A stretch of 64,000 nucleotides of DNA from Bradyrhizobium ontarionense (GTDB taxonomy: Bacteria; Pseudomonadota; Alphaproteobacteria; Rhizobiales; Xanthobacteraceae), in NCBI RefSeq assembly GCF_021088345.1, contig NZ_CP088156.1, positions 2,170,001 to 2,234,000 of the forward strand. The letters are read 5' to 3'. A model generated the notes under the pieces. That model was not told the DNA's origin. It ran no database searches and saw only the letters and a program-made list of their open reading frames with translations. Below are positions 1-64,000 of this stretch, one piece after another (positions within the stretch are counted from its first letter, which is position 1; each line of letters begins with the position of its first letter). The position numbers and the translations under genes are program-made.

Positions 1-190
1 CCCGGGCCCGCGTCTTGGCGATCAACGCCAGCAACCCGACCTGATCGACTCCGTCGAGCTTGTGCCGCGACATCCGTCCCTGATCGGGACTGTGCAACGT
101 GATCAGCCAGCTCTTCTGGCTGAGTTCAATTGCAACGAAAATCGTGCCAGTATCTCCGGCGGTGAGCGTGCCTTGGGTCGAAGCTTGCAT
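1..190 (-). CDS. IS110-like transposase, N-terminal part cut by window edge
   Basis: The minus strand from an ATG at 190 reads open to the window edge, giving 63 residues. They include FVAIELSQKSW, a LITLHSP strand, and LLALIAKTRAR. This pattern (an acidic residue after a short beta strand, then a helix ending in basic residues) resembles the N-terminal RuvC-like DEDD domain of IS110-family transposases. In most relatives the acidic position is Asp; here it is Glu. The active domain lies outside the window. The roughly 110 bp between this start and the next gene at 300 must hold the element end, if the element is intact. The family call rests on a short fragment. Confidence 0.55.
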   Translation of the reverse strand, partial: MQASTQGTLTAGDTGTIFVAIELSQKSWLITLHSPDQGRMSRHKLDGVDQVGLLALIAKTRAR

Positions 191-300
191 CTGACTCTCC
201 GAGGGTTCGAGTGTGGAAACCCAAACCTATCGGAAGGGCTCGCTCACCGCTCCCCCATGGAATCTACGGGCCGCGACCGCTTGGCGCGCGAATGGGACCG

Positions 301-1050
301 TCAACGCTGCGCCAGGAAATCGATCACACCGGCCTTGTAGACCTTGTCACCGACCGCGCGCATGTGGTCGCGGTTGGGGATATCGAGCACCCGAGCGCCC
401 GGAATGAGCGCGCCGAGCGCGGGGCCCGAGCCCGAGACCTCGTCGGTGGTGCCGACGGCGACCAGCACCGGCACGCTGAGGCGCCCCGCCTCCTCCTTCG
501 ACATCAATCCGCGTGAGCCGCGCATGCAGGCGGCGAGCGCCAGCCGGTCCGAGCGGGTCTGGTCGGCAAACGCGCGGAATGTCCGCCCGACCGGATCGGT
601 CACCTCGTCGATCGAGGGCGCTTCCAGGGCGGAGGCGACGTTCTCGCCGGGGCCGCCGCCTTCGATCATCGCCATGCCGATTCCGCCGAAGATCGCCGAG
701 CGCACGCGCGCGGGCGTCGCGAGCGCGATGTGGCCGGCAATGCGGCCACCGAGCGAATAGCCCATGATGTCGGCGCTTTCGATGTCGAGATGATCCATCA
801 GCGCCGTGACATCGCTCGCCATTTCCGCGATCGCATACAGCGCGGGGTCGTAGAGCTTGGCGGAATCGCCATGACCGCGATTGTCGAGCGCGATGACGCG
901 GCGGCCATCCTTGCGCAGCTCGGAGACCCAGGCCGGATAGACCCAGTTCACGTTCTTGGTCGAGGCGAAGCCATGGACGAGCACGATCGGATCGCCCTCT
1001 CCCTCATCGATGAAGGCGATTTCGACAGCGCCGTTGTGGAAGCTCGGCAT
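301..1050 (-). CDS. alpha/beta hydrolase
   Basis: 249 residues, the usual length for a small cytosolic alpha/beta hydrolase fold enzyme. An oxyanion strand VLVHGF lies near residue 25 and the nucleophile elbow GYSLGG near residue 97. The acid is probably the Asp in VGTTDEVSG, and the catalytic His is in NRDHMRAVGD near the C-terminus. No signal peptide is seen. The substrate cannot be told; the family covers esterases, dehalogenase-like enzymes and ester-cleaving catabolic enzymes. It starts 47 bp downstream of the stop of the membrane-protein gene on the same strand, so the two may be co-transcribed. Confidence 0.85.
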   Translation of the reverse strand: MPSFHNGAVEIAFIDEGEGDPIVLVHGFASTKNVNWVYPAWVSELRKDGRRVIALDNRGHGDSAKLYDPALYAIAEMASDVTALMDHLDIESADIMGYSLGGRIAGHIALATPARVRSAIFGGIGMAMIEGGGPGENVASALEAPSIDEVTDPVGRTFRAFADQTRSDRLALAACMRGSRGLMSKEEAGRLSVPVLVAVGTTDEVSGSGPALGALIPGARVLDIPNRDHMRAVGDKVYKAGVIDFLAQR

Positions 1051-1097
1051 CGGTCCTTGGTCCTGAACGTCTGGAGTGACGATTGGTCGGAAGCACT

Positions 1098-2237
1098 CTA
1101 ACCGCAGGGCGCGGCTGCGACCAGTTCGGGGCTGGCGGCGGCGACCTGCATCTGGCGCAGCCGGCGCCGCTTGCCGCGATCGAGCCAGGCCTGCGTGGCC
1201 CGCTCGGTCATGGATTTGAGCGAGGCGACGAAGCCGAACAGCGTCATCAGCGCCCCGAACAGCCAGAGCGCGAGATTGAACGCGCCGGCCGTCAGCAGCA
1301 GCGCGCCACGGCCGAGCAGCTTCAGGATCGCGCGCGTCTGCCCGCCCTTGGCCTCGGCGAGGCGGGCGGCGCGGGCGATGTCCTTCGGCCCCTCGGCAAG
1401 CTTGAGCGAATCGAGCGCGCCGCGCGTTCCGACCTTCTCCGTGATACGGCCGACATCCTTGGCGAGGCGCACCAGCGCGCCGGCCTTCTCCGCACGAAAT
1501 GCAGCCCTGATCGCGGTCGCGGTCTCGCCCGGCCGCAACACCGAGCCCGTGGCGACCGCCTGCTGCAGCACCGGCGCATCCACCACCTCGCGCGCGGACC
1601 GTCCCGCCCAGGCCGCCAGCCCTTCGCCGAGCCGGCCGACCTTGCGCGCATCCTTGACCAAAGTGAGCCCGGCCCGCACCGGCGCCGCGCCGCCGGCCGA
1701 GACGTAGGTCGCAGCCGTCACGGCAAGACCGGCGGTGGCGAGGCCCAGCACCAGCCGGTCGGTCTCCTCGCCCATCACCAGATGTTTGCCTTCGCGCACG
1801 GCGTCACGGATATCGCCGAACACGAAGAGGTCGCCGGCCACGGTGCCGGACAGGCTCGCCACATCGTCGGCCTGGCCGGTGACCAGCCCCGTGGCGAAGC
1901 GCTTGGCGACGCTCGTCGGCGCCTTCTCCGCAGCCACGGCATCGGCCACGCGCCGGACCTGCGCCTCGTCGAGCGCGACGTGGTGATCCCGCGCCAGCGT
2001 GACGAAGCTATCGGCGAGATCCGGATCGCCGGCGGCGAGTGCATCCGCGATGCCCCGCGCGATGCGCGCCGGGTCGTTCTGTACGACGGAGGTGATCTGA
2101 AGCTCGGAGAGCTGCGCCGGATCCTCCTGGGCCGCGATCACGGCACCGGCCCGATGGGCGTGCGGCCACAGCGCAGCGCCGAGGGCTGCTGAGAACGCAA
2201 GGCCGGCAAGGGCCCGGTTGATTCGTCTCGGGATCAC
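1098..2237 (-). CDS. hypothetical membrane protein, Ala-rich
   Basis: I do not recognise a family. From a GTG at 2237 the protein has 379 residues; an AAGG-type ribosome site lies just upstream. The N-terminus (RRINRALAGLAFSAALGAA) looks like a signal or anchor sequence. A second hydrophobic stretch lies near residues 155-175. A long one near residues 315-340 (LLLTAGAFNLALWLFGALM) is followed by a basic tail GKRRRLRQ. An alternative longer reading frame starts further upstream, but the GTG start puts the hydrophobic segment at the N-terminus. A ten-codon ORF ending TGA overlaps the GTG. The role is unknown. Confidence 0.65.
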   Translation of the reverse strand: MIPRRINRALAGLAFSAALGAALWPHAHRAGAVIAAQEDPAQLSELQITSVVQNDPARIARGIADALAAGDPDLADSFVTLARDHHVALDEAQVRRVADAVAAEKAPTSVAKRFATGLVTGQADDVASLSGTVAGDLFVFGDIRDAVREGKHLVMGEETDRLVLGLATAGLAVTAATYVSAGGAAPVRAGLTLVKDARKVGRLGEGLAAWAGRSAREVVDAPVLQQAVATGSVLRPGETATAIRAAFRAEKAGALVRLAKDVGRITEKVGTRGALDSLKLAEGPKDIARAARLAEAKGGQTRAILKLLGRGALLLTAGAFNLALWLFGALMTLFGFVASLKSMTERATQAWLDRGKRRRLRQMQVAAASPELVAAAPCG

Positions 2238-2528
2238 GCCGCCTTCACGTTTTCGCGCAGGATCATGTCGCAAGACATAAGATGTCCGGTGAGGGACACA
2301 ACGGCCCCGACGAAAGAAGGGCTTCTCGCCGGGGGCAAGTTTGTGTCGAATCCACAGGCCACAACATAACGGCGTGCGTCGCACCCAAACGCGGGTTCCC
2401 AACACTAGGAAATGGCCTTAAGGCTCAGTATGGTCGCGCCGTTTTCGACGACGGCGCAGCCATCCGACTTTTGTCCTGCTCCGTCGTGCCGACCGTGTAC
2501 GCTCCCGTTGCCACTCGAGGTGAAACCG

Positions 2529-2771
2529 ATGGCCGATAACATCGTCCCGCATTTCCACAATGATGCCGGCGTCCCCGTCATCGAGATCGGCTCGCATGAG
2601 TTCATGTGCGTGGGCGCCAATCCGCCGTTCGATCATCCGCACGTGTTCCTCGATCTCGGCAACGACAAGGAAATCATCTGCCCGTATTGCTCGACGCTGT
2701 ATCGCTACGCGCCGGACCTCGCCGCGGGTGAAGCGCGGCCCCCCGAATGCGTGCTGAAGGACGTGGCCTGA
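2529..2771 (+). CDS. zinc-finger (CHCC) protein, NDUFS6-like
   Basis: 80 residues from the ATG at 2529. The C-terminal half carries VFLDLGNDKEIICPYCSTLY, with two cysteines in CPYC and an upstream Cys and His pair (HEFMCVGA; DHPHV), the layout of the zf-CHCC family. Alphaproteobacterial members resemble the 13-kDa subunit of respiratory complex I, and a role around complex I is known for the mitochondrial homologue. No nuo genes are nearby, so that role is only inferred here. The next gene starts 10 bp downstream, so they are probably co-transcribed. Confidence 0.8.
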   Translation: MADNIVPHFHNDAGVPVIEIGSHEFMCVGANPPFDHPHVFLDLGNDKEIICPYCSTLYRYAPDLAAGEARPPECVLKDVA

Positions 2772-2781
2772 TCGGCGTGTC

Positions 2782-3981
2782 GTGGCATCTCGTACCGTCT
2801 TTGTCGCAGGGGCCGGGATCGGCGGCCTGACAGCCGCGCTTGCGCTCGCCACCAAGGGTTTTCGCGTCGTCGTGCTGGAGAAGGCCGAACGACTCGAGGA
2901 AGTCGGCGCCGGCCTGCAGCTGTCTCCCAACGCCAGCCGCGTCCTGATCGATCTCGGGCTGGGCCCGCGGTTGTCAGCGCGCGCCGTGGTGCCGGAGGCG
3001 ATCGCCATCATGAGCGCGCGGGCCGGCGGCGAAATCGCTCGCCTGCCGCTGGGCGAGGCCGCGGGCCGCGCGGCCGGCGCGCCCTATTGGGTGATTCATC
3101 GCGCCGACCTGCAGGCGGCGCTGGCGGCCGAGGCGATCGCGCATCCCGACGTCGAGCTGCGGCTCGGCTGTCAGTTCGAGGACGTCGCCGCCCATGCCAA
3201 GGGGCTGACCGTGGTCCATCGCCGCGGCAACGAGCGCGCGCAGGACGTGGCGCTGGCGCTGATCGGGGCCGACGGCGTGTGGTCGGCGGTTCGGCATCAC
3301 CTCTTCCCGCAGGTGCGGGCGGAATTCTCCGGCCTCATCGCCTGGCGCGGCACGCTCGATGCGCGGCAGCTGCCGCGCGAGTTGACTGCCGCGCGGGTGC
3401 AGCTCTGGATGGGTCCGGACGCCCATCTCGTCGCCTATCCGATCTCCGCCGGCCGTCAGGTCAACGTGGTCGCGGTCGTGCCGGGCACCTGGAACCGGCC
3501 GGGCTGGAGCACCGAGGGCGATCCGGGCGAGCTGAAGGCTGCCTTCGGCCCGCCGCGCTGGCCGGCGACGGCGCGCCTGCTGCTCAATGCGGTGGACGGC
3601 TGGCGCAAATGGGCGCTGTTCGGCGTCCCCGAAGGCATCGAATGGAGCGAGGGCAAGATCGCGCTGCTGGGCGACGCCGCGCACGCGATGCTGCCGTTCG
3701 CCGCGCAGGGCGCGGGGATGGCAATCGAGGACGCGGTCGTGCTCGCCAAGACCCTGAGCGAGGCCCGCCCCGACGGCCCGGCCGCGATCGAGGGCGCCCT
3801 GAAGCGCTACGCCCAGCTGCGCCGCTCCCGCGTCGCCCGGGTGCAACGCACCGCGCGCAGTCAGGGCCAGCTCTATCACATGACCGGACCGCTCGCGCTC
3901 GCCCGCGATCTCAGCATCAAGGCGCTCGGCCCGCAGCGCCTGTCGGCACGGCAGAGCTGGATCTACGACTGGCGGCTGTAG
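2782..3981 (+). CDS. FAD-dependent monooxygenase (salicylate hydroxylase-like)
   Basis: 399 residues from a GTG at 2782. The N-terminal dinucleotide fold VFVAGAGIGGLTAALAL binds FAD. A second FAD motif, ALIGADGVWSAVR, lies near residue 170. The third motif, LLGDAAHAMLPFAAQGAGM near residue 300, contains the GD of class A flavoprotein hydroxylases. These enzymes hydroxylate aromatic rings using NAD(P)H and O2. The closest remembered type is the salicylate or 3-hydroxybenzoate 6-hydroxylase group, but the substrate cannot be assigned without neighbouring aromatic-catabolism genes. A cytosolic enzyme is expected. Confidence 0.85.
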   Translation: MASRTVFVAGAGIGGLTAALALATKGFRVVVLEKAERLEEVGAGLQLSPNASRVLIDLGLGPRLSARAVVPEAIAIMSARAGGEIARLPLGEAAGRAAGAPYWVIHRADLQAALAAEAIAHPDVELRLGCQFEDVAAHAKGLTVVHRRGNERAQDVALALIGADGVWSAVRHHLFPQVRAEFSGLIAWRGTLDARQLPRELTAARVQLWMGPDAHLVAYPISAGRQVNVVAVVPGTWNRPGWSTEGDPGELKAAFGPPRWPATARLLLNAVDGWRKWALFGVPEGIEWSEGKIALLGDAAHAMLPFAAQGAGMAIEDAVVLAKTLSEARPDGPAAIEGALKRYAQLRRSRVARVQRTARSQGQLYHMTGPLALARDLSIKALGPQRLSARQSWIYDWRL

Positions 3982-4001
3982 CGACGGCTGTCCGGCCGGT
4001 C

Positions 4002-4472
4002 TCAGTAAACTGAGCCATCCCGCGGCAAGGTCGAGGGGCCCGCCGGGCTCGTGGAGGCCATCGGCCGTGACACGCGCGCCGGCTTGGCAGGCTTGCCGCC
4101 CTTGGCCGCCGCAGGTGCCGGCGGCGGCGTGTCCTGACACTTGTTGCGGCGCCAGGCCTCTTCGGCGAACTGCGCCTGGCCGCGGATGGCGATATAATCG
4201 TTGCGGTAGGCGAGCTCGGCCACGACCGCGCCGCCCGCCCCGGTCTCCGCCTTGGCCATCAGCCCCTGCAGCTCGGCGGAGCGCCCGGCGAGACTCTTGC
4301 GCTCGGCTTCGAGCTGCTTGCAGTCGTAGAGATCGTACTTGGCCGGATCGGCGAAGGCCGTCGATACGTTGTCGCTCATGCCGGCGCAGCCCGACAGCAG
4401 CGGTCCAAGCGCGAGCAATCCCGCGACGAGCACGGCGCGCGAACGAGTGGGGCGATGGCAGTCGGTCGTCAT
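4002..4472 (-). CDS. small lipoprotein, hypothetical
   Basis: 156 residues from the ATG at 4472. A basic start (RPTRSRA) and a hydrophobic run end in the lipobox LLSGC, so a lipid-modified, membrane-anchored protein is expected. The mature part has a helical region with DLYDCKQLEAERKSLAGR, followed by a Pro/Ala/Lys-rich tail (TPPPAPAAAKGGKPAKPAR). I know similar unnamed twin-helix lipoproteins from Bradyrhizobium-type genomes but no function. A longer reading frame upstream has no signal at its start, so the internal ATG was chosen. Confidence 0.75.
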   Translation of the reverse strand: MTTDCHRPTRSRAVLVAGLLALGPLLSGCAGMSDNVSTAFADPAKYDLYDCKQLEAERKSLAGRSAELQGLMAKAETGAGGAVVAELAYRNDYIAIRGQAQFAEEAWRRNKCQDTPPPAPAAAKGGKPAKPARVSRPMASTSPAGPSTLPRDGSVY

Positions 4473-4854
4473 GCAACCTCGATAAGGTAGCCGTCTTAAA
4501 ACATTATCTCGATCCGAGGCGCTGCATCGGCCGCGAGCGTCGGTCCGGTCAGCGGCCCCCGCGACGGTGATAACGCTCTCGTCCGATTCGTCACCTTTCA
4601 CCTCACCGCGGCGCCGGACCCGGTGAGGATCGTTTCCCGTGATGCCTCCGCGCCTTGCAGGGACCGCCTCGCCCGTATGTCGAATGACTTGGCGGACCTG
4701 CTTCAGGTCGGACGCAATTTCAAAGCAGCTGGTGACGGCCGGATTGAGGCTTTACCAAGGCGGCTGCGCTGGCTTAAGCAGAGGATGAGCGTCGGAGCTT
4801 CGCGCAACCTCATTCCGTCTCGCCGGATGATGCGCTAGGTCTCTGATCGCAAAG
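4473..4854. other. intergenic stretch left of the island
   Basis: 382 bp without a supported gene. It should contain the upstream region of the original tRNA-Leu, since the broken tRNA copy starts at 4855. A short inverted repeat GACCTG/CAGGTC lies near 4698-4712. No convincing promoter pair was found by eye. Confidence 0.4.
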
Positions 4855-4887
4855 GCGGACGTGGCGGAATCGGTAGACGCAAGGGAC
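4855..4887 (+). repeat. 5' fragment of tRNA-Leu, left boundary of island
   Basis: These 33 bp are identical to 8290-8322, the first 33 nt of the intact tRNA-Leu(UAA), covering acceptor strand, D arm and the 5' side of the anticodon stem. Identity stops abruptly at 4888. It is a non-functional partial tRNA and acts as the left member of a direct-repeat pair enclosing about 3.4 kb of mixed fragments. Confidence 0.85.
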
Positions 4888-5300
4888 AGCGCGCACTGGA
4901 AACGCTGGCTGGCGCCAGCGAGCCGCTGCTTGGTGCCGTTCACGTCCTTCAGCGAATACGACACGGTCGATAGCAAGAAGGTGCCGGTCTGGTTCGCCGC
5001 CGACGACAGCCGCCCCCTGCTCTGTTTCGCCGGCCTGTGGACCAGCTGGACGAGGTCCGCAAAGTCAAAGAGGGCGAGGTTACCTGCGATCTCTACGGCT
5101 TTCTGACCACCGAGCCGAACGCCGTCGTGGCGCCTATCCACCCCAAGGCCATGCCGGTCATCCTCACGACAGCCGAGGAGCACGACGTTTGGATGCGGGC
5201 GCCGTGGGATGAGGCCAAGGCCCTACAGCGGCCGTTGACAGACGACGCCCTGAGAATCGTCGCCCGCGGACCCGCGAAAGAAGACAGGGCTCCAGTCTGA
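4888..5300 (+). pseudogene. SRAP (YedK/HMCES-like) gene remnant, truncated and frameshifted
   Basis: Two reading frames together give the C-terminal part of a SOS-response-associated peptidase (SRAP) protein. The first carries RCLVPFTSFSEYD and [13 protein letters not shown]. The second carries [33 protein letters not shown] and LRIVARG. A frameshift lies at about 5045-5055. The N-terminus with the catalytic Cys2 is missing, and the fragment begins exactly where the tRNA repeat ends. SRAP proteins crosslink to abasic sites in single-stranded DNA; this copy cannot do so. The truncation at the repeat edge suggests the junction arose by recombination. Confidence 0.8.
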
Positions 5301-5502
5301 TAGGGCGATAGTACCCCACGATATCAATCTGCAGTTCCCAGCACATCAATCCTAGCGTGCATCACCGCCTTAGCGTATACCATCGGCTGTAGTCATAACC
5401 GCACGTCCAGTTGACGGCCGCGCATAACGACCGTGCTAGACCGTCCAACACCGGTCTTCTGGAGGCGTTCGGAGCGTCGCAACAAAGAGAACAAAGTCGA
5501 TA

Positions 5503-5922
5503 ATGGGAAAGCCGATGGATTCGCCACAGAGTGACGACCTTTCGCAGATCGACAAGCAGTTGGGTGAAATTACAGATATTGCCAGCAATCGCGCCCGAAC
5601 CATAGCTGGTGGGATCGTTGCTTTCACTTGGTACGCAATCGCTGGTTCGCCGGACAAGTCCCCCAACCTTGTAGCGCCCAGCTCATTGTACATGCCGCTG
5701 GTATTGTCGTTGTTGAGTCTTTTCGCGGATTTTCTCCAGTATGGATTCAGCTGGATCGATTACTTTTATCGCAGAAGCAGGATCACGAACCACAAGCCCG
5801 TCGTATCGCTCACCTTCTACCGCATGTCGCTCCTGACGTTCGTAGCAAAAATCTGCTTCGTGATCGCCAGCGCGTCTTGGCTTATGACCATTTTGGGCCG
5901 CGCACTACAACGACTGACCTGA
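5503..5922 (+). CDS. small membrane protein of unknown function (island)
   Basis: 139 residues. A polar N-terminus (SQIDKQLGEITDI) may form a short helix. Three hydrophobic stretches follow, near residues 33-48, 63-85 and 106-128, separated by a basic loop with YFYRRSR. No family is recognised. Base composition is visibly more AT-rich than the chromosome around it, a sign of transfer. It lies 67 bp upstream of another unrecognised gene on the same strand and the two probably form one unit. A TTGACG at 5411-5416 could be a -35 element, but no good -10 accompanies it. The layout of a small multi-helix protein plus a soluble partner fits an effector/partner pair, but that is speculation. Confidence 0.6.
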   Translation: MGKPMDSPQSDDLSQIDKQLGEITDIASNRARTIAGGIVAFTWYAIAGSPDKSPNLVAPSSLYMPLVLSLLSLFADFLQYGFSWIDYFYRRSRITNHKPVVSLTFYRMSLLTFVAKICFVIASASWLMTILGRALQRLT

Positions 5923-5989
5923 TGCATTCTTCTGGACCGCCCACGCCAAAGGCGACAATCAACCATCGATTCAACACGGAGGCGACAAA

Positions 5990-6421
5990 ATGATAAGAAA
6001 AGCAAATAACGTCGATGTCCACAAGTACATTGACGATAGAACTAAAGATGAAAACAACCCACTCAACCCATTTTGGGAGGCGATCATAGCGGGAATAGGA
6101 GAACCTGGGAAACCAGTCCCACCACGCCCGCAAAAGATCGGGCCACTGATTTCAACGCGCGCGAAATCAGCCGGAAAGACCCGTTACGTTGAGATCGTCC
6201 CTGCCGATTTCGAACGAGGCGTACTTTCAGCCCTTCAGAATGTTGAGACGGTGGTCATTAGCGAGGATTCGACGCATCACGTCCATGCTGCCATGGAAGC
6301 GCTGAGGCGAATTCAATCGCCCAATGCTTCGCACGAAGCCGGAGTGGACGTTGTTCGAGACGCCGTTCAGAATGTGGGATTGAAGGGCGTTAGCCGTATG
6401 ACGCGTGGTGCAGGGAAATGA
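5990..6421 (+). CDS. hypothetical soluble protein (island)
   Basis: 143 residues, preceded by a clear GGAGG seven bases before the ATG. No family is recognised. The N-terminal half is polar and Pro-rich (DENNPLNPFWEAI; GKPVPPRPQK). The C-terminal half looks like an alternating strand/helix domain (TRYVEIVPADF; ETVVISED; AAMEALRRIQ; VDVVRDAVQ). No signal peptide or membrane helix is seen. Composition is AT-rich like its upstream partner. Together they are the only intact genes between the degraded fragments of the left half of the island, which suggests they are kept by selection or are recent. Confidence 0.6.
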   Translation: MIRKANNVDVHKYIDDRTKDENNPLNPFWEAIIAGIGEPGKPVPPRPQKIGPLISTRAKSAGKTRYVEIVPADFERGVLSALQNVETVVISEDSTHHVHAAMEALRRIQSPNASHEAGVDVVRDAVQNVGLKGVSRMTRGAGK

Positions 6422-6574
6422 CCAATAACGTCGATCGGCCCGCGCGGCTGCGGCGCGCCCTGCCCGTTCTGTGAACTGCGCAAGGCTGATCATCGGGAAA
6501 TCGATCAGGCCGAGCTCGATGATGTCGCCGAGGCTCTGACGGAGCTGATGCTCCGACACCAGCGTAGGCACTGA
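6422..6574 (+). pseudogene. fragment of an unrecognised ORF
   Basis: Directly after the stop at 6421 the same frame stays open for 50 codons to a TGA at 6572-6574, without a usable start codon. It encodes a Cys-rich piece (GCGAPCPFCELRKADH) and an acidic helix. Its stop overlaps the next ATG as TGATG, typical of translational coupling, so it looks like the tail of a gene whose 5' end was replaced at 6421. Confidence 0.35.
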
Positions 6575-6789
6575 TGGCGCGGCGTCAGCTTGATCTTCCG
6601 GCGGCCGTAGCTCGGGCCTTCATGGACGACCTCGAGGCCTACCGCGCCGCCCGTACGGGCCTGGACAAGGACGCTATCGCCGTGCGCCAGCTGCGGGCGC
6701 TGCGAGAATACATTCCAGAGTCGCACGGCAAACTGCGTCTCACTGACGTGAGGACGTTGTTTGAGTCGATGGCCGAGCAGATCAAATAA
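6574..6789 (+). CDS. small hypothetical protein, probable prophage remnant
   Basis: 71 residues, helical and charged (MARRQLDLPAAVARAF, then VRQLRALREYIPESHGKLRL). The start codon overlaps the stop of the preceding fragment. No motif assigns a function. It lies upstream, on the same strand, of the integrase fragment at 7132-7374, so it may belong to the same degraded integration module. Confidence 0.4.
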   Translation: MARRQLDLPAAVARAFMDDLEAYRAARTGLDKDAIAVRQLRALREYIPESHGKLRLTDVRTLFESMAEQIK

Positions 6790-6807
6790 GCCGAGGGGAG
6801 CCCGCAA

Positions 6808-7125
6808 TCACCGAGGCGGAGAGTCCAAAGCCGCTTGCGGCTTTCCGACAAACGCCTGCGCCTTTCTCAGCGCAAGATAGTCGGCAATACGCGCGGTCCA
6901 AGCCTGTGCGACGAGCTGGATTCCGCGGGAATCGAAGTGGCAGGCGTCGTAGCGCGTGCTGAAGTCCACCGCATCCGTGTCCGGGCCAGCATAGATGCCC
7001 CATTCCGGGTCTAGCAGCGCCTGCTGCGCGGACCTGATGGTGTCATCCACGCGCGGGTAGCCGCAGATGGTGGATCTGGTCGGGAAGATTGGAGCGGCAA
7101 CGCCGAGCTGGCGCAGCGCTCCGAG
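6808..7125 (-). pseudogene. C-terminal fragment of an SGNH/GDSL-type hydrolase
   Basis: The minus strand encodes the end of an esterase-like protein: LRQLGVAAPIFPTRSTICG, WGIYAGPDTDAVD, then DACHFDSRGIQLVAQAW, the Asp...His block of SGNH hydrolases. The Ser-containing N-terminal block is absent. Upstream codons on this strand read through the antisense of an integrase gene and are not part of the protein, so the junction is near 7125-7135. The gene is non-functional as it stands. Confidence 0.55.
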
Positions 7126-7131
7126 AAGCTC

Positions 7132-7374
7132 ATGCGGGCCACCGTGAGCCATTGGCTGCGCGAGAAGGAACGCGGGGGCCTGATCGGCGCCGGCACCACT
7201 CTGCACGGCCTCCGCGTCTCCTATGCGGCTTGGTGGAAGCGCAACGGCGCAACTAATGCCGAGATCGCCGAGCTTCTCGGAGATCGATCGCAGCGGATGG
7301 GCACCCATTACACCCGGCACGTCTCTCGCGAGGACAACGTGGTGCGGGCATTCAAGCGGCTGAAGCAGGATTGA
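7132..7374 (+). pseudogene. tyrosine recombinase (integrase), C-terminal fragment
   Basis: 80 residues matching the end of a phage-type integrase: LHGLRVSYAAWW (the H-x-x-R box), EIAELLGDRSQ, and GTHYTRHV with the likely nucleophilic Tyr. The N-terminal core-binding domain and the first catalytic Arg are missing, so the element cannot move by its own recombinase. It sits beside the SGNH fragment with no spacer, indicating rearrangement. Its presence between the two tRNA-Leu repeats supports an integrase-mediated origin of the region. Confidence 0.7.
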
Positions 7375-7452
7375 TTAGACAGCGGACAAAGATGGGACAT
7401 GTTTGTTCGACCATTGTCCCGATTGTACCCGGCAATCGCATGTATGGCTCGT

Positions 7453-8061
7453 TTAGTAACCACGGCGATTGCGTTCTGCCTTCTTCCGTTCCTCCTCGGC
7501 TTTCTTGTGTTCCGCGTGTAGGGCGAAGAACTCGTCCTTACGCTCCAGCAGCACTTTCCAAACAAAATCGTGAAAGCTGTACGGGTAGTAGTCCTGATGA
7601 TGTTGGCCGCCGGGTGTCCATACAAGCCTCTTTCCTTGAAGCATGCTAACAGGCGGGCTGAACACGTAAGTATAGAAGGACGGCGACCCGCCCCGCAGCG
7701 CGTTAACGACTATCGCTATCTCTTCCTTGGATAGATGGTCCAGTTGTGACAGCGTGGTCTCTTGTCGTTGCTCGCGATGCTCATCCTCCTCTTTGCGACG
7801 GATCGCTCGCCGACGTACTAGGGCAGACTCCTTTTTCTTCTCACGGAGCGGGGCAAATAAACTTTCGCCGCATCCTACGATTGCCGCTGCGACGGAAGCG
7901 ACAACCACGATAATCAGAACAGGAAGTGCAAAGGTGCTAATTGGCCCCAAGTCGAGGACATGAGTAAGGACCAGGACCAGCAGGGCCCCGCTCGCTAGAG
8001 CGATGGCAATGATCGCCCGGAGTGGCAATTTGAAAAACTCAAGCCATTTCGCGTCGAACAT
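7453..8061 (-). CDS. SieB-like superinfection exclusion protein (membrane)
   Basis: 202 residues. Two N-terminal membrane helices (residues about 12-36 and 42-65; LPLRAIIAIALASGALLVL) are followed by a highly charged coil (KKKESALVRRRAIRRKEEDEH). A C-terminal soluble domain has LSKEEIAIVVNAL and YPYSFHDFVWKVLLER. This order matches remembered SieB-family proteins, which carry two helices, then an L-x-x-E-E-x-x-I segment and an F-P-x-x-I-S-D-x-V-W ending. In phage-carrying strains SieB aborts infection by other phages. Here it is the intact gene next to the tRNA end of the island, on the opposite strand to the integrase fragment. The family call is from memory of the pattern only. Confidence 0.55.
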   Translation of the reverse strand: MFDAKWLEFFKLPLRAIIAIALASGALLVLVLTHVLDLGPISTFALPVLIIVVVASVAAAIVGCGESLFAPLREKKKESALVRRRAIRRKEEDEHREQRQETTLSQLDHLSKEEIAIVVNALRGGSPSFYTYVFSPPVSMLQGKRLVWTPGGQHHQDYYPYSFHDFVWKVLLERKDEFFALHAEHKKAEEERKKAERNRRGY

Positions 8062-8072
8062 CCCGTGAGCCC

Positions 8073-8101
8073 TTAATATGAGAGCGGCGAATCAGGTTCA
8101 A
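8073..8101 (-). promoter_or_regulatory. candidate sigma-70-type promoter of the SieB-like gene
   Basis: On the minus strand TTGAAC (8096-8101) and TATTAA (8073-8078) are separated by exactly 17 bp. Transcription would start near 8066, only a few bases before the ATG at 8061, implying an almost leaderless message. The match is by eye only. Confidence 0.35.
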
Positions 8102-8289
8102 GTCATCCACGAAGGTCTCATCTAGCGCTGGGTCTCTGTCCCGACTTTATATACTCCTTATGTTCTGCACACACCTTCCGGTAGACCCCGGCGTGTGGGG
8201 AACGGGAACGGAACGAGATTTGTCTACCCAGTGCCGCTTTATGTCTACCGCTTGCCCCTTCAGCCCGAAAAGGTTAGTGAAATCAAAGC

Positions 8290-8376
8290 GCGGACGTGGC
8301 GGAATCGGTAGACGCAAGGGACTTAAAATCCCTCGATGGCAACGTCGTGTGGGTTCGAGTCCCACCGTCCGCACCA
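8290..8376 (+). tRNA. tRNA-Leu(UAA)
   Basis: 87 nt with a perfect 7-bp acceptor stem (GCGGACG/CGTCCGC), anticodon loop CTTAAAA with anticodon TAA on an AGGGA/TCCCT stem, a variable arm as expected for class II leucine tRNA, T loop TTCGAGT and an encoded CCA. Its first 33 nt are repeated at 4855-4887. The copy here is complete, so the promoter region upstream is now supplied by island DNA. Confidence 0.93.
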
Positions 8377-8403
8377 GGCGCACGAGGTTGGAGCCCCCTG
8401 CTC

Positions 8404-9063
8404 TTACGCCGCCCTCGTGCGCGCCATCAGCTGCTCCCAGGACGTGGACCTGAAGCTCGGCCGCGCTTCCAGCCGGTCGATCCAGGCGACGAGATTGGGA
8501 TGCTCGGCGGTCAACTGCGTCCATTCCGGCGTCTGCGACAGGAAGCTCGCCTGCGGCGCGGCCTGCAGATCCGCGAGCGACAGCGCCTCGCCCACCATGA
8601 ACGGCCGCTCGCCGAGCAGCCGCGACAGCTCCGCGATGACGGTTCGCGCCTGCGGCATCGCCCGCTCGATCGCAGCCTCGTCGGCGACCGTGCCGAAGAA
8701 CTGCGGGCCGATGACACGCTGGAAGATGATGACGTTGCAGACGCCTTGAAAGAGGTACCAGTCGCTGACGTTCATCACCTGGTCCATCCGCGCCGCCTGC
8801 CTGACGTCGGCCGGCGTCAGACCCGGCTCGGGCAACACGCGATCGAGATAGCGCAGGATCGCCTGCGTCTCATAGAGCATGAACCCGTCATGCTCGAGCA
8901 CCGGCACCCGGCCGAACGGATGACGCGCAAGATGTTCAGGAGATTTCGACTCGCCCGGCGCCAGCGCCGCGAGCCGGTATGGCGCGCCCTTCTCTTCGAG
9001 CGCGATCAGCACGCTGCGACCGAATGGACTTCCCGGCACGGAATGGACGACGAACTCGGACAT
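8404..9063 (-). CDS. glutathione S-transferase family protein
   Basis: 219 residues from the ATG at 9063, chosen because GGGAGGT lies six bases upstream. The thioredoxin-like N-terminal domain has VVHSVPGSPFGRSVLIAL, with Ser as the likely glutathione-activating residue, the cis-Pro in GRVPVLEHDG and the ETQAILRYL glutathione contact. The C-terminal domain is all-helical (FMVGEALSLADLQAAP). It probably conjugates or reduces electrophiles with glutathione in the cytosol. It is the last gene of an apparent three-gene unit with the SRPBCC and ArsR genes (gap 29 bp). Confidence 0.85.
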   Translation of the reverse strand: MSEFVVHSVPGSPFGRSVLIALEEKGAPYRLAALAPGESKSPEHLARHPFGRVPVLEHDGFMLYETQAILRYLDRVLPEPGLTPADVRQAARMDQVMNVSDWYLFQGVCNVIIFQRVIGPQFFGTVADEAAIERAMPQARTVIAELSRLLGERPFMVGEALSLADLQAAPQASFLSQTPEWTQLTAEHPNLVAWIDRLEARPSFRSTSWEQLMARTRAA

Positions 9064-9092
9064 CACGACCTCCCACGCTGATGATGAACTGC

Positions 9093-9578
9093 TCACGACG
9101 AAGACGGCGCGCGTTCAGCCTCCGCCAGGAAATGCTGCAGCAGGCCCGGCCAACCGCCATCCACATCCTTGCGCATGGACGCGCCGGCTTCGTCGCCCAT
9201 GGTTTCGAATTTATGATGCAACAGCTCGACGCGGGTCGCCTCCGCGCCTTCGGCGAAGAAACGCACGTCGACCTCCGAGCGCATCGCCGCGTCCGGCTTC
9301 CACTGCGCGTCGATCTGCCAGAGCATGACGAAACGATGCGGCGGCTCCCAGATCGTGATGGTCGCGACGGGGGTCTCAGTGCCGTCCTCGGCGATTTCGA
9401 GCCAGCGCCCGCCGAGCTTCGGCTCGATGAGCACTTTCGCGATCGGCTTCCTGCCAACCCCATGCGTATGCGGCCACCAGCGCGTCAGTCCGCTGGTGAA
9501 CACTGCGAACGCATGGCCGATGGGCGCCCTGACACGGACCAGCTTCTGAACCGGGGCAATCACGACACGCTCACTCAT
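9093..9578 (-). CDS. SRPBCC (AHSA1-like) domain protein
   Basis: 161 residues from the ATG at 9578, which overlaps the end of the regulator gene by 8 bp (ATGAGTGA). The START-like fold is indicated by LVRVRAPIGHAFAVFTSG, GGRWLEIAEDG, WEPPHRFVMLWQ and a C-terminal helix GWPGLLQHFLAEAE. Genes of this family are commonly paired with ArsR regulators of exactly this type; the ligand is unknown. Overlap with the regulator indicates translational coupling. Confidence 0.85.
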   Translation of the reverse strand: MSERVVIAPVQKLVRVRAPIGHAFAVFTSGLTRWWPHTHGVGRKPIAKVLIEPKLGGRWLEIAEDGTETPVATITIWEPPHRFVMLWQIDAQWKPDAAMRSEVDVRFFAEGAEATRVELLHHKFETMGDEAGASMRKDVDGGWPGLLQHFLAEAERAPSSS

Positions 9579-9900
9579 CCGTCCTCCCTTTCGTCCGTCG
9601 GTGCGTGCGCTCTGCCTCGATCTTGAAGGCGAGCAGCGCGTCGTCCCAGAAGCTGTCGAGCCAGTCGCGTAGCTCGGCGAGCCCCTCGCGGCGCAACGAA
9701 TAGATGCGCCGCACACCCTCGCTTCGCTCCTCCACCAGCCCGGCGTCCTTCAGCACCTTCAGATGCTGCGACACCGCTGGCCGTGACACCGGCAGCCCGG
9801 CAGCAATCGCGTTGACAGGACGCGGGCCGCCGCGAAGGCGCTCGAACACCTGGCGCCGCGTCGGATCCGCCAGCACCGCCAATGCCGTTTCGTAAGCCAT
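9571..9900 (-). CDS. ArsR-family transcriptional regulator
   Basis: 109 residues with a winged helix: VLADPTRRQVFERLR, the recognition helix SRPAVSQHLKVLKDAGLV, and the wing RRIYSLRREGL. No Cys metal site is present, so it is not a classic metal sensor; it belongs to the group coupled to SRPBCC proteins. It is the first gene of the operon with the SRPBCC protein and GST. Repeated GTAAGTA motifs just upstream of its start are a probable operator, suggesting autoregulation. Confidence 0.87.
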   Translation of the reverse strand: MAYETALAVLADPTRRQVFERLRGGPRPVNAIAAGLPVSRPAVSQHLKVLKDAGLVEERSEGVRRIYSLRREGLAELRDWLDSFWDDALLAFKIEAERTHRRTKGRTDE

Positions 9901-9935
9901 TACTTACCGTAAGCCAATACTTACAAACTGGTCAA
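9901..9935 (-). promoter_or_regulatory. candidate ArsR operator/promoter region
   Basis: TACTTAC occurs at 9901-9907 and 9918-9924 (GTAAGTA on the minus strand). The palindrome CTTAC-C-GTAAG at 9903-9913 overlaps the first copy. TTGACC at 9930-9935 on the minus strand may be a -35 element. The site directly abuts the regulator's start codon, so binding would block its own operon. Confidence 0.45.
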
Positions 9936-10111
9936 GTGGCGATGCACGATGCTGTCGACGGGCCAGATCCTGGAGCTTCTGCGACCAACGGTTGCAGCGG
10001 GAAACCCTTTGGTAACCAAAACGCAAGCAGGTTGGAGGCGGCTGACGCCGCCCCGAATCGGCGATATCCGGCGAAATCAATCATGCAGCCGCGATCGCCT
10101 GGAGAGAGACC

Positions 10112-11515
10112 ATGCTGGGATTCCGCAGCCGCAAGAACGACCGACCCCATGTCTCTCCTCAGTTCGACTCCGCGGCGCTCGACACGTTCCAGGACGCGCT
10201 GGCGCGATGCGTCGACGACTGGGCCGAGGGCAAGCTGAACCGCGACGTCGCCGAGCTCAATGCTGCGGCGCTGCGCGCCAAGGTCAAGCCCGAGCTCATC
10301 GAGGCGCTCCATCGCCTCGGCACCGCGCTCGCTGCGCGCGCATCCCATGATCTCGATTCCATCGTCGACCTCTGCATCAACAGCAACGAAGCGTCGATCA
10401 GCGCGGCGCGCCTGATCGGCGCCTCGAACAATCAGTCGGAGCGCTGCCAGGGCCTGGCTTCGGCCTCCGTCGAGATGCAGGCCTCCGTGCAGACGATCAG
10501 CGCGACATCGACCGCAGCGGCCGCCGAGGCGGCCGCGACCCGGCAGGCCGTCGGGGAGAGCGTAACAGCGGTACGCCGGACGCTGCAGACCATGAACGGC
10601 ATCGCAAGCTCCGTACGGGACACATCGGCCAAGCTCGCCGATCTCAGCGCCGCCTCGGCGGAAATCGGCTCGATCGTCGGCACCATCGACGCGATCGCCA
10701 ACCAGACCAACCTGCTGGCGCTCAACGCCACGATCGAGGCGGCCCGCGCCGGCGAGTTCGGCAGGGGCTTCGCGGTGGTCGCCGCCGAAGTGAAGAACCT
10801 GTCGCAGCAGACGACCAAGGCGACCGAGGACATCAAGGGCCGCATCGAGCGGCTGCAGGCCGAGATGAGCGGCATAGTCGAGGCCATGGCCGGCGGCGCC
10901 AAAGCGGTCGAGGTCGGCATGAGCGAGATGAACGATCTGGCGCAGACCATCGATCAGGCGGGGACGCGGACCACGGTCGTCAGTGCCAAGATGGACGAGA
11001 TCTCGGGTATTCTCGCCGAGCAGAGCGCGGCGACCGACGAGGTGGCACAGGGCATTACCATCATCGCGGACCTCGCAACCGCCAATGCGAACGAGGTGAT
11101 GTCGCTCGCCGATACGATGAGCAAGACCGATTCGAAGGTCGGCAAGATGCTGGGCGACATCGCCAAGCTCTCGCTCGACAACCAGGTCGTCCGGCTGGCT
11201 AAGGCCGATCACGTGATCTGGAAGAAGCGGCTCGTCGACATGTCGGTGGGCAGATTGCAACTCAAGGCGGACGAGCTCTCCGACCATCACAACTGCCGGC
11301 TCGGCAAATGGTACTATGGCGAAGGCGGCCAGCGCTTCGCCGGCACCCCGGCGTTCCGCGCCCTCGAACAGCCTCATGAAGCGGTGCATCGCCACGGCAA
11401 GGAGGCCGCACGCCTGTTCGGCTCGGGGCGCATCGACGAGGCGCTGAACGAGATCGGCAAGGTCGAGGTTGCATCCACCGACGTTCTGGCCGCGCTCGAT
11501 CAGATGCAGGAATGA
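10112..11515 (+). CDS. soluble methyl-accepting chemotaxis protein with C-terminal CZB domain
   Basis: 467 residues without any membrane helix. The N-terminal 90 residues are helical. The central signalling region contains the conserved hairpin tip [20 protein letters not shown] and [13 protein letters not shown]. The C-terminal CZB domain (about residues 365-467) has [24 protein letters not shown] and [11 protein letters not shown], giving the His/Cys zinc ligands. CZB receptors sense zinc or oxidants such as hypochlorite through the zinc-thiolate core, and report to CheA. No che genes are in the window. A GGAGAGAG ribosome site precedes the ATG. Confidence 0.9.
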
Positions 11516-11543
11516 CCGCGCCACGATGGCGGCACGGTTCCGC

Positions 11544-14500
11544 TCACCACCTGTAACGCGCGACGCTCCTCCCGGCATAGGCGCGGGTGACGGCGGAAAA
11601 CTCGCCTTCGAACGTCGCGGCGAGCGCGACGCCATTCAGCCAGTTCACTTCGGCCGAGACCGTCGTCAGTGCCGCATCACGCGCCGCAGCCGCGCCGTTC
11701 ACCACGAAGCTTGCGCCAGGCAAGGCCTCGAAGCTGGCCGAGGCCGCACTGAGGGGATTGAAGTCGTGCGCCCAGGCGGCACGGCCGCGCAATGTCAGCA
11801 GCGCATCGCTCAATGCGAAGGACTTGTCGTTGCGCATTCCGAGTTCGGTCCGCGGCGCCGTCACGGTCTTGGCCCTATAGGACAGCGCGAAAGTGTTGGC
11901 GCCGGCGGTGACGGTTTCGGCATAGCGGGGAAGACGCGTGGTTGTCACCTGTGCGGCAGCATAGGGCGTCAAACCGAGGCCGCCAAGCCAGGCCGTACCA
12001 AAGCGGCTGCCGCCTTCGAGACGACCCGCGAAATTGTCGGCCCTGAACCGCGCGCGCAACTGGTCGACCCCAGAGATGGCGACCGTGCGATCCGTGGTGA
12101 CGTCATGCCAGCCATAGGCTGCGGCCGCGCTGACATAGGCCGGGCCCGCCATGTGCTTGATGAATGCGCCGGTCTGGAACAGGTCGGTTCGGCCGCTGCC
12201 GCCAGCAGCCGCGTTGAAATTGGTGCCGCCGCCTGCCAGGGCAAAGCCGGCGACCGTCGCTCGCGACAGCCAGTAGTCGGCCCCGGCCGCCACGCCGAAC
12301 ATGCGGCTGGTGGCGGCGCTGGATCCAATGACCGCGTTGCCGTCGGTGGTCTGTCCGCCGCCGAAGCCCGAGGCCCACGCGCGCCAGCGCGATTCGAATG
12401 GCGGTGCACGCGGCGCAGCCTTCGCATTCAAGCTGAATGTGTCACCAACCGTGCCGCGGAGCGGGACGCTGGCATAGGCGTTCGCGAGATCGCCCTCATC
12501 GGCCAAGCCCATCGCGCTCGATTGGCCGAGGCTGCGGTCGGCGGCGCCAACATCGGTCATCGCGGTCGTGAACTGCGTCATCGCGTGCACCATGGCCGGC
12601 TGCACCGCGGTTGCGATCTCGCCGGACGCCTGCGTCAGCCCCGGCGCGGTCAGCCCGCCATAGACCAGCGGAATGCCGCCATTGACGTTGAAGTAGTTGA
12701 CCAGCGCGTTGCCGACGTTGGTCTGGTTGATGTTGAGCCCGGTGTTGGGCGGAGCGACAAAGGCCAGCGCCAGATCGAGATAGGCGTTGTTGGCATCATA
12801 GCTCAGGCTCGACTTGAATCCCGAAGGCAGATTGCTGTTCACCACCGACCCGAATCTGCCGCTGATGCCACCGCCGGCATTGACGATGGTGTACTGCTTG
12901 GCGACATAGCTTCCGGGCGCAAACGACGCATTCACCGTGGCGCCCGACAGCGTCGCCGTTCCCGAAACATTGACGCGGTCGGCGCTGGTCGGGGATATCT
13001 CGACCATGTAGGACGAGGCCGCGGTGAAAGACAGGCTGCCGTTCACGGTCAGCAGGCCGATTGAATTGCCGGGGGCGAGCGTGCCGCCGTTGATCATGGT
13101 GTTGCCGACGGTGCCGCTGCCGCCGAGCGTGCCGCCGGCATTCACCGTCACCGCCGAACTGGCGATCGAGCCGTTCACCGACAGCGTGCCGCCATCGATG
13201 ATGGTCGGTCCCGTGTAGGTGCTGGCCGCGGTCAGGATCGTCTTGCCGGCCTCGACGCGTACCGTTCGTGTGCCCGCGCCGCTGCCGGTGATGACGGGGG
13301 CGAAGGTGTAGTTCGTGCCGGTGTGGTTGAACACGATCTCGCCGTTTCCACTACCGAGATTGACCGAGGCCGCGCTGAGCATCCCGGGCGCTGTGGCCGC
13401 CTGGCCGACGGCTGCGCCGATATTCAGCGTGCCGACCGAGCCGGCCTGGTAGGCGATGAACATGGTCGAGGCCGAGACGCTGGCGCCGTTGCGAACGGTC
13501 AGCGTGCCGGTGCCGCCATAGCCGACATGGATATCCGCGCTATTGGTCCAGGTCGAGCCGGTCCCATCCACGGTCACAGTCCCGGTCGAGCCGGGCTGGA
13601 TGGCGAGAGAGCCGAAGGCGTTGCTCACCGCTGCGCCGTTGCGGATGGTCAGCGTGCCGCTGCCTTGGCTGCCGATGCCGAGATTGCCGCTGCTGGTCCA
13701 GCGCGAGCCCGCGCCGTCCACGGTTGCGGTACCGACTGCGCCCGATGCGACGCCGAGATAGCTGCCACCGGCGCTGCTCACGCTGCCGCCGTTCAGGATG
13801 GCCAGCGTCGCGCTGCCGCCGCTGCCGACATACAAATCGCTGGCTGTCGTCCAGCCCGAGCCGGCGCCATTCACCGTCACGGCGCCAGTCGAGCCGGGAT
13901 TGACCGCGACAAGGCCCACGCTACTGCTGACAGTGCCGCCGTTGAGGACGTTCAGAGTGCCGTTGCCGGCTGAGCCGACATACAAATCCCATCTGGTGGT
14001 CCAGGTCGAGCCGGCGCCGTCCACCGTCACGGCGCCGGTCGCGCCGCTCGCATTGCCGACAAAGCCGTACTCATTGCTCACCGCGCCGCCGTTGCGGATG
14101 GTCAGCGTGCCATTGCCGCCGTCGCCGACGAGCAAATCGGAGCTGTTGGTCCAGGTCGAGCGGGCGCCATCCACCGTCACGACGCCGGTCGCACCGTGAT
14201 CAGCGCCGACATAGCCGTACTCATTGCTCACCGCGCCGCCATTGCGGATGGTCAGCGTGCCGTTGCCGCCGTAGCCGACGAGCAAATCGGAGCTGTTGGT
14301 CCAGCTGGAGCCGGCGCCGTCAACCGTCGCGGTGCTGGTCGAGGTGGAATAACGGCCGACAAAGCCGACGACGCTACTCACCGTGCCGCCGTTGCTGATG
14401 GTCAGCGTGCCGTTGCCGTTGTGACCGACATAGAAGTCGGAGCTGTTGATCCAGCTCGAACCGGCGCCATTGACCGTCGCGGTACCGATCGAGCCGGCAT

Positions 14501-14837
14501 TGTCGCCGATGATGCCCAGGGTGTTGTTGATGGTGCCGCCGCTCCGGATCGTTAAGGCGCCGGTTGCGGAAACGCCGACTCTGAGACCGGTCGCCTGCGC
14601 GCCGGGCGCCCCGACCACCGTCGGGTTGGGCGTGATGGTGTCGATCCTCGTGCTGGTCGTGTTGTCTGGAACGATGGCCGTCCAGTTGCCGACGCTGAAC
14701 CAGTCGGTCGAGGCGGAGCCGATCCAAAATTCGACGGCGAGCGACGGCGTCATCGACACCAGGACCATGCCGAGCGCGACGGATGTTGCGGTGACGCCGT
14801 GCTCGAAATGCGATCCGGAGAAACCCGCCATGTGCAC
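11544..14837 (-). CDS. autotransporter with PATR-like repeat passenger
   Basis: 1097 residues from a GTG at 14837, supported by GGAG seven bases upstream; an internal ATG at 14831 is possible. An N-terminal signal-like segment ends around SMTPSLAVE. Residues about 60-470 hold roughly eight to ten imperfect copies of a unit of about 60 residues with the core DGAGS.WT.S.DL.VG..G.GTLTI.NGG, expected to build a right-handed beta helix. An autochaperone-type segment (GGTLAPGNSIG) follows. The last 270 residues are an outer-membrane beta barrel ending in RYRW. The passenger is exported or displayed on the cell surface; adhesion is a guess. It converges with the chemoreceptor gene, with 28 bp between stops. 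Confidence 0.88.
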   Translation of the reverse strand: MHMAGFSGSHFEHGVTATSVALGMVLVSMTPSLAVEFWIGSASTDWFSVGNWTAIVPDNTTSTRIDTITPNPTVVGAPGAQATGLRVGVSATGALTIRSGGTINNTLGIIGDNAGSIGTATVNGAGSSWINSSDFYVGHNGNGTLTISNGGTVSSVVGFVGRYSTSTSTATVDGAGSSWTNSSDLLVGYGGNGTLTIRNGGAVSNEYGYVGADHGATGVVTVDGARSTWTNSSDLLVGDGGNGTLTIRNGGAVSNEYGFVGNASGATGAVTVDGAGSTWTTRWDLYVGSAGNGTLNVLNGGTVSSSVGLVAVNPGSTGAVTVNGAGSGWTTASDLYVGSGGSATLAILNGGSVSSAGGSYLGVASGAVGTATVDGAGSRWTSSGNLGIGSQGSGTLTIRNGAAVSNAFGSLAIQPGSTGTVTVDGTGSTWTNSADIHVGYGGTGTLTVRNGASVSASTMFIAYQAGSVGTLNIGAAVGQAATAPGMLSAASVNLGSGNGEIVFNHTGTNYTFAPVITGSGAGTRTVRVEAGKTILTAASTYTGPTIIDGGTLSVNGSIASSAVTVNAGGTLGGSGTVGNTMINGGTLAPGNSIGLLTVNGSLSFTAASSYMVEISPTSADRVNVSGTATLSGATVNASFAPGSYVAKQYTIVNAGGGISGRFGSVVNSNLPSGFKSSLSYDANNAYLDLALAFVAPPNTGLNINQTNVGNALVNYFNVNGGIPLVYGGLTAPGLTQASGEIATAVQPAMVHAMTQFTTAMTDVGAADRSLGQSSAMGLADEGDLANAYASVPLRGTVGDTFSLNAKAAPRAPPFESRWRAWASGFGGGQTTDGNAVIGSSAATSRMFGVAAGADYWLSRATVAGFALAGGGTNFNAAAGGSGRTDLFQTGAFIKHMAGPAYVSAAAAYGWHDVTTDRTVAISGVDQLRARFRADNFAGRLEGGSRFGTAWLGGLGLTPYAAAQVTTTRLPRYAETVTAGANTFALSYRAKTVTAPRTELGMRNDKSFALSDALLTLRGRAAWAHDFNPLSAASASFEALPGASFVVNGAAAARDAALTTVSAEVNWLNGVALAATFEGEFSAVTRAYAGRSVARYRW

Positions 14838-15093
14838 GATGCGCTCCGTTGCTGGAACGCGAACCTGGATCGATTCGACCTAATCAAGCGTTAACCATAC
14901 GCTACAACTTATGCGCGCATCGACGCGCGACAACTAACTAATGACATGTTTGCTGGTCGGAAACGCGCGACGCCGCGCGCGCTCGATCAGATGCAGCAAT
15001 GAGGATACAGCACAGATGCTGAAGGCACGCTGCGCCGCGCCTTCCAACGCGGGCCTTCCAATGCGCCAAGTACATCGGCCGCACCAACGAAAA
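14838..15093. other. intergenic region with a copy of the chemoreceptor tail
   Basis: 256 bp with no supported gene. It includes the presumed promoter of the autotransporter (AT-richer near 14880-14950) and, at 14978-15002, a near-identical copy of the last 25 bases of the chemoreceptor gene. Nothing else is recognised. Confidence 0.4.
14978..15002 (+). repeat. duplicated 3' end of the chemoreceptor gene
   Basis: 24 of 25 bases match 11491-11515, which encodes ALDQMQE and the stop codon. The copy here reads ALDQMQQ and stop in the same relative frame, but codons upstream of it are unrelated. The two copies are direct repeats on either side of the autotransporter gene. Confidence 0.7.
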
Positions 15094-15118
15094 CGGCGGC
15101 CCCGAAAAAGGACCGCCG
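15094..15118 (-). terminator. terminator of the upstream SBP gene (minus strand)
   Basis: A GC-rich stem (CGGCGG-TCC against GG-CCGCCG) with a TTTTTC loop is followed by GTTTTCG on the minus strand. It lies 23 bp after the stop of the substrate-binding protein gene that ends at 15141. Confidence 0.55.
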
Positions 15119-15140
15119 CGCCGTCTTCAGGATGGACGTC

Positions 15141-16754
15141 TCACTCGCTCTTGTCGACGTTCCAGAACACCGGGACCGCCTGCCCTTCCAGCACGCCCGT
15201 GATCGATTTGCGCCAGGCGCTCGGCGCGAACCACTGCCCGAGCGGCACGTAGATGACCTGCTCGTAGATTTCCTGCTGGATCTCGGCCGCGATCTTCTTC
15301 TGATCCGCGACGCTGGAGGCACGCGCGAACGCGTCCCGCAGTTCCTCCATCTTGGGATCGTTGGGCCAGCCGAACGGGCTCTTCTGTCCGCGTGCGCTGA
15401 CGAAGGTGCTGCCGATGGGATTGCCGGAATCGGCAATCACCGAATTGGTGAAGAACATGTTCCAGCCGCCCTCCTTTGGCGGCTTCTGGTTGGCGCGACG
15501 CGTCACCACGGTCTGCCAGTCGGTCGTCTGCAGATCGACCTTGAACCCGGCCGCACGCAACAGCTGCGCCGCCACGATCGGCTGCGCCTTCAACGTGATC
15601 GCATCGCCCGGCGCCAGGATGACCACGGGCGTGCCATCGTAACCGGCTTCAGCGAGCAGCTTCTTGGCCTGCTCAACGCCGTTGCCCTTGACCAGCGTCT
15701 CGGAGCCGACGTCGGATTCCAGCGGCGTGCCGCAGCCGAACACGGCGCCGCAGACCTTGTAGAAATTCGGATTGCCGACCAGCGCGTCGAGCACGTCCTT
15801 CTGATTCAGAGCCAGGAACGCCGCACGACGAAGCTTGAGATTGTCGAAGGGTGGATGGAGGAAGTTCATCCGGCCGAGCGTCTGATAGCCGAACTTGTTC
15901 AGCACATTCATCGTGAGATCGGGATTGGTCGCCAGCACGGGTTCGAGATCCATCGGCGGGAATTCCATGAAGTCGATATCGCCGGCCTGCAGCGCGTTCA
16001 CCGCCGTCTGCGCGTCCGGCATCGAGATCCATTCGACGCGGTCGACCTTCACGACCTTGCCGCCCGCCGTCCAGCTCGGCGGCTCCTTGCGCGGCACGTA
16101 GTCGGCGTTCCTTTCATAGATCGCCTTCACACCCGGCTGGAATTCCGCCTTGACGAACTTGAACGGGCCTGAACCTACCTGCTCGGTGATCTGCTGGTTC
16201 GGGGGCGTCTCGGCGAGACGCTTGGGCATCATGAACGGTACGTAAGAGGACGGCTTGCCGATCGACTCGAGAACGAGACCATAGGGCCCCTTCAGCTTCA
16301 GCGTGATCGTCTTCGCGTCGGTCGCCTCGAGCGAGGCCGTCGCCTCCATCAGCTTCTGGCCCATGCTGTCATTGCTGCTCCAGCGCTTCAGCGAGGCAAC
16401 GCAATCCTCCGCGGTCACGGGCGTGCCGTCGTGCCATTTCAGGCCATCGCGCAGGGTGAACGTGTAGGTGAGCTTGTCGTCCGAGACTTTCCACTCAGCC
16501 ATCTGCGGCTGGACCTGGAAATTCGCATCGGTCCCGAGCAGCGTGTCATAGACCATGTAGCCGTGGTCGCGGGTGATGTAGGCCGGGGTGAAAATGGGAT
16601 CGATCACGCGCAGGTCGGAATGCATGACCGCCGTGATCGTCTTCTTGCCGGCGGCCAAGGCCTGCGATGTCACGGCCGCCGACGACAGCGCCATGACCGA
16701 GGCGATGAGCCATGAGACGAGCACGGATGATGACCGGCGCGAAGTGTGTGACAT
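15141..16754 (-). CDS. ABC transporter substrate-binding protein, peptide family 5 (copy 1)
   Basis: 537 residues. A Sec signal peptide (about 1-34) ends in SQALAAG. The mature protein has the family-5 solute-binding pattern: TFTLRDGLKWHDGTPVTAED, VGSGPFKF, and LLAEAGYDG. Such periplasmic proteins deliver oligopeptides or related amides to Dpp/Opp-type permeases. It is closely similar over its full length to the protein encoded at 17267-18880, so the two are tandem paralogues. The matching permeases and ATPase are on the opposite strand at 20729-24357. Each copy has its own terminator, and so probably its own regulation and ligand. Confidence 0.92.
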   Translation of the reverse strand: MSHTSRRSSSVLVSWLIASVMALSSAAVTSQALAAGKKTITAVMHSDLRVIDPIFTPAYITRDHGYMVYDTLLGTDANFQVQPQMAEWKVSDDKLTYTFTLRDGLKWHDGTPVTAEDCVASLKRWSSNDSMGQKLMEATASLEATDAKTITLKLKGPYGLVLESIGKPSSYVPFMMPKRLAETPPNQQITEQVGSGPFKFVKAEFQPGVKAIYERNADYVPRKEPPSWTAGGKVVKVDRVEWISMPDAQTAVNALQAGDIDFMEFPPMDLEPVLATNPDLTMNVLNKFGYQTLGRMNFLHPPFDNLKLRRAAFLALNQKDVLDALVGNPNFYKVCGAVFGCGTPLESDVGSETLVKGNGVEQAKKLLAEAGYDGTPVVILAPGDAITLKAQPIVAAQLLRAAGFKVDLQTTDWQTVVTRRANQKPPKEGGWNMFFTNSVIADSGNPIGSTFVSARGQKSPFGWPNDPKMEELRDAFARASSVADQKKIAAEIQQEIYEQVIYVPLGQWFAPSAWRKSITGVLEGQAVPVFWNVDKSE

Positions 16755-17037
16755 GCGATCTCTCTCGACGTGAGGCTTGCATCGGATTGCCCCGATACCG
16801 ATCAGGGCCGGGCGAGCCGCCGATCATCGCGCTCACATCGCGCTGAGCTAACCGTCCCGCGCCAACGAGACTTGCAGCAGTTCCACCGCACGTCAATCGC
16901 CATGGAGGCATGTGCACCGCGACCGCGCGGGCCGGACCTCTCGCCGGTCGCCGCTTCGCCGTCCCACAATCTGGAACTCACCTGCCGCTGGTTCGTTGTG
17001 AGGCTGAGATTCATCACGTCGAACAAGGAGCGCGACG

Positions 17038-17175
17038 ATGCCCAGTGAAACCGCCGAGCAGCAGCGCAACCCACGTCCCCCAGCCCCGACATCCACCAGG
17101 CAGCCATCGCGGGATCAACTCGCGCCGCCCCTGCTGGTCGAAGGGCTGGAATCGGTGCGCGACCCGAACTGCTGA
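17038..17175 (+). CDS. possible 45-residue small protein
   Basis: An ATG at 17038 is preceded by AAGGAG at seven bases, an excellent ribosome site, and opens a 45-codon frame (MPSETAEQQRNPRPPAPTST at its start). The product is polar and Pro-rich, with no membrane helix or known motif. It lies in the roughly 500-bp gap between the two substrate-binding protein genes, on the opposite strand. The only evidence is the ribosome site. Confidence 0.3.
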   Translation: MPSETAEQQRNPRPPAPTSTRQPSRDQLAPPLLVEGLESVRDPNC

Positions 17176-17197
17176 CGCACCCGACCACGACAAAGAA

Positions 17198-17229
17198 AAA
17201 GCGCGACGAAGCCGGCTTCGTCGCGCTTT
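17198..17229 (-). terminator. perfect 32-bp palindrome, terminator of SBP copy 2
   Basis: A perfect inverted repeat with arms AAAGCGCGACGAAGCC and its complement. On the minus strand the stem is followed by TTTTTCTTTG, a good intrinsic terminator 37 bp after the stop of the gene ending at 17267. Confidence 0.8.
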
Positions 17230-17266
17230 GCGTTGGCGTCCTGGAGAGCGCTCGTCGTGCTGCGAC

Positions 17267-18880
17267 CTACTCGCTCTTGTCGATGTTCCAGAACAGCGGC
17301 GTCGCCGGCCCGTCGAGGACGCCGGTCAGCGACTTGCGCCAGCCGCTCGGCAACAGGTACTGACCGAGCGGGACGTAGAGCACCTTCTCGTAGTTCTGCT
17401 TCTGGATCTCGGTTGCGATCTTCTTCTGCTCCTCGGGCGAGGACGAGCGCGCATAGGCGTCGCGCAGCTTCTCGATGTCGGCGTCCTCGGCCCAGCCGAA
17501 CCAGCCGCCCTTGGTGCCGCGGCCACCGATCGACACGTTCGCCACGGGGTTGGCGACGTCGGCGCCGACCCAGTTGGTGAAGAACATGTTCCAGCCGCCT
17601 TCCTTGATCGGCTTCTGGCTGGCGCGCCGCGTCACCACGGTCTGCCAGTCGGTCGCCTGCAGGTCGACCTTGAAGCCGGCCTCGCGGAGCAGCTGCGCCG
17701 CGACGACGGGCTGCGCCTTCAAGGTGGTGACGTCGCCCGGCGCCATGATCGCGATCGGCGTGCCGTCATAGCCGGATTCGGCGAGCGCCTTCTTGGCCTC
17801 CGCCATGCCGTTGCCCTTGATCAGGGTCTCGGCGCCGACATCGGTCTCCAGCGGCGTGCCGCATACGAACACCGCGCCACAGACCTTCTGATACTTAGGA
17901 TTGCCGACGAGAGCGTCGAGCACGTCCTTCTGGTTCAGTGCCAGGAACGCCGCGCGCCGCACCTTCACATTATCGAACGGCGGATACAGGAAGTTCATGC
18001 GGCCGAGCGTCTGGTAGCCGAACTTGTTCAGCACGTCGATCTTGAGATCGGAGTTCGCCTCCAGCACGGGCATCATGTCGTAGGGAAGATTCTCCATGAA
18101 GTCGATGTCGCCCGACTGCAGCGCGTTCACCGCTGTCTGCGCGTCCGGCATCGTGATCCACTCGACGCGGTCGACCTTCACCACCTTGCCGCCCGAGACC
18201 CAGCTCGCCGGCTCCTTGCGCGGCACGTAGTCGGTATTCTTCTCGTAGACCGCCTTCACGCCCGGCTGGAATTCCGCCTTGACGAATTTGAACGGGCCTG
18301 AGCCGATCTGCTCCGGAATCTGCTGACCCTGCGGAGTCTCGGCGAGACGCTTCGGCATCATGAACGGCACCAGCGAGGACGGCTTGCCGATCGACTCCAG
18401 GACGAGCCCGTAGGGCTCCTTCAACTTGAGCACGATGGTCTTGGCATCGGCCGCTTCCAGGCTCGCCGTGAAGTCCATCAGCTTCTGGCCCATGCCGTCG
18501 TTGCGGCCCCAGCGCTTCAGCGAGGCGACGCAATCCTCCGCCGTGACATCAGTGCCGTCATGCCACTTCAAGCCGTCGCGCAAGGTGAAGGTGTAGGTCA
18601 GCTTGTCGTCGGAGACCTTCCAGTCCGCCATCTGCGGCTGGATCTTGAAGTTCGAATCGACGGCCAGCAGCGTGTCATAGACCATGTAGCCGTGGTCGCG
18701 GGTGATGTAGGCCGTCGTGAAGCCCGGGTCGATCACGCGCAGATCCGAATGCATCACCGCCGTGATCGTCTTCTTGCCGGCAGCAATGGCATGCGAACTC
18801 AGCGCTACGGAGAGCGAAAGCATGGAAACGGCCAGACTCGTGGCGAGCGTGAGGCGCTTCCAACGCGTGGTGTGGAACAT
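17267..18880 (-). CDS. ABC transporter substrate-binding protein, peptide family 5 (copy 2)
   Basis: 537 residues, the same length as copy 1. A signal peptide ends near SSHAIAAG. Shared blocks include TFTLRDGLKWHDGTDVTAED, IGSGPFKFVKAEFQPGVKA and LNKFGYQTLGRMNFL, so the pair arose by tandem duplication. Differences cluster in scattered surface and pocket positions, which may change the ligand. AGGAG precedes the ATG. The gene is divergent from the M20 peptidase gene at 19150, and the 270-bp space between them holds a repeated 14-bp motif that may bind a regulator. Confidence 0.92.
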   Translation of the reverse strand: MFHTTRWKRLTLATSLAVSMLSLSVALSSHAIAAGKKTITAVMHSDLRVIDPGFTTAYITRDHGYMVYDTLLAVDSNFKIQPQMADWKVSDDKLTYTFTLRDGLKWHDGTDVTAEDCVASLKRWGRNDGMGQKLMDFTASLEAADAKTIVLKLKEPYGLVLESIGKPSSLVPFMMPKRLAETPQGQQIPEQIGSGPFKFVKAEFQPGVKAVYEKNTDYVPRKEPASWVSGGKVVKVDRVEWITMPDAQTAVNALQSGDIDFMENLPYDMMPVLEANSDLKIDVLNKFGYQTLGRMNFLYPPFDNVKVRRAAFLALNQKDVLDALVGNPKYQKVCGAVFVCGTPLETDVGAETLIKGNGMAEAKKALAESGYDGTPIAIMAPGDVTTLKAQPVVAAQLLREAGFKVDLQATDWQTVVTRRASQKPIKEGGWNMFFTNWVGADVANPVANVSIGGRGTKGGWFGWAEDADIEKLRDAYARSSSPEEQKKIATEIQKQNYEKVLYVPLGQYLLPSGWRKSLTGVLDGPATPLFWNIDKSE

Positions 18881-18929
18881 ACGTGGTCTCCTGACGGGAT
18901 GGTTTGGCGTAAAACTGATCAGAACCGGA

Positions 18930-18963
18930 TCATTCGTTGTGCGTGCAGGTCATTCCTTGTGCG
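18930..18963. promoter_or_regulatory. candidate operator, two 14-bp direct repeats
   Basis: TCATTCGTTGTGCG (18930-18943) and TCATTCCTTGTGCG (18950-18963) differ at one base and are spaced 20 bp start to start, two helical turns. They lie 50-85 bp upstream of the substrate-binding protein start, in the divergent region shared with the M20 peptidase gene. The binding protein is unknown. Confidence 0.45.
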
Positions 18964-19149
18964 AACTAACACGCTGTAAATCGGGACATTTCGACACTTG
19001 CACCAGTCGTCTTTCGCGTCAATCCGCATTCAGCGCATGCCCGTCGCGGCTCATATTGCCGTTAACGCCTGCACAGCTTTGGCTTTACAAAGCCCGCGCG
19101 ACTCCGTCTCGTGTCACGGTTTCACGACAAAATCTTGTAGAGAGCTCAC

Positions 19150-20280
19150 ATGAATCCAGCCAATCTTCCCTTTGATACCGAAGCCATGCTGCAGGGCTTG
19201 CGCGGCTGGGTCGAATGCGAAAGTCCGACCTGGGACGCTGGCGCCGTGGAACGCATGCTCGACCTCGCCGCGCGGGACATGGCGATCATGGGTGCGACGA
19301 TCGAGCGCATCGCCGGGCGCCAGGGCTTCGCAGGCTGCGTGCGCGCCCGTTTCCCTCACCCGAGGCAGGGCGAACCGGGCATCCTGATCGCGGGCCACAT
19401 GGATACCGTCCACCCCGTCGGCACGCTGTCGAAGCTTCCCTGGCGCCGCGAAGGTAATAAATGTTATGGGCCGGGCATCTGCGACATGAAGGGCGGCAAC
19501 TATCTGACGCTGGAGGCGATCCGCCAGCTGATGAAGGCCTCGTTCATGACGCCGCTGCCGATCACCGTGCTGTTCACGCCGGACGAGGAAGTCGGCACGC
19601 CCTCGACCCGAGACATCATCGAAGCGGAAGCCCAGCGCAACAAATACGTACTGGTGCCCGAGCCGGGCCGGCCCGACAATGGCGTGGTGACCGGCCGCTA
19701 TGCCATCGCCCGGTTCAATCTCGAGGCGATCGGACGGCCGAGCCACGCGGGCGCGCGGCTCGCCGCGGGCCGTTCCGCAATCCGGGAAATGGCACGGCAG
19801 ATTCTCGCCATCGACGCCATGACGGGCGAGGATTGCACCTTCTCGGTCGGCATCGTGCATGGCGGGCAGTGGGTGAATTGCGTCGCCACGACCTGCACGG
19901 GCGAAGCACTCAGCATGGCCAAGCGGCAGGCGGATCTCGACCGTGGCGTGGAGCGCATGCTGGCACTGTCCGGCACTGCCGACGACGTGACCTTCAAGGT
20001 GACGCGCGGCGTGACGCGGCCGGTCTGGGAGCCGGATTCCGGAACCATCGCGCTGTACGAGCAGGCGCGCGGCATCGCCGAACAACTCGGCACGACGCTG
20101 CCGCACGGCTCGGCAGGCGGCGGCTCCGACGGCAACTTCACTGGCGCCTTGGGCATTCCCACGCTCGATGGCCTCGGCGTCCGCGGCGCCGATATGCACA
20201 CGCTCAACGAGTACATCGAGATCGACAGCCTTGCAGAGCGCGGCAGACTTATGGGCGGCCTGCTCGCGACGCTCGCCTAG
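19150..20280 (+). CDS. M20 family metallopeptidase (glutamate carboxypeptidase-like)
   Basis: 376 residues. The metal-binding blocks are GHMDTVHPVGT (His and the Asp two residues on), GPGICDMKGG (bridging Asp), TPDEEVGTPS (catalytic Glu and ligand) and a C-terminal MHTLNEY His. It falls in the carboxypeptidase G2/ArgE-type group, which removes C-terminal amino acids or acyl groups using two zinc ions. There is no signal peptide, so it acts on substrate already imported. It is divergent from the substrate-binding protein and precedes the permease genes, fitting breakdown of imported peptides. Confidence 0.9.
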   Translation: MNPANLPFDTEAMLQGLRGWVECESPTWDAGAVERMLDLAARDMAIMGATIERIAGRQGFAGCVRARFPHPRQGEPGILIAGHMDTVHPVGTLSKLPWRREGNKCYGPGICDMKGGNYLTLEAIRQLMKASFMTPLPITVLFTPDEEVGTPSTRDIIEAEAQRNKYVLVPEPGRPDNGVVTGRYAIARFNLEAIGRPSHAGARLAAGRSAIREMARQILAIDAMTGEDCTFSVGIVHGGQWVNCVATTCTGEALSMAKRQADLDRGVERMLALSGTADDVTFKVTRGVTRPVWEPDSGTIALYEQARGIAEQLGTTLPHGSAGGGSDGNFTGALGIPTLDGLGVRGADMHTLNEYIEIDSLAERGRLMGGLLATLA

Positions 20281-20728
20281 ATCGTGACGAGATCGCGGCA
20301 CGTGACCGCATGTCGCCCGCATGAGCGAAGCGACATGCGGGGACAGTCTCTCCCCGGGGGCGCCTACGCCCTTTGGGCTTCGGCGACCGCTCGCCCGGGC
20401 CACGCACTGCCTGCTGCGTAGCAGCACAGTTTCATTTTCCGGGACCGGCGCGCGCCCACTCGACATTCGCGCGGCGGCGCGCGCATGATGGCATGCGCCT
20501 TGCAAAGTTCTTGCGACCGAGGTTGCCGCGAGCTTCTCGGCAAATGCGGAAGCTTGTTCGCAAACGCGCTGTTCGCAAATGCAATGTGCCGATGTGATCA
20601 CGAATGCCGTGTCATTCGCCGCAAAGCGAACCACCGGAGACCTTGAAAGCGATGGACATCGGTGACATGCAGATTCAATCACGACGCCGTATGCGTCGTC
20701 CAGGTATCATGAAGGCGGTTCTCTCAAG
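20281..20728. other. intergenic region with a partial palindromic repeat
   Basis: 448 bp without a supported gene. A partial member of the GTAGCCCGGATGAGCGAAG repeat family lies near 20308-20345. The second half presumably carries the promoter of the permease genes; no clear -35/-10 pair was found. Confidence 0.4.
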
Positions 20729-21670
20729 ATGATCGGTTATCTGCTTCGCCGCATCCTCGCGTCCATCCCCGTGATGGGCGTGGTGGCGCTGTTCGTCTTT
20801 CTCCTGCTGCGGCTGACGCCGGGCGACCCGGCGGCGATCCTCGCGGGCGACAACGCGACGCCTGAGCAGCTCGAGCGCATCCGCATGTCGCTCGGATTGA
20901 ACGAGCCGCTCTACGTCCAGTTCTTCACCTGGGTCAATCAGCTGCTGCATGGCGACCTCGGCGTGTCGCTGATCTCCAAGGTGCCGGTGCTGCAGATGAT
21001 CGGGCAGCGCGTCGAACCGTCCATTTCGGTCGCGATCTCGACCATCATCCTGTCGATCCTCGTCGCGGTGCCGCTCGGCGTGATCGCAGCCTGGAAGCAC
21101 GGGACCTGGATCGATCGTTTCGTGATGGGCCTTTCGGTGCTCGGCTTCTCTGTCCCCGTGTTCGTGATCGGCTACATCCTGATCCAGCTGTTCGCGATCA
21201 ATCTGCGCTGGGTTCCTGTTCAAGGCTTCAAGAGCCTGACCGTCGGGTTCGGACCGTTCTTCGAGCGCATCATCCTGCCGACCTGCGCGCTCTCCTTCAT
21301 CTACGTCGCGCTGATCGCACGCATGACCCGCGCCGCGATGCTCGACGTGCTCGGCGAGGACTTCGTGCGCACCGCGCGCGCCAAGGGCGTCAGCGAGGTC
21401 GCGGTGCTGCTGCGGCATGCGCTGCGCAATGCCGCCGTACCGGTCATCACCGTGATCGGCTCCGGCTTCGCGCTGCTGATCTCCGGCGTCGTCGTCACCG
21501 AGAGCGTGTTCAACCTGCCCGGCATCGGACGACTCACGGTCGATGCCGTGCTGGCGCGCGACTATCCGGTGATTCAGGGCATGATCCTTTTGACCTCGTT
21601 CATCTATCTCGCGGTCAATCTCCTGATCGACCTCGCCTACACCCTCCTCGATCCACGTATCCGTTACTGA
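20729..21670 (+). CDS. ABC transporter permease, DppB-like
   Basis: 313 residues with six hydrophobic segments. The start, MIGYLLRRILASIPVMGVVA, is typical of DppB/OppB proteins, as are LTPGDPAAI and the coupling-helix motif DFVRTARAKGVSEVAVLLRHALRN (EAA loop, near residues 210-235). It forms the inner-membrane channel with the DppC-like protein encoded 11 bp downstream. Substrates are expected to be peptides or peptide-like amides. Confidence 0.92.
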   Translation: MIGYLLRRILASIPVMGVVALFVFLLLRLTPGDPAAILAGDNATPEQLERIRMSLGLNEPLYVQFFTWVNQLLHGDLGVSLISKVPVLQMIGQRVEPSISVAISTIILSILVAVPLGVIAAWKHGTWIDRFVMGLSVLGFSVPVFVIGYILIQLFAINLRWVPVQGFKSLTVGFGPFFERIILPTCALSFIYVALIARMTRAAMLDVLGEDFVRTARAKGVSEVAVLLRHALRNAAVPVITVIGSGFALLISGVVVTESVFNLPGIGRLTVDAVLARDYPVIQGMILLTSFIYLAVNLLIDLAYTLLDPRIRY

Positions 21671-21681
21671 GGTCCCTTCCG

Positions 21682-22572
21682 ATGGCGATCGTTACCACCC
21701 CTGAGCCGTCGATTCCGGTCACCACGCGACTGGGTCCGAGGTTCGGCTTTCTGACCTCGACCCCGATCATTGCCGTGGCCACCGTCTGCCTGGCGCTGAT
21801 CGTGATCGTCTCGATCCTCGCACCGCTGCTGGCGCCGCATGATCCGGTGCTGCTCGCGCCGTCGCAGCGGCTCAAGCCGTCGAGCGCGCAGTTCCTGCTC
21901 GGCACCGACGCCTATGGCCGCGACCTGTTGTCGCGCACCATCTATGGCGGCCGCATCTCGCTCCTGGTCGGCGTCGGCGCAGCGATCATCTCGATCGCCA
22001 TCGGGCTCGTCATCGGCCTCGTCTCCGGCTTCTTCCGCTGGGTCGACGCCATCATGATGCGCGTCATGGACGGCCTGATGGCGATCCCGAGCATCCTGCT
22101 CGCGATCGCCGTGGTCTCGCTGTCGGGCGCCAGCGTCGGCACCGTGATGATCGCGATCACGATCGTCGAAATCCCACGCGTCGCGCGCCTGGTTCGCTCG
22201 GTCGTGCTGACCGCGCGCGAGGAGCCCTATGTCGAGGCCGCCATTTCCCTGGGCACCTCGATGCCCAAGATCATGTGGCGGCATCTGATGCCGAATACGA
22301 TCGCGCCGCTCATCGTCCAGGGCACCTATATCTGCGCCGCCGCGATTCTCACCGAGGCGATCCTGTCGTTCCTCGGCGCCGGCATCAGCCCGGAGACGCC
22401 GACCTGGGGCAACATCATGGCCGAGGGCCGCTCCTACTTCCAGATCAAGCCGTCGCTGATCTTCTGGCCCGGCCTCTTGCTGTCGATCGCCATCCTCTCG
22501 ATCAACCTGATCGGCGACGCCGCGCGCGACGCGCTCGATCCACGCATGAAGCAGCGGGAGGGCGTCAAGTGA
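21682..22572 (+). CDS. ABC transporter permease, DppC-like
   Basis: 296 residues. An N-terminal cytosolic stretch and first helix are followed by LGTDAYGRDLLSRTIYGG, a hallmark of DppC/OppC proteins. The EAA coupling loop is EEPYVEAAISLGTSMPKIMW and the end reads GDAARDALDPRMK. Six membrane helices are expected. Together with the DppB-like protein it forms the transmembrane dimer. The gene lies 11 bp after its partner and is clearly in the same operon. Confidence 0.92.
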   Translation: MAIVTTPEPSIPVTTRLGPRFGFLTSTPIIAVATVCLALIVIVSILAPLLAPHDPVLLAPSQRLKPSSAQFLLGTDAYGRDLLSRTIYGGRISLLVGVGAAIISIAIGLVIGLVSGFFRWVDAIMMRVMDGLMAIPSILLAIAVVSLSGASVGTVMIAITIVEIPRVARLVRSVVLTAREEPYVEAAISLGTSMPKIMWRHLMPNTIAPLIVQGTYICAAAILTEAILSFLGAGISPETPTWGNIMAEGRSYFQIKPSLIFWPGLLLSIAILSINLIGDAARDALDPRMKQREGVK

Positions 22573-22586
22573 GACGTGCTGCAATC

Positions 22587-22671
22587 GTAGCCCGGATGAG
22601 CGAAAGCGATATCCGGGGTCACCGAGACTGCGCAGGCGAACCCGGATGTCGCTTGGCTCATCCGGACTACG
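22587..22671. repeat. palindromic repeat, GTAGCCCGGATGAG family
   Basis: An inverted repeat between the permease and ATPase genes: the left arm begins GTAGCCCGGATGAGCGAA and the right arm ends TCATCCGGACTACG. The same family recurs at 57339-57422 and 60984-61095, with partial copies near 20308 and 37756. Confidence 0.8.
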
Positions 22672-22710
22672 CGCTCACACGCCTCGCGATGACGGCGGAG
22701 ACATATTGAA

Positions 22711-24357
22711 ATGACCGACACCATTCTCGACATCGACAACCTCGTCGTCGCCCTCGGCAAGACGAAGAACCCGAACGGGCCGCGCATCATCGACGGCGTC
22801 TCGATCAAGGTCGAAAAGGGCGAAACGCTCTGCGTCGTCGGCGAGAGCGGCTCCGGAAAATCGGTGACCTCGCTGACCACGATGGGCCTGTTGCCGAAGA
22901 ACGCGCTGCATGCCGTCGGCGGCAGCGTCAAGCTGGTCGGCGAAGAGCTGCTCACCGCCAGTGATCGCCGGCTCCGCGAGCTGCGCGCCACCCGGATGGC
23001 GATGATCTTCCAGGAGCCGATGACCGCTCTCAATCCGGTCGTCCATGTCGGCCGCCAGATCGACGAGGTCTTACGCGCGCACACCTCGCTCGATGCGCGG
23101 GCGCGGCGCAAGCGCATCCTCGACATGATGGAGCAGGTCCGCCTCCCCGACGTCGAGCGCATCTTCGCCTCCTATCCGCACCGCCTCTCCGGCGGCCAGC
23201 GTCAGCGCATCATGATCGCGATGGCGCTGGTGCTCGAGCCGAAGCTGCTGATCGCCGACGAGCCGACCACCGCGCTCGACGTCACCACGCAGAAGCAGAT
23301 CCTCACTTTGATCCGCGACCTGCAGCGCGATCATGGCACCGCGGTGCTGTTCATCACCCACGACATGGGCGTCGTCGCCGAGATCGCCGACCGCGTCGCG
23401 GTGATGCGCCAGGGCCGCCTGGTCGAGACCGGGCCGCTCGACAAGATCCTGCGCGCGCCTGAGATGGACTACACGCGCAACCTGCTCGCGTCGGTTCCGA
23501 GCCTCATCCCGCGCGCACCGCGGGCCGAGACCAAGGACCCGGTGGTGCTGGAGACCACCGAGCTCGGCAAGGTCTATCGCGAGCGCTCGTTCCTCGGCAA
23601 AGCACGCGAGGTCGTCGCCGCTGAGAACGTGACGCTCACGCTGCGCAAGGGCCGCACGCTCGGCATCGTCGGCGAGAGCGGCTCCGGCAAGTCCACCGTG
23701 GCGCGCTGCATTGTCCGCCTGATCGACCCGACCTCCGGCGGCGTCCGCCTCGGCGGCCACGAGATCTCGATCCTGACCCGCCGCCTGCTGCAGCCGCACC
23801 GCAAGCGCATCCAGATCGTGTTCCAGGATCCCTACCGTTCGCTCAACCCGCGCATCACCGTCGGCGAGAGCATCGCCGAGGGGCCGGTCAACTACGGCGC
23901 GCCGCGCGACAAGGCGATGGCGCGGGCGCGCGAGCTGCTCGAGCTGGTCGGCCTGCCTGCGGACGCGATCTCGCGCTACCCGCACCAGTTCTCCGGCGGC
24001 CAGCGCCAGCGCATCGCGATTGCGCGCGCGCTCGCGCTCGATCCGGACGTGCTGGTGGCCGACGAAGCGGTGTCCGCGCTCGATGTGTCGGTGCAGGCGC
24101 AGGTGCTGGAGCTGCTCGACGAGATCCAGCGCCGGCTCGGCATCGCGATCCTGTTCATCACGCATGATCTGCGCGTCGCTGCTCAGATCTGCGACGAGGT
24201 GGTCGTGATGCAGAAGGGCCGCATCGTCGAACAGGGACCGGCGGGCGAAATCCTGACCCATCCGAAGGAAGCCTACACGAAATCGCTGCTCGAAGCCGCT
24301 CCGGGCCGGAACTGGGATTTTGCCAATTTCCGGCCGGTGTCGGAGGCGGTGGCGTAA
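22711..24357 (+). CDS. ABC transporter ATP-binding protein, fused DppD-DppF type
   Basis: 548 residues comprising two complete nucleotide-binding domains. Domain 1 (about 1-265) has GESGSGKS, LSGGQRQRIMIAMAL and LLIADEPTTALD. Domain 2 (about 285-548) has a second GESGSGKS, FSGGQRQRIAIARAL and VLVADEAVSALD. Each is followed by the oligopeptide-transporter C-terminal extension. One polypeptide therefore supplies both ATPases of a peptide importer. It belongs with the DppB- and DppC-like permeases immediately upstream; a palindromic repeat lies in the 138-bp gap. Confidence 0.93.
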   Translation: MTDTILDIDNLVVALGKTKNPNGPRIIDGVSIKVEKGETLCVVGESGSGKSVTSLTTMGLLPKNALHAVGGSVKLVGEELLTASDRRLRELRATRMAMIFQEPMTALNPVVHVGRQIDEVLRAHTSLDARARRKRILDMMEQVRLPDVERIFASYPHRLSGGQRQRIMIAMALVLEPKLLIADEPTTALDVTTQKQILTLIRDLQRDHGTAVLFITHDMGVVAEIADRVAVMRQGRLVETGPLDKILRAPEMDYTRNLLASVPSLIPRAPRAETKDPVVLETTELGKVYRERSFLGKAREVVAAENVTLTLRKGRTLGIVGESGSGKSTVARCIVRLIDPTSGGVRLGGHEISILTRRLLQPHRKRIQIVFQDPYRSLNPRITVGESIAEGPVNYGAPRDKAMARARELLELVGLPADAISRYPHQFSGGQRQRIAIARALALDPDVLVADEAVSALDVSVQAQVLELLDEIQRRLGIAILFITHDLRVAAQICDEVVVMQKGRIVEQGPAGEILTHPKEAYTKSLLEAAPGRNWDFANFRPVSEAVA

Positions 24358-24379
24358 GTCGGCACGCCCTCTCCGCCCG

Positions 24380-24521
24380 TCATTCCGGGGCGTGCGCAGC
24401 ACGAGCCCGGAATCCATACGCCGAGGCGGACGTGGTGACATCGGCTGGTCGACGCGCGTGCCTCATAGCTCGTCCTGGGGGTATGGATTCCGGGCTCATC
24501 GCTGCGCGATGCCCCGGAATG
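24380..24521. repeat. palindromic repeat, TCATTCCGGGGC family
   Basis: Left arm TCATTCCGGGGCGTGCGCAG ... GAGCCCGGAATCCATAC; right arm GTATGGATTCCGGGCTC ... GCCCCGGAATG. The arms can pair over most of their length. Other copies in the window lie at 29058, 43951, 51343, 58398 and 58841. Confidence 0.85.
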
Positions 24522-24657
24522 CCGCTGTGGAGATAGGAGCGCCAGCTCACGCGCATCGGGCTCACGCGGCATGCAAAACAGCATCGCTCCGTCGCTTGCG
24601 TGGGCTGCGAGGGGCGGTCTAACGTCCTGACCGACGTCAACGGCCTGAGGCGAAGTA

Positions 24658-26157
24658 ATGACGCGCGTCGCGATTGGCGGCTTCCTGCACGAGACCAACA
24701 CCTTCGCACCGACCAAGGCGGACTACGACGCCTTCATGCATGGCGGCGGCCGCGCCTCGATCGCCGATGCTGCGAGCGTGCTGACCACGATGCGTGACAT
24801 CAACGCCGGCCAAGCCGGCTTCATCGCGGTCGCCGAGGCTCACGGCTGGGACATCGTTCCCACCATCGCCTGCGCGGCGAGCCCGTCCGCCCATGTCACC
24901 AAAGACGCGTTCGAACGAATCACCGGCGCGATGGTCGACCGTATCGCGGCCGCCGGTCCGCTCGACGCGGTCTATCTCGACCTGCACGGCGCGATGGTGG
25001 CGGAGCATCTCGACGACGGCGAGGGCGAGATCCTGGCTCGCGTGCGCAAGGTGATCGGCCCCGACGTGCCGCTGGTCGCCAGCCTCGACCTGCATGCCAA
25101 CGTCACGCCCGAGATGATCGCGCAGGCCGACGCGCTGATCGCCTATCGCAAATATCCGCACACCGACATGGCCGACACCGGCCGCGCATCGGCCGCGCAT
25201 CTGGCGCTGCTGCTGCGCTCGAAGCAACCGCTTGCCAAGGCGTTCCGGCAGCTGCCGTTCCTGATCCCGATCAGCTGGCAATGCACCAACGACCAGCCAA
25301 CGAAGGGCATCTACGAACAGCTCGCCGCGCTGCAGACCGACGCCGTGCCGACGCTGTCTTTCGCGCCGGGCTTTCCGGCGGCCGACTTCGCCCATTGCGG
25401 ACCGAGCGTGTTCGCCTATGGCCGCACGCAGGCTGATGCGGATGCCGCAGCGGATGCAATCGCCGCAATCGTCATGGGCCATGAGGATGATTTCGACGGC
25501 GCCATCTACACGCCCGACGATGGCGTGCGCCATGCGATGATGCTGGCGAAGTCCGCGACCCGCCCCATCGTGATCGCCGACACCCAGGACAATCCCGGCG
25601 CCGGCGGCGACTCCGACACCACCGGCATGCTGCGCGCGCTGGTGCGCAACCGCGCCAGCCGCGCCGCGATCGGCATGATCTACGATCCGCAATCGGCGCT
25701 GGCGGCGCATGCGGCCGGCGAAGGCGCGACGGTCACCCTGTCGCTCGGCGGCAAGAGCGGCATTCCCGGCGATGCGCCGTTCGAGGAAAGCTTCGTCGTC
25801 GAGAAGCTGTCGGACGGCCGCTTCATCGCGCCGGGCCCATTCTATGGTGGCCGCAAGATGGAGATGGGCCCCTCGGCCGCCTTGCGGATCGGCGATGTCC
25901 GGGTCGTCGTCTGCTCGCACAAGGCCCAGCTCGCCGACCAGGAAATGTATCGCTTCGTCGGCATCGAGCCGACCGAACAGGCGGTCCTCGTCAACAAGAG
26001 CTCGGTGCATTTCCGCGCCGATTTCGAGCCCATCGCCGAACAGCTCCTGATCTGCGCCGCGCCCGGCGCAATGCCCGCCGATCCCTCCACCCTGCCCTGG
26101 ACGAGCTTGCGTCCGGGCATCCGGCTCAAGCCGAACGGCCCGGCCTTCTCAGCTTAA
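24658..26157 (+). CDS. M81 family metallopeptidase (MlrC-like)
   Basis: 499 residues. The start IGGFLHETNTFAP, the blocks VYLDLHGAMVAEHLDDGEG and VPLVASLDLHANVTPEM, and the C-terminal domain with VIADTQDNPGAGGDSDTTG are characteristic of MlrC-type proteins. MlrC cleaves linearised microcystin in Sphingomonas, but most family members are of unknown specificity. The gene follows the ABC transporter on the same strand and precedes an M20 hydrolase by 32 bp, so a role in breaking down an imported peptide or amide is inferred. Confidence 0.9.
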   Translation: MTRVAIGGFLHETNTFAPTKADYDAFMHGGGRASIADAASVLTTMRDINAGQAGFIAVAEAHGWDIVPTIACAASPSAHVTKDAFERITGAMVDRIAAAGPLDAVYLDLHGAMVAEHLDDGEGEILARVRKVIGPDVPLVASLDLHANVTPEMIAQADALIAYRKYPHTDMADTGRASAAHLALLLRSKQPLAKAFRQLPFLIPISWQCTNDQPTKGIYEQLAALQTDAVPTLSFAPGFPAADFAHCGPSVFAYGRTQADADAAADAIAAIVMGHEDDFDGAIYTPDDGVRHAMMLAKSATRPIVIADTQDNPGAGGDSDTTGMLRALVRNRASRAAIGMIYDPQSALAAHAAGEGATVTLSLGGKSGIPGDAPFEESFVVEKLSDGRFIAPGPFYGGRKMEMGPSAALRIGDVRVVVCSHKAQLADQEMYRFVGIEPTEQAVLVNKSSVHFRADFEPIAEQLLICAAPGAMPADPSTLPWTSLRPGIRLKPNGPAFSA

Positions 26158-26189
26158 ACACGTCATCGCTTTTCAACGGAAAGACACGC

Positions 26190-27353
26190 ATGCCCACGAT
26201 CGACCGTATCCAAGGCTACGCCGACGAGCTCACCGCCATCCGCCGCGACCTGCACGCCCATCCGGAGATCGGCTTCGAGGAGACGCGCACCTCCGGCATC
26301 GTCGCGGAGAAGCTCGCGCAATGGGGCATCGAGGTGCATCGCGGCCTCGGCGGCACCGGCGTGATCGGCGTGCTCAAGGGCAAGGGCGACGGCGGCAGGA
26401 AAATTGGCCTGCGTGCCGACATGGATGCGCTGCCGATGGAAGAGAACACCAACCTGCCCTGGCGCTCGACCATTCCCGGCCGCTTCCACGGCTGCGGCCA
26501 TGATGGCCACACCACGATGCTGCTCGGCACCGCGCGCTATCTGGCCGAAACCCGCAACTTCGACGGCACAGTGCACTTCATCTTCCAGCCCGCCGAGGAA
26601 GGCCTCGGCGGCGCCCGGGCGATGATCAAGGACGGCCTGTTCCAGAAATTTCCCTGCGACGAGCTGTATGGCCTGCACAATGCGCCCGACCTGAACCATG
26701 GCGAGGTCGCCATCCTGCCCGGCCCCGCAATGGCCGGCGCCGACTTCTTCGACATCCGCATCTCCGGCTATGGCGCACATGGCGCGATGCCAGAGCGTTC
26801 GAAGGACGCGGTGGTGATCGCAACCAGCGTGGCGCAGGCCATTCAGACCATCGTCAGCCGCAACGTCGAGCCATTGCAGGCCGCCGTGGTCTCGATCACC
26901 CAAATCCATGCCGGCTCGGCCTACAACGTCATTCCCGGTGATGCCTGGCTGTGCGGCACCGTGCGCGCCTTCTCGGACTCCGTGCGCGCTCTGATCCGCG
27001 AGCGCATGCGCGCGATCTGCGCCGGCATGGCGGCGGCCTTCAACTGCGAGATCGACGTCGACATCCGCGACACGTTCAGCGTGCTCGTGAACAAGGAGGA
27101 GCAGTCCAAGGTGGTCGAGGAAGTCGCCCGCACCGTGGTCGAGCCGTCCAAGGTGCTCACGCGCTCGACGCCGAAGATGGGCAGCGAGGATTTCGCCGAC
27201 ATGCTGCAGACGATTCCTGGCGCCTATTTCTGGGTCGGCCATGACGGCTCGGTACCGGTGCACAATCCCGGCTACGTGCTCGACGACAAGATCCTGCCGA
27301 TCGGCGCCAGCATGTTCGCCCGCATCATCGAGACCCGTCTGCCGGCTGGCTGA
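26190..27353 (+). CDS. M20 aminoacylase / amidohydrolase (hippurate hydrolase-like)
   Basis: 387 residues. Motifs are IRRDLHAHPEIGFEE, GLRADMDALPM, HGCGHDGHTTMLLG, FIFQPAEEGLGGA and a C-terminal KMGSEDFADML. These match the M20D amidohydrolases (hippurate hydrolase, N-acyl amino acid hydrolase, IAA-amino acid hydrolase), with a two-metal centre and a lid domain in the middle third. It removes an acyl group from an amino acid; the precise substrate is unknown. It sits 32 bp after the M81 peptidase gene and 67 bp before the amidase, probably in one transcript. Confidence 0.92.
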   Translation: MPTIDRIQGYADELTAIRRDLHAHPEIGFEETRTSGIVAEKLAQWGIEVHRGLGGTGVIGVLKGKGDGGRKIGLRADMDALPMEENTNLPWRSTIPGRFHGCGHDGHTTMLLGTARYLAETRNFDGTVHFIFQPAEEGLGGARAMIKDGLFQKFPCDELYGLHNAPDLNHGEVAILPGPAMAGADFFDIRISGYGAHGAMPERSKDAVVIATSVAQAIQTIVSRNVEPLQAAVVSITQIHAGSAYNVIPGDAWLCGTVRAFSDSVRALIRERMRAICAGMAAAFNCEIDVDIRDTFSVLVNKEEQSKVVEEVARTVVEPSKVLTRSTPKMGSEDFADMLQTIPGAYFWVGHDGSVPVHNPGYVLDDKILPIGASMFARIIETRLPAG

Positions 27354-27420
27354 TGCCGTCTGACATACGTCAATGAGCGGGCAGGCTATTTGATATGAAC
27401 TTCGGCAACGGAGCACCAGC

Positions 27421-28842
27421 ATGCACAAGCCCGCCTCGGACGACGTCACCTCGTTACACGATCTCTCCGCCGTCGACCTGATCGTCGGCTATCGTGCGCG
27501 CCAGTTCTCGCCCTCCGAAGTGATGGACGAGGTGCTGGCGCAGGTCGCGCTCTGGGAACCGCACATCAAGGCGCTCTATCTGCTCGACGTCGACGGCGCG
27601 CGGGCTGCGGCGAAAGCGTCGACCGAGCGCTGGGCCAAGGACGAGCCGGTCGGCTCACTCGACGGCGTGCCGGCGACGGTGAAGGACAATATCGCCACCA
27701 AGGGACAGCCGATGCCGCTCGGCGCCGCCAGCGTCACGCGCGCGCCGCTGGCAGCCGACGCACCGCCGGTGGCACGCCTGCGCGAAGCCGGCGCGATCAT
27801 CTTCGCCAAGACCACGATGCCCGACTACGGGATGCTGTCGTCGGGCCTGTCGAGCTTCCATCCGCTGACGCGCAATCCCTGGGATCTCCGGATGAATCCC
27901 GGCGGCTCCAGCGCCGGCGCGGGCGCTGCGGCCGCCGCCGGCTATGGCCCGCTCCATGTCGGCACCGATATCGGCGGCTCGATCCGGCTGCCAGCGTCCT
28001 GGTGCGGCCTGGTCGGGCTCAAGCCGAGCTTCGGCCGCGTGCCGATCGATCCGCCCTATGTCGGCCGCGTCGCCGGTCCCATGACGCGCATCGTCGACGA
28101 CGCCGCGCTGATGATGAGCGTGCTGTCCAAGCCCGACCGCCGCGACGGCACCAGCCTGCCGCCGTCAGACCTGCACTGGAAGGTCGCGGAGAAGCCCGCG
28201 CGCAAGCTGCGCATCGGCCTGATGCTCGACCTCGGCGGCGTCGGCCAGCCGCTGGAGGAGCCGGTACGTGCGACGACGCTGGCAGCCGCAAGAGCCTTCG
28301 AATCCGCGGGCGCCGTGATCAGCGAGGTGAAGGGCGTCCTCACGCGCGAGATGCTCGACGGCCTCGACAATTTCTGGCGCGCGCGGCTGTGGGACGATCT
28401 GGCGCGGCTCGCGCCCGAGGTGCGGGCCAAGACCCTGCCCTACATCCTGCAATGGGCCGAGCGCGGTGCTGCGCTGTCGGGCGTCGAGGTGATCAGGGGC
28501 TTCAACGTCACGATGACCTTGCGCGCGGCTGCGGCAAAACTGTTCGGCGAATACGACTACATCATCTCGCCGACCTCGCCCGGCGTGAAATTTCCGGCCG
28601 AGTACGCCTCACCCGTGAACGATCCGCAGGCGCCGTTCGAGCACATCACCTACACCGTGCCGTGGAACATGTCGGAGAACCCGGCGATCTCGGTCAATGC
28701 CGGCTATGACGACGACGGCTTCCCGATCGGTCTGCAGATCATAGGCCGCCGCTTCGACGATCTCGGCGTGCTGGGGTTGGCGAAAACGTTCGAAGGATTG
28801 CGCGGCGAACAGCGACCGTGGCCGGTGGCGCCGGCTGCATAA
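27421..28842 (+). CDS. amidase signature family enzyme
   Basis: 473 residues. The Ser-cisSer-Lys triad is visible: Lys in GVPATVKDNIATKG, and Ser residues in NPGGSSAGAGAAAAAGYG and VGTDIGGSIRLPA. The nucleophile context GTDIGGSIR is classic for the amidase signature family. Members hydrolyse small amides, aryl amides or glutaminyl residues. It is the last gene of the transporter/hydrolase block, so release of ammonia from an imported amide is a reasonable inference. A CGGAG ribosome site precedes the ATG. Confidence 0.9.
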   Translation: MHKPASDDVTSLHDLSAVDLIVGYRARQFSPSEVMDEVLAQVALWEPHIKALYLLDVDGARAAAKASTERWAKDEPVGSLDGVPATVKDNIATKGQPMPLGAASVTRAPLAADAPPVARLREAGAIIFAKTTMPDYGMLSSGLSSFHPLTRNPWDLRMNPGGSSAGAGAAAAAGYGPLHVGTDIGGSIRLPASWCGLVGLKPSFGRVPIDPPYVGRVAGPMTRIVDDAALMMSVLSKPDRRDGTSLPPSDLHWKVAEKPARKLRIGLMLDLGGVGQPLEEPVRATTLAAARAFESAGAVISEVKGVLTREMLDGLDNFWRARLWDDLARLAPEVRAKTLPYILQWAERGAALSGVEVIRGFNVTMTLRAAAAKLFGEYDYIISPTSPGVKFPAEYASPVNDPQAPFEHITYTVPWNMSENPAISVNAGYDDDGFPIGLQIIGRRFDDLGVLGLAKTFEGLRGEQRPWPVAPAA

Positions 28843-29228
28843 CATATGCACTCGAACTGTCATGCTCGGGCTCCGACCCGCGCATACATCGCCGGGTCAA
28901 GCCCGGCAATGACGGAACAACGGGAAATGCATAGGGTGGGCAAAGGCGCACACACCGCGCTATCCACGCCACCGCTGCTGATGGCCGCCGCGCCGTTGCC
29001 TACCCTAAGGAATATCTGACGCGGACTTTTGCCGATATCGCTGCGCTAAACTATGATCGTCATTCCGGGGCGTGCGAAGCACGAGCCCGGAATCCATACT
29101 CACGATCGTGGCTATGGATTCCGGGCCTGCGCCCAAGGGGGCGCATCCCGGAATGACGACGGAGATTGTGGCGCGCACAATTGTCAGGATAACAACAACA
29201 CCAACAACGACCACATCAGGAAACGCCC
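28843..29228. other. intergenic region with two repeat elements
   Basis: 386 bp. It holds a half element of the GTAGGGTGGGCAAAGGCG family near 28932-28978 and a full TCATTCCGGGGC palindrome at 29058-29159. No gene is supported. Confidence 0.6.
29058..29159. repeat. palindromic repeat, TCATTCCGGGGC family
   Basis: CGTCATTCCGGGGCGTGCGA ... GGAATCCATACT faces GGCTATGGATTCCGGG ... CCCGGAATGACGA. It lies just upstream of the crotonase gene. Confidence 0.85.
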
Positions 29229-30119
29229 ATGGCATATGAGACCATTCTCTACGACGTCGCCGAGCAGATCCTAACCATTACGCTGAACCGGCCGGAAAAG
29301 CTCAACGCCTTCACTCCGACCATGCAGCGCGAACTGATCGACGCTTTCGATCGTGCCGACAAGGATGATGACGTCCGAGCCATCATCGTCACCGGATCAG
29401 GCCGGGCCTTCTGTGCCGGCGCCGATCTCTCCTCCGGTGCCGACACCTTCGACCGCGACGCCAAGCGCGGTCCGGTGAAACGTCACGCCGATGGCAGCAC
29501 TGACTATTCCGATCCGCAGGTGCGCGACGGCGGCGGCCAGGTGACGTTGCGCATCTTCAAGTCGCTGAAGCCGGTCATTGCCGCGGTAAACGGCCCGGCG
29601 GTAGGCATCGGCGTCACCATGCAGCTCGCGATGGACATCCGCATCGCCTCGGAAGCGGCGCGGTTCGGCTTCGTATTCTCCCAGCGCGGCATCGTGCCGG
29701 AGGCGGCATCGAGCTGGTTCCTGCCGCGCCTCGTCGGCATCTCGCAGGCGCTGGAATGGTGCTACACCGGCCGCGTGTTCCCGGCGCAGGAGGCGCTCGC
29801 CGGCCGTCTCGTCAGCAAGGTGGTGCCGCCGGATGATCTCCTGCCGACCGCCCGCGCGCTGGCGCGCGAAATCGCCGAGAAGACCGCGCCGGTGTCGATC
29901 GCGCTGATCCGCCAGATGATGTGGCGCATGACGGGCGCGGACGACCCGATGGAGGCGCACAAGGTCGACAGCCGCGGCATCTACGCGCGCGGCCGCTCCG
30001 ACGACGTCAAGGAAGGCGTGGTGTCGTTCCTGGAAAAGCGCCCGGCGCAGTTCAAGAACACTGTGTCGGCCGACATGCCCAACTATTTCCCGTGGTGGGA
30101 CGAGCGGGAGTACAAGTAG
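29229..30119 (+). CDS. enoyl-CoA hydratase/isomerase family protein (crotonase)
   Basis: 296 residues. The oxyanion-hole blocks are GSGRAFCAGADLSSG and NGPAVGIGVTMQLAMDIRIA. A Glu in RGIVPEAASSWFLPRLVG is a candidate catalytic acid. The family binds acyl-CoA thioesters; members hydrate, isomerise or cleave them. The length is slightly above the usual 260 because of an insertion (GPVKRHADGSTDYSDP) near residue 85. AGGAAA precedes the ATG. There are no beta-oxidation partners next to it, so the pathway is open. Confidence 0.88.
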   Translation: MAYETILYDVAEQILTITLNRPEKLNAFTPTMQRELIDAFDRADKDDDVRAIIVTGSGRAFCAGADLSSGADTFDRDAKRGPVKRHADGSTDYSDPQVRDGGGQVTLRIFKSLKPVIAAVNGPAVGIGVTMQLAMDIRIASEAARFGFVFSQRGIVPEAASSWFLPRLVGISQALEWCYTGRVFPAQEALAGRLVSKVVPPDDLLPTARALAREIAEKTAPVSIALIRQMMWRMTGADDPMEAHKVDSRGIYARGRSDDVKEGVVSFLEKRPAQFKNTVSADMPNYFPWWDEREYK

Positions 30120-30124
30120 AATGC

Positions 30125-30264
30125 GGTCATCCCGGACAAGCGCGCGGCACGCGCGCGCCGATCCGGGATCCATAGCCACAGGATGCCGTTTGGCGAAGAA
30201 CGACGTCCAGCGTGCCCCAAGCGAGATCACGCGGTATGGGTCCCGGCTCGGAGGCCGGGACGAC
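30125..30264. repeat. inverted repeat, GTCATCCCGGACAAG family
   Basis: GGTCATCCCGGACAAGCGCG ... GATCCGGGATCCATAGCC on the left and GGTATGGGTCCCGGCTCG ... CCGGGACGAC on the right, an imperfect palindrome filling the space between the convergent crotonase and oxidoreductase genes. Confidence 0.65.
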
Positions 30265-30290
30265 AGCGGAGGGTGTGGCGGCGTTGTGCC

Positions 30291-31268
30291 TCAATCCATC
30301 ACCAGCGCCACGCGGCCGATCGCCTTGCGCGCGATCAGGAGCCGCATCGCATGCGCATAATCCGCGAAGGGAACGCGATGCGACACGTTGGGCCGCAGCT
30401 TGCCCTGCTCCGCAAGAGCGAGCAGGGCCGCCAAGCGCACCTCGCCGAGCTTCGGATCCCTGCGCACGGCCTCGCCGGCGCGGACGCCGATGACACTGGC
30501 ACCCTTCATCAGGATCAGGTTGGTGCGCGCGAGGCCGATGCCGCCGGTGAAGCCGATGACGAGCAGCCGCGCACCCCAGGCGATGCAGCGCACGCTGTTC
30601 TCGAACACCTCGCCGCCGACCGGATCAAACACGACGTCGACGCCGCGCCCCGCCGTGATGCGCTTGACCGCGTCACGGAACGGCTCGCGTGCGGACAGCA
30701 CCAGATGATCGGCGCCGCGGGCCCTGGCGACCGCGAGCTTCTCCTCCGACGAGGCGACCGCGATCACGGTCGCGCCCAGCAGCTTGCCGAGCTCGACGGC
30801 AGCAAGCCCGACGCCGCCGCCGGCGCCATGCACCAGCAAGGTCTCTCCCGACTTCAGCTGGCCGCGATCGACCAGCGCGTGATAGGCCGTGCCATGGCCG
30901 GCCAGATAGGTGGCGCCTTCCGCATAGTCGAAGGTCGATGGCAGCGGCGTGAGCTGGCTGGCGGCGACCACCGCTTCCTCGGCATAGGCGCCGAACCGCA
31001 TGCGCACGATGACCTTGTCGCCGATCGCGGCTCCAGTCACAGCAGCACCAGTCTCGATGACGTCGCCGGCCGCTTCCACGCCGGGCGTGAACGGCAGCTC
31101 CGGCTTGAGCTGATACTCGCCGGCCGCCATCAGGATGTCGGGAAAATTGATGCCGGCGGCGCGGATCTTCACCCGCACCTCGCGCTCACCAAGCGGATGC
31201 GGCGCGATGGCCTCCAGCCGCAGCTGCTCCGGCGGGCCGAGCGCGCGGCAGACGATCGCGCGCGGCAT
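30291..31268 (-). CDS. zinc-free medium-chain dehydrogenase, quinone oxidoreductase-like
   Basis: 325 residues from the ATG at 31268, which shares one base with the stop of the upstream gene (TGATG). The cofactor motif HGAGGGVGLAAVELGKLLGA and the quinone oxidoreductase signature GAGGGVGLAAVELGK are clear, and the structural-zinc cysteines are absent. AINFPDILMAAGEY at the N-terminus also fits. Such enzymes reduce quinones or enones with NADPH. Coupling to an HCCA-isomerase-like gene suggests a role in aromatic or xenobiotic metabolism. Confidence 0.9.
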   Translation of the reverse strand: MPRAIVCRALGPPEQLRLEAIAPHPLGEREVRVKIRAAGINFPDILMAAGEYQLKPELPFTPGVEAAGDVIETGAAVTGAAIGDKVIVRMRFGAYAEEAVVAASQLTPLPSTFDYAEGATYLAGHGTAYHALVDRGQLKSGETLLVHGAGGGVGLAAVELGKLLGATVIAVASSEEKLAVARARGADHLVLSAREPFRDAVKRITAGRGVDVVFDPVGGEVFENSVRCIAWGARLLVIGFTGGIGLARTNLILMKGASVIGVRAGEAVRRDPKLGEVRLAALLALAEQGKLRPNVSHRVPFADYAHAMRLLIARKAIGRVALVMD

Positions 31269-31876
31269 CACGCGGCGCGGCCCTTCGTCCTCGCCAGCGC
31301 TTCGCGGATCAGCGGCAGGCGGTCGTTGCCGAAATACATGTCGGTCACGTTGACGAAGATGGTCGGCGAGCCGAAGCCGCCGCGCTTCACGACCTCCTCG
31401 GTGTTGATGCGCAGCTGGTCCTTGATGCCCTGCTGCGCGATGCCTTCGAAGAAATCCTTCGGATCGATGCCGACCCGCCGACACACCTCGGTCAGCACCG
31501 CATCCTGCGAGATGTCCTGGTCCTCGCCCCAGTAGATCTCGAACACGGTGCGCGCGAACGGCACCATGTCCTGCCCCAGCCAGATACAGCCGCGCATCGC
31601 CTTGACGCTGTTCACCGGAAACACCGTCGGCGGCATCTTGATCCTGAGCCCGGCCGACCGTGCCCAGTCGCCGAGGTCCTTCAGCATGTAGGCCGCCTTG
31701 GCCGGCACCGGCGTCTCACGTTGCGCATAGACGCTGGGATTGACGGTGTTGAAGATGCCGCCGACGAGAATCGGCCGCCAGACGATGTCGACGCCGAACT
31801 CCTTGGCGAGCGGCTGGATGTTGTGGAAGGCGAGATAGGTCCAGGGGCTGGAGCAGTCGAAGAAGAATTCGATCAT
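31268..31876 (-). CDS. 2-hydroxychromene-2-carboxylate isomerase family (DsbA-like)
   Basis: 202 residues of thioredoxin fold with a helical insertion. The active-site region is FFFDCSSPWTYLAFHN, where Ser takes the place of the CxxC motif, as in glutathione-dependent HCCA isomerases and kappa-class transferases. WRPILVGGIFN and GSPTIFVN (cis-Pro) support the call. In naphthalene degradation the enzyme isomerises a chromene carboxylate; here the substrate is unknown. It is translationally coupled to the following oxidoreductase. Confidence 0.87.
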   Translation of the reverse strand: MIEFFFDCSSPWTYLAFHNIQPLAKEFGVDIVWRPILVGGIFNTVNPSVYAQRETPVPAKAAYMLKDLGDWARSAGLRIKMPPTVFPVNSVKAMRGCIWLGQDMVPFARTVFEIYWGEDQDISQDAVLTEVCRRVGIDPKDFFEGIAQQGIKDQLRINTEEVVKRGGFGSPTIFVNVTDMYFGNDRLPLIREALARTKGRAA

Positions 31877-31902
31877 TGGTATGTCCTCGGTCTATGTGGG
31901 TT

Positions 31903-32023
31903 CGTCATTGCGAGCGCAGCGACGTGTCCGCCATAGCCCGAAGGGCGACGGCGGAAGCAATCCAGACTGCCTCTGCGTTGGGATTCTGGATTGCTTCGTC
32001 GCCTTCGGCTCCTCGCAATGACG
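31903..32023. repeat. palindromic repeat, CGTCATTGCGAGCG family
   Basis: CGTCATTGCGAGCGCAGCGA ... GAAGCAATCCAGA on the left pairs with TCTGGATTGCTTCGTCG ... CTCGCAATGACG on the right. A second copy lies at 38519-38638. Confidence 0.8.
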
Positions 32024-32037
32024 TGGAGAGAGCACGC

Positions 32038-32742
32038 TCACTGTCTCCCCATGACCTCCTTCGCGCGCGCACCGAACATGACGTGACGCGACTGGTCGTT
32101 GAACGGCTCCTTGACGAACTTGCCGATCGCCAGCCCCGCCTGCAGCTTTGGCCGCGCGCGCAGGAGCGCGTACCAGCGCTTGATGTGGGGATAGTCGTCG
32201 AGCGTGAAGCCCTGCGCCTTGTGCGTCATCATCCAGGGAAAGCAGGCGATGTCGGCGATCGTGTAGTCGTCGCCGGCCACGTAGGCGCCGGTCTTGCCGA
32301 GCTGCACGTCGAGCACGTGGAACAGCCTGATGACCTCGTCACGATAACGCTGGATCGCGTAAGGAAGCCTCTCGGCCGCATAGAGCGCGAAATGGCCGTG
32401 CTGCCCCATCATCGGTCCGAGCCCCGCCATCTGCCACATCACCCATTGGATCACGCGCGAGCGCGCCCGAATCTCCGAGGGGAGAAAGCGGCCGGTCTTG
32501 TCGGCGAGATAGACCAGGATGGCGCCGGTCTCGAACACCGGGAACGGTTCTCCACCGTCGGCCGGCGCATGGTCGACGATGGCCGGAATCCGGTTGTTGG
32601 GACTGATCGCCAGGAACTCCGGCTTGAACTGGTCGCCGGCGCGGATGTCGACGGGAATGACGGTATAGGGCAGCCCGAGTTCCTCGAGCATGATCGAGAT
32701 CTTCCAGCCGTTCGGTGTCGGCGCGTAGTGGAGATCGATCAT
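32038..32742 (-). CDS. glutathione S-transferase, YfcG/YghU-like
   Basis: 234 residues from the ATG at 32742. The N-terminal domain reads IDLHYAPTPNGWKISIMLEE, with the Thr-Pro-Asn seen in YfcG-type disulfide-bond oxidoreductases, then NNRIPAIVDH (cis-Pro) and FETGAILVYLADKTG. The C-terminal helical domain includes YTIADIACFPWM. Nu-class proteins of this type reduce disulfides with glutathione. It follows, on the same strand, the isomerase and oxidoreductase genes but is separated from them by a palindromic repeat. Confidence 0.88.
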   Translation of the reverse strand: MIDLHYAPTPNGWKISIMLEELGLPYTVIPVDIRAGDQFKPEFLAISPNNRIPAIVDHAPADGGEPFPVFETGAILVYLADKTGRFLPSEIRARSRVIQWVMWQMAGLGPMMGQHGHFALYAAERLPYAIQRYRDEVIRLFHVLDVQLGKTGAYVAGDDYTIADIACFPWMMTHKAQGFTLDDYPHIKRWYALLRARPKLQAGLAIGKFVKEPFNDQSRHVMFGARAKEVMGRQ

Positions 32743-32881
32743 TCTTCCCCGATTCCTGCCCGGACCATTATGCCGCGCTGCGGAACGCACGGGCGGCTTC
32801 GTTCTTCTGTACCTGAAGGGTAAGCCATGGCAGACAGGCGCTCAAGCCTGACCGCCCCATACGCCGACGGAGAGTTCGACC

Positions 32882-33904
32882 ATGCTGTTTCCATCGACCA
32901 TCGCAGGCTCGCTGCCGAAGCCGGAATGGCTGGCCGAGCCGAACGTGCTGTGGGCCCCGTGGAAGTCGAAGGGCGAGGAGCTTTCGCGCGCCAAGCGCGA
33001 CGCGACCATCCTGGCGCTGAAGCTGCAGGAGGATTCCGGCATCGACATCCTCACCGAGGGCGAGCAGTCGCGCCAGCACTTCGTGCACGGCTTCCTCGAG
33101 CGGGTCGAAGGCATCGACTTCGCCCACAAGGTCGAGATGGGCATCCGCAAGGACCGCTACAAGGCGATGGTGCCGCAGGTGGTGGCACCCTTGTCGCTCA
33201 AGGGCCGCGTCCATGGCGACGAGGCGCGGATCGCGCGCACGCACACGACACGCGCGCTGAAATTCACCCTGCCCGGTCCGATGACGATCATCGACACCAT
33301 CGCCGACAACTACTACGGCGACCGCGTCAAGATGGCGTTCGCCTTCGCCGAGCTGTTGAACCAGGAGGCCAAGGCGCTGCACGACGCCGGCATCGACATG
33401 ATCCAGTTCGATGAGCCGGCCTTCAACGTCTACATGGACGAGGTGCGCGACTGGGGCATCAAGGCGCTGGAGCGCGCCGCCGAGGGACTGACCTGCCCGA
33501 CCGCAGTCCACATCTGCTATGGCTACGGCATCAAGGCCAACACCGACTGGAAGGAGACGCTCGGCGGCGAGTGGCGCCAGTATGAGGAGACCTTCCCCGT
33601 CATCGACGCCAGCGCGATCCAGCAGGTCGCGGTCGAATGCCGCAATTCGAAGGTGCCGATCGAGCTGCTCGGGCTGCTCAAGAACAAGATCGTGCAGGCC
33701 GGCGTCATCGACGTCGCCAGCGACGAGATCGAGACCGCCGAGGACGTCTGCAAGACCATCGAGGACGTCATGAAGGTGGTGCCGAAAGAGAACATCATCG
33801 CGACCACCAATTGCGGCATGGCGCCGATGCGGCGCGAAGTGGCCGAGGCCAAGCTGATGGCGCTCGGCACCGGCGCGAAGCTGGCAAGGCAGCGGTTCGG
33901 CTGA
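32882..33904 (+). CDS. MetE-like methionine synthase (C-terminal catalytic domain type)
   Basis: 340 residues, the length of a stand-alone MetE catalytic barrel. Supporting blocks: STIAGSLPKPEWL, ILTEGEQSRQHFV, LPGPMTIIDTI, DMIQFDEPAFN, and zinc ligands in VHICYGYG (His, Cys), ELLG (Glu) and TTNCGMAPM (Cys). Full-length MetE has an extra N-terminal barrel, lacking here. Short homologues may use a different methyl donor, so homocysteine methylation is likely but the donor is uncertain. It is a cytosolic zinc enzyme. Confidence 0.85.
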   Translation: MLFPSTIAGSLPKPEWLAEPNVLWAPWKSKGEELSRAKRDATILALKLQEDSGIDILTEGEQSRQHFVHGFLERVEGIDFAHKVEMGIRKDRYKAMVPQVVAPLSLKGRVHGDEARIARTHTTRALKFTLPGPMTIIDTIADNYYGDRVKMAFAFAELLNQEAKALHDAGIDMIQFDEPAFNVYMDEVRDWGIKALERAAEGLTCPTAVHICYGYGIKANTDWKETLGGEWRQYEETFPVIDASAIQQVAVECRNSKVPIELLGLLKNKIVQAGVIDVASDEIETAEDVCKTIEDVMKVVPKENIIATTNCGMAPMRREVAEAKLMALGTGAKLARQRFG

Positions 33905-34458
33905 CCGCAGCGCCCAGCGCGCGCAGAAGCGGTCTTGGTTCGATTCGAAGGCCGCTTCGTTGACAGGCTCGGCTCCGGCCGCGGATTCGCGCCGCACACC
34001 ATCGACGATGCAAGCCGCTTCTCAAGTCATGCCTCCTCGAGGGTGCGGCGCGATTGACGGCGGCATGGGTGCTGCCGCGACCGTGGATGGCCGTCGCATT
34101 GATCTCTCAAAGATGACCCCTTCCACAAAACGAGCAGCCCACCTGTTCGCTCGCGATTCCCGCAATTGGCGAGACAGCCTCGAATACGAACCGGACCAAG
34201 CTCTTTCACGCCGTCAAATGCAACTTATCGTACACATGAGCTAATCTCCAAGATCTCTCGCCAGAAATATCCTGAGATAAATTTCATCAATATCTGTAGT
34301 TGATTACCTACCACTCTTGTTCCCGCGACACTGTGTCTTTCCTGCAATTGACAGGATCGCCCTCTCGCCTGCATCCATAGCACAACCAATAGATGCACAC
34401 GTTTTAAGTGCATCGAATCAGTTCGGGCTGACGATTGCTTTCATCACAGGGGATGGGG
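33905..34458. other. intergenic region upstream of autotransporter 2
   Basis: 554 bp with no supported gene. The second half (34240-34440) is AT-richer than its surroundings and presumably carries the promoter. A TTGACA lies near 34350, but no matching -10 was found. Confidence 0.4.
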
Positions 34459-37400
34459 ATGGCTTGCTTTGCGAGAACGATGTCGGCTGCGCTTTTTCTG
34501 GCCACGCCATCGTCGCGACGTCGACTGGCCTGGCCGATCGTCTGCGCAGGAAGCCTCATAGCCACCCAGGCCATGGCGATCGATGTCGCCAACCAGACCG
34601 ATTGGAATACCGCGGTGGCCGCGGTCGCGGCGGCCGGCGCCAACGCGACCGTCAGCATCAACATCACCAGCGGCTTCACGTTGTCGAGCTCGCTCGCGCA
34701 GCTCCAGGCCAGCAACAGCAACGTCACGGTGAACATCACCGGCAATAATCAGGCGATCAACGGCGCCTCGTCCTTCCAGGGCATCGTCGTCAACGGCGCC
34801 AACGCCCCGACCGTCAACATCTCCAGCCTGTCGGTCACCAACACCGCAGCGCTCGGCGGCAACGGCCAGAACGGCCAGAACGGCTATTACAGCGGTGGCC
34901 TGTCCTATGGCTCCGGCGGTGGCGGCGGTGGCGGTCTCGGCGCCGGAGGCGGCTTGCTCGTCGGCAGCGGCGCCAACGTCACGCTCGCATTGGTAACCTT
35001 CACCGGCAACACCGCGACCGGCGGCACGGGCGGCACCGGCGGTAGCGCGCAGAACACGGCAGCCGATCCGGTCAATGGCGGCAATGGCGGCGCCGGCGGC
35101 GCCGCGAACAATGGCGGCGCCAGCGGCGGCGGCGGCACGGGCGGCACCGGCGGACACGCGGGCGGACAAGGCACCACAGGCACCGCGGGAGCCGCGATCG
35201 GCGATGGCGGCGGCGGCGGCGGTGGCTCCGGCACCACCAGCAGCACATCCTACACGGCCAACAACAGCGGCGGCTCCGGCAATGCCAATGGCGGCAATGG
35301 TGGCGCCGGCGGCGATGGCGTCACCAACAACAATGGTAGCCAGGGACCCGGCTCGGATGGCGGCTTCGGCGGCAGTGGCGGCTCCGCAAATGGCGGCGCC
35401 ATCTATGTCGCCACCGGCGGCACGCTGACCATCCTCGATACGCCGATTTCAGGCGCCGCCGTCACCGGTGGCGCCGGCGGCAGCTCCGGCGTCGGCGCGG
35501 GTCCGAGCGCGTTCAACGGAACGGCCGGCGGGACGGGAACGGCGCAGGGAGCCGGCATCTTTCTGAGCGGCGTGATGGCCAACATCGGCGTGTCCAGCGG
35601 CAACGTGACCTATGCCAACACCATCGCCGGCACCGGCCTCACCACCGGCGGCGTCAACACCGCACTCAACAAGACCGGCACCGGCACGCTGACGCTGTCC
35701 GCCACCAACACCTTCACCGGCAACGTCAACATCACCGCCGGCACGGTCTCGATCGCCGGCACTGCCAACCTCGGCAACGTCGCCAACGACGTGATCATTT
35801 CGAACGGCGGCACGCTGGCGGTAACCGGCACGACGACGCTCGCCAATGGGCGCGCCTTCCAACTCGCCGGCCTGTCGACGATCGACGTTGCCAGCGCCAC
35901 CACAACGACGTTGCAGGGCGTGGTCGCGAACGGCGCCTCGGCGGGCACCCTGGTCAAGGCCGGCGGCGGCATCCTGCTGCTCTCGGGCACGAACACCTAC
36001 ACCGGCGCGACCAACGTCGACGGCGGAACGCTGCGCGCGGGATCCGCCGGCGCATTCGGAGCCAGCACCGTCTTCAGCGTGCTCTCCGGCGCGACCCTGG
36101 ATCTCAACGGCTTCAACCAGACGTTCGGTGCGCTCAGCGGCGCTGGTACCGTGACCGGCGCCAACAGCACGATCTCCGGAACGTTGACCCCCGGCGACGG
36201 CACGCCGGCCTCATCGATGGCGATCGTCGGCAATCTCGCGTTCCAATCGGGCGCGCAATACATCGTGCAGGTCAATCCGACCACGTCGTCGTCCACCAAT
36301 GTCACCGGCACTGCGACGCTCGGCGGCGCCGCGGTCACTGCGAACTTCGCCAACGGCAGCTACGTCTCCAAGAAATATACCATCCTCACCGCGACCGGTG
36401 GCGTCAGCGGCACGTTCAGCGGGCTCACCAACACCAATCTGCCGGCCGGCTTCTCGACCAGCTTGAGTTATGATGGCAATGACGCCTTCCTCAACCTGGC
36501 GATGAACCTGGCGCCGCTTCCGACCGGCTTCAACACCAACCAGCGCGGCGTCGTCAACGCGCTGACCAATTACTTCAACACCAACGGCAGCATCCCGATC
36601 GTGTTCGGCAGCTTGACGCCGGCAGGGCTGACCCAGGTTTCCGGCGAGACCGGAACGGGCTCACAACAGACGACGTTCAACGCAATGACGCAGTTCATGG
36701 GCGTCATGACCGACCCGTTCATCGCCGGTCGTGGCGAACTAGGTGCCGGGCCCTCCGGCGCGATCGGCTACGCGGAGGAGACGCTCGCTTACGCGCGCAA
36801 GCGCAATCCGAGCGACGCCCTGGCCGCGATCTACAACAAGGCACCGCCAGCGCCGGTCTTCGTACCAGGCTGGAGCGTGTGGGCAGCCGGCTTCGGCGGC
36901 TCCCAGACCACCGACGGCAACACCGCGCTCGGTTCTAACAATACCACCAGCAACGTCTACGGCACCGCCGTCGGCGCCGACTATCGCTTCTCGCCCTCCA
37001 CCATCGCCGGCTTCTCGCTGGCCGGCGGCGGCACCACGTTCAATGTTGCCAATGGCGGCAGCGGCCGGTCCGACCTGTTCCAGGCCGGCGCCTTCGTCAG
37101 GCACAATGTCGGTGCAGCCTACATTTCGGCGGCATTGGCATATGGCTGGCAGAACGTCACCACCAACCGCACGGTGACCGTGGCCGGCGTCGACCAGCTT
37201 CGGGCCAATTTCGATGCCAACACCTACTCGGGCCGGATCGAAGGCGGCTATCGCTTCGTCTCGCCGTGGATGGGGTTCGGGATCACCCCCTACGCCGCGG
37301 CGCAGTTCACCACCTTCAACCTGCCGGCCTATGCCGAAAACGCAGTCTCCGGCGCCAATACCTTCGCGCTTCGATATGGATCGCAGAGCGTCACCGATAC

Positions 37401-37710
37401 GAGGTCGGAGCTGGGCCTGCGCAGCGACAAATCCTACGCGCTGAGCGACGCCATTCTCACACTGCGCAGCCGCTTCGCGTGGGCCTATGACTTCAATCCC
37501 AGCCGTGCGGTCGGGGCCACGTTCCAGACCCTGCCGGGCGCATCCTTCGTGGTCAACGGCGCGCGGCAGGCCCAGAACTCGGCGCTGACGACGGTCTCCG
37601 CCGAAATGAAGTGGCGGAACGGCTGGTCGGCAGCCGCGAGCTTCGAGGGTGAATTCTCCGAAGTCACACGCAGCTACGCCGGCAAGGGCATCGTACGTTA
37701 CGCGTGGTGA
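34459..37710 (+). CDS. autotransporter with Gly-rich passenger
   Basis: 1083 residues from the ATG at 34459, chosen because AGGGG lies six bases upstream; earlier in-frame TTG (34435) and ATG (34453) codons exist. A long signal peptide ends near ATQAMAID. Residues about 150-330 are extremely Gly/Ala/Asn-rich (GSGGGGGGGLGAGGG). Autotransporter-associated repeats follow (KTGTGTLTLSATNTFTG; KAGGGILLLSGTNTYTG). The barrel occupies the last 270 residues and ends RYAW. The barrel and linker (ALTNYFNTNGSIPIVFGSL) closely resemble those of the protein at 11544-14837, while the passengers differ. A surface-exposed or secreted structural protein is expected. Confidence 0.88.
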   Translation: MACFARTMSAALFLATPSSRRRLAWPIVCAGSLIATQAMAIDVANQTDWNTAVAAVAAAGANATVSINITSGFTLSSSLAQLQASNSNVTVNITGNNQAINGASSFQGIVVNGANAPTVNISSLSVTNTAALGGNGQNGQNGYYSGGLSYGSGGGGGGGLGAGGGLLVGSGANVTLALVTFTGNTATGGTGGTGGSAQNTAADPVNGGNGGAGGAANNGGASGGGGTGGTGGHAGGQGTTGTAGAAIGDGGGGGGGSGTTSSTSYTANNSGGSGNANGGNGGAGGDGVTNNNGSQGPGSDGGFGGSGGSANGGAIYVATGGTLTILDTPISGAAVTGGAGGSSGVGAGPSAFNGTAGGTGTAQGAGIFLSGVMANIGVSSGNVTYANTIAGTGLTTGGVNTALNKTGTGTLTLSATNTFTGNVNITAGTVSIAGTANLGNVANDVIISNGGTLAVTGTTTLANGRAFQLAGLSTIDVASATTTTLQGVVANGASAGTLVKAGGGILLLSGTNTYTGATNVDGGTLRAGSAGAFGASTVFSVLSGATLDLNGFNQTFGALSGAGTVTGANSTISGTLTPGDGTPASSMAIVGNLAFQSGAQYIVQVNPTTSSSTNVTGTATLGGAAVTANFANGSYVSKKYTILTATGGVSGTFSGLTNTNLPAGFSTSLSYDGNDAFLNLAMNLAPLPTGFNTNQRGVVNALTNYFNTNGSIPIVFGSLTPAGLTQVSGETGTGSQQTTFNAMTQFMGVMTDPFIAGRGELGAGPSGAIGYAEETLAYARKRNPSDALAAIYNKAPPAPVFVPGWSVWAAGFGGSQTTDGNTALGSNNTTSNVYGTAVGADYRFSPSTIAGFSLAGGGTTFNVANGGSGRSDLFQAGAFVRHNVGAAYISAALAYGWQNVTTNRTVTVAGVDQLRANFDANTYSGRIEGGYRFVSPWMGFGITPYAAAQFTTFNLPAYAENAVSGANTFALRYGSQSVTDTRSELGLRSDKSYALSDAILTLRSRFAWAYDFNPSRAVGATFQTLPGASFVVNGARQAQNSALTTVSAEMKWRNGWSAAASFEGEFSEVTRSYAGKGIVRYAW

Positions 37711-37755
37711 TGCGCTCGCGCCATCAGCGCGATCCCGCCGGGATACGCCGGCGCA

Positions 37756-37816
37756 GCCGTAGCCCGCATGAGCGAACGTCGACGCACACCGGGCGTCGGC
37801 GGAAGCGACATGCGGG
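37756..37816. repeat. partial palindromic repeat, GTAGCCCGCATGAG variant
   Basis: GTAGCCCGCATGAGCGAACG followed by GGCGTCGGCGGAAGCGACAT and GCGGGG. It is a half element with an internal insertion, downstream of the second autotransporter. Confidence 0.5.
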
Positions 37817-37878
37817 GACACCCTCGCGTCGGCATGATGCGTGGAGAGAGCGGCCCCAGGTCGCTGCGCTCGCCCCGG

Positions 37879-38499
37879 CTACGGCCGTTGCGCAGTTGGA
37901 TGGAGGACCGGCTGATAGCCGGCACGCAGCGCGCGCAGGGTGGAGGGCGGGGTCAGCAGCAGCGGCGCGGTGATGTCGTCGCGCGGCGCGTCATAGCCGG
38001 CAACGGACCATGGCAGCGCCTTGCCCTGCAGGATCAGGAAGCTCGCCTCGCCGGCCTGCACCATCGTGCCGTCAGGCAGCTCCGCGATCGGTCCCGGCAA
38101 TGGATGCAGCCGCTTCCGGCCGCGATCGAGCCGCTCGCGATGCAGCGCCACGTCGATCTCCGCAGCACGAACACCGCTGCCGCCGTTGCCCTGCTCCCAC
38201 GCCGCGCGAAAGCGGTTGGCATCGTCGCGCCGGCAATAGAAGCACGGCCGGTGGCCGGCGGCGAAAGCCGTGGCTTCATCGAGGAAGAACAGCTCGGTCC
38301 AGCTCCGCGTCGCCATCACCTCGCGGCGGCGGCCGCGGAAGTCGCACAGGCACACCAGCCAGGCGGAGCTCGACCAGCGCCTGTTCCGCAGCGTCTTGGT
38401 CGCGGGATCATGGATGATGCCGCGGTTGCCGGTGAACAACCCACGGTGCGGCGTGGCGATGATCTCGCCAGTCGGGGTGACGCGGTTCTGCAGAGGCAT
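37879..38499 (-). CDS. conserved hypothetical protein with Cys pair
   Basis: 206 residues from the ATG at 38499, with GGAG seven bases upstream. No family name is recognised. Visible features: an N-terminal TPHRGLFTGNRGIIHD, a WLVCLCDFRGRRR segment, and GHRPCFYCRRDDANRF, where two cysteines three residues apart and nearby His could bind a metal. No membrane helix or signal peptide is present. I recall similar unnamed proteins in related genomes. It is isolated on the minus strand, with a palindromic repeat on its upstream side. Confidence 0.7.
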   Translation of the reverse strand: MPLQNRVTPTGEIIATPHRGLFTGNRGIIHDPATKTLRNRRWSSSAWLVCLCDFRGRRREVMATRSWTELFFLDEATAFAAGHRPCFYCRRDDANRFRAAWEQGNGGSGVRAAEIDVALHRERLDRGRKRLHPLPGPIAELPDGTMVQAGEASFLILQGKALPWSVAGYDAPRDDITAPLLLTPPSTLRALRAGYQPVLHPTAQRP

Positions 38500-38518
38500 C
38501 AAGGCGCTCCGCTCCAGC

Positions 38519-38638
38519 CGTCATTGCGAGGAGCACTTGCGACGAAGCAATCCAGGATGTCTCGTTGCGACGATTCTGGATTGCTTCCGCCGTCGCCCTC
38601 CGGGCTATGGCGGACACGTCGCTTCGATCGCAATGACG
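38519..38638. repeat. palindromic repeat, CGTCATTGCGAGGAG family
   Basis: CGTCATTGCGAGGAGCACTT ... GCAATCCAGGATG faces ATTCTGGATTGCTTCC ... GATCGCAATGACG. Same family as 31903-32023. Confidence 0.8.
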
Positions 38639-38646
38639 GGCCCTGC

Positions 38647-39168
38647 TCACGCCGCTCCGTCGCGCAGCGGCGGCGCGAACGACAGCGCGGTGTCCCAGGG
38701 GAAGAAGATCCAGGTGTCCTGCGACACCTCGGTAATGAAGGTATCCACCAGCGGCCGGCCCTTCGGCTTGGCATAGACGGTGGCGAAATGGGCGTCCGGC
38801 AGCATCTCGCGCACCAACTGCGCGGTCTTGCCGGTGTCGACGAGGTCGTCGACGATCAGGAGCCCCTTGCCGGTGCCGCCGCCGAGCTTCAGCGTATCCT
38901 CGGAGATCGCCTTCAGGATGTTCAGCTCGCCCTGGCGGGTGTGGTCGTAGCTGGCGATGCCCACCGTATCGATCACGCGCACGCCCAGTTCGCGCGCTAC
39001 GATCGCGGCCGGCACCAGGCCGCCGCGGGTGATGGCGATGATGGCCGCGAACGGGCCGACCTCGTTCAGCCGCCAGGTCAGCGCCCGGCAGTCGCGGTGA
39101 AACTGGTCCCAGGACACCGGGAAGGCCCGCCCCGCCCGCTCCTCTGCAGTCAACGTCTTGTCCGTCAT
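38647..39168 (-). CDS. gpt: xanthine phosphoribosyltransferase
   Basis: 173 residues from the ATG at 39168 (a start at 39198 is possible). The PRPP-binding loop [15 protein letters not shown] near residue 105 is unmistakable, and [19 protein letters not shown] and [14 protein letters not shown] segments ([16 protein letters not shown]) match Gpt. It converts xanthine, and usually guanine, plus PRPP to the nucleotide in purine salvage. It ends WIFFPWD, a typical Gpt ending. The CinA-like gene lies 37 bp upstream on the same strand and may be co-transcribed. Confidence 0.88.
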
Positions 39169-39205
39169 CTCGCTTGTCCATCGCCTCTCGAAAGCCAAAA
39201 CTGTC

Positions 39206-39943
39206 TTAGCGCGTCACGTTCAGCCCGGCGATCATCTCCTTCACCGCGGCCATCGCAGCCGACAACTTGTCCTGGTCGCGCGAGCGCACGACGAGATGCG
39301 TATTCGGCTTCTGGTCCTCGTCGATGAAGGGATAGCTGCCGATGATGGTGTCAGGATGCGCCTTGGCGATCTCGCGCAACGGACCGCCGATGTCGCCCTC
39401 GCGCGCATTGGCGCGGACGGTTTCCGAGAGCATGCGGACACCGGATTTCAGCTTCGGCGCGACGATATCCATCATCGCCTGCATGATCGAGGGCACGCCT
39501 GCCATGACGATGACGTTGCCGAGCTTGAAGCCGGGCGCGAGGATGGTCGCGCTCTGGATCAGCTCGGCGCCGTCCGGGATGCGCGCCATGCGCAGCCGGG
39601 CCTCATTGAGCTCCTGCTCGCTCCAGCGCTCGCGGAAGCGCGCCACCACCTCGGGATGATGGTCGATGCCGACGCCGAAGGCCTTGGCGATCGCATCAGC
39701 CGTGATGTCGTCATGGGTCGGGCCGATGCCGCCGGTCGTAAACACATAGGTGTAGCGGTGCCGCAGCGCGTCCAGCGCCGCGATGATGTCGGGCTCGTCG
39801 TCCGAGACCACCCGCACCTCCTTCAGGTCGATGCCGAGATTGGTCAGGTATTCGGCGATGAAGCCGATGTTCTTGTCCTTGGTCCGGCCGGACAGGATCT
39901 CGTCGCCGATGACCAGCAATCCCGCGGTGACGATGTCGCTCAT
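39206..39943 (-). CDS. competence/damage-inducible protein A family (CinA N-terminal, MoeA-like)
   Basis: 245 residues from the ATG at 39943, preceded by AAGGAG. The molybdopterin-binding-like fold shows [46 protein letters not shown] and [14 protein letters not shown]. The C-terminal nicotinamide-nucleotide amidohydrolase domain of long CinA is absent, so this is the short form. Known long homologues hydrolyse ADP-ribose or FAD-type pyrophosphates; the short form may share that activity. A cytosolic protein is expected. Confidence 0.87.
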
Positions 39944-40171
39944 GGTTTCTCCTTGCATCTCCCGTCTCTTTTGGCCCGGGCCGGCGCCAATGTCATCCGG
40001 TACGTCAGCGGTTATGCCGCGGATTTGAGCATCATGCAGCCGGTTTTTCGGGCACGATTTCCGCACCCCCCACCAAATGCCGCTGAGGAATGCATATCGC
40101 GCTGGCCCGGCCCTTGCTACCATCATGCAGAGTCATGCAGTGTATGGCGAGGCTGGGACATACGGGCATCT

Positions 40172-41590
40172 ATGGCAGTTGCGTTCGACGAGATGAACGA
40201 GCCGGACGGCGAAGTCCGTCAGGCCTATCAGGAGCTGTCGCGGTGGCTGAAGGAAACGCCGCCGGACGCGCTGGAATATCGCCGCCAGGAGGCGGAATTG
40301 CTGTTCCGGCGAATCGGCATCACCTTCGCCGTCTATGGCGAGGCGGAAGCGCAGGAGCGGCTGATCCCGTTCGACGTGATCCCGCGCATCCTGTCCGGCA
40401 AGGAATGGACGCTGCTGGAAAAGGGGCTCAAGCAGCGCGTCAAGGCGCTGAACATGTTCCTGCGCGACATCTATCATGGCCGCGAGATCCTGCGCGCCAA
40501 CATCGTCCCGGATGACCTGATCTTCCAGAACCCGGTCTTCCGCCCTGAGATGAACGGGCAGGACGTGCCGCACGACGTCTACGTCCATATCGCCGGCATC
40601 GACATCGTCCGCGTCGACGCCAACGACTTCATCGTGCTGGAGGACAATGCGCGCACGCCGTCCGGTGTGTCCTACATGCTGGAAAACCGCGAGATCATGA
40701 TGCGGCTGTTTCCGGACCTGTTCGCGCGCCACCGCGTCGCGCCGGTCGAGCGCTATCCGGACGAGCTGTTGTCGGCGCTGCGCTCGGTGGCGCCGCTCAG
40801 CGCCTCGGCCGAGCCGACGGTGGCGCTGATGACACCCGGCATCTACAATTCCGCCTACTACGAGCACTCGTTCCTGGCCGACAAGCTCGGCATCGAGCTG
40901 GTCGAGGGTCGTGACCTCATCGTCAAGAACGACGAGGTGTTCATGCGCACCACCGAAGGGCTGAAACGGGTCGACGTGATCTACCGCCGCGTCGATGACG
41001 ATTTCCTCGATCCTCTCACCTTCCGCCCCGATTCGGCGCTCGGCGTCCCCGGCCTGATGGCGGCCTACGCCGCCGGCAATGTGACCCTGGCCAACGCCGT
41101 GGGCACGGGCATTGCCGACGACAAGGCGATCTATTCCTACATGCCCGACATCGTGAAGTTCTATCTGGGCGAGGAGCCGATCCTGAAGAACGTGCAGACC
41201 TGGCGCTGCCGCGAGCCGCAGGATCTCTCCTACGTGCTCGACCATCTCGGCGAGCTCGTGGTCAAGGAGGTGCACGGCTCCGGCGGCTACGGCATGCTGA
41301 TCGGTCCGGCGGCCACCAAGGCGACGATCGAGGCGTTCCGCGACAAGCTGAAGCGCGAGCCCGAGGGCTTCATTGCCCAGCCGACCTTGGCGCTGTCGAC
41401 CTGTCCGACCTGCGTCACCTCGGGGCTGGCGCCGCGCCATGTGGATCTGCGGCCGTTCGTGCTGACGGGGCGCGACCGCGTCACCATCGTGCCCGGCGGC
41501 CTCACCCGCGTGGCACTGAAGGAAGGCTCGCTGGTGGTGAATTCCAGCCAGGGCGGCGGCACCAAGGACACATGGGTGCTGGATGAGTAG
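40172..41590 (+). CDS. circularly permuted ATP-grasp type 2 protein
   Basis: 472 residues. Blocks seen: QEAELLFRRIGITFAVYG, IPRILSGKEWTLLEKGLKQR, NMFLRDIYHGREIL, DFIVLEDNARTPSGVSYML, VDVIYRRVDDDFLDPL, VVKEVHGSGGYGMLIGP and GTKDTWVLDE. These match the CP-ATP-grasp/DUF404-407 type, predicted to form amide bonds by ATP-dependent carboxylate activation. With the alpha-E, transglutaminase and Anbu genes that follow on the same strand it forms a gene set that is known to recur. A reading frame open further upstream lacks family similarity, so this ATG was chosen. Confidence 0.9.
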   Translation: MAVAFDEMNEPDGEVRQAYQELSRWLKETPPDALEYRRQEAELLFRRIGITFAVYGEAEAQERLIPFDVIPRILSGKEWTLLEKGLKQRVKALNMFLRDIYHGREILRANIVPDDLIFQNPVFRPEMNGQDVPHDVYVHIAGIDIVRVDANDFIVLEDNARTPSGVSYMLENREIMMRLFPDLFARHRVAPVERYPDELLSALRSVAPLSASAEPTVALMTPGIYNSAYYEHSFLADKLGIELVEGRDLIVKNDEVFMRTTEGLKRVDVIYRRVDDDFLDPLTFRPDSALGVPGLMAAYAAGNVTLANAVGTGIADDKAIYSYMPDIVKFYLGEEPILKNVQTWRCREPQDLSYVLDHLGELVVKEVHGSGGYGMLIGPAATKATIEAFRDKLKREPEGFIAQPTLALSTCPTCVTSGLAPRHVDLRPFVLTGRDRVTIVPGGLTRVALKEGSLVVNSSQGGGTKDTWVLDE

Positions 41591-41967
41591 AGGCTGCTTC
41601 AACGGGGGCGGTGCGTCCCATCTTCCTGAAGGATGGAGTGTGAGCACACATCTTGCCACACCGACGGTGCACCCTCTCCCTTTGTGGGAGAGGGTGGCGA
41701 CGAGCGTCAGCTCGGCGCCGGGTGAGGGGTTCTCTCGGCATACGCAAGCGCGGATAGAGACCCCTCACCCGGCTTCGCTTCGCGAATCCACCCTCTGCCA
41801 CAAGGGGAGAGGGTGGACCGAGGACGCAGCGAAGACGTGTGCTCAAATGAGCAGGGTCAGAGAGGGGGTCCACTCTCTCCGCGATTTCGCGTCCACTTTC
41901 GCGCGGAGAGAACCTCCGCCCCGCCCCAGCAAGCGTCACATGCCAAGCAGCCGATAGAAACCGCCCC
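41591..41967. other. intergenic region largely filled by repeats
   Basis: 377 bp separating the ATP-grasp and alpha-E genes. 41670-41816 is a palindromic repeat; the rest shows CG-rich low-order inverted repeats near 41820-41920. No gene is supported. Confidence 0.6.
41670..41816. repeat. palindromic repeat, CACCCTCTCCCTTTGTGGGAG family
   Basis: CACCCTCTCCCTTTGTGGGA ... CCGGGTGAGGGGTTC on the left pairs with ACCCCTCACCCGG ... CCACAAGGGGAGAGGGTGG on the right. The arms carry their own smaller hairpins. Confidence 0.8.
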
Positions 41968-42912
41968 ATGCTCTCGCGCACCGCCGAAAACCTGTACTGG
42001 CTGGCCCGCTATGTCGAGCGCGCCGAGTACCTCGCCCGCACCATCGACGCGACCCTGCGCGTCACCGCCCTTCCCGCCGCCTATATCGGCAAGACCAACG
42101 AGTGGGAATCGGCGCTGATGACCGCTGGCGTCAATGTCAGCTTCTACGAGGTCTATGCGGAGGCCAACGAGCAGAACGTCGTCGAATATCTCTCCTTCAG
42201 CCAGTCGAACCCATCCTCGATCAGGAACTGCATCGAAGGCGCCCGTCTCAACGCCCGCTCGGTCCGCACCGCGCTGACGTCCGAGATGTGGGACACGCTC
42301 AACGGCTCCTGGATCGAGCTGCAGGAGGTGTGGAGCAAGGGCACCAAGACGCGCGAGGAACTTGCCCGCTTCCTGCGCTTCGTCCAGGAGACCTCGCTGC
42401 GCTTCGACGGTTCCGCCTACCGGACCATGCTCCGTAACGACGCCTATTGGTTCTCCCGGCTCGGCCTGCATCTGGAGCGCGCCGACAACACCGCCCGCAT
42501 TCTCGACGTGAAATATCACGTGCTGCTGCCCGAGGAGGAGCATGTCGGCGGTCCGCTCGACTATTACCAGTGGACCTCGATCCTGCGCTCGGTATCGGCG
42601 CTGACGGCCTATCACTGGGTCTATCGCGAGACGCTCAAGCCCTGGCTGATCGCGGATCTCCTGATGCTCAACGACACGCTGCCGCGCTCGCTGGCGAGCT
42701 GCTACGGTAATCTCGTCCGCAATCTCGACCAGATTGGCGTGGCCTATGGCCGCCAAGGCCCGGCCCAGCGCCATGCCCGCGGCGTCCGCAACCGGCTCGA
42801 GCATTCCAACATGGACGACATCTTCCAGCACGGCGTGCACGAGTTCATCCAGGAATTCATCTCCGACAATTCGCGGTTGGGAGAGATCATCACCAAGCAG
42901 TACCTGATCTGA
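41968..42912 (+). CDS. alpha-E domain protein
   Basis: 314 residues, all-helical. The start SRTAENLYWLARYVERAEYL is the signature of the alpha-E family, and NAYWFSRLGLHLERAD-type and GRQGPAQRHARGVRN segments follow. Alpha-E proteins occur beside CP-ATP-grasp and transglutaminase-like proteins and are thought to act with them in an uncharacterised peptide-ligation or modification pathway. It is placed exactly there in this window: after the ATP-grasp gene and 148 bp before the transglutaminase gene. Confidence 0.9.
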   Translation: MLSRTAENLYWLARYVERAEYLARTIDATLRVTALPAAYIGKTNEWESALMTAGVNVSFYEVYAEANEQNVVEYLSFSQSNPSSIRNCIEGARLNARSVRTALTSEMWDTLNGSWIELQEVWSKGTKTREELARFLRFVQETSLRFDGSAYRTMLRNDAYWFSRLGLHLERADNTARILDVKYHVLLPEEEHVGGPLDYYQWTSILRSVSALTAYHWVYRETLKPWLIADLLMLNDTLPRSLASCYGNLVRNLDQIGVAYGRQGPAQRHARGVRNRLEHSNMDDIFQHGVHEFIQEFISDNSRLGEIITKQYLI

Positions 42913-43060
42913 GGGCCCCGCCGCGGCCGAGACTGTGGCCGGGAGACCACTTCCGGCGCTTCGGTGCGCCCCTCGGCCCAGTCGAAGGCCGGCCTGCCCT
43001 TTCGAGGGAAGGTGAAACGAGCTACCGCGGTAAGCAACCTTACAAGATCGATCGACCGCC

Positions 43061-43909
43061 ATGCGCCTGCGTATCTCTCATTCCACCACCTATCGCTATG
43101 AGCCGGCGGCAACCGGCGTCATCCAGATCATCCGCATGACGCCAGGCAGTCATGACGGCCAATATGTCGCGGAATGGCAGATCGACGTTTCGACCGATTC
43201 GCGCCTCGACATGCACGAGGACGCCTTCGGCAACATGACCCATGTGATCACGCATGGGGCACTGCAGGATCTGACCATCACCGCCGAAGGGCTGGTCGAG
43301 ACGCACGACACCGGCGGCGTGCTGAAGGGAACGGACGAGCGGTTTCCGCCCGTCTTCTTCCTGCGCCAGACCCCACTCACGACCGCCAATGCCGCCATGG
43401 CCGCTGTCGTGCGCGACCTGCGCGCGGAATCGGAGAGCGACCAGCTCGGCTTCCTGCACACGCTGATGACGCAGGTCTACGAGCACATGACCTTCGACGA
43501 GGACCCGACCAACAGCGGCACCTCGGCCGCGGAGGCGTTCGCCCTGAAACGCGGCGTCTGCCAGGACTATGCGCATATCTTCATCGCCTGCGCCCGCGCC
43601 GGCGGCATCCCTGCCCGTTTCGTGTCCGGGCATTTCCTGCGCTCCGATGGTGCAGTGCATCAGCAGGCAGGCCACGCCTGGGCCGAGGCCTATGTGCCCA
43701 CGCTGGGCTGGGTCGGCTTCGACGCCGCCAACTGCATCTGCACCACCGATGCGCATGTCCGCGTCGCGATCGGGCTCGACTATCTCGGGGCGGCGCCGGT
43801 CCGCGGCACGCGCTATGGCGGCGGCCACGAGACACTGACCGTGAAGGTGAAGGTCGAGCAGGTCGGCCGCGGCGGCCAATCGCAATCGCAGTCACAGCGG
43901 CAGTCCTGA
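43061..43909 (+). CDS. transglutaminase-like cysteine protease family protein
   Basis: 282 residues. The N-terminal beta domain (RLRISHSTTYRYEPAATG) is typical of bacterial transglutaminase-like proteins. The catalytic triad is visible: Cys in KRGVCQDYAHIF, His in QAGHAWAEAYVP and Asp in WVGFDAANC. Bacterial members are predicted peptidases or amide-transfer enzymes. No signal peptide is seen, so it should act in the cytosol with the neighbouring ATP-grasp and alpha-E proteins. It ends in a Gln/Ser-rich tail (QSQSQSQRQS). Confidence 0.92.
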   Translation: MRLRISHSTTYRYEPAATGVIQIIRMTPGSHDGQYVAEWQIDVSTDSRLDMHEDAFGNMTHVITHGALQDLTITAEGLVETHDTGGVLKGTDERFPPVFFLRQTPLTTANAAMAAVVRDLRAESESDQLGFLHTLMTQVYEHMTFDEDPTNSGTSAAEAFALKRGVCQDYAHIFIACARAGGIPARFVSGHFLRSDGAVHQQAGHAWAEAYVPTLGWVGFDAANCICTTDAHVRVAIGLDYLGAAPVRGTRYGGGHETLTVKVKVEQVGRGGQSQSQSQRQS

Positions 43910-43950
43910 AATCCGGAACCGCCGCTCCTAGCTAGCCCCACCACCGGTGT

Positions 43951-44050
43951 CATTCCGGGGCGCGCGGTAGCGCGAGCCCGGAATCCATCGGGCGGCAGAA
44001 CGCGCGGGAAAATGGATTCCGGGCTCGTGCTGTGCACGCCCCGGAATGAC
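43951..44050. repeat. palindromic repeat, TCATTCCGGGGC family
   Basis: TCATTCCGGGGCGCGCGGTA ... GGAATCCATCGG faces AATGGATTCCGGGCTC ... CGCCCCGGAATGAC, between the transglutaminase and Anbu genes. Confidence 0.85.
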
Positions 44051-44174
44051 GACCTTTTGTGTAGCGGCCGCTCATCCGGGCAACGGCACTCCCGGTGACA
44101 TACGCGACCCGATCAGGGTTGGACGAGCCGCCGAATTTCGCTAGTAATTTGCGCACTGGCTCGAGGGGATGACG

Positions 44175-44933
44175 ATGACCTATTGCTGCGGAATTCTGGT
44201 GCGTGACGGGCTCGTCATGATCGCCGATACCAGGACCAATGCGGGTCTCGACAACGTCTCGACCTTCCGCAAGCTGCACATCTTCTCTAATCCCGGCGAG
44301 CGCATCGTGGCGGTCGCCAGCGCCGGCAATCTCGCCGTCAGCCAGTCGGTGCTCTCGACGCTGACCGAGGGCATGGAAGATCCTGATACGGGCGAGGTCG
44401 AGACGCTCATGAATGCGCCCACGATGTTCCAGGCGGCGCAGCGCATCGGCAAGGCGATCCGCATGGTGCACGCGACCGAAGGCCCGGCGCTGAAGGCCGA
44501 GGACATCCCCTTCGACGTCTCCTTCCTGTTCGGAGGCCAGATCAAGGGCTCGCGGATGCGGCTGTTCATGGTCTACACCGCCGGCAATTTCATCGAATGC
44601 ACGACCGACACGCCGTATTTGCAGATCGGCGAGCACAAATACGGCAAGCCGGTGCTCGACCGCGCCATGCATTACGACGTCGAGCTCTACGAGGCGCTCA
44701 AAACGGGCCTGATCTCGATGGATTCGACCATGCGCTCCAATCTCGGCGTCGGTCTGCCGATCGACGTGCTGGTGGTGCGCGCGGAGGTCTGCGAGGCCGA
44801 TCTCAACCACCGCATCGAGGCCGGCGAACCCTATTTTCACGATCTCCGCTCGCGCTGGTCGGCAGCGCTGCGCGCGGCGCACAACAACATCCCAAGGCCG
44901 CCCTACAAGACTCAAAGCGAATCCAAACACTGA
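44175..44933 (+). CDS. Anbu-type proteasome-like peptidase (HslV relative)
   Basis: 252 residues. The ATG at 44175 was chosen over one at 44169, because GAGGGG ends at 44168: the first ATG would have no spacing, the second has six bases. This start gives MTYCCGILV, so removing Met exposes Thr as the N-terminal nucleophile, as in known Anbu proteins. Other support: DGLVMIADTRTNAG, FGGQIKGSRMRLFMVY, and LPIDVLVVRAE. Anbu is an ancestral proteasome beta-like subunit that assembles into open helical rings; its substrate is not known. It is last in the ATP-grasp/alpha-E/transglutaminase set. Confidence 0.9.
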   Translation: MTYCCGILVRDGLVMIADTRTNAGLDNVSTFRKLHIFSNPGERIVAVASAGNLAVSQSVLSTLTEGMEDPDTGEVETLMNAPTMFQAAQRIGKAIRMVHATEGPALKAEDIPFDVSFLFGGQIKGSRMRLFMVYTAGNFIECTTDTPYLQIGEHKYGKPVLDRAMHYDVELYEALKTGLISMDSTMRSNLGVGLPIDVLVVRAEVCEADLNHRIEAGEPYFHDLRSRWSAALRAAHNNIPRPPYKTQSESKH

Positions 44934-44977
44934 AACTGCAAAACACTGAAAACACTGAAAACGTAAGGTGAGGAAAC

Positions 44978-45733
44978 ATGGCTGAAGCGGCAAAGAAGAT
45001 CGCGCTGGTGACGGGCGCAGGCACGGGCGTCGGCCGCGCCGCATCGCTGGCGCTGATGAACGCCGGCTTCACCGTGGTGCTGGTCGGGCGCCGCAAGGAG
45101 ATGCTGGAGGAGACCGCGAAGCTCGGCGTATCGGGCATGAGCCTGCCCGTCACCGCCGACATGACCGATCCCGCCTCGATCGCGGCGCTGTTCGACACGG
45201 TCAAGGCGACCTACGGCCGGCTGGATCTGCTGTTCAACAACGCCGGCATGGGTGCGCCGCCGGTGCCGTTCGAGGACCTCACCCTGCAGCAGTGGCAGTC
45301 CGTGGTGGCGACCAACCTCACCGCGCCGTTCCTGTGCACGCAGCATGCTTTCCGCATCATGAAGGACCAGTCGCCGCGCGGCGGTCGCATCATCAACAAC
45401 GGCTCGATCTCGGCGCACGCGCCGCGGCCGTTCTCGTCGCCCTACACCTCGACCAAGCACGCCATCACCGGTCTCACCAAGGCCTCGAATCTCGACGGCC
45501 GTGCCTATGACATCGCGGTCGGCCAGGTCGACATCGGCAACGCCGAGACGCCGATGACCGAGCGCATGGTCGGCGGCGTGCTGCAGCCGGATGGCCGCAT
45601 GATGCCGGAGCCGCGCATGGACGTGAAGGCGGTCGGCGATGCCGTGGCCTACATGGCCTCGCTGCCGCTCGACGCCAACGTCCTCTTCATCACGGTGATG
45701 GCCACCAAGATGCCGTTCGTGGGACGGGGGTAG
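44978..45733 (+). CDS. SDR family oxidoreductase
   Basis: 251 residues. The Rossmann motif [16 protein letters not shown], the strand FNNAGMG, the catalytic Ser in [11 protein letters not shown] and [10 protein letters not shown] with the Tyr and Lys identify a classical short-chain dehydrogenase/reductase. The cofactor preference is probably NADPH, from the basic VGRRKEML segment. The substrate is unknown. It starts 44 bp after the Anbu gene on the same strand, so co-transcription is possible, though SDRs are not usual members of the Anbu set. Confidence 0.9.
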
Positions 45734-45741
45734 TTCAAGCC

Positions 45742-45882
45742 CGTAGGGTGGGCAAAGGCGCTGCCGCGCCGTCTCCTCATGCGAGATCGCAATGGCGCCG
45801 TGCCCACCGTCTTACTGACGAGTTGGCCGATCGACGGTGGGCACGCTGCCGCCTGACGGCGGCCGCTTTGCCCACCCTACGG
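45742..45882. repeat. palindromic repeat, GTAGGGTGGGCAAAGGCG family
   Basis: CCGTAGGGTGGGCAAAGGCG ... CGTGCCCACCGTC on the left pairs with GACGGTGGGCACG ... CGCTTTGCCCACCCTACGG on the right. It fills the space between the convergent SDR and MFS genes. A half copy is at 28932. Confidence 0.85.
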
Positions 45883-45884
45883 CC

Positions 45885-47111
45885 CTACTCCAGCCGCTCG
45901 ACCTTGCGCAGGCTGGGAAACAGCTTCATCCAGAGCAGCGCGATGGCGATGGTGCCGACGCCGCCGAGTACGGCGGCCGGCATCGCGCCGAGCAGCGCCG
46001 CGGTGACGCCGCTCTCGAACTGGCCGAGCTGGTTGGAGGCGTTGATGAACAGGAAGTTCACGGCGCCGACGCGGCCGCGCATCTCGTTGGGCGTCGCGAG
46101 CTGAACGAGTGAGAAGCGGATCACCACGCTGATCGTGTCGGCAGCGCCGAGAATGGCGAGCGCCAAGACCGAGACCCACATCACGTGCGAGACGGCAAAG
46201 ACGACCGTCGCCGCGCCGAACACGATGACGGCCTGGAACATGCGCAAGCCCACGCGCCGGGTGATGGTGTAGCGCGCCAGCACCGCGGTCATGGCCAGCG
46301 CACCGACCGCAGGCGCGGCGCGCAGCACGCCGAGCCCGAACGGTCCGGTCTCGAGAATGTCGCGTGCATAGATCGGCAGCAGCGCCGTCACGCCGCCGAG
46401 CAGCACCGCGAACAGGTCGAGCGAGATGGTGCCGAGGATCGCGGGATTGGCGCGGATGAAGCGCACGCCGGCGAACAGGTCGGCCTTGCTGCCGTCGAGC
46501 CGCTCGGCCGGCACATCCTCCGGCACCTGCATGGCGCCGGTCAGCACCATGCCCGCGAGCCAGAACAGCATCATGATGCCGTAGGGCAGACCGGGCGCGA
46601 CCGCATAGGCGAAACCGCCGAGCGCCGGACCGGTGATGGTCGCGAGCTGGGCTGCGCCGCTCGACAACGCGCTGGCCCGCTGCAAGGTCCCCGTCGGCGC
46701 GATCAGCGGCAGCAGCGCCGCGGTGGCCGGGCTTTCGAACGCGCCGGTGATGCCGAGCACGAAGGTAGCCGCGAACAGCTGGAATTCGCCGAGCTGGCCG
46801 GCAGTGGCGCCCCAGCATAGATAAAGCGCGGTGAGCGCCTCAGTGAGCTGGCAGAGCTGCACGACGCGCTTGCGCTGGAATCGGTCGGCGGCGCTGCCGG
46901 CCACGAACACCAGCAGGGCCGTCGGCAGGAACTGGATCAGCCCGACCATGCCGAGGTCGAAGGCGCGCCCGGTGAGATCGTAGATCTGCCAGCCGATCGC
47001 CACCGCGGCGATCTGGCTCGCAAAGCGCGACAGGCTGCGCGAGGACAGAAAAAGCAGGAACGCGGCTTGCTTCAGCAAATCGCGCGCGCCGATCGGGACC
47101 GTGGACGACAT
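45885..47111 (-). CDS. MFS transporter, EntS-like
   Basis: 408 residues from the ATG at 47111, with about twelve membrane helices. The first cytosolic loop has ADRFQRKRVVQLCQ, the MFS motif A region, and the start RSLSRFASQIAAVAIGWQIYD is typical of the EntS/MFS_3 exporters. ATPNEMRGRVGAVNFLFINAS in helix 10-11 is also characteristic. It probably exports a small molecule by proton antiport; the substrate is unknown. It is divergent from the NupC-like gene, with 117 bp between starts. Confidence 0.88.
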   Translation of the reverse strand: MSSTVPIGARDLLKQAAFLLFLSSRSLSRFASQIAAVAIGWQIYDLTGRAFDLGMVGLIQFLPTALLVFVAGSAADRFQRKRVVQLCQLTEALTALYLCWGATAGQLGEFQLFAATFVLGITGAFESPATAALLPLIAPTGTLQRASALSSGAAQLATITGPALGGFAYAVAPGLPYGIMMLFWLAGMVLTGAMQVPEDVPAERLDGSKADLFAGVRFIRANPAILGTISLDLFAVLLGGVTALLPIYARDILETGPFGLGVLRAAPAVGALAMTAVLARYTITRRVGLRMFQAVIVFGAATVVFAVSHVMWVSVLALAILGAADTISVVIRFSLVQLATPNEMRGRVGAVNFLFINASNQLGQFESGVTAALLGAMPAAVLGGVGTIAIALLWMKLFPSLRKVERLE

Positions 47112-47228
47112 GATGGCGCCTTGCGTGACGCACGCCCATCCGCTTGTCAACGCAGCCCTGAGCATGGCGGCACGGCATTGCGCGGAGCTGTTCCCTGCGC
47201 TCATAATGAACCGGGTTCGGGGGATCTG

Positions 47229-48479
47229 ATGCTTCAGCTGCAATCGGCGTTCGGGATCGTCGCGCTGCTTGCGATCGCCTGGGCGCTCGGCGAGAACCGG
47301 CGCGCGGTCTCGCTGAGACAGGCGGCGCTCGGGCTCGCGGTGACGATCGTGACCGCGGTGATCCTGCTCAAGGTCCCCACTATCGCCCGCGCGTTCGGCA
47401 CGATCAACGACGCCGTCGGTGCGATCTCGGCCGCCTCGCGTGCCGGCACCGCCTTCGTGTTCGGCTATGTCGGCGGCGGTGCCTTGCCGTTCGACCTCAA
47501 GGCGCCCGGTGCCGATTTCGTCCTCGCCTTTCAGGCGCTTCCGATCGTGCTGGTGATGAGCGTGCTGACGACGCTGCTGTTCTATTGGCGCGTGCTGCCG
47601 CCCTTGGTGCGCGGCATGGCCTGGCTCTTGGAGCGCACGCTCGGCGTCGGCGGCGCCGTCGGGCTGTCGACCGCCGCCAACGTCTTCCTCGGCATGGTCG
47701 AGGCGCCGCTGTTCATCCGCCCGTACCTGGCGCAGATGACGCGCAGCGAGTTGTTCCTGGTGATGACCGGCGGCATGGCCGGCATCGCCGGCACGGTGCT
47801 GGTGCTGTACGCGACCTTGCTGGCGCCGCTGATCCCGGATGCCGCCGCGCATTTCGTCATCGCCTCGGTGCTCGGTGCACCGGCCGCGATCCTGATCAGC
47901 CTGATCATGGTGCCGGAAACATCGAAAGATCTCACCGGCGGCGCGCTCGGCGATCCCGACATGCAGGCCTCCTCGACGATGGACGCGATCGTGAAAGGCA
48001 CCAGCGCCGGGCTCGAACTGCTGATGAACATCATCGCGCTGCTGCTGGTGCTGGTCGCGCTAGTGCATCTCGCCAACGCAATCCTGTCGCTGCTGCCCGC
48101 GATCGACGGCGCCGCCATCTCGCTGCAGCGGCTGCTCGGCCTGGTGATGGCGCCGGTGTGCTGGCTGATGGGCCTGCCGTGGTCGCAGGCCGTCACCGCC
48201 GGTAGCCTGATGGGCACCAAGACGGTGCTGAACGAGCTGATCGCCTATGTCGAGCTGGCGAAGCTCGACACGACCGTGCTCGATCCACGCGCGCGGTTGA
48301 TCATGCTCTATGCGATGTGCGGCTTCGCCAACTTCGCCAGCCTCGGCATCATGATCGGCGGCCTCGGCACTATGGCGCCGACACGGCGCGACGAGATCAA
48401 CGCGCTCGGGCTGAAATCAATCGTCTCGGGCACCCTCACCACCTGCCTGATGGGCGCGATCGTCGGCGTGCTGACGTGA
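47229..48479 (+). CDS. concentrative nucleoside transporter, NupC family
   Basis: 416 residues from the ATG at 47229, with about ten hydrophobic segments. The gating region GFVFGYVGGGALPF-like (AGTAFVFGYVGGGALPF), TAANVFLGMVEAPLFIRPYL and MTGGMAGIAGTVLVLYA match NupC/CNT proteins, as do GSLMGTKTVLNELIAYVEL and CGFANFASLGIMIGGLGTM. It imports nucleosides using a proton or sodium gradient. A xanthine phosphoribosyltransferase about 8 kb away is a possible salvage partner but is not linked. Its 3' end overlaps the convergent acyltransferase gene by 63 bp. Confidence 0.9.
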   Translation: MLQLQSAFGIVALLAIAWALGENRRAVSLRQAALGLAVTIVTAVILLKVPTIARAFGTINDAVGAISAASRAGTAFVFGYVGGGALPFDLKAPGADFVLAFQALPIVLVMSVLTTLLFYWRVLPPLVRGMAWLLERTLGVGGAVGLSTAANVFLGMVEAPLFIRPYLAQMTRSELFLVMTGGMAGIAGTVLVLYATLLAPLIPDAAAHFVIASVLGAPAAILISLIMVPETSKDLTGGALGDPDMQASSTMDAIVKGTSAGLELLMNIIALLLVLVALVHLANAILSLLPAIDGAAISLQRLLGLVMAPVCWLMGLPWSQAVTAGSLMGTKTVLNELIAYVELAKLDTTVLDPRARLIMLYAMCGFANFASLGIMIGGLGTMAPTRRDEINALGLKSIVSGTLTTCLMGAIVGVLT

Positions 48480-50465
48480 GCTGAATTCGGTCACGCTTGG
48501 GCGCAGCAGCGGCGCGACCTTCGCCATGACGTAGTCGGAGCCTTCCGCCGTCAGATGCGCGTGATCGAACGACAGCGGCGCGCCGCCGACCGTCAGCGGA
48601 CAACGGCGCTGCTCGCAGACCGCGGACAGGATCGAGAGATATGAGACCCCTTCCCCGGTCGGCAGCGCCGCCTGCATCGCCTGATCCAGCGCAAAGATGT
48701 CCGAGCGCGTGAACGTCTCGGGATCCGGCGTGACGCCGCGCAGCGTGGCGCGCGCCAGCATCGAGGGCAGCCGCGTGCGAAATTGGACGGAGGGACCGAG
48801 CAGGACCACGGGAATGCCGGCGTCATGCAGGCGGGCCAGCGTCTGCCTGAGGTCGCGCACCATGCCGTCGAAACGCGGCGGGCGCGCATTCTCGAGCCAA
48901 TCCGCCGACATCACCACGAGATCCGGCCGCGCTTGCGCGAAATAGTCGCGCATCTGGCTTGCGAACGCGCGGCAGGATGCGACGCCCTGCGTTTCCGCGC
49001 TGAAGGTCGGCATGCAGGTGGGCTGGCTCGCCTGCATGATGTTCACGCTCTCGGCGTCAAGGCTCGCTGTGAGGCCGTGGTAGTAGTGCGCAGCGAAACT
49101 GTCGCCCCACAGCAGGATATTGGTCTTGCCGGCAACGAGACGCAGACAGTCGTCGGGAACGCGCCCGTCCGGAGTCGTGAAGCACGAGCCGTAGCGATAG
49201 ACCGGCTTCATGTCGTAGCTGTTGTAGGCATCGAGCCGCTGCGCGGCGCGATCGGCCTCCGACGTGCTGCCGTTGAGCATCAGGCCAGCGCCGGCGCCCA
49301 GCAGCAGCAGCACGCTGGCAGCGGCCGCGAGGCCGAACACGGCCCGCGGTGTCGGCGCGATCGCCTTGGTCCGGAACGGCCGCTCGACGAAGCGCCACGA
49401 CAGATACGACACCACGACCGTCAGCGCGAACAGCGCGATGCGCTCGGAGCCATCGAGCGCGAGCCCGGGCTTGGCGAAACGGGCGAAGGCGAAGATCGGC
49501 CAGTGCCAGAGATAGAGCGAATAGGAGATGCGGCCGACGAACGCGGCGACGTTGAGCGGCGACAGCCGGTGGCGCGGGACGTCGGCGATGCCGGTCCCGC
49601 TCCACAGGAACAGCGCCGCGCCGAGACAAGGCGCGAGCGCGTTGACGCCCGGGAAGCCGGGGCCGGGTCGCAGCGCGAAGATCGGCACCGCCATCAGCAG
49701 CAGCGACAGCCCGCGCGCGGCCTGCTGCACGAGGCCTGCGCGCGGCGCCGGAAGGGCTGATACGGCCACGAGACTGCCGAGCAGGAATTCCCACGCCCGC
49801 GCCGGGCTCATGAAGAAGGCGGTCGCCGACGCGCCCTCGCGCATCAGGATCACGGCAGACGCAAAGGCTGCGAGGGCGAGCCCCCCCAGCGTCAGCGGCA
49901 GTACCAGGCGGCGCCCGCGCGCTATCCGCAGCACGGCCCAGACCGCGACGGGCAGCACCAGATAGAACTGCTCCTCGACCGCGAGCGACCAGGTGTGCAG
50001 CAGCGGCTTCTCCACCGCCGCATGGTCGAAATAGCCGGCTTGCTGCCAGAAGAAGAGGTTCGAGGTGAAGGTGACGACGGCAGCCGCCGCGCGCAGAAAT
50101 TCGGCGCGCTCCGAGCTGAGCAGATCGTGCGAGGCCGGGATCGCCGTCAGCGCCACCATCACGTAGAGCGCCGGCAGCAGCCGCCGCACCCGTCGCTCGT
50201 AGAAGCGGGCGAAGGAGAAGCGGCCCGCGGCGATCTCCGAAGCGATGATGCCGGTGATCAGATAGCCGGAGATGACGAAGAAAATATCGACGCCGACGAA
50301 ACCGCCGAAGATCGCGGGCGCCTCGAAATGGAAGCCTGTGACCGCCAGCACCGCGATCGCGCGCAGCCAGTCGATGTCGTCGCGATGAGCTGGATTTGAA
50401 TCTGGACCTGCGCTTCCACTGACGATGCGTGGCTGCACAAACGCACGCGCACGAGGCGCGGGCAT
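48417..50465 (-). CDS. acyltransferase 3 / SGNH fusion (OafA/YrhL-like)
   Basis: 682 residues from the ATG at 50465. The N-terminal acyltransferase-3 domain has about ten membrane helices with DIDWLRAIAVLAVTGFHFE, GGFVGVDIFFVISGYLIT, RRVRRLLPALYVM and HTWSLAVEEQFYLVLP. A C-terminal periplasmic SGNH domain carries LLWGDSFAAHYYHGL (Ser) and SFDHAHLTAEGSDYV (Asp-x-x-His). Such proteins transfer acetyl or other acyl groups to lipopolysaccharide, exopolysaccharide or peptidoglycan. No sugar-polymer genes are adjacent, so the acceptor is unknown. The last residues are encoded over the end of the NupC-like gene. Confidence 0.92.
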   Translation of the reverse strand: MPAPRARAFVQPRIVSGSAGPDSNPAHRDDIDWLRAIAVLAVTGFHFEAPAIFGGFVGVDIFFVISGYLITGIIASEIAAGRFSFARFYERRVRRLLPALYVMVALTAIPASHDLLSSERAEFLRAAAAVVTFTSNLFFWQQAGYFDHAAVEKPLLHTWSLAVEEQFYLVLPVAVWAVLRIARGRRLVLPLTLGGLALAAFASAVILMREGASATAFFMSPARAWEFLLGSLVAVSALPAPRAGLVQQAARGLSLLLMAVPIFALRPGPGFPGVNALAPCLGAALFLWSGTGIADVPRHRLSPLNVAAFVGRISYSLYLWHWPIFAFARFAKPGLALDGSERIALFALTVVVSYLSWRFVERPFRTKAIAPTPRAVFGLAAAASVLLLLGAGAGLMLNGSTSEADRAAQRLDAYNSYDMKPVYRYGSCFTTPDGRVPDDCLRLVAGKTNILLWGDSFAAHYYHGLTASLDAESVNIMQASQPTCMPTFSAETQGVASCRAFASQMRDYFAQARPDLVVMSADWLENARPPRFDGMVRDLRQTLARLHDAGIPVVLLGPSVQFRTRLPSMLARATLRGVTPDPETFTRSDIFALDQAMQAALPTGEGVSYLSILSAVCEQRRCPLTVGGAPLSFDHAHLTAEGSDYVMAKVAPLLRPSVTEFSSRQHADDRAHQAGGEGARDD

Positions 50466-50659
50466 GGTCGCTGAGCGGAGCTGGGCAGCAAGGGGCGGCA
50501 ACGGGACGAATACGCCTTACACAAGCCCGCGGCGAGCAGGGTACTACCAATCCGCCGCCGGCCCATCCGTCCCTGTGAACCGAGACAGGATGTCAACACA
50601 CACGCGCGATGGGACCGCCGTCCACCGCGCCCGAATGTTTCCATCCGTTTCTGTCGGCT

Positions 50660-51265
50660 TTACGTCGAGAGTTCGACCGTTTTGAAGTCGGCCGGCAGGA
50701 TCACCTCGAGCAGCTCGACGTCGTCGGAATAGTCGAGGATCATGTGGCGGATCTTCGGCGGCTGGGTCCAGCAGCTGCCCTCCTTCATCAGCGTCTCGCC
50801 GACGCCTTCCAGGTAGCTCTTCACCCAGCCCTTGAGCACGTAGACCATCTGGAAGTCGACGGCGTGGGTGTGCAGCTTCGACACCTCGTGCGGATTGCAC
50901 GGCGGCAGCATGCGGATGACGTGAGCGCGCGCCAGGCCGTGGGTCGCCGTTGCAATGCCGAGGTCGCGATAATGCGCATAGGCGCGCAGGCCGTCGGCCT
51001 TGAAGTCCTCCTCACGGTGATGGCTGATGGCGACCTTCTGCTTCGGCCGCCGCGGCGCCGGCGCTGGGCGCGCGTTGCTGGCAAGCGTCTTGCGCGCGGA
51101 AGGCGTAGCCGCCCTGCCCGGCTTTGCGGACGTCTTCGCTACGGCCTTGCTGCTGGTCTTGGCAGCGGTCTTCCCAGCCGCATTGCTGCTCTTGCCGGTC
51201 TTCCGTGCCGCGGCCTTCGCAGCGGCGCGTGATGCGGGCTTGGTCGTACGGCTCTTGCTGGCCAT
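50660..51265 (-). CDS. cupin domain protein with Lys/Ala-rich histone H1-like tail
   Basis: 201 residues in two parts. Residues 1-78 are low-complexity Lys/Ala/Ser/Thr/Pro (KPASRAAAKAAARKTGKSSN), very like the C-terminal tails of histone H1 or bacterial HU-like proteins, and likely to bind nucleic acid. Residues about 80-201 form a single cupin barrel: KLHTHAVDFQMVYVLKGW supplies His ligands, followed by LMKEGSCWTQPPKIRHMIL. Cupins bind metals and small ligands and may be enzymes or sensors. The stand-alone cupin is a known family type; the tail is the odd part. Confidence 0.85.
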   Translation of the reverse strand: MASKSRTTKPASRAAAKAAARKTGKSSNAAGKTAAKTSSKAVAKTSAKPGRAATPSARKTLASNARPAPAPRRPKQKVAISHHREEDFKADGLRAYAHYRDLGIATATHGLARAHVIRMLPPCNPHEVSKLHTHAVDFQMVYVLKGWVKSYLEGVGETLMKEGSCWTQPPKIRHMILDYSDDVELLEVILPADFKTVELST

Positions 51266-51342
51266 GGTGCTCTCCCTGCGTGTCCTCGATCACGAGAGTA
51301 GCACACATTGGAGGAGCTCCGCAGTCTCCCCATCACAGCTCG

Positions 51343-51441
51343 TCATTCCGGGGCGCGCGCAGCACGAGCCCGGAATCCATTTCCCCGCACACTCTGCCGC
51401 CCGATGGATTGTGGGTTCGCGCTGCGCGCGCCCCGGAATGA
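51343..51441. repeat. palindromic repeat, TCATTCCGGGGC family
   Basis: TCATTCCGGGGCGCGCGCAG ... GGAATCCATTTCC faces GATGGATTGTGGGTTC ... GCGCCCCGGAATGAC. The right arm has mismatches. Confidence 0.8.
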
Positions 51442-51494
51442 CACTGGTGATGTGGCGCCCGCTGTGGCTTCAGCCCAACTGCTGTGGCGTCAGC

Positions 51495-51779
51495 TCAATG
51501 CAGCACGAACACGCCGTCGACGGCGCGCAGCTCGGCCGGCTTGATCAGCTTGGAATGCGCCACCGTGACGGAGAACAGCGGCCCCTCGATCTTCTGCTCC
51601 CAGAACGACAGGAAGTCCTGCAGCGCCGGGAATTTCGGAAACAGGTCGTAGTTCTGCCAGACATAGGTTTGAAGCAGCGAGCGGTGATCCGGCATCCGAT
51701 ACAGGATCTGCGCCGTCGTCAGCCCATAACCCAACACCTGTTTCCGAAAGTCCTCGGAAACCTCAACCTTCGAACCCAT
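51495..51779 (-). CDS. Usg family protein
   Basis: 94 residues from the ATG at 51779, the normal length for this alphaproteobacterial family. Key segments are GYGLTTAQILYRMPDHRSLL, QTYVWQNYDLFPKFP, FLSFWEQKIEGPLFSV and VAHSKLIKPAELRAVDG. The function is not established. It stands alone, divergent from groESL, about 380 bp from groES. Confidence 0.87.
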   Translation of the reverse strand: MGSKVEVSEDFRKQVLGYGLTTAQILYRMPDHRSLLQTYVWQNYDLFPKFPALQDFLSFWEQKIEGPLFSVTVAHSKLIKPAELRAVDGVFVLH

Positions 51780-51925
51780 GCCAACCTCCGTTTCTGGAGC
51801 GCATGTCCGCGTGGCCAACCGGGATGGAGCCACCCGGCAACGATGCGCTCACCTCTCGAAATGTGACGCATGTCCTCCACTCATCTCAAGCTTAAATGTT
51901 TAACGGCTTGTTGAAATATGCTGCA

Positions 51926-51952
51926 TTAGCAGCGACTTAGCCCGGGTGCTAA
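51926..51952. promoter_or_regulatory. distal CIRCE-like inverted repeat
   Basis: TTAGCAGCG, nine bases, then GGGTGCTAA. Compared with the CIRCE consensus (TTAGCACTC-N9-GAGTGCTAA) the right arm matches 8 of 9 and the left arm its first 6, with the exact 9-bp spacing. It lies about 205 bp upstream of groES and is a possible second HrcA site. Confidence 0.5.
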
Positions 51953-52046
51953 TACGGTGTTTCACGTTCCGTTCCGCGCCCGTTAACGATATCGGAACGC
52001 TTTGGCAGACCGCGCAGTCGACTGCTAATTTTTCTGCTAGAAGGCC

Positions 52047-52075
52047 TTGCTCGGCAGAGGACTCTCGCCTATCTC
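52047..52075 (+). promoter_or_regulatory. candidate groESL promoter
   Basis: TTGCTC (52047-52052) and TATCTC (52070-52075) with 17-bp spacing. The predicted start near 52082 falls just before the proximal CIRCE element, the usual arrangement for HrcA repression. Confidence 0.55.
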
Positions 52076-52086
52076 CAGCGCGCGTG

Positions 52087-52113
52087 CTGGCACTCGCCGG
52101 CGCCGACTGCCAA
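52087..52113 (+). promoter_or_regulatory. proximal CIRCE element (HrcA operator)
   Basis: CTGGCACTC, nine bases, GACTGCCAA: 7 of 9 matches in each arm to the consensus, with correct spacing, at the predicted transcription start and 43 bp before the groES ATG. Heat-shock control by HrcA is inferred. Confidence 0.65.
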
Positions 52114-52156
52114 AATCCCAGAAACTGAAATCGCCTCAATAAATTAGGAGGACCGT

Positions 52157-52474
52157 ATGGCTTTCCGTCCGCTTCACGACCGCGTCGTGGTCAAGCGCAT
52201 CGACGCCGAAGAGAAGACCGCTGGCGGCATCATCATTCCCGATTCGGCCAAGGAAAAGCCCTCGCAGGGCGAAGTCGTCGGCGTGGGCCCCGGCGCCCGC
52301 GACGAGAGCGGCAAGCTGGTTCCGCTCGACGTCCAGGTCGGCGATCGCGTGCTGTTCGGCAAGTGGTCCGGCACCGAGGTCAAGATCGACGGCCAGGAGC
52401 TCCTCATCATGAAGGAGAGCGACATCATGGGCGTGATCACCGAGACCGCGTCGAAGAAGAAGGCGGCCGCCTAA
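52157..52474 (+). CDS. groES: co-chaperonin GroES
   Basis: 105 residues with [20 protein letters not shown] at the start, the mobile loop [15 protein letters not shown] and the [11 protein letters not shown] end. It forms the heptameric lid of the GroEL folding chamber in the cytosol. The AGGAGG ribosome site is five bases from the ATG. It is co-transcribed with groEL, 90 bp downstream, under a promoter overlapped by a CIRCE element. Confidence 0.98.
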
Positions 52475-52501
52475 GCCGCAATCCGCTCACGCTCACCCTG
52501 A

Positions 52502-54205
<1,704 letters not shown>

Positions 54206-54233
54206 GCCAGTCCAAGCCCCTCGGAAATACGAA

Positions 54234-54260
54234 GGGCGCGGCGCAAGCCGCGCCCTTTTT
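54234..54260 (+). terminator. groESL intrinsic terminator
   Basis: A perfect 9-bp stem GGGCGCGGC/GCCGCGCCC with a GCAA loop, followed by five T. Confidence 0.92.
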
Positions 54261-54309
54261 CTATGGATGCCAGCTTGACTGTTACGCGTAACGTATCACA
54301 TGATGGCGC

Positions 54310-54591
54310 ATGATCCGCAGCTTCGCTGACAGGGCCACCGAGCGGCTGTTCCGCGACCATGTCTGTCCCGCAAAGTGGCGGAACTTCGAAGCCATCGCTT
54401 TGCGGAAGCTCGACATGGTAGATGCTGCCGTCCGTCTGGACGATCTGCGGTCCCCGCCGGGTAATCGACTGGAGGCGCTAAAAGGCGATCGCCGGGGTCA
54501 ACATTCCATCAGGATCAACCAGCAATGGCGGATCTGCTTTGAATGGACGCCAGAGGGTCCGGCACTGGTGGAGATCATAGATTATCACTGA
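54310..54591 (+). CDS. higB: HigB-type toxin (RelE/ParE superfamily)
   Basis: 93 residues. [49 protein letters not shown] and VEIIDYH match HigB toxins, which cleave mRNA at the ribosome. The conserved RINxQWRICF strand holds the likely catalytic Arg. It precedes its antitoxin gene by 8 bp, the toxin-first order normal for higBA. The pair stands between groESL and signal peptidase. Confidence 0.9.
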
Positions 54592-54599
54592 CGGAGACG

Positions 54600-54887
54600 A
54601 TGATGCCCCGCCTGCGCACCCATCCCGGCGAAGTGCTCCGCGAGGAATTCCTCCTTCCTCTCGGGCTGTCCGCGCGTTCGCTGGCGAAAATGCTGGACGT
54701 TCCGCCCAATCGCCTCACCGAGATCATGCGCGGCACTCGCGATGTCACGGCCGACACCGCGCTCCGGCTCGGCCGCTACTTCGGCACCGACCCGCGCTTC
54801 TGGATGAACTTGCAGACCGCCTACGACCTCTCGAAGGCGGAGCAGACCCAGAACTACAAGAAGATCGTGCCGCGCGACGCCGCTTGA
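54600..54887 (+). CDS. higA: HigA-type antitoxin (XRE family)
   Basis: 95 residues (an ATG at 54603 is also possible). THPGEVLREEFLLPLGLSAR and a helix-turn-helix with PPNRLTEIMRGTRDVTADTA are typical of HigA/VapI antitoxins; the end FWMNLQTAYDLSKAE is also conserved. It neutralises HigB and represses the operon by binding its promoter. A GGAGACG ribosome site is present. Confidence 0.92.
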   Translation: MMPRLRTHPGEVLREEFLLPLGLSARSLAKMLDVPPNRLTEIMRGTRDVTADTALRLGRYFGTDPRFWMNLQTAYDLSKAEQTQNYKKIVPRDAA

Positions 54888-54943
54888 ACCATCCACACCT
54901 GCGGCACAACGATACTGTCGGATCGAAACGTTCTGTCCGTCTG

Positions 54944-55723
54944 CTACTTCACCATCGTCCCGATCCGCTCAGAACGAAGCTTCCCGGGCTGGCCTCTCCC
55001 GCCGTTCGCGCTCGAAAAGAAGATCAACCCCGCGCGACCGATCACGTCCTCCACCGGAATGAAGCCCATCTGCGACATCACCCGACTGTCAGTGGAATTG
55101 TCCCGGTTGTCGCCCAGCATGAACAGATGGCCCGGCGGGACGACCTGGACATTGGTGTCGTCGAAGAAGCCGTTGTCGACGCAATCCAGCGTCTCGTAGC
55201 TCGCCCCCTCCGGCAAGGTCTCGCGCCAGCGCTTGACGCGCTCGGGGTTGCCCCCGCCACACGCGTCGGCTCCGATCACATCGGTCAGCCGCTCGCGCGC
55301 CACCGCGCGATCGTTGATGTAGAGCACGCCCTGCTTCATCTGGATGCGATCGCCGCCGAGACCGACCACGCGCTTGATGTAGTCGGTCTTGCCGTCCTTC
55401 AGCCTGAACACCACGACATCGCCGCGCACGGGATCGCGGCCCCAGATGCGCCCCGATGCTGGCGGCGTGAACGGCCAGGAGGAGAACGGCCAAGTGTAGC
55501 GGCCCCAGCCATAGGTGTATTTCGAGGCGAAGACATAGTCGCCGACCAGCAAGGTCGGCATCATCGACCGCGCCGGAATGCTGAACGGCTGATAGAGAAA
55601 GGTCCGGATCAGCACCGGCGAGGCCAGCAGCAGGCACAGCAACGCGAAACCTGCGATGAAGACGGCCGCGATCGCCCACCACGGCTCGCGCGGCCTAACG
55701 GCTCCGGCGTCCAAGCTCGTCAT
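54944..55723 (-). CDS. lepB: signal peptidase I
   Basis: 259 residues from the ATG at 55723. One membrane helix (WWAIAAVFIAGFALLCLLLA) is followed by the catalytic box IPARSMMPTLLVGDY with the nucleophile Ser, then RGDVVVFR and YIKRVVGLGGDR with the catalytic Lys, and LGDNRDNSTDSR near the C-terminus. It cleaves Sec signal peptides on the periplasmic face. It may be a second copy, since such genomes usually have lepB next to rnc; that is an inference. Confidence 0.93.
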   Translation of the reverse strand: MTSLDAGAVRPREPWWAIAAVFIAGFALLCLLLASPVLIRTFLYQPFSIPARSMMPTLLVGDYVFASKYTYGWGRYTWPFSSWPFTPPASGRIWGRDPVRGDVVVFRLKDGKTDYIKRVVGLGGDRIQMKQGVLYINDRAVARERLTDVIGADACGGGNPERVKRWRETLPEGASYETLDCVDNGFFDDTNVQVVPPGHLFMLGDNRDNSTDSRVMSQMGFIPVEDVIGRAGLIFFSSANGGRGQPGKLRSERIGTMVK

Positions 55724-55837
55724 CACATTTCCCCACTCCCCCAGTGCCGGAAAGATGGACCAACGCCGCTTCACGCGCAATTCGCGAACAGGGCGCGCAC
55801 GCATGCGGTTGCATTCATCCCCACGGGTCCTCTCGCA

Positions 55838-55867
55838 GAGACAGGCCGCCCATGGGCGGCCTGTCTC
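55838..55867 (-). terminator. perfect 30-bp palindrome after rtcB
   Basis: GAGACAGGCCGCCCA and its exact complement, 29 bp beyond the rtcB stop. No T-run follows, so it may be a transcript-end hairpin rather than a strong intrinsic terminator. Confidence 0.5.
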
Positions 55868-55896
55868 CGATCTCGGCCGTGACTGCGATGCGCCCC

Positions 55897-57240
55897 TCAC
55901 CGTCCCTTGCGCCATGGCGCGTCGGCTTCCCAGTCGCCGGCCATGATCGAGCCGTAGGGGATCACCTCGTCGATGACATCGCCGAGCCCGAAGCGTGCGA
56001 TCTGCGACCGCACCGAGGCCGCGTTCTTATAGGCCTGCGGCAACTCCGACAAATCGGCCTTGCCGCAATAGAAGCGCGCATCGATGCCGACAGGCAGCTC
56101 CGGCCTGTTCTCTCGCAGGAACGCCTTGCGGCCGAGATTGCGGCCGGCGCCGTGGGGCGCGAAGCCGAGCGCATCCTTGTTATCGCGATGCCCGAGGATC
56201 AGCACCGGCTCGGCCATGTTGAGCGGGACGATGGTACGCCCGTCGTCATCCGCCGAGAAGCCGGACCAGTTCGGCGTCGCGCCCTTGCCGTGGTAGTACA
56301 GGCCATCCGATTTCCGGAAAACGAAATTGTGCTCGTTCCAGAACCGGTCGACGACCTTGTTGCCGAGCCTCGCCGCCGCGAGATCGTGGATCGCGTGATG
56401 GTTGGACTTGGTCCAGAGCCGCGCCGCCTGCAGCGCCTCCCAATACGCCCGGCCGTCGTCGCTCGACGCCTTGATCCAGGCGCTGTGGTCCGGCACCTTC
56501 GGCGCGTGGATCGCGGTGTGCCGCTTCGCCACCGCCATGCCGCGCTTGTAGATCTGCGCGCCGAGGCCGCGGGAGCCGTGATGCGTCACCAGCGCCACCT
56601 GCCCCGTCGACCTGAGATGGCCGACATAGGCGAAGTGGTTGCCGTCGCCTTGGGTCGCGAAGTGGCCAATCGCGAAGCGCTCTAGCCCCTTCAGGAACGG
56701 GTTGGCGTCGAACGCGGCCATCACCTCGTCCGGCGGCTGATGCAGCCGGTCGCGGCCGCCGGGCCCGAAATGGGTGACGTCGTGCACGGCGTCGAGCACC
56801 CGCTTCGGATCATCCTTGCGGCCAAACACCGTGACGGCGACTGAGCAGCAGATGTCGGAGGAGTGGAAACCCGGATGGATCGCGTCCTCGCAGGCGACGA
56901 CGCCGCCCACGGGAATGGTCCCGAGCGCCGTCCCCGACGGGCAGGCGTCCGGCATCACCGCGCCGGCCACGATGGTCGGCACCCGCATCAACGCATCCAT
57001 GTGCTGAGTAACCGCCGCGACATTGGCGCGCTCCAGCTCGCTCTCCGCCTCGATCAGCATCGCGAACGGCACGCCGTTGGTGCGCATCAGGGTTTCGACC
57101 GGCTGCAGCGTCTGCAGCGCCGCGAAGATCGCATCGTCATCGGCGCCGCCGGCGCGCATCATGTTGGCGGTGTCCAGCGCCTGCTTGAACCAGCGCCCCG
57201 GCTTGAAGCCCCAGGTAATCAGAGTGTCTCCGTCGATCAT
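55897..57240 (-). CDS. rtcB: RtcB-family RNA ligase
   Basis: 447 residues from the ATG at 57240 (a GTG at 57252 is possible). Metal-binding and catalytic blocks are in order: GGVVACEDAIHPGFHSSDIC (Asp and Cys ligands), GDGNHFAYVGH, THHGSRGLG, WNEHNFVF, and HGAGRNLGRKAF, whose His is the residue that becomes guanylylated. RtcB joins 2',3'-cyclic phosphate or 3'-phosphate RNA ends to 5'-OH ends using GTP and Mn, repairing or splicing tRNA. The usual partner RtcA and regulator RtcR are not in the window. It lies downstream of a dioxygenase gene on the same strand, with a repeat between. Confidence 0.93.
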   Translation of the reverse strand: MIDGDTLITWGFKPGRWFKQALDTANMMRAGGADDDAIFAALQTLQPVETLMRTNGVPFAMLIEAESELERANVAAVTQHMDALMRVPTIVAGAVMPDACPSGTALGTIPVGGVVACEDAIHPGFHSSDICCSVAVTVFGRKDDPKRVLDAVHDVTHFGPGGRDRLHQPPDEVMAAFDANPFLKGLERFAIGHFATQGDGNHFAYVGHLRSTGQVALVTHHGSRGLGAQIYKRGMAVAKRHTAIHAPKVPDHSAWIKASSDDGRAYWEALQAARLWTKSNHHAIHDLAAARLGNKVVDRFWNEHNFVFRKSDGLYYHGKGATPNWSGFSADDDGRTIVPLNMAEPVLILGHRDNKDALGFAPHGAGRNLGRKAFLRENRPELPVGIDARFYCGKADLSELPQAYKNAASVRSQIARFGLGDVIDEVIPYGSIMAGDWEADAPWRKGR

Positions 57241-57338
57241 GGCTCGTCTCACATTCGGTCAGAACAATATGTTGCGTCCGGCAGCGATTGCGTTCATCCG
57301 CAGAGCTGCCGGTGCTGATGCGCTCGACCCGCGCTCGC

Positions 57339-57422
57339 GTAGCCCGGATGAGCGAAGCGACATCCGGGGTCTCACGAGCTGTGTCAGCGAACCCGCATGT
57401 CGCTTCGCTCATCCGAGCTACG
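57339..57422. repeat. palindromic repeat, GTAGCCCGGATGAG family
   Basis: GTAGCCCGGATGAGCGAAGC ... facing GTCGCTTCGCTCATCCGAGC TACG. Its right end overlaps the stop codon of the dioxygenase gene, so the element forms the 3' end of that gene. Confidence 0.85.
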
Positions 57423-57996
57423 TAGTGCGCCGATACATCACGTCGGTGCGCAGCACGTATTTGCGGCCCTTCGTGACGGGATCACCCCGATGCATGATCG
57501 GATGGTGGAATAGCAGCGCCATGCCCTTCTCCGGCGTGATGCGCAACGGACCGTCCGGCATCAGACCGGTGTCGTCGCAGAACGAGGTCGAACCGCCTTC
57601 AAAATCGTCGTTCAGATAGATCATGAAGGTGAGCTGGCTGCGCTCGCCATTGTCGCGTTCGAAATGGCCGTCACGATGCCATTCGAACTTCTGTCCGACA
57701 TCATAGCGATACAGCCGCAGCCGCTCGGTCAGCCCGATGGGCGACCATCTGTGCTGAAACGATGGCGCGAGATGGCCGATCAGCCGCTGATACAGGGACT
57801 GCGCGCGGTCGGCATCGTCGACGAGGACACGGTCGTTGTTGCGATAGTCCTTCACACCACGAGGCGCGAACAGGGTTGCATCCTCGAATCCCATCAATTC
57901 GCCCAAGCGAATGTATTCCTCGCACTCCGCTGCGGAGAGGAAGCTCGCGATCGTCTCGATGTTGTCGGCTCGCCAGGTCAATTCCGTCATCGTCAC
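57418..57996 (-). CDS. 2-oxoglutarate/Fe(II) oxygenase (prolyl 4-hydroxylase-like)
   Basis: 192 residues. The iron triad is visible: His and Asp in FEWHRDGHF, and His in HHPIMHRGDPV; the 2OG-binding basic residue is in KYVLRTDVMY. The LTFMIYLNDDFEGGSTSF stretch is typical of the P4Hc group. It hydroxylates a protein or small molecule using O2, iron and 2-oxoglutarate. No signal peptide is seen. Its place upstream of rtcB on the same strand is suggestive, but a repeat of 84 bp lies between and co-transcription is not certain. TAG, the stop, is inside the repeat. Confidence 0.88.
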   Translation of the reverse strand: MTMTELTWRADNIETIASFLSAAECEEYIRLGELMGFEDATLFAPRGVKDYRNNDRVLVDDADRAQSLYQRLIGHLAPSFQHRWSPIGLTERLRLYRYDVGQKFEWHRDGHFERDNGERSQLTFMIYLNDDFEGGSTSFCDDTGLMPDGPLRITPEKGMALLFHHPIMHRGDPVTKGRKYVLRTDVMYRRTT

Positions 57997-58397
57997 GCCC
58001 TCCAGGTGACGCGCGACACCGGTCGCGCGCTGACACGAGAGCAGAGAGATGCTGTGGGTGCGCGGAAGCCCTGATCAAGCGGGCCTTTGCGGTTTCTCTC
58101 TGCCCAGGCAGAGGAAACCCGCTGCCTTGTTAGATGATGCGCCCGAGCTGGTCGGGCCGCGCGTCGCCTGCGGAGACCACGGGCCCACGCGCGCACAGAT
58201 CACGTTGCCGGCAAAGCGGCAGCGCGTTGTGCTTGATATGGCGTAGACACAAATTCAGCATGGGTCTCTCGCTGGCGGATATCCGCCGGGTGAGTTGGTG
58301 CGTGCTCTTACAGGAATTTGTGGGTTTGTAAAGTGAGCGGTGTAGCTAATATGAAATGGTAGCGATCTGGCACCGACGGAGCGCGTCACGAAGTGTC
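57997..58397. other. intergenic region with a strong hairpin
   Basis: 401 bp without a supported gene. 58089-58122 folds as GCGGTTTCTCTCTGCC against GGCAGAGGAAACCCGC, a long stem with one bulge. The stretch 58290-58370 is AT-richer and may carry the promoter of the dioxygenase gene. Confidence 0.45.
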
Positions 58398-58520
58398 GTG
58401 GCTATGGATTCCGGGCTCAGCCCTACGGGCTGCCCCGGAATGACGAGTGGAGAGAGTGCGTGATATATCCACTCGTCATTCCGGGGCGCGCGCAGCGTGA
58501 GCCCGGAATCCATAACCACG
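58398..58520. repeat. large composite palindrome, two TCATTCCGGGGC elements in inverted orientation
   Basis: CGTGGCTATGGATTCCGGGC ... GCCCCGGAATGACGAGTGG (58398-58450) and CCACTCGTCATTCCGGGGC ... GAGCCCGGAATCCATAACCACG (58470-58520) are near mirror images, so the whole 123 bp could form one long hairpin. Confidence 0.85.
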
Positions 58521-58542
58521 ACAAGCGGTTCAAGGCACGCTT

Positions 58543-58832
58543 TCAACCACAAATCCCCGAATACAGATCATCCCAATCCGGGTTCTGCTCCTCGATCAGC
58601 CTGATCTTCCAATCGCGGCGCCATTTCTTCAGCTCCTTCTCGCGCGAGATGGCGGTGACGGCGTCATCGTAGATCTCGAACCAGACGAGCTTGCCCACGT
58701 CATATCGGCTGGTGAAGCCAGGCACTGCCTTCGTTCGATGTTCGTAGACCCGCCGCACGAGATCGTTCGTCACTCCGAGATAGAGAGCGTGCCGTGCTTT
58801 TTTCTCGCAAGCAGGTAGACATAATACGCCAT
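58543..58832 (-). pseudogene. GIY-YIG nuclease family gene, frameshifted
   Basis: From the ATG at 58832 the frame begins MAYYVYLLARKKHGTL, the GIY-YIG start, then stops after four codons. The rest continues in another frame: TNDLVRRVYEHR, GFTSRYDVGKLVWFE, AISREKELKKWRRDWK (catalytic Glu region). The shift lies in a CTCTCT run (58782-58787 on the plus strand), where two extra bases are present. Removing two bases restores LYLGVTNDL. The complete protein would have about 95 residues, like the short UvrC-N-type proteins common in proteobacteria. It is flanked on both sides by large palindromes. Confidence 0.85.
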
Positions 58833-58840
58833 TGAACAGC

Positions 58841-58996
58841 CGTGGTTATGGATTCCGGGCTCAGCCCTTCGGGCTGCCCCGGAATGACGATGAGGATAGA
58901 TCGCGATCTCACCTCGAACAATATCCGACGATGAGCCATAACCCCCTCCTCCGTCATTCCGGGGCATCGCGCAGCGATGAGCCCGGAATCCATGGC
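58841..58996. repeat. large composite palindrome, second copy
   Basis: CGTGGTTATGGATTCCGGGC ... GCCCCGGAATGACGA at the left and CGTCATTCCGGGGCATCGCG ... GAGCCCGGAATCCATGGC at the right, about 60 bp apart. Same architecture as 58398-58520, on the other side of the GIY-YIG remnant. Confidence 0.8.
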
Positions 58997-59057
58997 CGCG
59001 ACAGATTCTGAAAGAGCCGACGGGACTTTGATTCCGACTCCAACGTACCAGAAGAAC

Positions 59058-59083
59058 GAAAGGCCGCCCTTGGGCGACCTTTC
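59058..59083 (-). terminator. slipin gene terminator
   Basis: On the minus strand GAAAGGTCGCCC-AA-GGGCGGCCTTTC (one mismatch) is followed by GTTCTT, 37 bp after the slipin stop. It suggests that the slipin transcript ends before the GIY-YIG region. Confidence 0.65.
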
Positions 59084-59119
59084 TCAATGGTTTAGCGACC
59101 AAGCGATCATGCATCCCCG

Positions 59120-60271
59120 TCACACCGTCTCCGCCGGCTTCATCCGCATCAGCCCCGTCAGCAGCGCATCGAGGCCTGCGCCCTCGCCGGCATGCAGGTC
59201 GATGCGGCCGACCTTCTCGACAAGGCGCTCCAGCGACTCCAGCTCCTTGAGCCGCAACAGCAGCGGGTTGTCCTCCATCAGCTTGGCGGTGTTGAGGAGC
59301 GAGCGCGTCGCCGCGGTCTCCTCCTGCCGGCGGATCAGGTTGGCCTTCGCCGTCCGCTCCGCCTCCACCACCTTGTTGACGAGGTCGCGGATCTCGCCGG
59401 GCAGGATCACGTCCTTCACGCCGAGCTCCGTCACCTCGATGCCCGCCCCATCGAGACGCGCACGCACGTAGTCGCGCAGCTCGGCATCGAGCGCGGCCTT
59501 GGCCGCCAGCACCTCGTCGAGCGTGCGTGAGGCCACCGCCTCGCGGATCGCGAACTGCACCAGGCGATACAGCCACGCATCGACGTCCGGCGTGGTCGCC
59601 ACCACCCGCTCGGGATCGACGATCCGCCGGAACGCCGTCAAGGTCACCCGCAGCGCGATGCGATCCTTGGTCAGCATCTCCTGCGCGGTGATCTCGAGCG
59701 CCGACGGCCGCAGGTCGAGCCGCTTGACCTCGATCTTGCGGCCGACCACCCAGAAGGCATGCCGGCCGGGCGCAAGCCGCTCGGTCAGCCGGCCCTCGAC
59801 GTGGAGCAGGCCCGCCTCGTGGTTCTCGACCACCACCTCGGTCACGATGCTCGGCCGGTTGCGCTCGATCATCGCCAGATGCCGCGCGCTCACGCGCACG
59901 TCATCAGCGACATCGATGCGCTCGACCTCCACTGACGTTGCGACCTTCCAGAACACCCGCGTCTGCCAGGGCGTCAGCAGATGCGTCGGCCGACCGTCGA
60001 GGCTGACGATCGCGATCTCGTTCGCGCCGGTCTCGACCGCTGCGAACAGCTCGGCAGCGAGATCAGGCCGTGCGGCCTTCAGCACCGCGTAGCGCTCGGC
60101 GGTGTATTCGGTCCGGACCACGTCGTACACCTGCACCTTCAGCCGGTGCAGCGGATCGAGCAGCATATGACGGCCGGGGCCGAGCACACGCGCGAGCTGG
60201 CCGTCACGCCAGACCAGCGCCCGCTCACCATCCGCAACCGTCACGGCCTTGGTCACAATCTGCCAGCTCAT
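59120..60271 (-). CDS. slipin (SPFH/band 7) family protein
   Basis: 383 residues. A central SPFH domain (about 180-290) has RIALRVTLTAFRRIVDPERV, LVQFAIREAVASRTLDEVLA and GAGIEVTELGVKDVILPGEI, followed by a coiled-coil helix (LVNKVVEAERTAKANLIRR) and NPLLLRLKELESLERLVEK. Unlike stomatin it has no N-terminal membrane hairpin; it starts with a polar strand segment (VADGERALVWRDG) and has an extra duplicated beta region. Slipins scaffold membrane microdomains and oligomerise. From what I recall of RNA-repair gene neighbourhoods, slipins of this kind occur near RtcB; here rtcB is 2 kb downstream. Confidence 0.88.
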   Translation of the reverse strand: MSWQIVTKAVTVADGERALVWRDGQLARVLGPGRHMLLDPLHRLKVQVYDVVRTEYTAERYAVLKAARPDLAAELFAAVETGANEIAIVSLDGRPTHLLTPWQTRVFWKVATSVEVERIDVADDVRVSARHLAMIERNRPSIVTEVVVENHEAGLLHVEGRLTERLAPGRHAFWVVGRKIEVKRLDLRPSALEITAQEMLTKDRIALRVTLTAFRRIVDPERVVATTPDVDAWLYRLVQFAIREAVASRTLDEVLAAKAALDAELRDYVRARLDGAGIEVTELGVKDVILPGEIRDLVNKVVEAERTAKANLIRRQEETAATRSLLNTAKLMEDNPLLLRLKELESLERLVEKVGRIDLHAGEGAGLDALLTGLMRMKPAETV

Positions 60272-60637
60272 GGCACTCTCCTGTTCGCACGCTCCACAAG
60301 TCGAGCCGTGCGTCTGTTACGTCCGGCCGTGGCCGGGACGTGGTTTCATTGCAAAGGACGTGAGGACCGGACGGCACTTCCTGCGTGAACCGAGCGGGCC
60401 GAGGCTTGAGCCTCGCGCGATGACGGGCGCACGCGCGCGGTCGCGCGAGCCGTAAGCCCGTGCGTCCATGCGCAGCCTTCCCGACAGCACGCGACGCGGT
60501 ATCCACCGCGGCACAGAGCCGGTTCTGCAGTGTCGTGAAGTACGAACGTAATGCCTTGCGGCAGAACGGCCGGACCGCGACTGAAGCGCGCGTCCGGTCC
60601 TCGTCAGAGGTGATTAGCTGTTCAGGCTAAACCGAAG
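60272..60637 (-). other. 366-bp leader between tRNA-like pair and slipin
   Basis: No gene is supported. If the transcript starts near 60863 this is part of the slipin 5' leader. GTCCGG/CCGGAC arms around 60325-60375 could form a stem. The slipin start itself has a good ribosome site (ACAGGAGAG). Confidence 0.4.
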
Positions 60638-60710
60638 CGCTGGAGCGGGAATCGAACCCGCGACCCGATGATTCATGGTCACCTGCTCTACCCAACTGAG
60701 CTATCCTTTG
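60638..60710 (-). ncRNA. degenerate tRNA-like sequence 2
   Basis: 73 nt. D arm (TAGCTCAGTTGGGTAGAGC), an anticodon arm GGTGA-CCATGAA-TCATC and a perfect T arm GCGGG-TTCGATT-CCCGC are all present. The acceptor stem is broken: CAAAGGA faces TCCAGCG with three mismatches, and there is no CCA at the right place. Position 33 is C rather than the universal U, and the apparent anticodon is ATG. Normal aminoacylation is unlikely. It abuts the next tRNA-like sequence with no spacer. Confidence 0.7.
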
Positions 60711-60777
60711 TGTGTCGATCGGAATCGAACCGATGCCTTCGAGTATCACCCCGATGCTCTCCATGAGCTACGACGCG
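60711..60777 (-). ncRNA. degenerate tRNA-like sequence 1
   Basis: 67 nt. Elements: TAGCTC-ATGGA-GAGC (D arm with a 5-nt loop), TCGGG-GTGATA-CTCGA (6-nt anticodon loop), and a perfect T arm ATCGG-TTCGATT-CCGAT. The acceptor CGCGTCG/CGACACA has two mismatches and no CCA. The shortened loops and missing CCA mark it as tRNA-like rather than a standard tRNA. Confidence 0.65.
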
Positions 60778-60869
60778 CGTCTTCGCTATGACGAAACACG
60801 GGACCGGACACCGGCCGCGCCAGTCGGGATCTCAACGAGCCCGAACCAAAGTCATCGCGAAGGATCGCG

Positions 60870-60898
60870 CTGATACACACATTAGATTTCTTGCGCAA
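60870..60898 (-). promoter_or_regulatory. candidate promoter for tRNA-like pair and slipin
   Basis: Minus strand TTGCGC (60893-60898) and TATCAG (60870-60875) with 17-bp spacing, in a locally AT-rich stretch. Transcription would start near 60863, about 85 bp before the first tRNA-like sequence. Confidence 0.4.
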
Positions 60899-60983
60899 GA
60901 TGTTTGTCGACGTCTTTTGTAGATAGACATGACTCTGTTACTAATCAGCTACATGCCTGACTTCCTGATCAGACTATCAGCAC

Positions 60984-61095
60984 GTAGCCCGGATGAGCGA
61001 AGCGACATCCGGGTTCACCGGCGCCGCTCGTGAAACCCCGGATATCGCCTCCGCCGCCGCCCGTTGGGCGTCGGCGGAGGCTCATCCGGGCTACG
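60984..61095. repeat. palindromic repeat, GTAGCCCGGATGAG family
   Basis: GTAGCCCGGATGAGCGAAGC at the left and GGAGGCTCATCCGGGCTACG at the right, with a GC-rich hairpin (CGCCTCCGCCG) in the centre. It lies between the HNH gene and the tRNA-like pair. Confidence 0.85.
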
Positions 61096-61112
61096 CAGAG
61101 ACGACCGCTTCG

Positions 61113-61649
61113 TCAACGCTCGAGCTCCACGTCCCAGTAGAGATAGTCCTGCCAAGTCTCATGCAGGAATCGCGGCGGGAACAGGCGCTGCGCGGCCATC
61201 AGCTCGTGCCGTGTCGGCTCGAACGGCGGTCGCCGCGGCGCGAGGCGGCGCCGGTCCTTGTGCGCGTTGCAGGGACTGCACGCCGCCACGATGTTGGTCC
61301 AGGACGTCTCGCCGCCATCCGCCCGCGGCACCACGTGATCGAACGTGAGCTCGCCGTGCAGATACCGGCCGCCGCAGTACTGACACTGGAAGCGATCGCG
61401 CAGGAAGACGTTGAATCGCGTGAACGCGACCCGCGTCGCCGGCCTGACATAGTCGCGCAGCGCGATCACCGATGGCAGCCGCATCGTGACACTCGGGCTG
61501 CGCACGACCTGCTCGTACTCCGCGACGACGACGTGGGACTCGCCGACCACGGCCCTGATCGCGTCCTGCCAGTTGAAGACCGACAGCGGAAAGTAACTCA
61601 GCGGCTGGAAATCGGCATTGAGAACGAGCGCCGGGTGTGTTGCTGACAT
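61113..61649 (-). CDS. HNH endonuclease
   Basis: 178 residues with a strong GAGGAGG ribosome site. The N-terminal VLNADFQPLSYFPLSVFNWQ and DAIRAVVGE are found in many alphaproteobacterial HNH proteins. The nuclease core has CQYCGG, LTFDHVVPRADGGETSWTN (the H of the ββα motif and the Asn) and CSPCNAHKDRR, giving a four-Cys zinc site. It should cut nucleic acid; whether DNA or RNA is not known. A well-formed tRNA-like gene ends 43 bp upstream on the same strand, so the two are probably on one transcript. Confidence 0.9.
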   Translation of the reverse strand: MSATHPALVLNADFQPLSYFPLSVFNWQDAIRAVVGESHVVVAEYEQVVRSPSVTMRLPSVIALRDYVRPATRVAFTRFNVFLRDRFQCQYCGGRYLHGELTFDHVVPRADGGETSWTNIVAACSPCNAHKDRRRLAPRRPPFEPTRHELMAAQRLFPPRFLHETWQDYLYWDVELER

Positions 61650-61692
61650 CGTCGACCTCCTCTCTCTGGGTTGATGATCTGCTCGGTATAGC

Positions 61693-61767
61693 TGGCGCCC
61701 ATGACGGGAATCGAACCCGCCTTACCGGATCGACAATCCGGTCCCTTCGCCAGATGGGGACATGGGC
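61693..61767 (-). tRNA. tRNA-Asp(GUC)-like gene
   Basis: 75 nt. A perfect acceptor GCCCATG/CATGGGC, discriminator G and encoded CCA; anticodon stem CCGGA/TCCGG with loop TTGTCGA, placing GTC exactly at 34-36 and U at 33; T arm GCGGG/CCCGT with loop TTCGATT. The D stem is only CCC/GGG and begins with C10. G73 and GTC fit aspartyl-tRNA synthetase identity, but the body is unlike standard bacterial tRNA-Asp. It may be a noncanonical or decoy tRNA. It lies directly upstream of the HNH gene. Confidence 0.75.
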
Positions 61768-61819
61768 CGTGTGATCACGCCTGGGGCGTCTTGCCGCCCG
61801 CCAACATGATCGTCGTCAA

Positions 61820-62008
61820 TCAATCGAGTGCGACTGAAGCGTGATCCGGTTGAACGCGGTTGATGTAGTCGAGATAGATCTGCCGAGCCTGCGCCTCGGT
61901 AACACCGCGGCACGCCATTGCGATGCGCACGAAGGCAAGCGCCACCGGCGAGCACAGCGCTCGCGCGTGGTCACATGTCTCGGGATCTGGGCTCATGGTG
62001 CGGGTCAT
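61820..62008 (-). CDS. small hypothetical protein upstream of the tRNA-like gene
   Basis: 62 residues from the ATG at 62008, with GGAGGG five bases upstream, a strong ribosome site. The product is helical: DHARALCSPVALAFVRIAMA, then GVTEAQARQIYLDYINRV. No known motif. It ends 52 bp before the 5' end of the tRNA-Asp-like gene on the same strand and could be the first gene of that transcript. The frame is open further upstream but the ribosome site marks this start. Confidence 0.5.
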   Translation of the reverse strand: MTRTMSPDPETCDHARALCSPVALAFVRIAMACRGVTEAQARQIYLDYINRVQPDHASVALD

Positions 62009-62526
62009 CCGACCCTCCGCTGTATGTGCGGAGGGTGAAATCCCGCCGCCGGTTACGCTCTTGCTGGAATTTGGAGTCTCGATATCGTCAGTAACAGCAC
62101 GAGATACTTCGGACCCTGACAGGCGACGCGCTTGCCCGACCAATCGCCCGACCGGCTAAACGGTCGTTCGTTGGTGGCGGCGTTCGCGAGATGTGAGCGT
62201 AGGCTCAACACGGTCATGGTCCTTAAGAGCGCGCCGACGACGGTCGGCGGTCGATTTCGATGGGGCAGAGCTATGCACAGATTTTCGCGCGGCCGTCAAG
62301 CAGGCCCCTCGGGGCCTGCAGCGATTGGCTGATGAATTCCTGCACGGCTGGCGCCACTGTCGCAGGGCGTCTCAGTTCTGGTCGGGCCTGCGGACGCCAT
62401 TGGCGTCGCTCGACAGAGCTCGCGATGGTCGTCGCGCCCCGGCGCGATACGCGCCATCGATCAGACGAACGCGCATGGCGACTGTCGTTTGATGAACGTG
62501 ATCGAAGCGACCACGCCGCGGCGCCA
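62009..62526. other. intergenic region, no gene recognised
   Basis: 518 bp. A GC-rich hairpin GCAGGCCCC-TC-GGGGCCTGC lies near 62301-62320. Several short open frames exist on both strands, but none has a ribosome site or recognisable product. Confidence 0.4.
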
Positions 62527-63015
62527 TCACAGCCGATGTCCCTTCTGCCGCAGCGAATCCGTCAGGCGCGCCTTCAGCTCATCGCCAGCCTTGCGGCCGA
62601 TGTCCTGCACGATGATCTCGCGCCGTTGCGCGAGCGCAGGCGCCTCGGCCAGGAACTTTTGGCCGACTGCCGAACGATAGAACGCCTCGATCTGCCGCAG
62701 CTCGTCGACCGTAAACGTGTTGGCATAGAGCGCTGAGACACCGTCGACCATGGCGTCGTAGAACGGCGCGTAGGCGTCACTGACCGCCGCCGCCATTGCG
62801 TCGTAGTCGCGCTCGATCTCCGGACGGTCCTGCACCAGCGCCGGCTTGATGCCGAGCAGAATGGTCGGCAGCATGGCCTTGTATTGCTCCGGAAGCTTCA
62901 TCGTCGCGACCAGACGACGCGCGGCGGCAAGCCCGTCTGGCGAGGGCGGCTGCGCGCGGGCGACGCCGGTCAGAGCCAGGACAACGGCCACCGTGATCAG
63001 GATGCGTTCGCGCAT
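62527..63015 (-). CDS. DUF2059 family secreted protein
   Basis: 162 residues from the ATG at 63015, after GGGGGGAG. A signal peptide ends TGVARAQ. The mature helical domain has LVATMKLPEQYKAMLPTIL and FTVDELRQIEAFYRSAVGQK, the DUF2059 signature. A periplasmic protein of unknown function is expected. The longer open frame upstream reads into the antisense of the OpgC-type gene and is not coding. It lies 68 bp downstream of the OpgC-like gene on the same strand. Confidence 0.87.
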   Translation of the reverse strand: MRERILITVAVVLALTGVARAQPPSPDGLAAARRLVATMKLPEQYKAMLPTILLGIKPALVQDRPEIERDYDAMAAAVSDAYAPFYDAMVDGVSALYANTFTVDELRQIEAFYRSAVGQKFLAEAPALAQRREIIVQDIGRKAGDELKARLTDSLRQKGHRL

Positions 63016-63083
63016 CGGTCTCCCCCCATTCACATCCGAACCGCGCAGCCGACTGAGCGCTTGCGCCATTTTCCGCGAGCTCA

Positions 63084-64000
63084 TCACACCTTCACGCGTT
63101 CGGTCGTGACGTCGACGTCCTTGCTGTCCAGCACATCGACGAACAGGTCGGGCACCTCTCCGGCGCGCTCCAGCAGCCACGCGGCGCCTATCATGATCAG
63201 GATGCCGGCGATGCTGACCGCGAGCTGCTCCCAGACTCCGCGCGTGTATTGCATGAGAATCCAATGCGCTGAAAACGACAGGAATACGCCGAGGCAGAAG
63301 ATCGGCAGCGAATGCCGACCGCAGAGCCGCATCGGGAATGTCCAGCGCGCCTTCAGCGGCGGCCAGTCGCGCGGCACGAGATAGGAGACCCAGGTCGCCA
63401 GAGCGAAGAAGTGCGTCAGGCGGAACAGGTCGAGATCGGTCTTGTCGATCGGATAGATCACCTTGATCATCCATTTCGGCACCATCGCCGCCAGCGCCGG
63501 AAGGTGCCACGTCATCACGATCAGGAAAGCGAACCCCAGCCACGCCACCGCGAGCCACATCGCCGCGCGCGACCAGACGAAGCGGGCGATCGCGGCAAAC
63601 CCGCCATTGCCGCACCAGGCCGCGAACACGAACAATAGCTGCCAGCAGAACGGATTGAAGTACCAGGTCGTCCCCGGAGGATAGGACGGGATGTTCCAGT
63701 CGAACCAGCGGGACAGCGCATAGAGCACACACGAAGCTGCGAGCGTCAGGTTCGGCCGACGAACGAGACACCACAGCATGAAGGGCGAGGCTGCGATCAG
63801 GGTGATGTAGAGCGGCAGCACGTCCAGGTTCACCGGCTTGTAGCGCAGCGTGATCGCCTGCCCGATCAGCTCGTCCGGATGCTGCAGGAAATTGAAGACG
63901 TTGAACTCGTCCTCGTACATCTTACTGTCGAACCGCCGCGCGGTGCGCGCGATCTGGGCCGTGAACAGCAGAAACAGCATGATGTGCGCGACATACATCT
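63084..64000 (-). CDS. opgC: OpgC-type membrane protein, 5' end beyond window
   Basis: At least 305 residues visible, running off the right edge. About eight membrane helices are seen. YKPVNLDVLPLYITLIAASP, FDWNIPSYPPGTTWYFNPF, WQLLFVFAAWCG and KTDLDLFRLTHFFALATWVS are characteristic of OpgC-domain proteins, which add succinyl groups to periplasmic glucans or related polymers. The missing N-terminus should hold the first one or two helices. It is probably co-transcribed with the DUF2059 gene. Confidence 0.87.
   Translation of the reverse strand, partial: MYVAHIMLFLLFTAQIARTARRFDSKMYEDEFNVFNFLQHPDELIGQAITLRYKPVNLDVLPLYITLIAASPFMLWCLVRRPNLTLAASCVLYALSRWFDWNIPSYPPGTTWYFNPFCWQLLFVFAAWCGNGGFAAIARFVWSRAAMWLAVAWLGFAFLIVMTWHLPALAAMVPKWMIKVIYPIDKTDLDLFRLTHFFALATWVSYLVPRDWPPLKARWTFPMRLCGRHSLPIFCLGVFLSFSAHWILMQYTRGVWEQLAVSIAGILIMIGAAWLLERAGEVPDLFVDVLDSKDVDVTTERVKV

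What the first reader, a model, noticed from the sequence alone, without database searches (positions are those of the whole stretch)
55897..62008. RtcB, dioxygenase, slipin, HNH nuclease and three tRNA-like genes clustered on one strand
Seen: reading the minus strand from 62008, there is a 62-codon ORF, a tRNA-Asp(GUC)-like gene, an HNH nuclease, two abutting tRNA-like sequences, a slipin, a GIY-YIG remnant, a 2OG-Fe oxygenase and RtcB, all co-oriented. Known: RtcB rejoins tRNA halves left by anticodon nucleases, and RNA-repair genes are often found beside tRNA-like RNAs and SPFH proteins. Inference: this may be a tRNA damage sensing and repair, or decoy, locus in which nuclease, ligase, membrane scaffold and tRNA mimics work together. 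A hairpin at 59058-59083 and repeats between genes mean it is probably two or more transcripts.
Basis: partly seen in the sequence, partly recalled or inferred. Interest (0 to 1): 0.85.

Follow-up and report, generated by a model that had tools for sequence, protein, structure and literature searches.

The report
tRNA-mimic RNA paired with slipin
Near an RNA-repair ligase gene, this Bradyrhizobium-like bacterium carries a large folded RNA with two tRNA look-alike domains that is inherited together with one particular slipin gene, which points to a new RNA-protein partnership in RNA repair or translation stress.

Summary
The two abutting "tRNA-like genes" are modules of one structured RNA of about 500 nt (60868-60361, minus strand): covarying 5' domain, two tRNA-mimic domains, covarying 3' domain, directly upstream of slipin. 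Rfam 15 sees only tRNA folds in it. The 5' motif precedes slipin in 81 of 81 closest loci; in 117 same-genus genomes RNA and full-length slipin occur in the same 36. Of 21 diverged slipin loci elsewhere in the phylum, 20 show tRNA-like arms upstream; RtcB is nearby in all 14 outside the Alphaproteobacteria and in none of 7 inside, RtcR in 7. One locus reads RtcB-RtcA-tRNAs-HNH-RNA-slipin-RlaP-RtcB-RF1. The window is best read as a diverged, RtcR-less relative of RNA-repair operons; GIY-YIG and 2OG look incidental. Most likely mechanism (inferred): slipin and RNA form a particle whose tRNA mimics dock repair enzymes or damaged tRNAs, or decoy nucleases; a cis-acting leader is the main rival. 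Slipin shows no membrane stretch and has three beta-repeats before its SPFH domain; a vault-like cage is possible but unproven.

The parts
60361..60868 (-). large structured non-coding RNA (5' domain, two tRNA-mimic domains, hairpin, 3' domain) upstream of slipin; ends estimated by eye
   Evidence: conserved structure with compensatory changes in all three parts; co-occurrence with slipin 36 of 36
60772..60868 (-). 5' domain of the RNA (model R1)
   Evidence: 92% of cells paired, 16 of 24 pairs with change on both sides, slid controls 44-49%; motif (written from these sequences) in 81 of 81 loci; one strong match in the own genome, 75.9 bits, next 21.6
60709..60778 (-). tRNA-mimic domain t1, degenerate anticodon loop
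   Evidence: loop statistics
60642..60706 (-). tRNA-mimic domain t2, short acceptor stem
   Evidence: covariation
60614..60630 (-). small hairpin between t2 and the 3' domain
   Evidence: sequence; compensatory changes
60361..60610 (-). 3' domain closed by a long-range helix (GAGGACCGGAC / GTCCGGTCCTC)
   Evidence: 35 of 86 RNAalifold pairs with compensatory change (structure derived from the same alignment)
59120..60271 (-). slipin: SPFH protein with three N-terminal beta-repeats and no detected membrane stretch
   Evidence: PF01145, AlphaFold2 models, internal repeats and hydropathy
55897..57252 (-). divergent RtcB RNA ligase
   Evidence: PF01139; D133, C136, N205, H206, H224, H308, H367 shared with four other RtcBs
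61113..61649 (-). HNH nuclease, same relative position as in L134 and L140
   Evidence: PF01844/PF14279
61693..61767 (-). tRNA-Asp(GUC)-like gene beside HNH; no near copy in the genome
61820..62008 (-). 62-codon ORF, found only in the same 4 of 80 loci that have HNH
   Evidence: 67-76% identity
59058..59083 (-). terminator-like hairpin after slipin
57418..57990 (-). 2OG-Fe(II) oxygenase, probably a neighbour only
   Evidence: PF13640; 6 of 81 loci, window included
58543..58830 (-). broken GIY-YIG gene, probably a passenger
   Evidence: PF01541; in 19 of 81 loci, 11 on one strand and 8 on the other

Best explanation
The locus is a diverged RNA-repair / translation-stress module. Its core is a conserved non-coding RNA of about 500 nt with two tRNA-mimic domains plus a slipin without a membrane anchor. 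Shown here by sequence: the RNA's structure, its strict linkage to this slipin, and the place of this slipin with tRNA-like arms in RtcR-RtcB-RlaP operons of other proteobacteria. Inferred: the RNA acts as a stable RNA bound by oligomeric slipin. Its tRNA-mimic domains, mostly unable to decode a fixed codon, dock tRNA-handling enzymes or damaged tRNAs for RtcB to ligate, or compete with tRNA nucleases. In RtcR-bearing relatives cleaved tRNAs would switch the operon on; this genome has no detectable RtcR and must control it otherwise. HNH and the tRNA-Asp-like gene form an upstream tRNA/HNH unit that also occurs beside this RNA in two unnamed proteobacteria outside the class.
For: Structure. 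T-arms upstream of slipin in 108 of 111 loci, against 19 of 1258 other pieces of the same loci and 13 of 2220 shuffles. Not decoding: t1 loops differ from 7 nt in 82 of 102 cases, 12 are GNRA tetraloops; t2 7-nt loops (73 of 107) show 23 different triplets. Co-inheritance 36/36 against 0/81. Repair context: RtcB in 14 of 21, RtcR in 7 of 21; RtcR, RlaP, RtcA and RF-1 by Pfam in representatives; Burkholderia, Photobacterium and Citrobacter loci. Independent reports, passages only: P. aeruginosa SPFH gene in the rtc locus (PMC13086221); 'tRNA gene' PA4581.1 one of the two genes with the highest increase between an early and a late isolate (PMC8743555); Anabaena tRNA operon, HNH, rtcB and slipin up together (PMC10272220, PMC9938897); Salmonella rtc operon switched on by damaged tRNAs (PMC7790460).
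Against: No expression or binding data for Bradyrhizobium. RtcB is near slipin in only 13 of 36 slipin-positive same-genus genomes and in 0 of 7 other alphaproteobacterial loci of the phylum sample, 0 of 4 of the class sample and 0 of 22 non-Bradyrhizobium loci of the nearest 80. No RtcR in this genome. The promoter scan found no sigma-70 site. The RNA ends only about 90 nt before slipin here, so a cis-acting leader fits too. E. coli and Citrobacter loci keep no perfect 5-bp T-arm. Single domains can score like real tRNAs (L140 6550-6623, 68 bits). RtcB and slipin are separated here by 1.9 kb with unrelated genes and a terminator-like hairpin.
Confidence: 0.6

Rival explanations
1. The RNA is a cis-acting leader: its tRNA-mimic domains are bound or cut by tRNA-handling enzymes, and this controls slipin expression, so that slipin is made when those enzymes are titrated by damaged tRNAs.
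For: Directly upstream and co-oriented wherever it was seen; short spacer to the slipin start in Bradyrhizobium; perfect co-inheritance.
Against: In L078-L080 and the similar L125, L126 a few hundred nt separate the RNA end (by eye) and slipin. The 3' domain is closed on itself by a long-range helix. An RNA annotated separately, PA4581.1, is among the most increased transcripts in one P. aeruginosa comparison.
Confidence: 0.3
2. The tRNA-like domains are only processing signals: RNase P and RNase Z excise them and thereby free the 5' and 3' domains, which are the functional parts, possibly rejoined by RtcB.
For: t1 and t2 abut; t1 often has a 7-bp acceptor and an encoded CCA-like end (read by eye); some loci lack t1 but keep the 5' and 3' domains (L049, L052, L053).
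Against: In t2 the two outer acceptor pairs form in only 8 and 12 sequences, a poor processing substrate; GNRA loops in some t1 arms suggest a tertiary role.
Confidence: 0.15
3. The tRNA-likes are decayed tRNA genes at an integration site, and the cluster is an accidental island.
For: Patchy distribution: slipin in 37 of 117 same-genus genomes, one truncated, and 23 of 398 across the phylum, own genome included.
Against: Compensatory changes in every domain, same position over a wide range of slipin identity, exact co-inheritance.
Confidence: 0.03

Closest known systems
rtcR | rsr-yrlBA-rtcBA RNA-repair operon with Y RNA (Salmonella)
   Same: a tRNA-like non-coding RNA and a partner protein in an RtcB operon with RtcR encoded opposite (PMC7790460, passages)
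   Different: slipin instead of the Ro60 protein Rsr; two tandem tRNA mimics and large flanking domains; best YrlA match 29.7 bits (L010) against a cut-off of 69; no RtcR here
P. aeruginosa rtc locus (RtcR, PA4582/PaFlo8 SPFH protein, RtcB, RtcA)
   Same: SPFH gene inside the rtc locus (PMC13086221, PMC8619066, passages); a 'tRNA gene' numbered PA4581.1, by its number just before PA4582 (PMC8743555, passage)
   Different: in the passages seen the RNA is not described as a conserved structured RNA; its sequence was not seen here, and PA4581 being rtcR is recalled
Anabaena trn/L-array operon with HNH, rtcB and slipin under TrcR
   Same: same set of parts: tRNAs, HNH, RtcB, slipin, up in a trcR mutant or with erythromycin present (PMC10272220, PMC9938897, passages)
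   Different: parts at separate loci, 26 tRNA genes; no tRNA-mimic RNA before slipin mentioned in the passages seen; the Anabaena slipin locus was not examined here
Major vault protein and vault RNA
tRNA array units with HNH (mycobacteria, phages)
   Same: HNH beside tRNA genes (PMC5966550, passages)
   Different: one tRNA-like gene here, next to a repair-operon core

Membership tests
RtcR-type RNA-repair operon | RtcB ligase with catalytic residues | tested here: met
   PF01139; conserved D, C, N-H and H positions (which residues are catalytic is recalled)
RtcR-type RNA-repair operon | RtcR activator, divergent, sigma-54 | tested here: not met
   no PF06956 match in the own genome; RtcR found in 7 of 21 relatives
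RtcR-type RNA-repair operon | RtcA cyclase | not tested
   not searched in the own genome; present in L140
Y RNA / Ro60 particle | tRNA-like domain in the RNA | tested here: met
Y RNA / Ro60 particle | matches the YrlA family at its cut-off | tested here: not met
   window search at gathering scores shows no YrlA; best related score 29.7 against 69
Y RNA / Ro60 particle | Ro60/Rsr (TROVE) partner | not tested
   no TROVE search of the genome; no such domain among the Pfam-scanned neighbours
decoding tRNA | 7-nt anticodon loop with a fixed anticodon and full acceptor | tested here: not met
   t1 and t2 across loci, lowest tRNA scores of the genome; a few single domains elsewhere score like tRNAs, and the Asp-like gene at 61693-61767 may be a tRNA
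vault | vault repeats before the SPFH shoulder | tested here: inconclusive
   whole model aligns to MVP, N-terminal part alone does not clearly, no Pfam match
vault | particle of protein and RNA | not testable with these tools
   needs purification or cryo-EM
slipin / SPFH | SPFH domain | tested here: met
   PF01145 E 1.3e-31; solved stomatins matched
slipin / SPFH | membrane anchor | tested here: not met
   highest 19-residue mean hydropathy 1.78 among 34 members; amphipathic or lipid anchors not tested

The most novel reading that the evidence does not exclude
Slipin and the tandem tRNA-mimic RNA form a closed or half-closed soluble cage, a bacterial counterpart of the vault particle, that is made when tRNAs or ribosomes are damaged and sequesters or presents them for RtcB/RlaP repair; vaults, whose MVP domains are called unique to the vault (PMC13100048, passage), would then have relatives in bacterial RNA-repair operons.
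Probability: 0.12. Interest if true: 0.97.

Novelty: new variant of a known kind. Interest (0 to 1): 0.82.

Why it matters
RtcB-based repair is known, but what the accessory proteins and tRNA-like RNAs in these operons do is open: the Salmonella study names tRNA decay or nuclease inhibition as possibilities for its Y RNAs (PMC7790460, passage). A second, structurally different tRNA-mimic RNA, tied one-to-one to a different partner protein and traceable from Bradyrhizobium to Burkholderia, Photobacterium and, in reduced form, enteric bacteria, makes that question testable. It may also explain 'tRNA genes' such as PA4581.1 that appear in expression studies without a known meaning.
Full report
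Observation. The genome is held as one contig of 8.44 Mb; its nearest named relatives are Bradyrhizobium. Of 51 tRNA-model hits the three weakest are precisely the three in this locus.

The two abutting tRNA-likes belong to one RNA. The nearest slipin genes were fetched from one genome per species: 80 loci, 58 of them Bradyrhizobium, the others among Rhodoplanes, Hyphomicrobium, Bosea, Dongia, Sphingomonas and related or unclassified alphaproteobacteria, 47-90% identity. A 5'-domain motif written from these sequences is found in all 80 and the window, at least one tRNA T-arm in all 80 and the window. The 3' part was read in 28 of the 81: a hairpin and a domain that in the closer relatives is closed by a long-range helix. 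The 5' domain in 35 sequences pairs in 92% of cells, 16 of 24 pairs show changes on both sides, and structures slid by 1-3 columns fall to 44-49%. The tRNA domains in 31 sequences: 94% paired, 15 of 28 pairs with double changes, slid controls 39-48%. The 3' domain in 22 sequences: RNAalifold gives 86 pairs, 1657 of 1883 cells paired, 35 pairs with compensatory changes (derived from the same alignment, so biased). Above its cut-offs Rfam 15 recognises only tRNA folds (window; five loci); a permissive scan of five loci adds a sub-threshold YrlA match.

The tRNA-like domains are mostly mimics, not decoding tRNAs. Of 102 t1 arms only 20 have a 7-nt loop and 12 have GNRA tetraloops; of 107 t2 arms 73 have 7-nt loops but with 23 different triplets (automatic assignment). 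In t2 the outer two acceptor pairs form in few sequences. Some loci show a single arm but keep the rest (for example L049, L052, L053). Against this, single domains can still look like tRNAs: one in L140 scores 68 bits.

RNA and slipin are inherited together. In 117 same-genus genomes full-length slipin occurs in 36, plus one truncated copy. BLAST with 370 nt of the RNA (5' domain, both tRNA-likes and the start of the 3' domain) gives long matches in the same 36 and in no other; two further genomes hold short pieces without slipin (Fisher p 5e-31, relatedness ignored). That search reports matches in 114 of 117 genomes, but all the rest are short hits to the tRNA-like part; in the own genome the second hit is its best-scoring tRNA. 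The pair is an accessory module: slipin is found at full length in 5 of 289 genomes of the class, own included (14 of 289 at the loose threshold), and in 23 of 398 of the phylum, own included.

The module sits in RNA-repair operons elsewhere. The phylum sample gave 21 non-Bradyrhizobium loci, 7 from the same class and 14 from outside it, slipin identity 34-52%. RtcB lies nearby in all 14 from outside the class and in none of the 7 inside; in 13 it follows slipin, in L145 it precedes it. RtcR faces the operon in 7 of 21 and the RlaP-type nucleotidyltransferase was found by BLAST in 5; Pfam confirms RtcR, RlaP, RtcA, RtcB and an RF-1 domain in representatives. In named records: Burkholderia RtcR | tRNA-likes | slipin | RtcB | RlaP; Photobacterium RtcR | two tRNA-likes | slipin | RtcB; Citrobacter RtcR | slipin | nucleotidyltransferase; a Firmicute, read from its ORFs, slipin | RtcB | nucleotidyltransferase. 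E. coli carries slipin-nucleotidyltransferase: 1624 of 5426 complete genomes match, 1617 over at least 80% of the query. Upstream of slipin at least one perfect T-arm is found in 108 of 111 loci (misses: E. coli, Citrobacter and L128, which is cut at its contig end), against 19 of 1258 other pieces of the same loci. In Bradyrhizobium the link to RtcB is looser: 14 of the 80 nearest loci; the RtcB cluster, 19 copies in 14 loci, is on the slipin strand in all 19; 13 of 36 slipin-positive genomes have RtcB within 5 kb. RtcB occurs in 24 of 36 slipin-positive and 27 of 81 slipin-negative genomes (p 0.001).

HNH and tRNAs. HNH occurs in 4 of the 80 loci and the window, but 2 of the 21 phylum loci, L134 and L140, both from outside the class, have HNH with tRNA genes in the same place. 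L140 reads RtcB, RtcA, tRNA-Asn/His/Gly, HNH, RNA, slipin, RlaP, RtcB, RF-1 protein. The window's tRNA-Asp-like gene has no near copy in its genome, and of the five HNH loci of this clade only the window and L002 show it.

What others reported, from passages only. The P. aeruginosa SPFH gene PA14_60630 is embedded in the rtc locus (PMC13086221); the PAO1 operon holds RtcB, RtcA, PA4582 and PA4584 with RtcR opposite (PMC8619066); a 'tRNA gene' PA4581.1 was one of the two genes with the highest increase in a late against an early clinical isolate, meaning unknown (PMC8743555). In Anabaena rtcB, an HNH gene, a slipin operon and the tRNA operon are up without TrcR (PMC10272220); the tRNA array, the HNH gene beside it, rtcB and slipin also changed in another study, whose authors suspect erythromycin as the cause (PMC9938897). 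Damaged tRNAs switch on the Salmonella operon (PMC7790460).

Mechanism. Shown: the RNA, its linkage, its operon context. Inferred from family knowledge: RtcB ligates cleaved tRNA ends, RlaP is predicted to refill lost nucleotides (PMC7824862, PMC6514570, passages), slipin oligomerises. Proposed: the RNA is the RNA part of a slipin particle and its tRNA mimics bind tRNA-handling enzymes, damaged tRNAs or nucleases. A cis-acting leader remains possible. This genome lacks RtcR, and no sigma-70 consensus site was found, so control is unknown here.

Noticed in passing
window 54310-54887, plus strand: HigB-like toxin (PF05015) with an overlapping HTH antitoxin-like gene, next to groEL.
   Followed up: no
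window 52157-54205 and L001-L080: groEL lies downstream of slipin on the opposite strand in 48 of 81 loci and groES in 35, including 6 and 5 non-Bradyrhizobium loci, so the module favours one chromosomal place.
   Followed up: partly
window 54944-55915, minus strand: An S26 signal peptidase homologue lies shortly after slipin in many Bradyrhizobium loci.
   Followed up: no
window 58400-58990: The broken GIY-YIG gene is flanked by inverted repeats ending in CCCCGGAATGACG, as in mobile repeat units (read).
   Followed up: no
L140 (unnamed proteobacterium outside the class): A combined operon RtcB-RtcA-tRNAs-HNH-RNA-slipin-RlaP-RtcB-RF1.
   Followed up: partly
L098, L099 and E. coli chromosomes: A slipin-nucleotidyltransferase operon in 1624 of 5426 E. 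coli genomes, preceded, by eye, by a sigma-54-like promoter and a reduced version of the RNA with one imperfect T-arm.
   Followed up: partly
L142 4593-4807: Three tandem tRNA-like domains instead of two before slipin.
   Followed up: no
L150 (G486) and L151 (G467): Two same-genus genomes without slipin keep short pieces of the RNA; in G486 an RtcB gene lies about 3.5 kb away, which looks like a lost module.
   Followed up: partly
window 37675-37754, minus strand: ARAGORN reports a tRNA-Ile that Rfam does not confirm.
   Followed up: no
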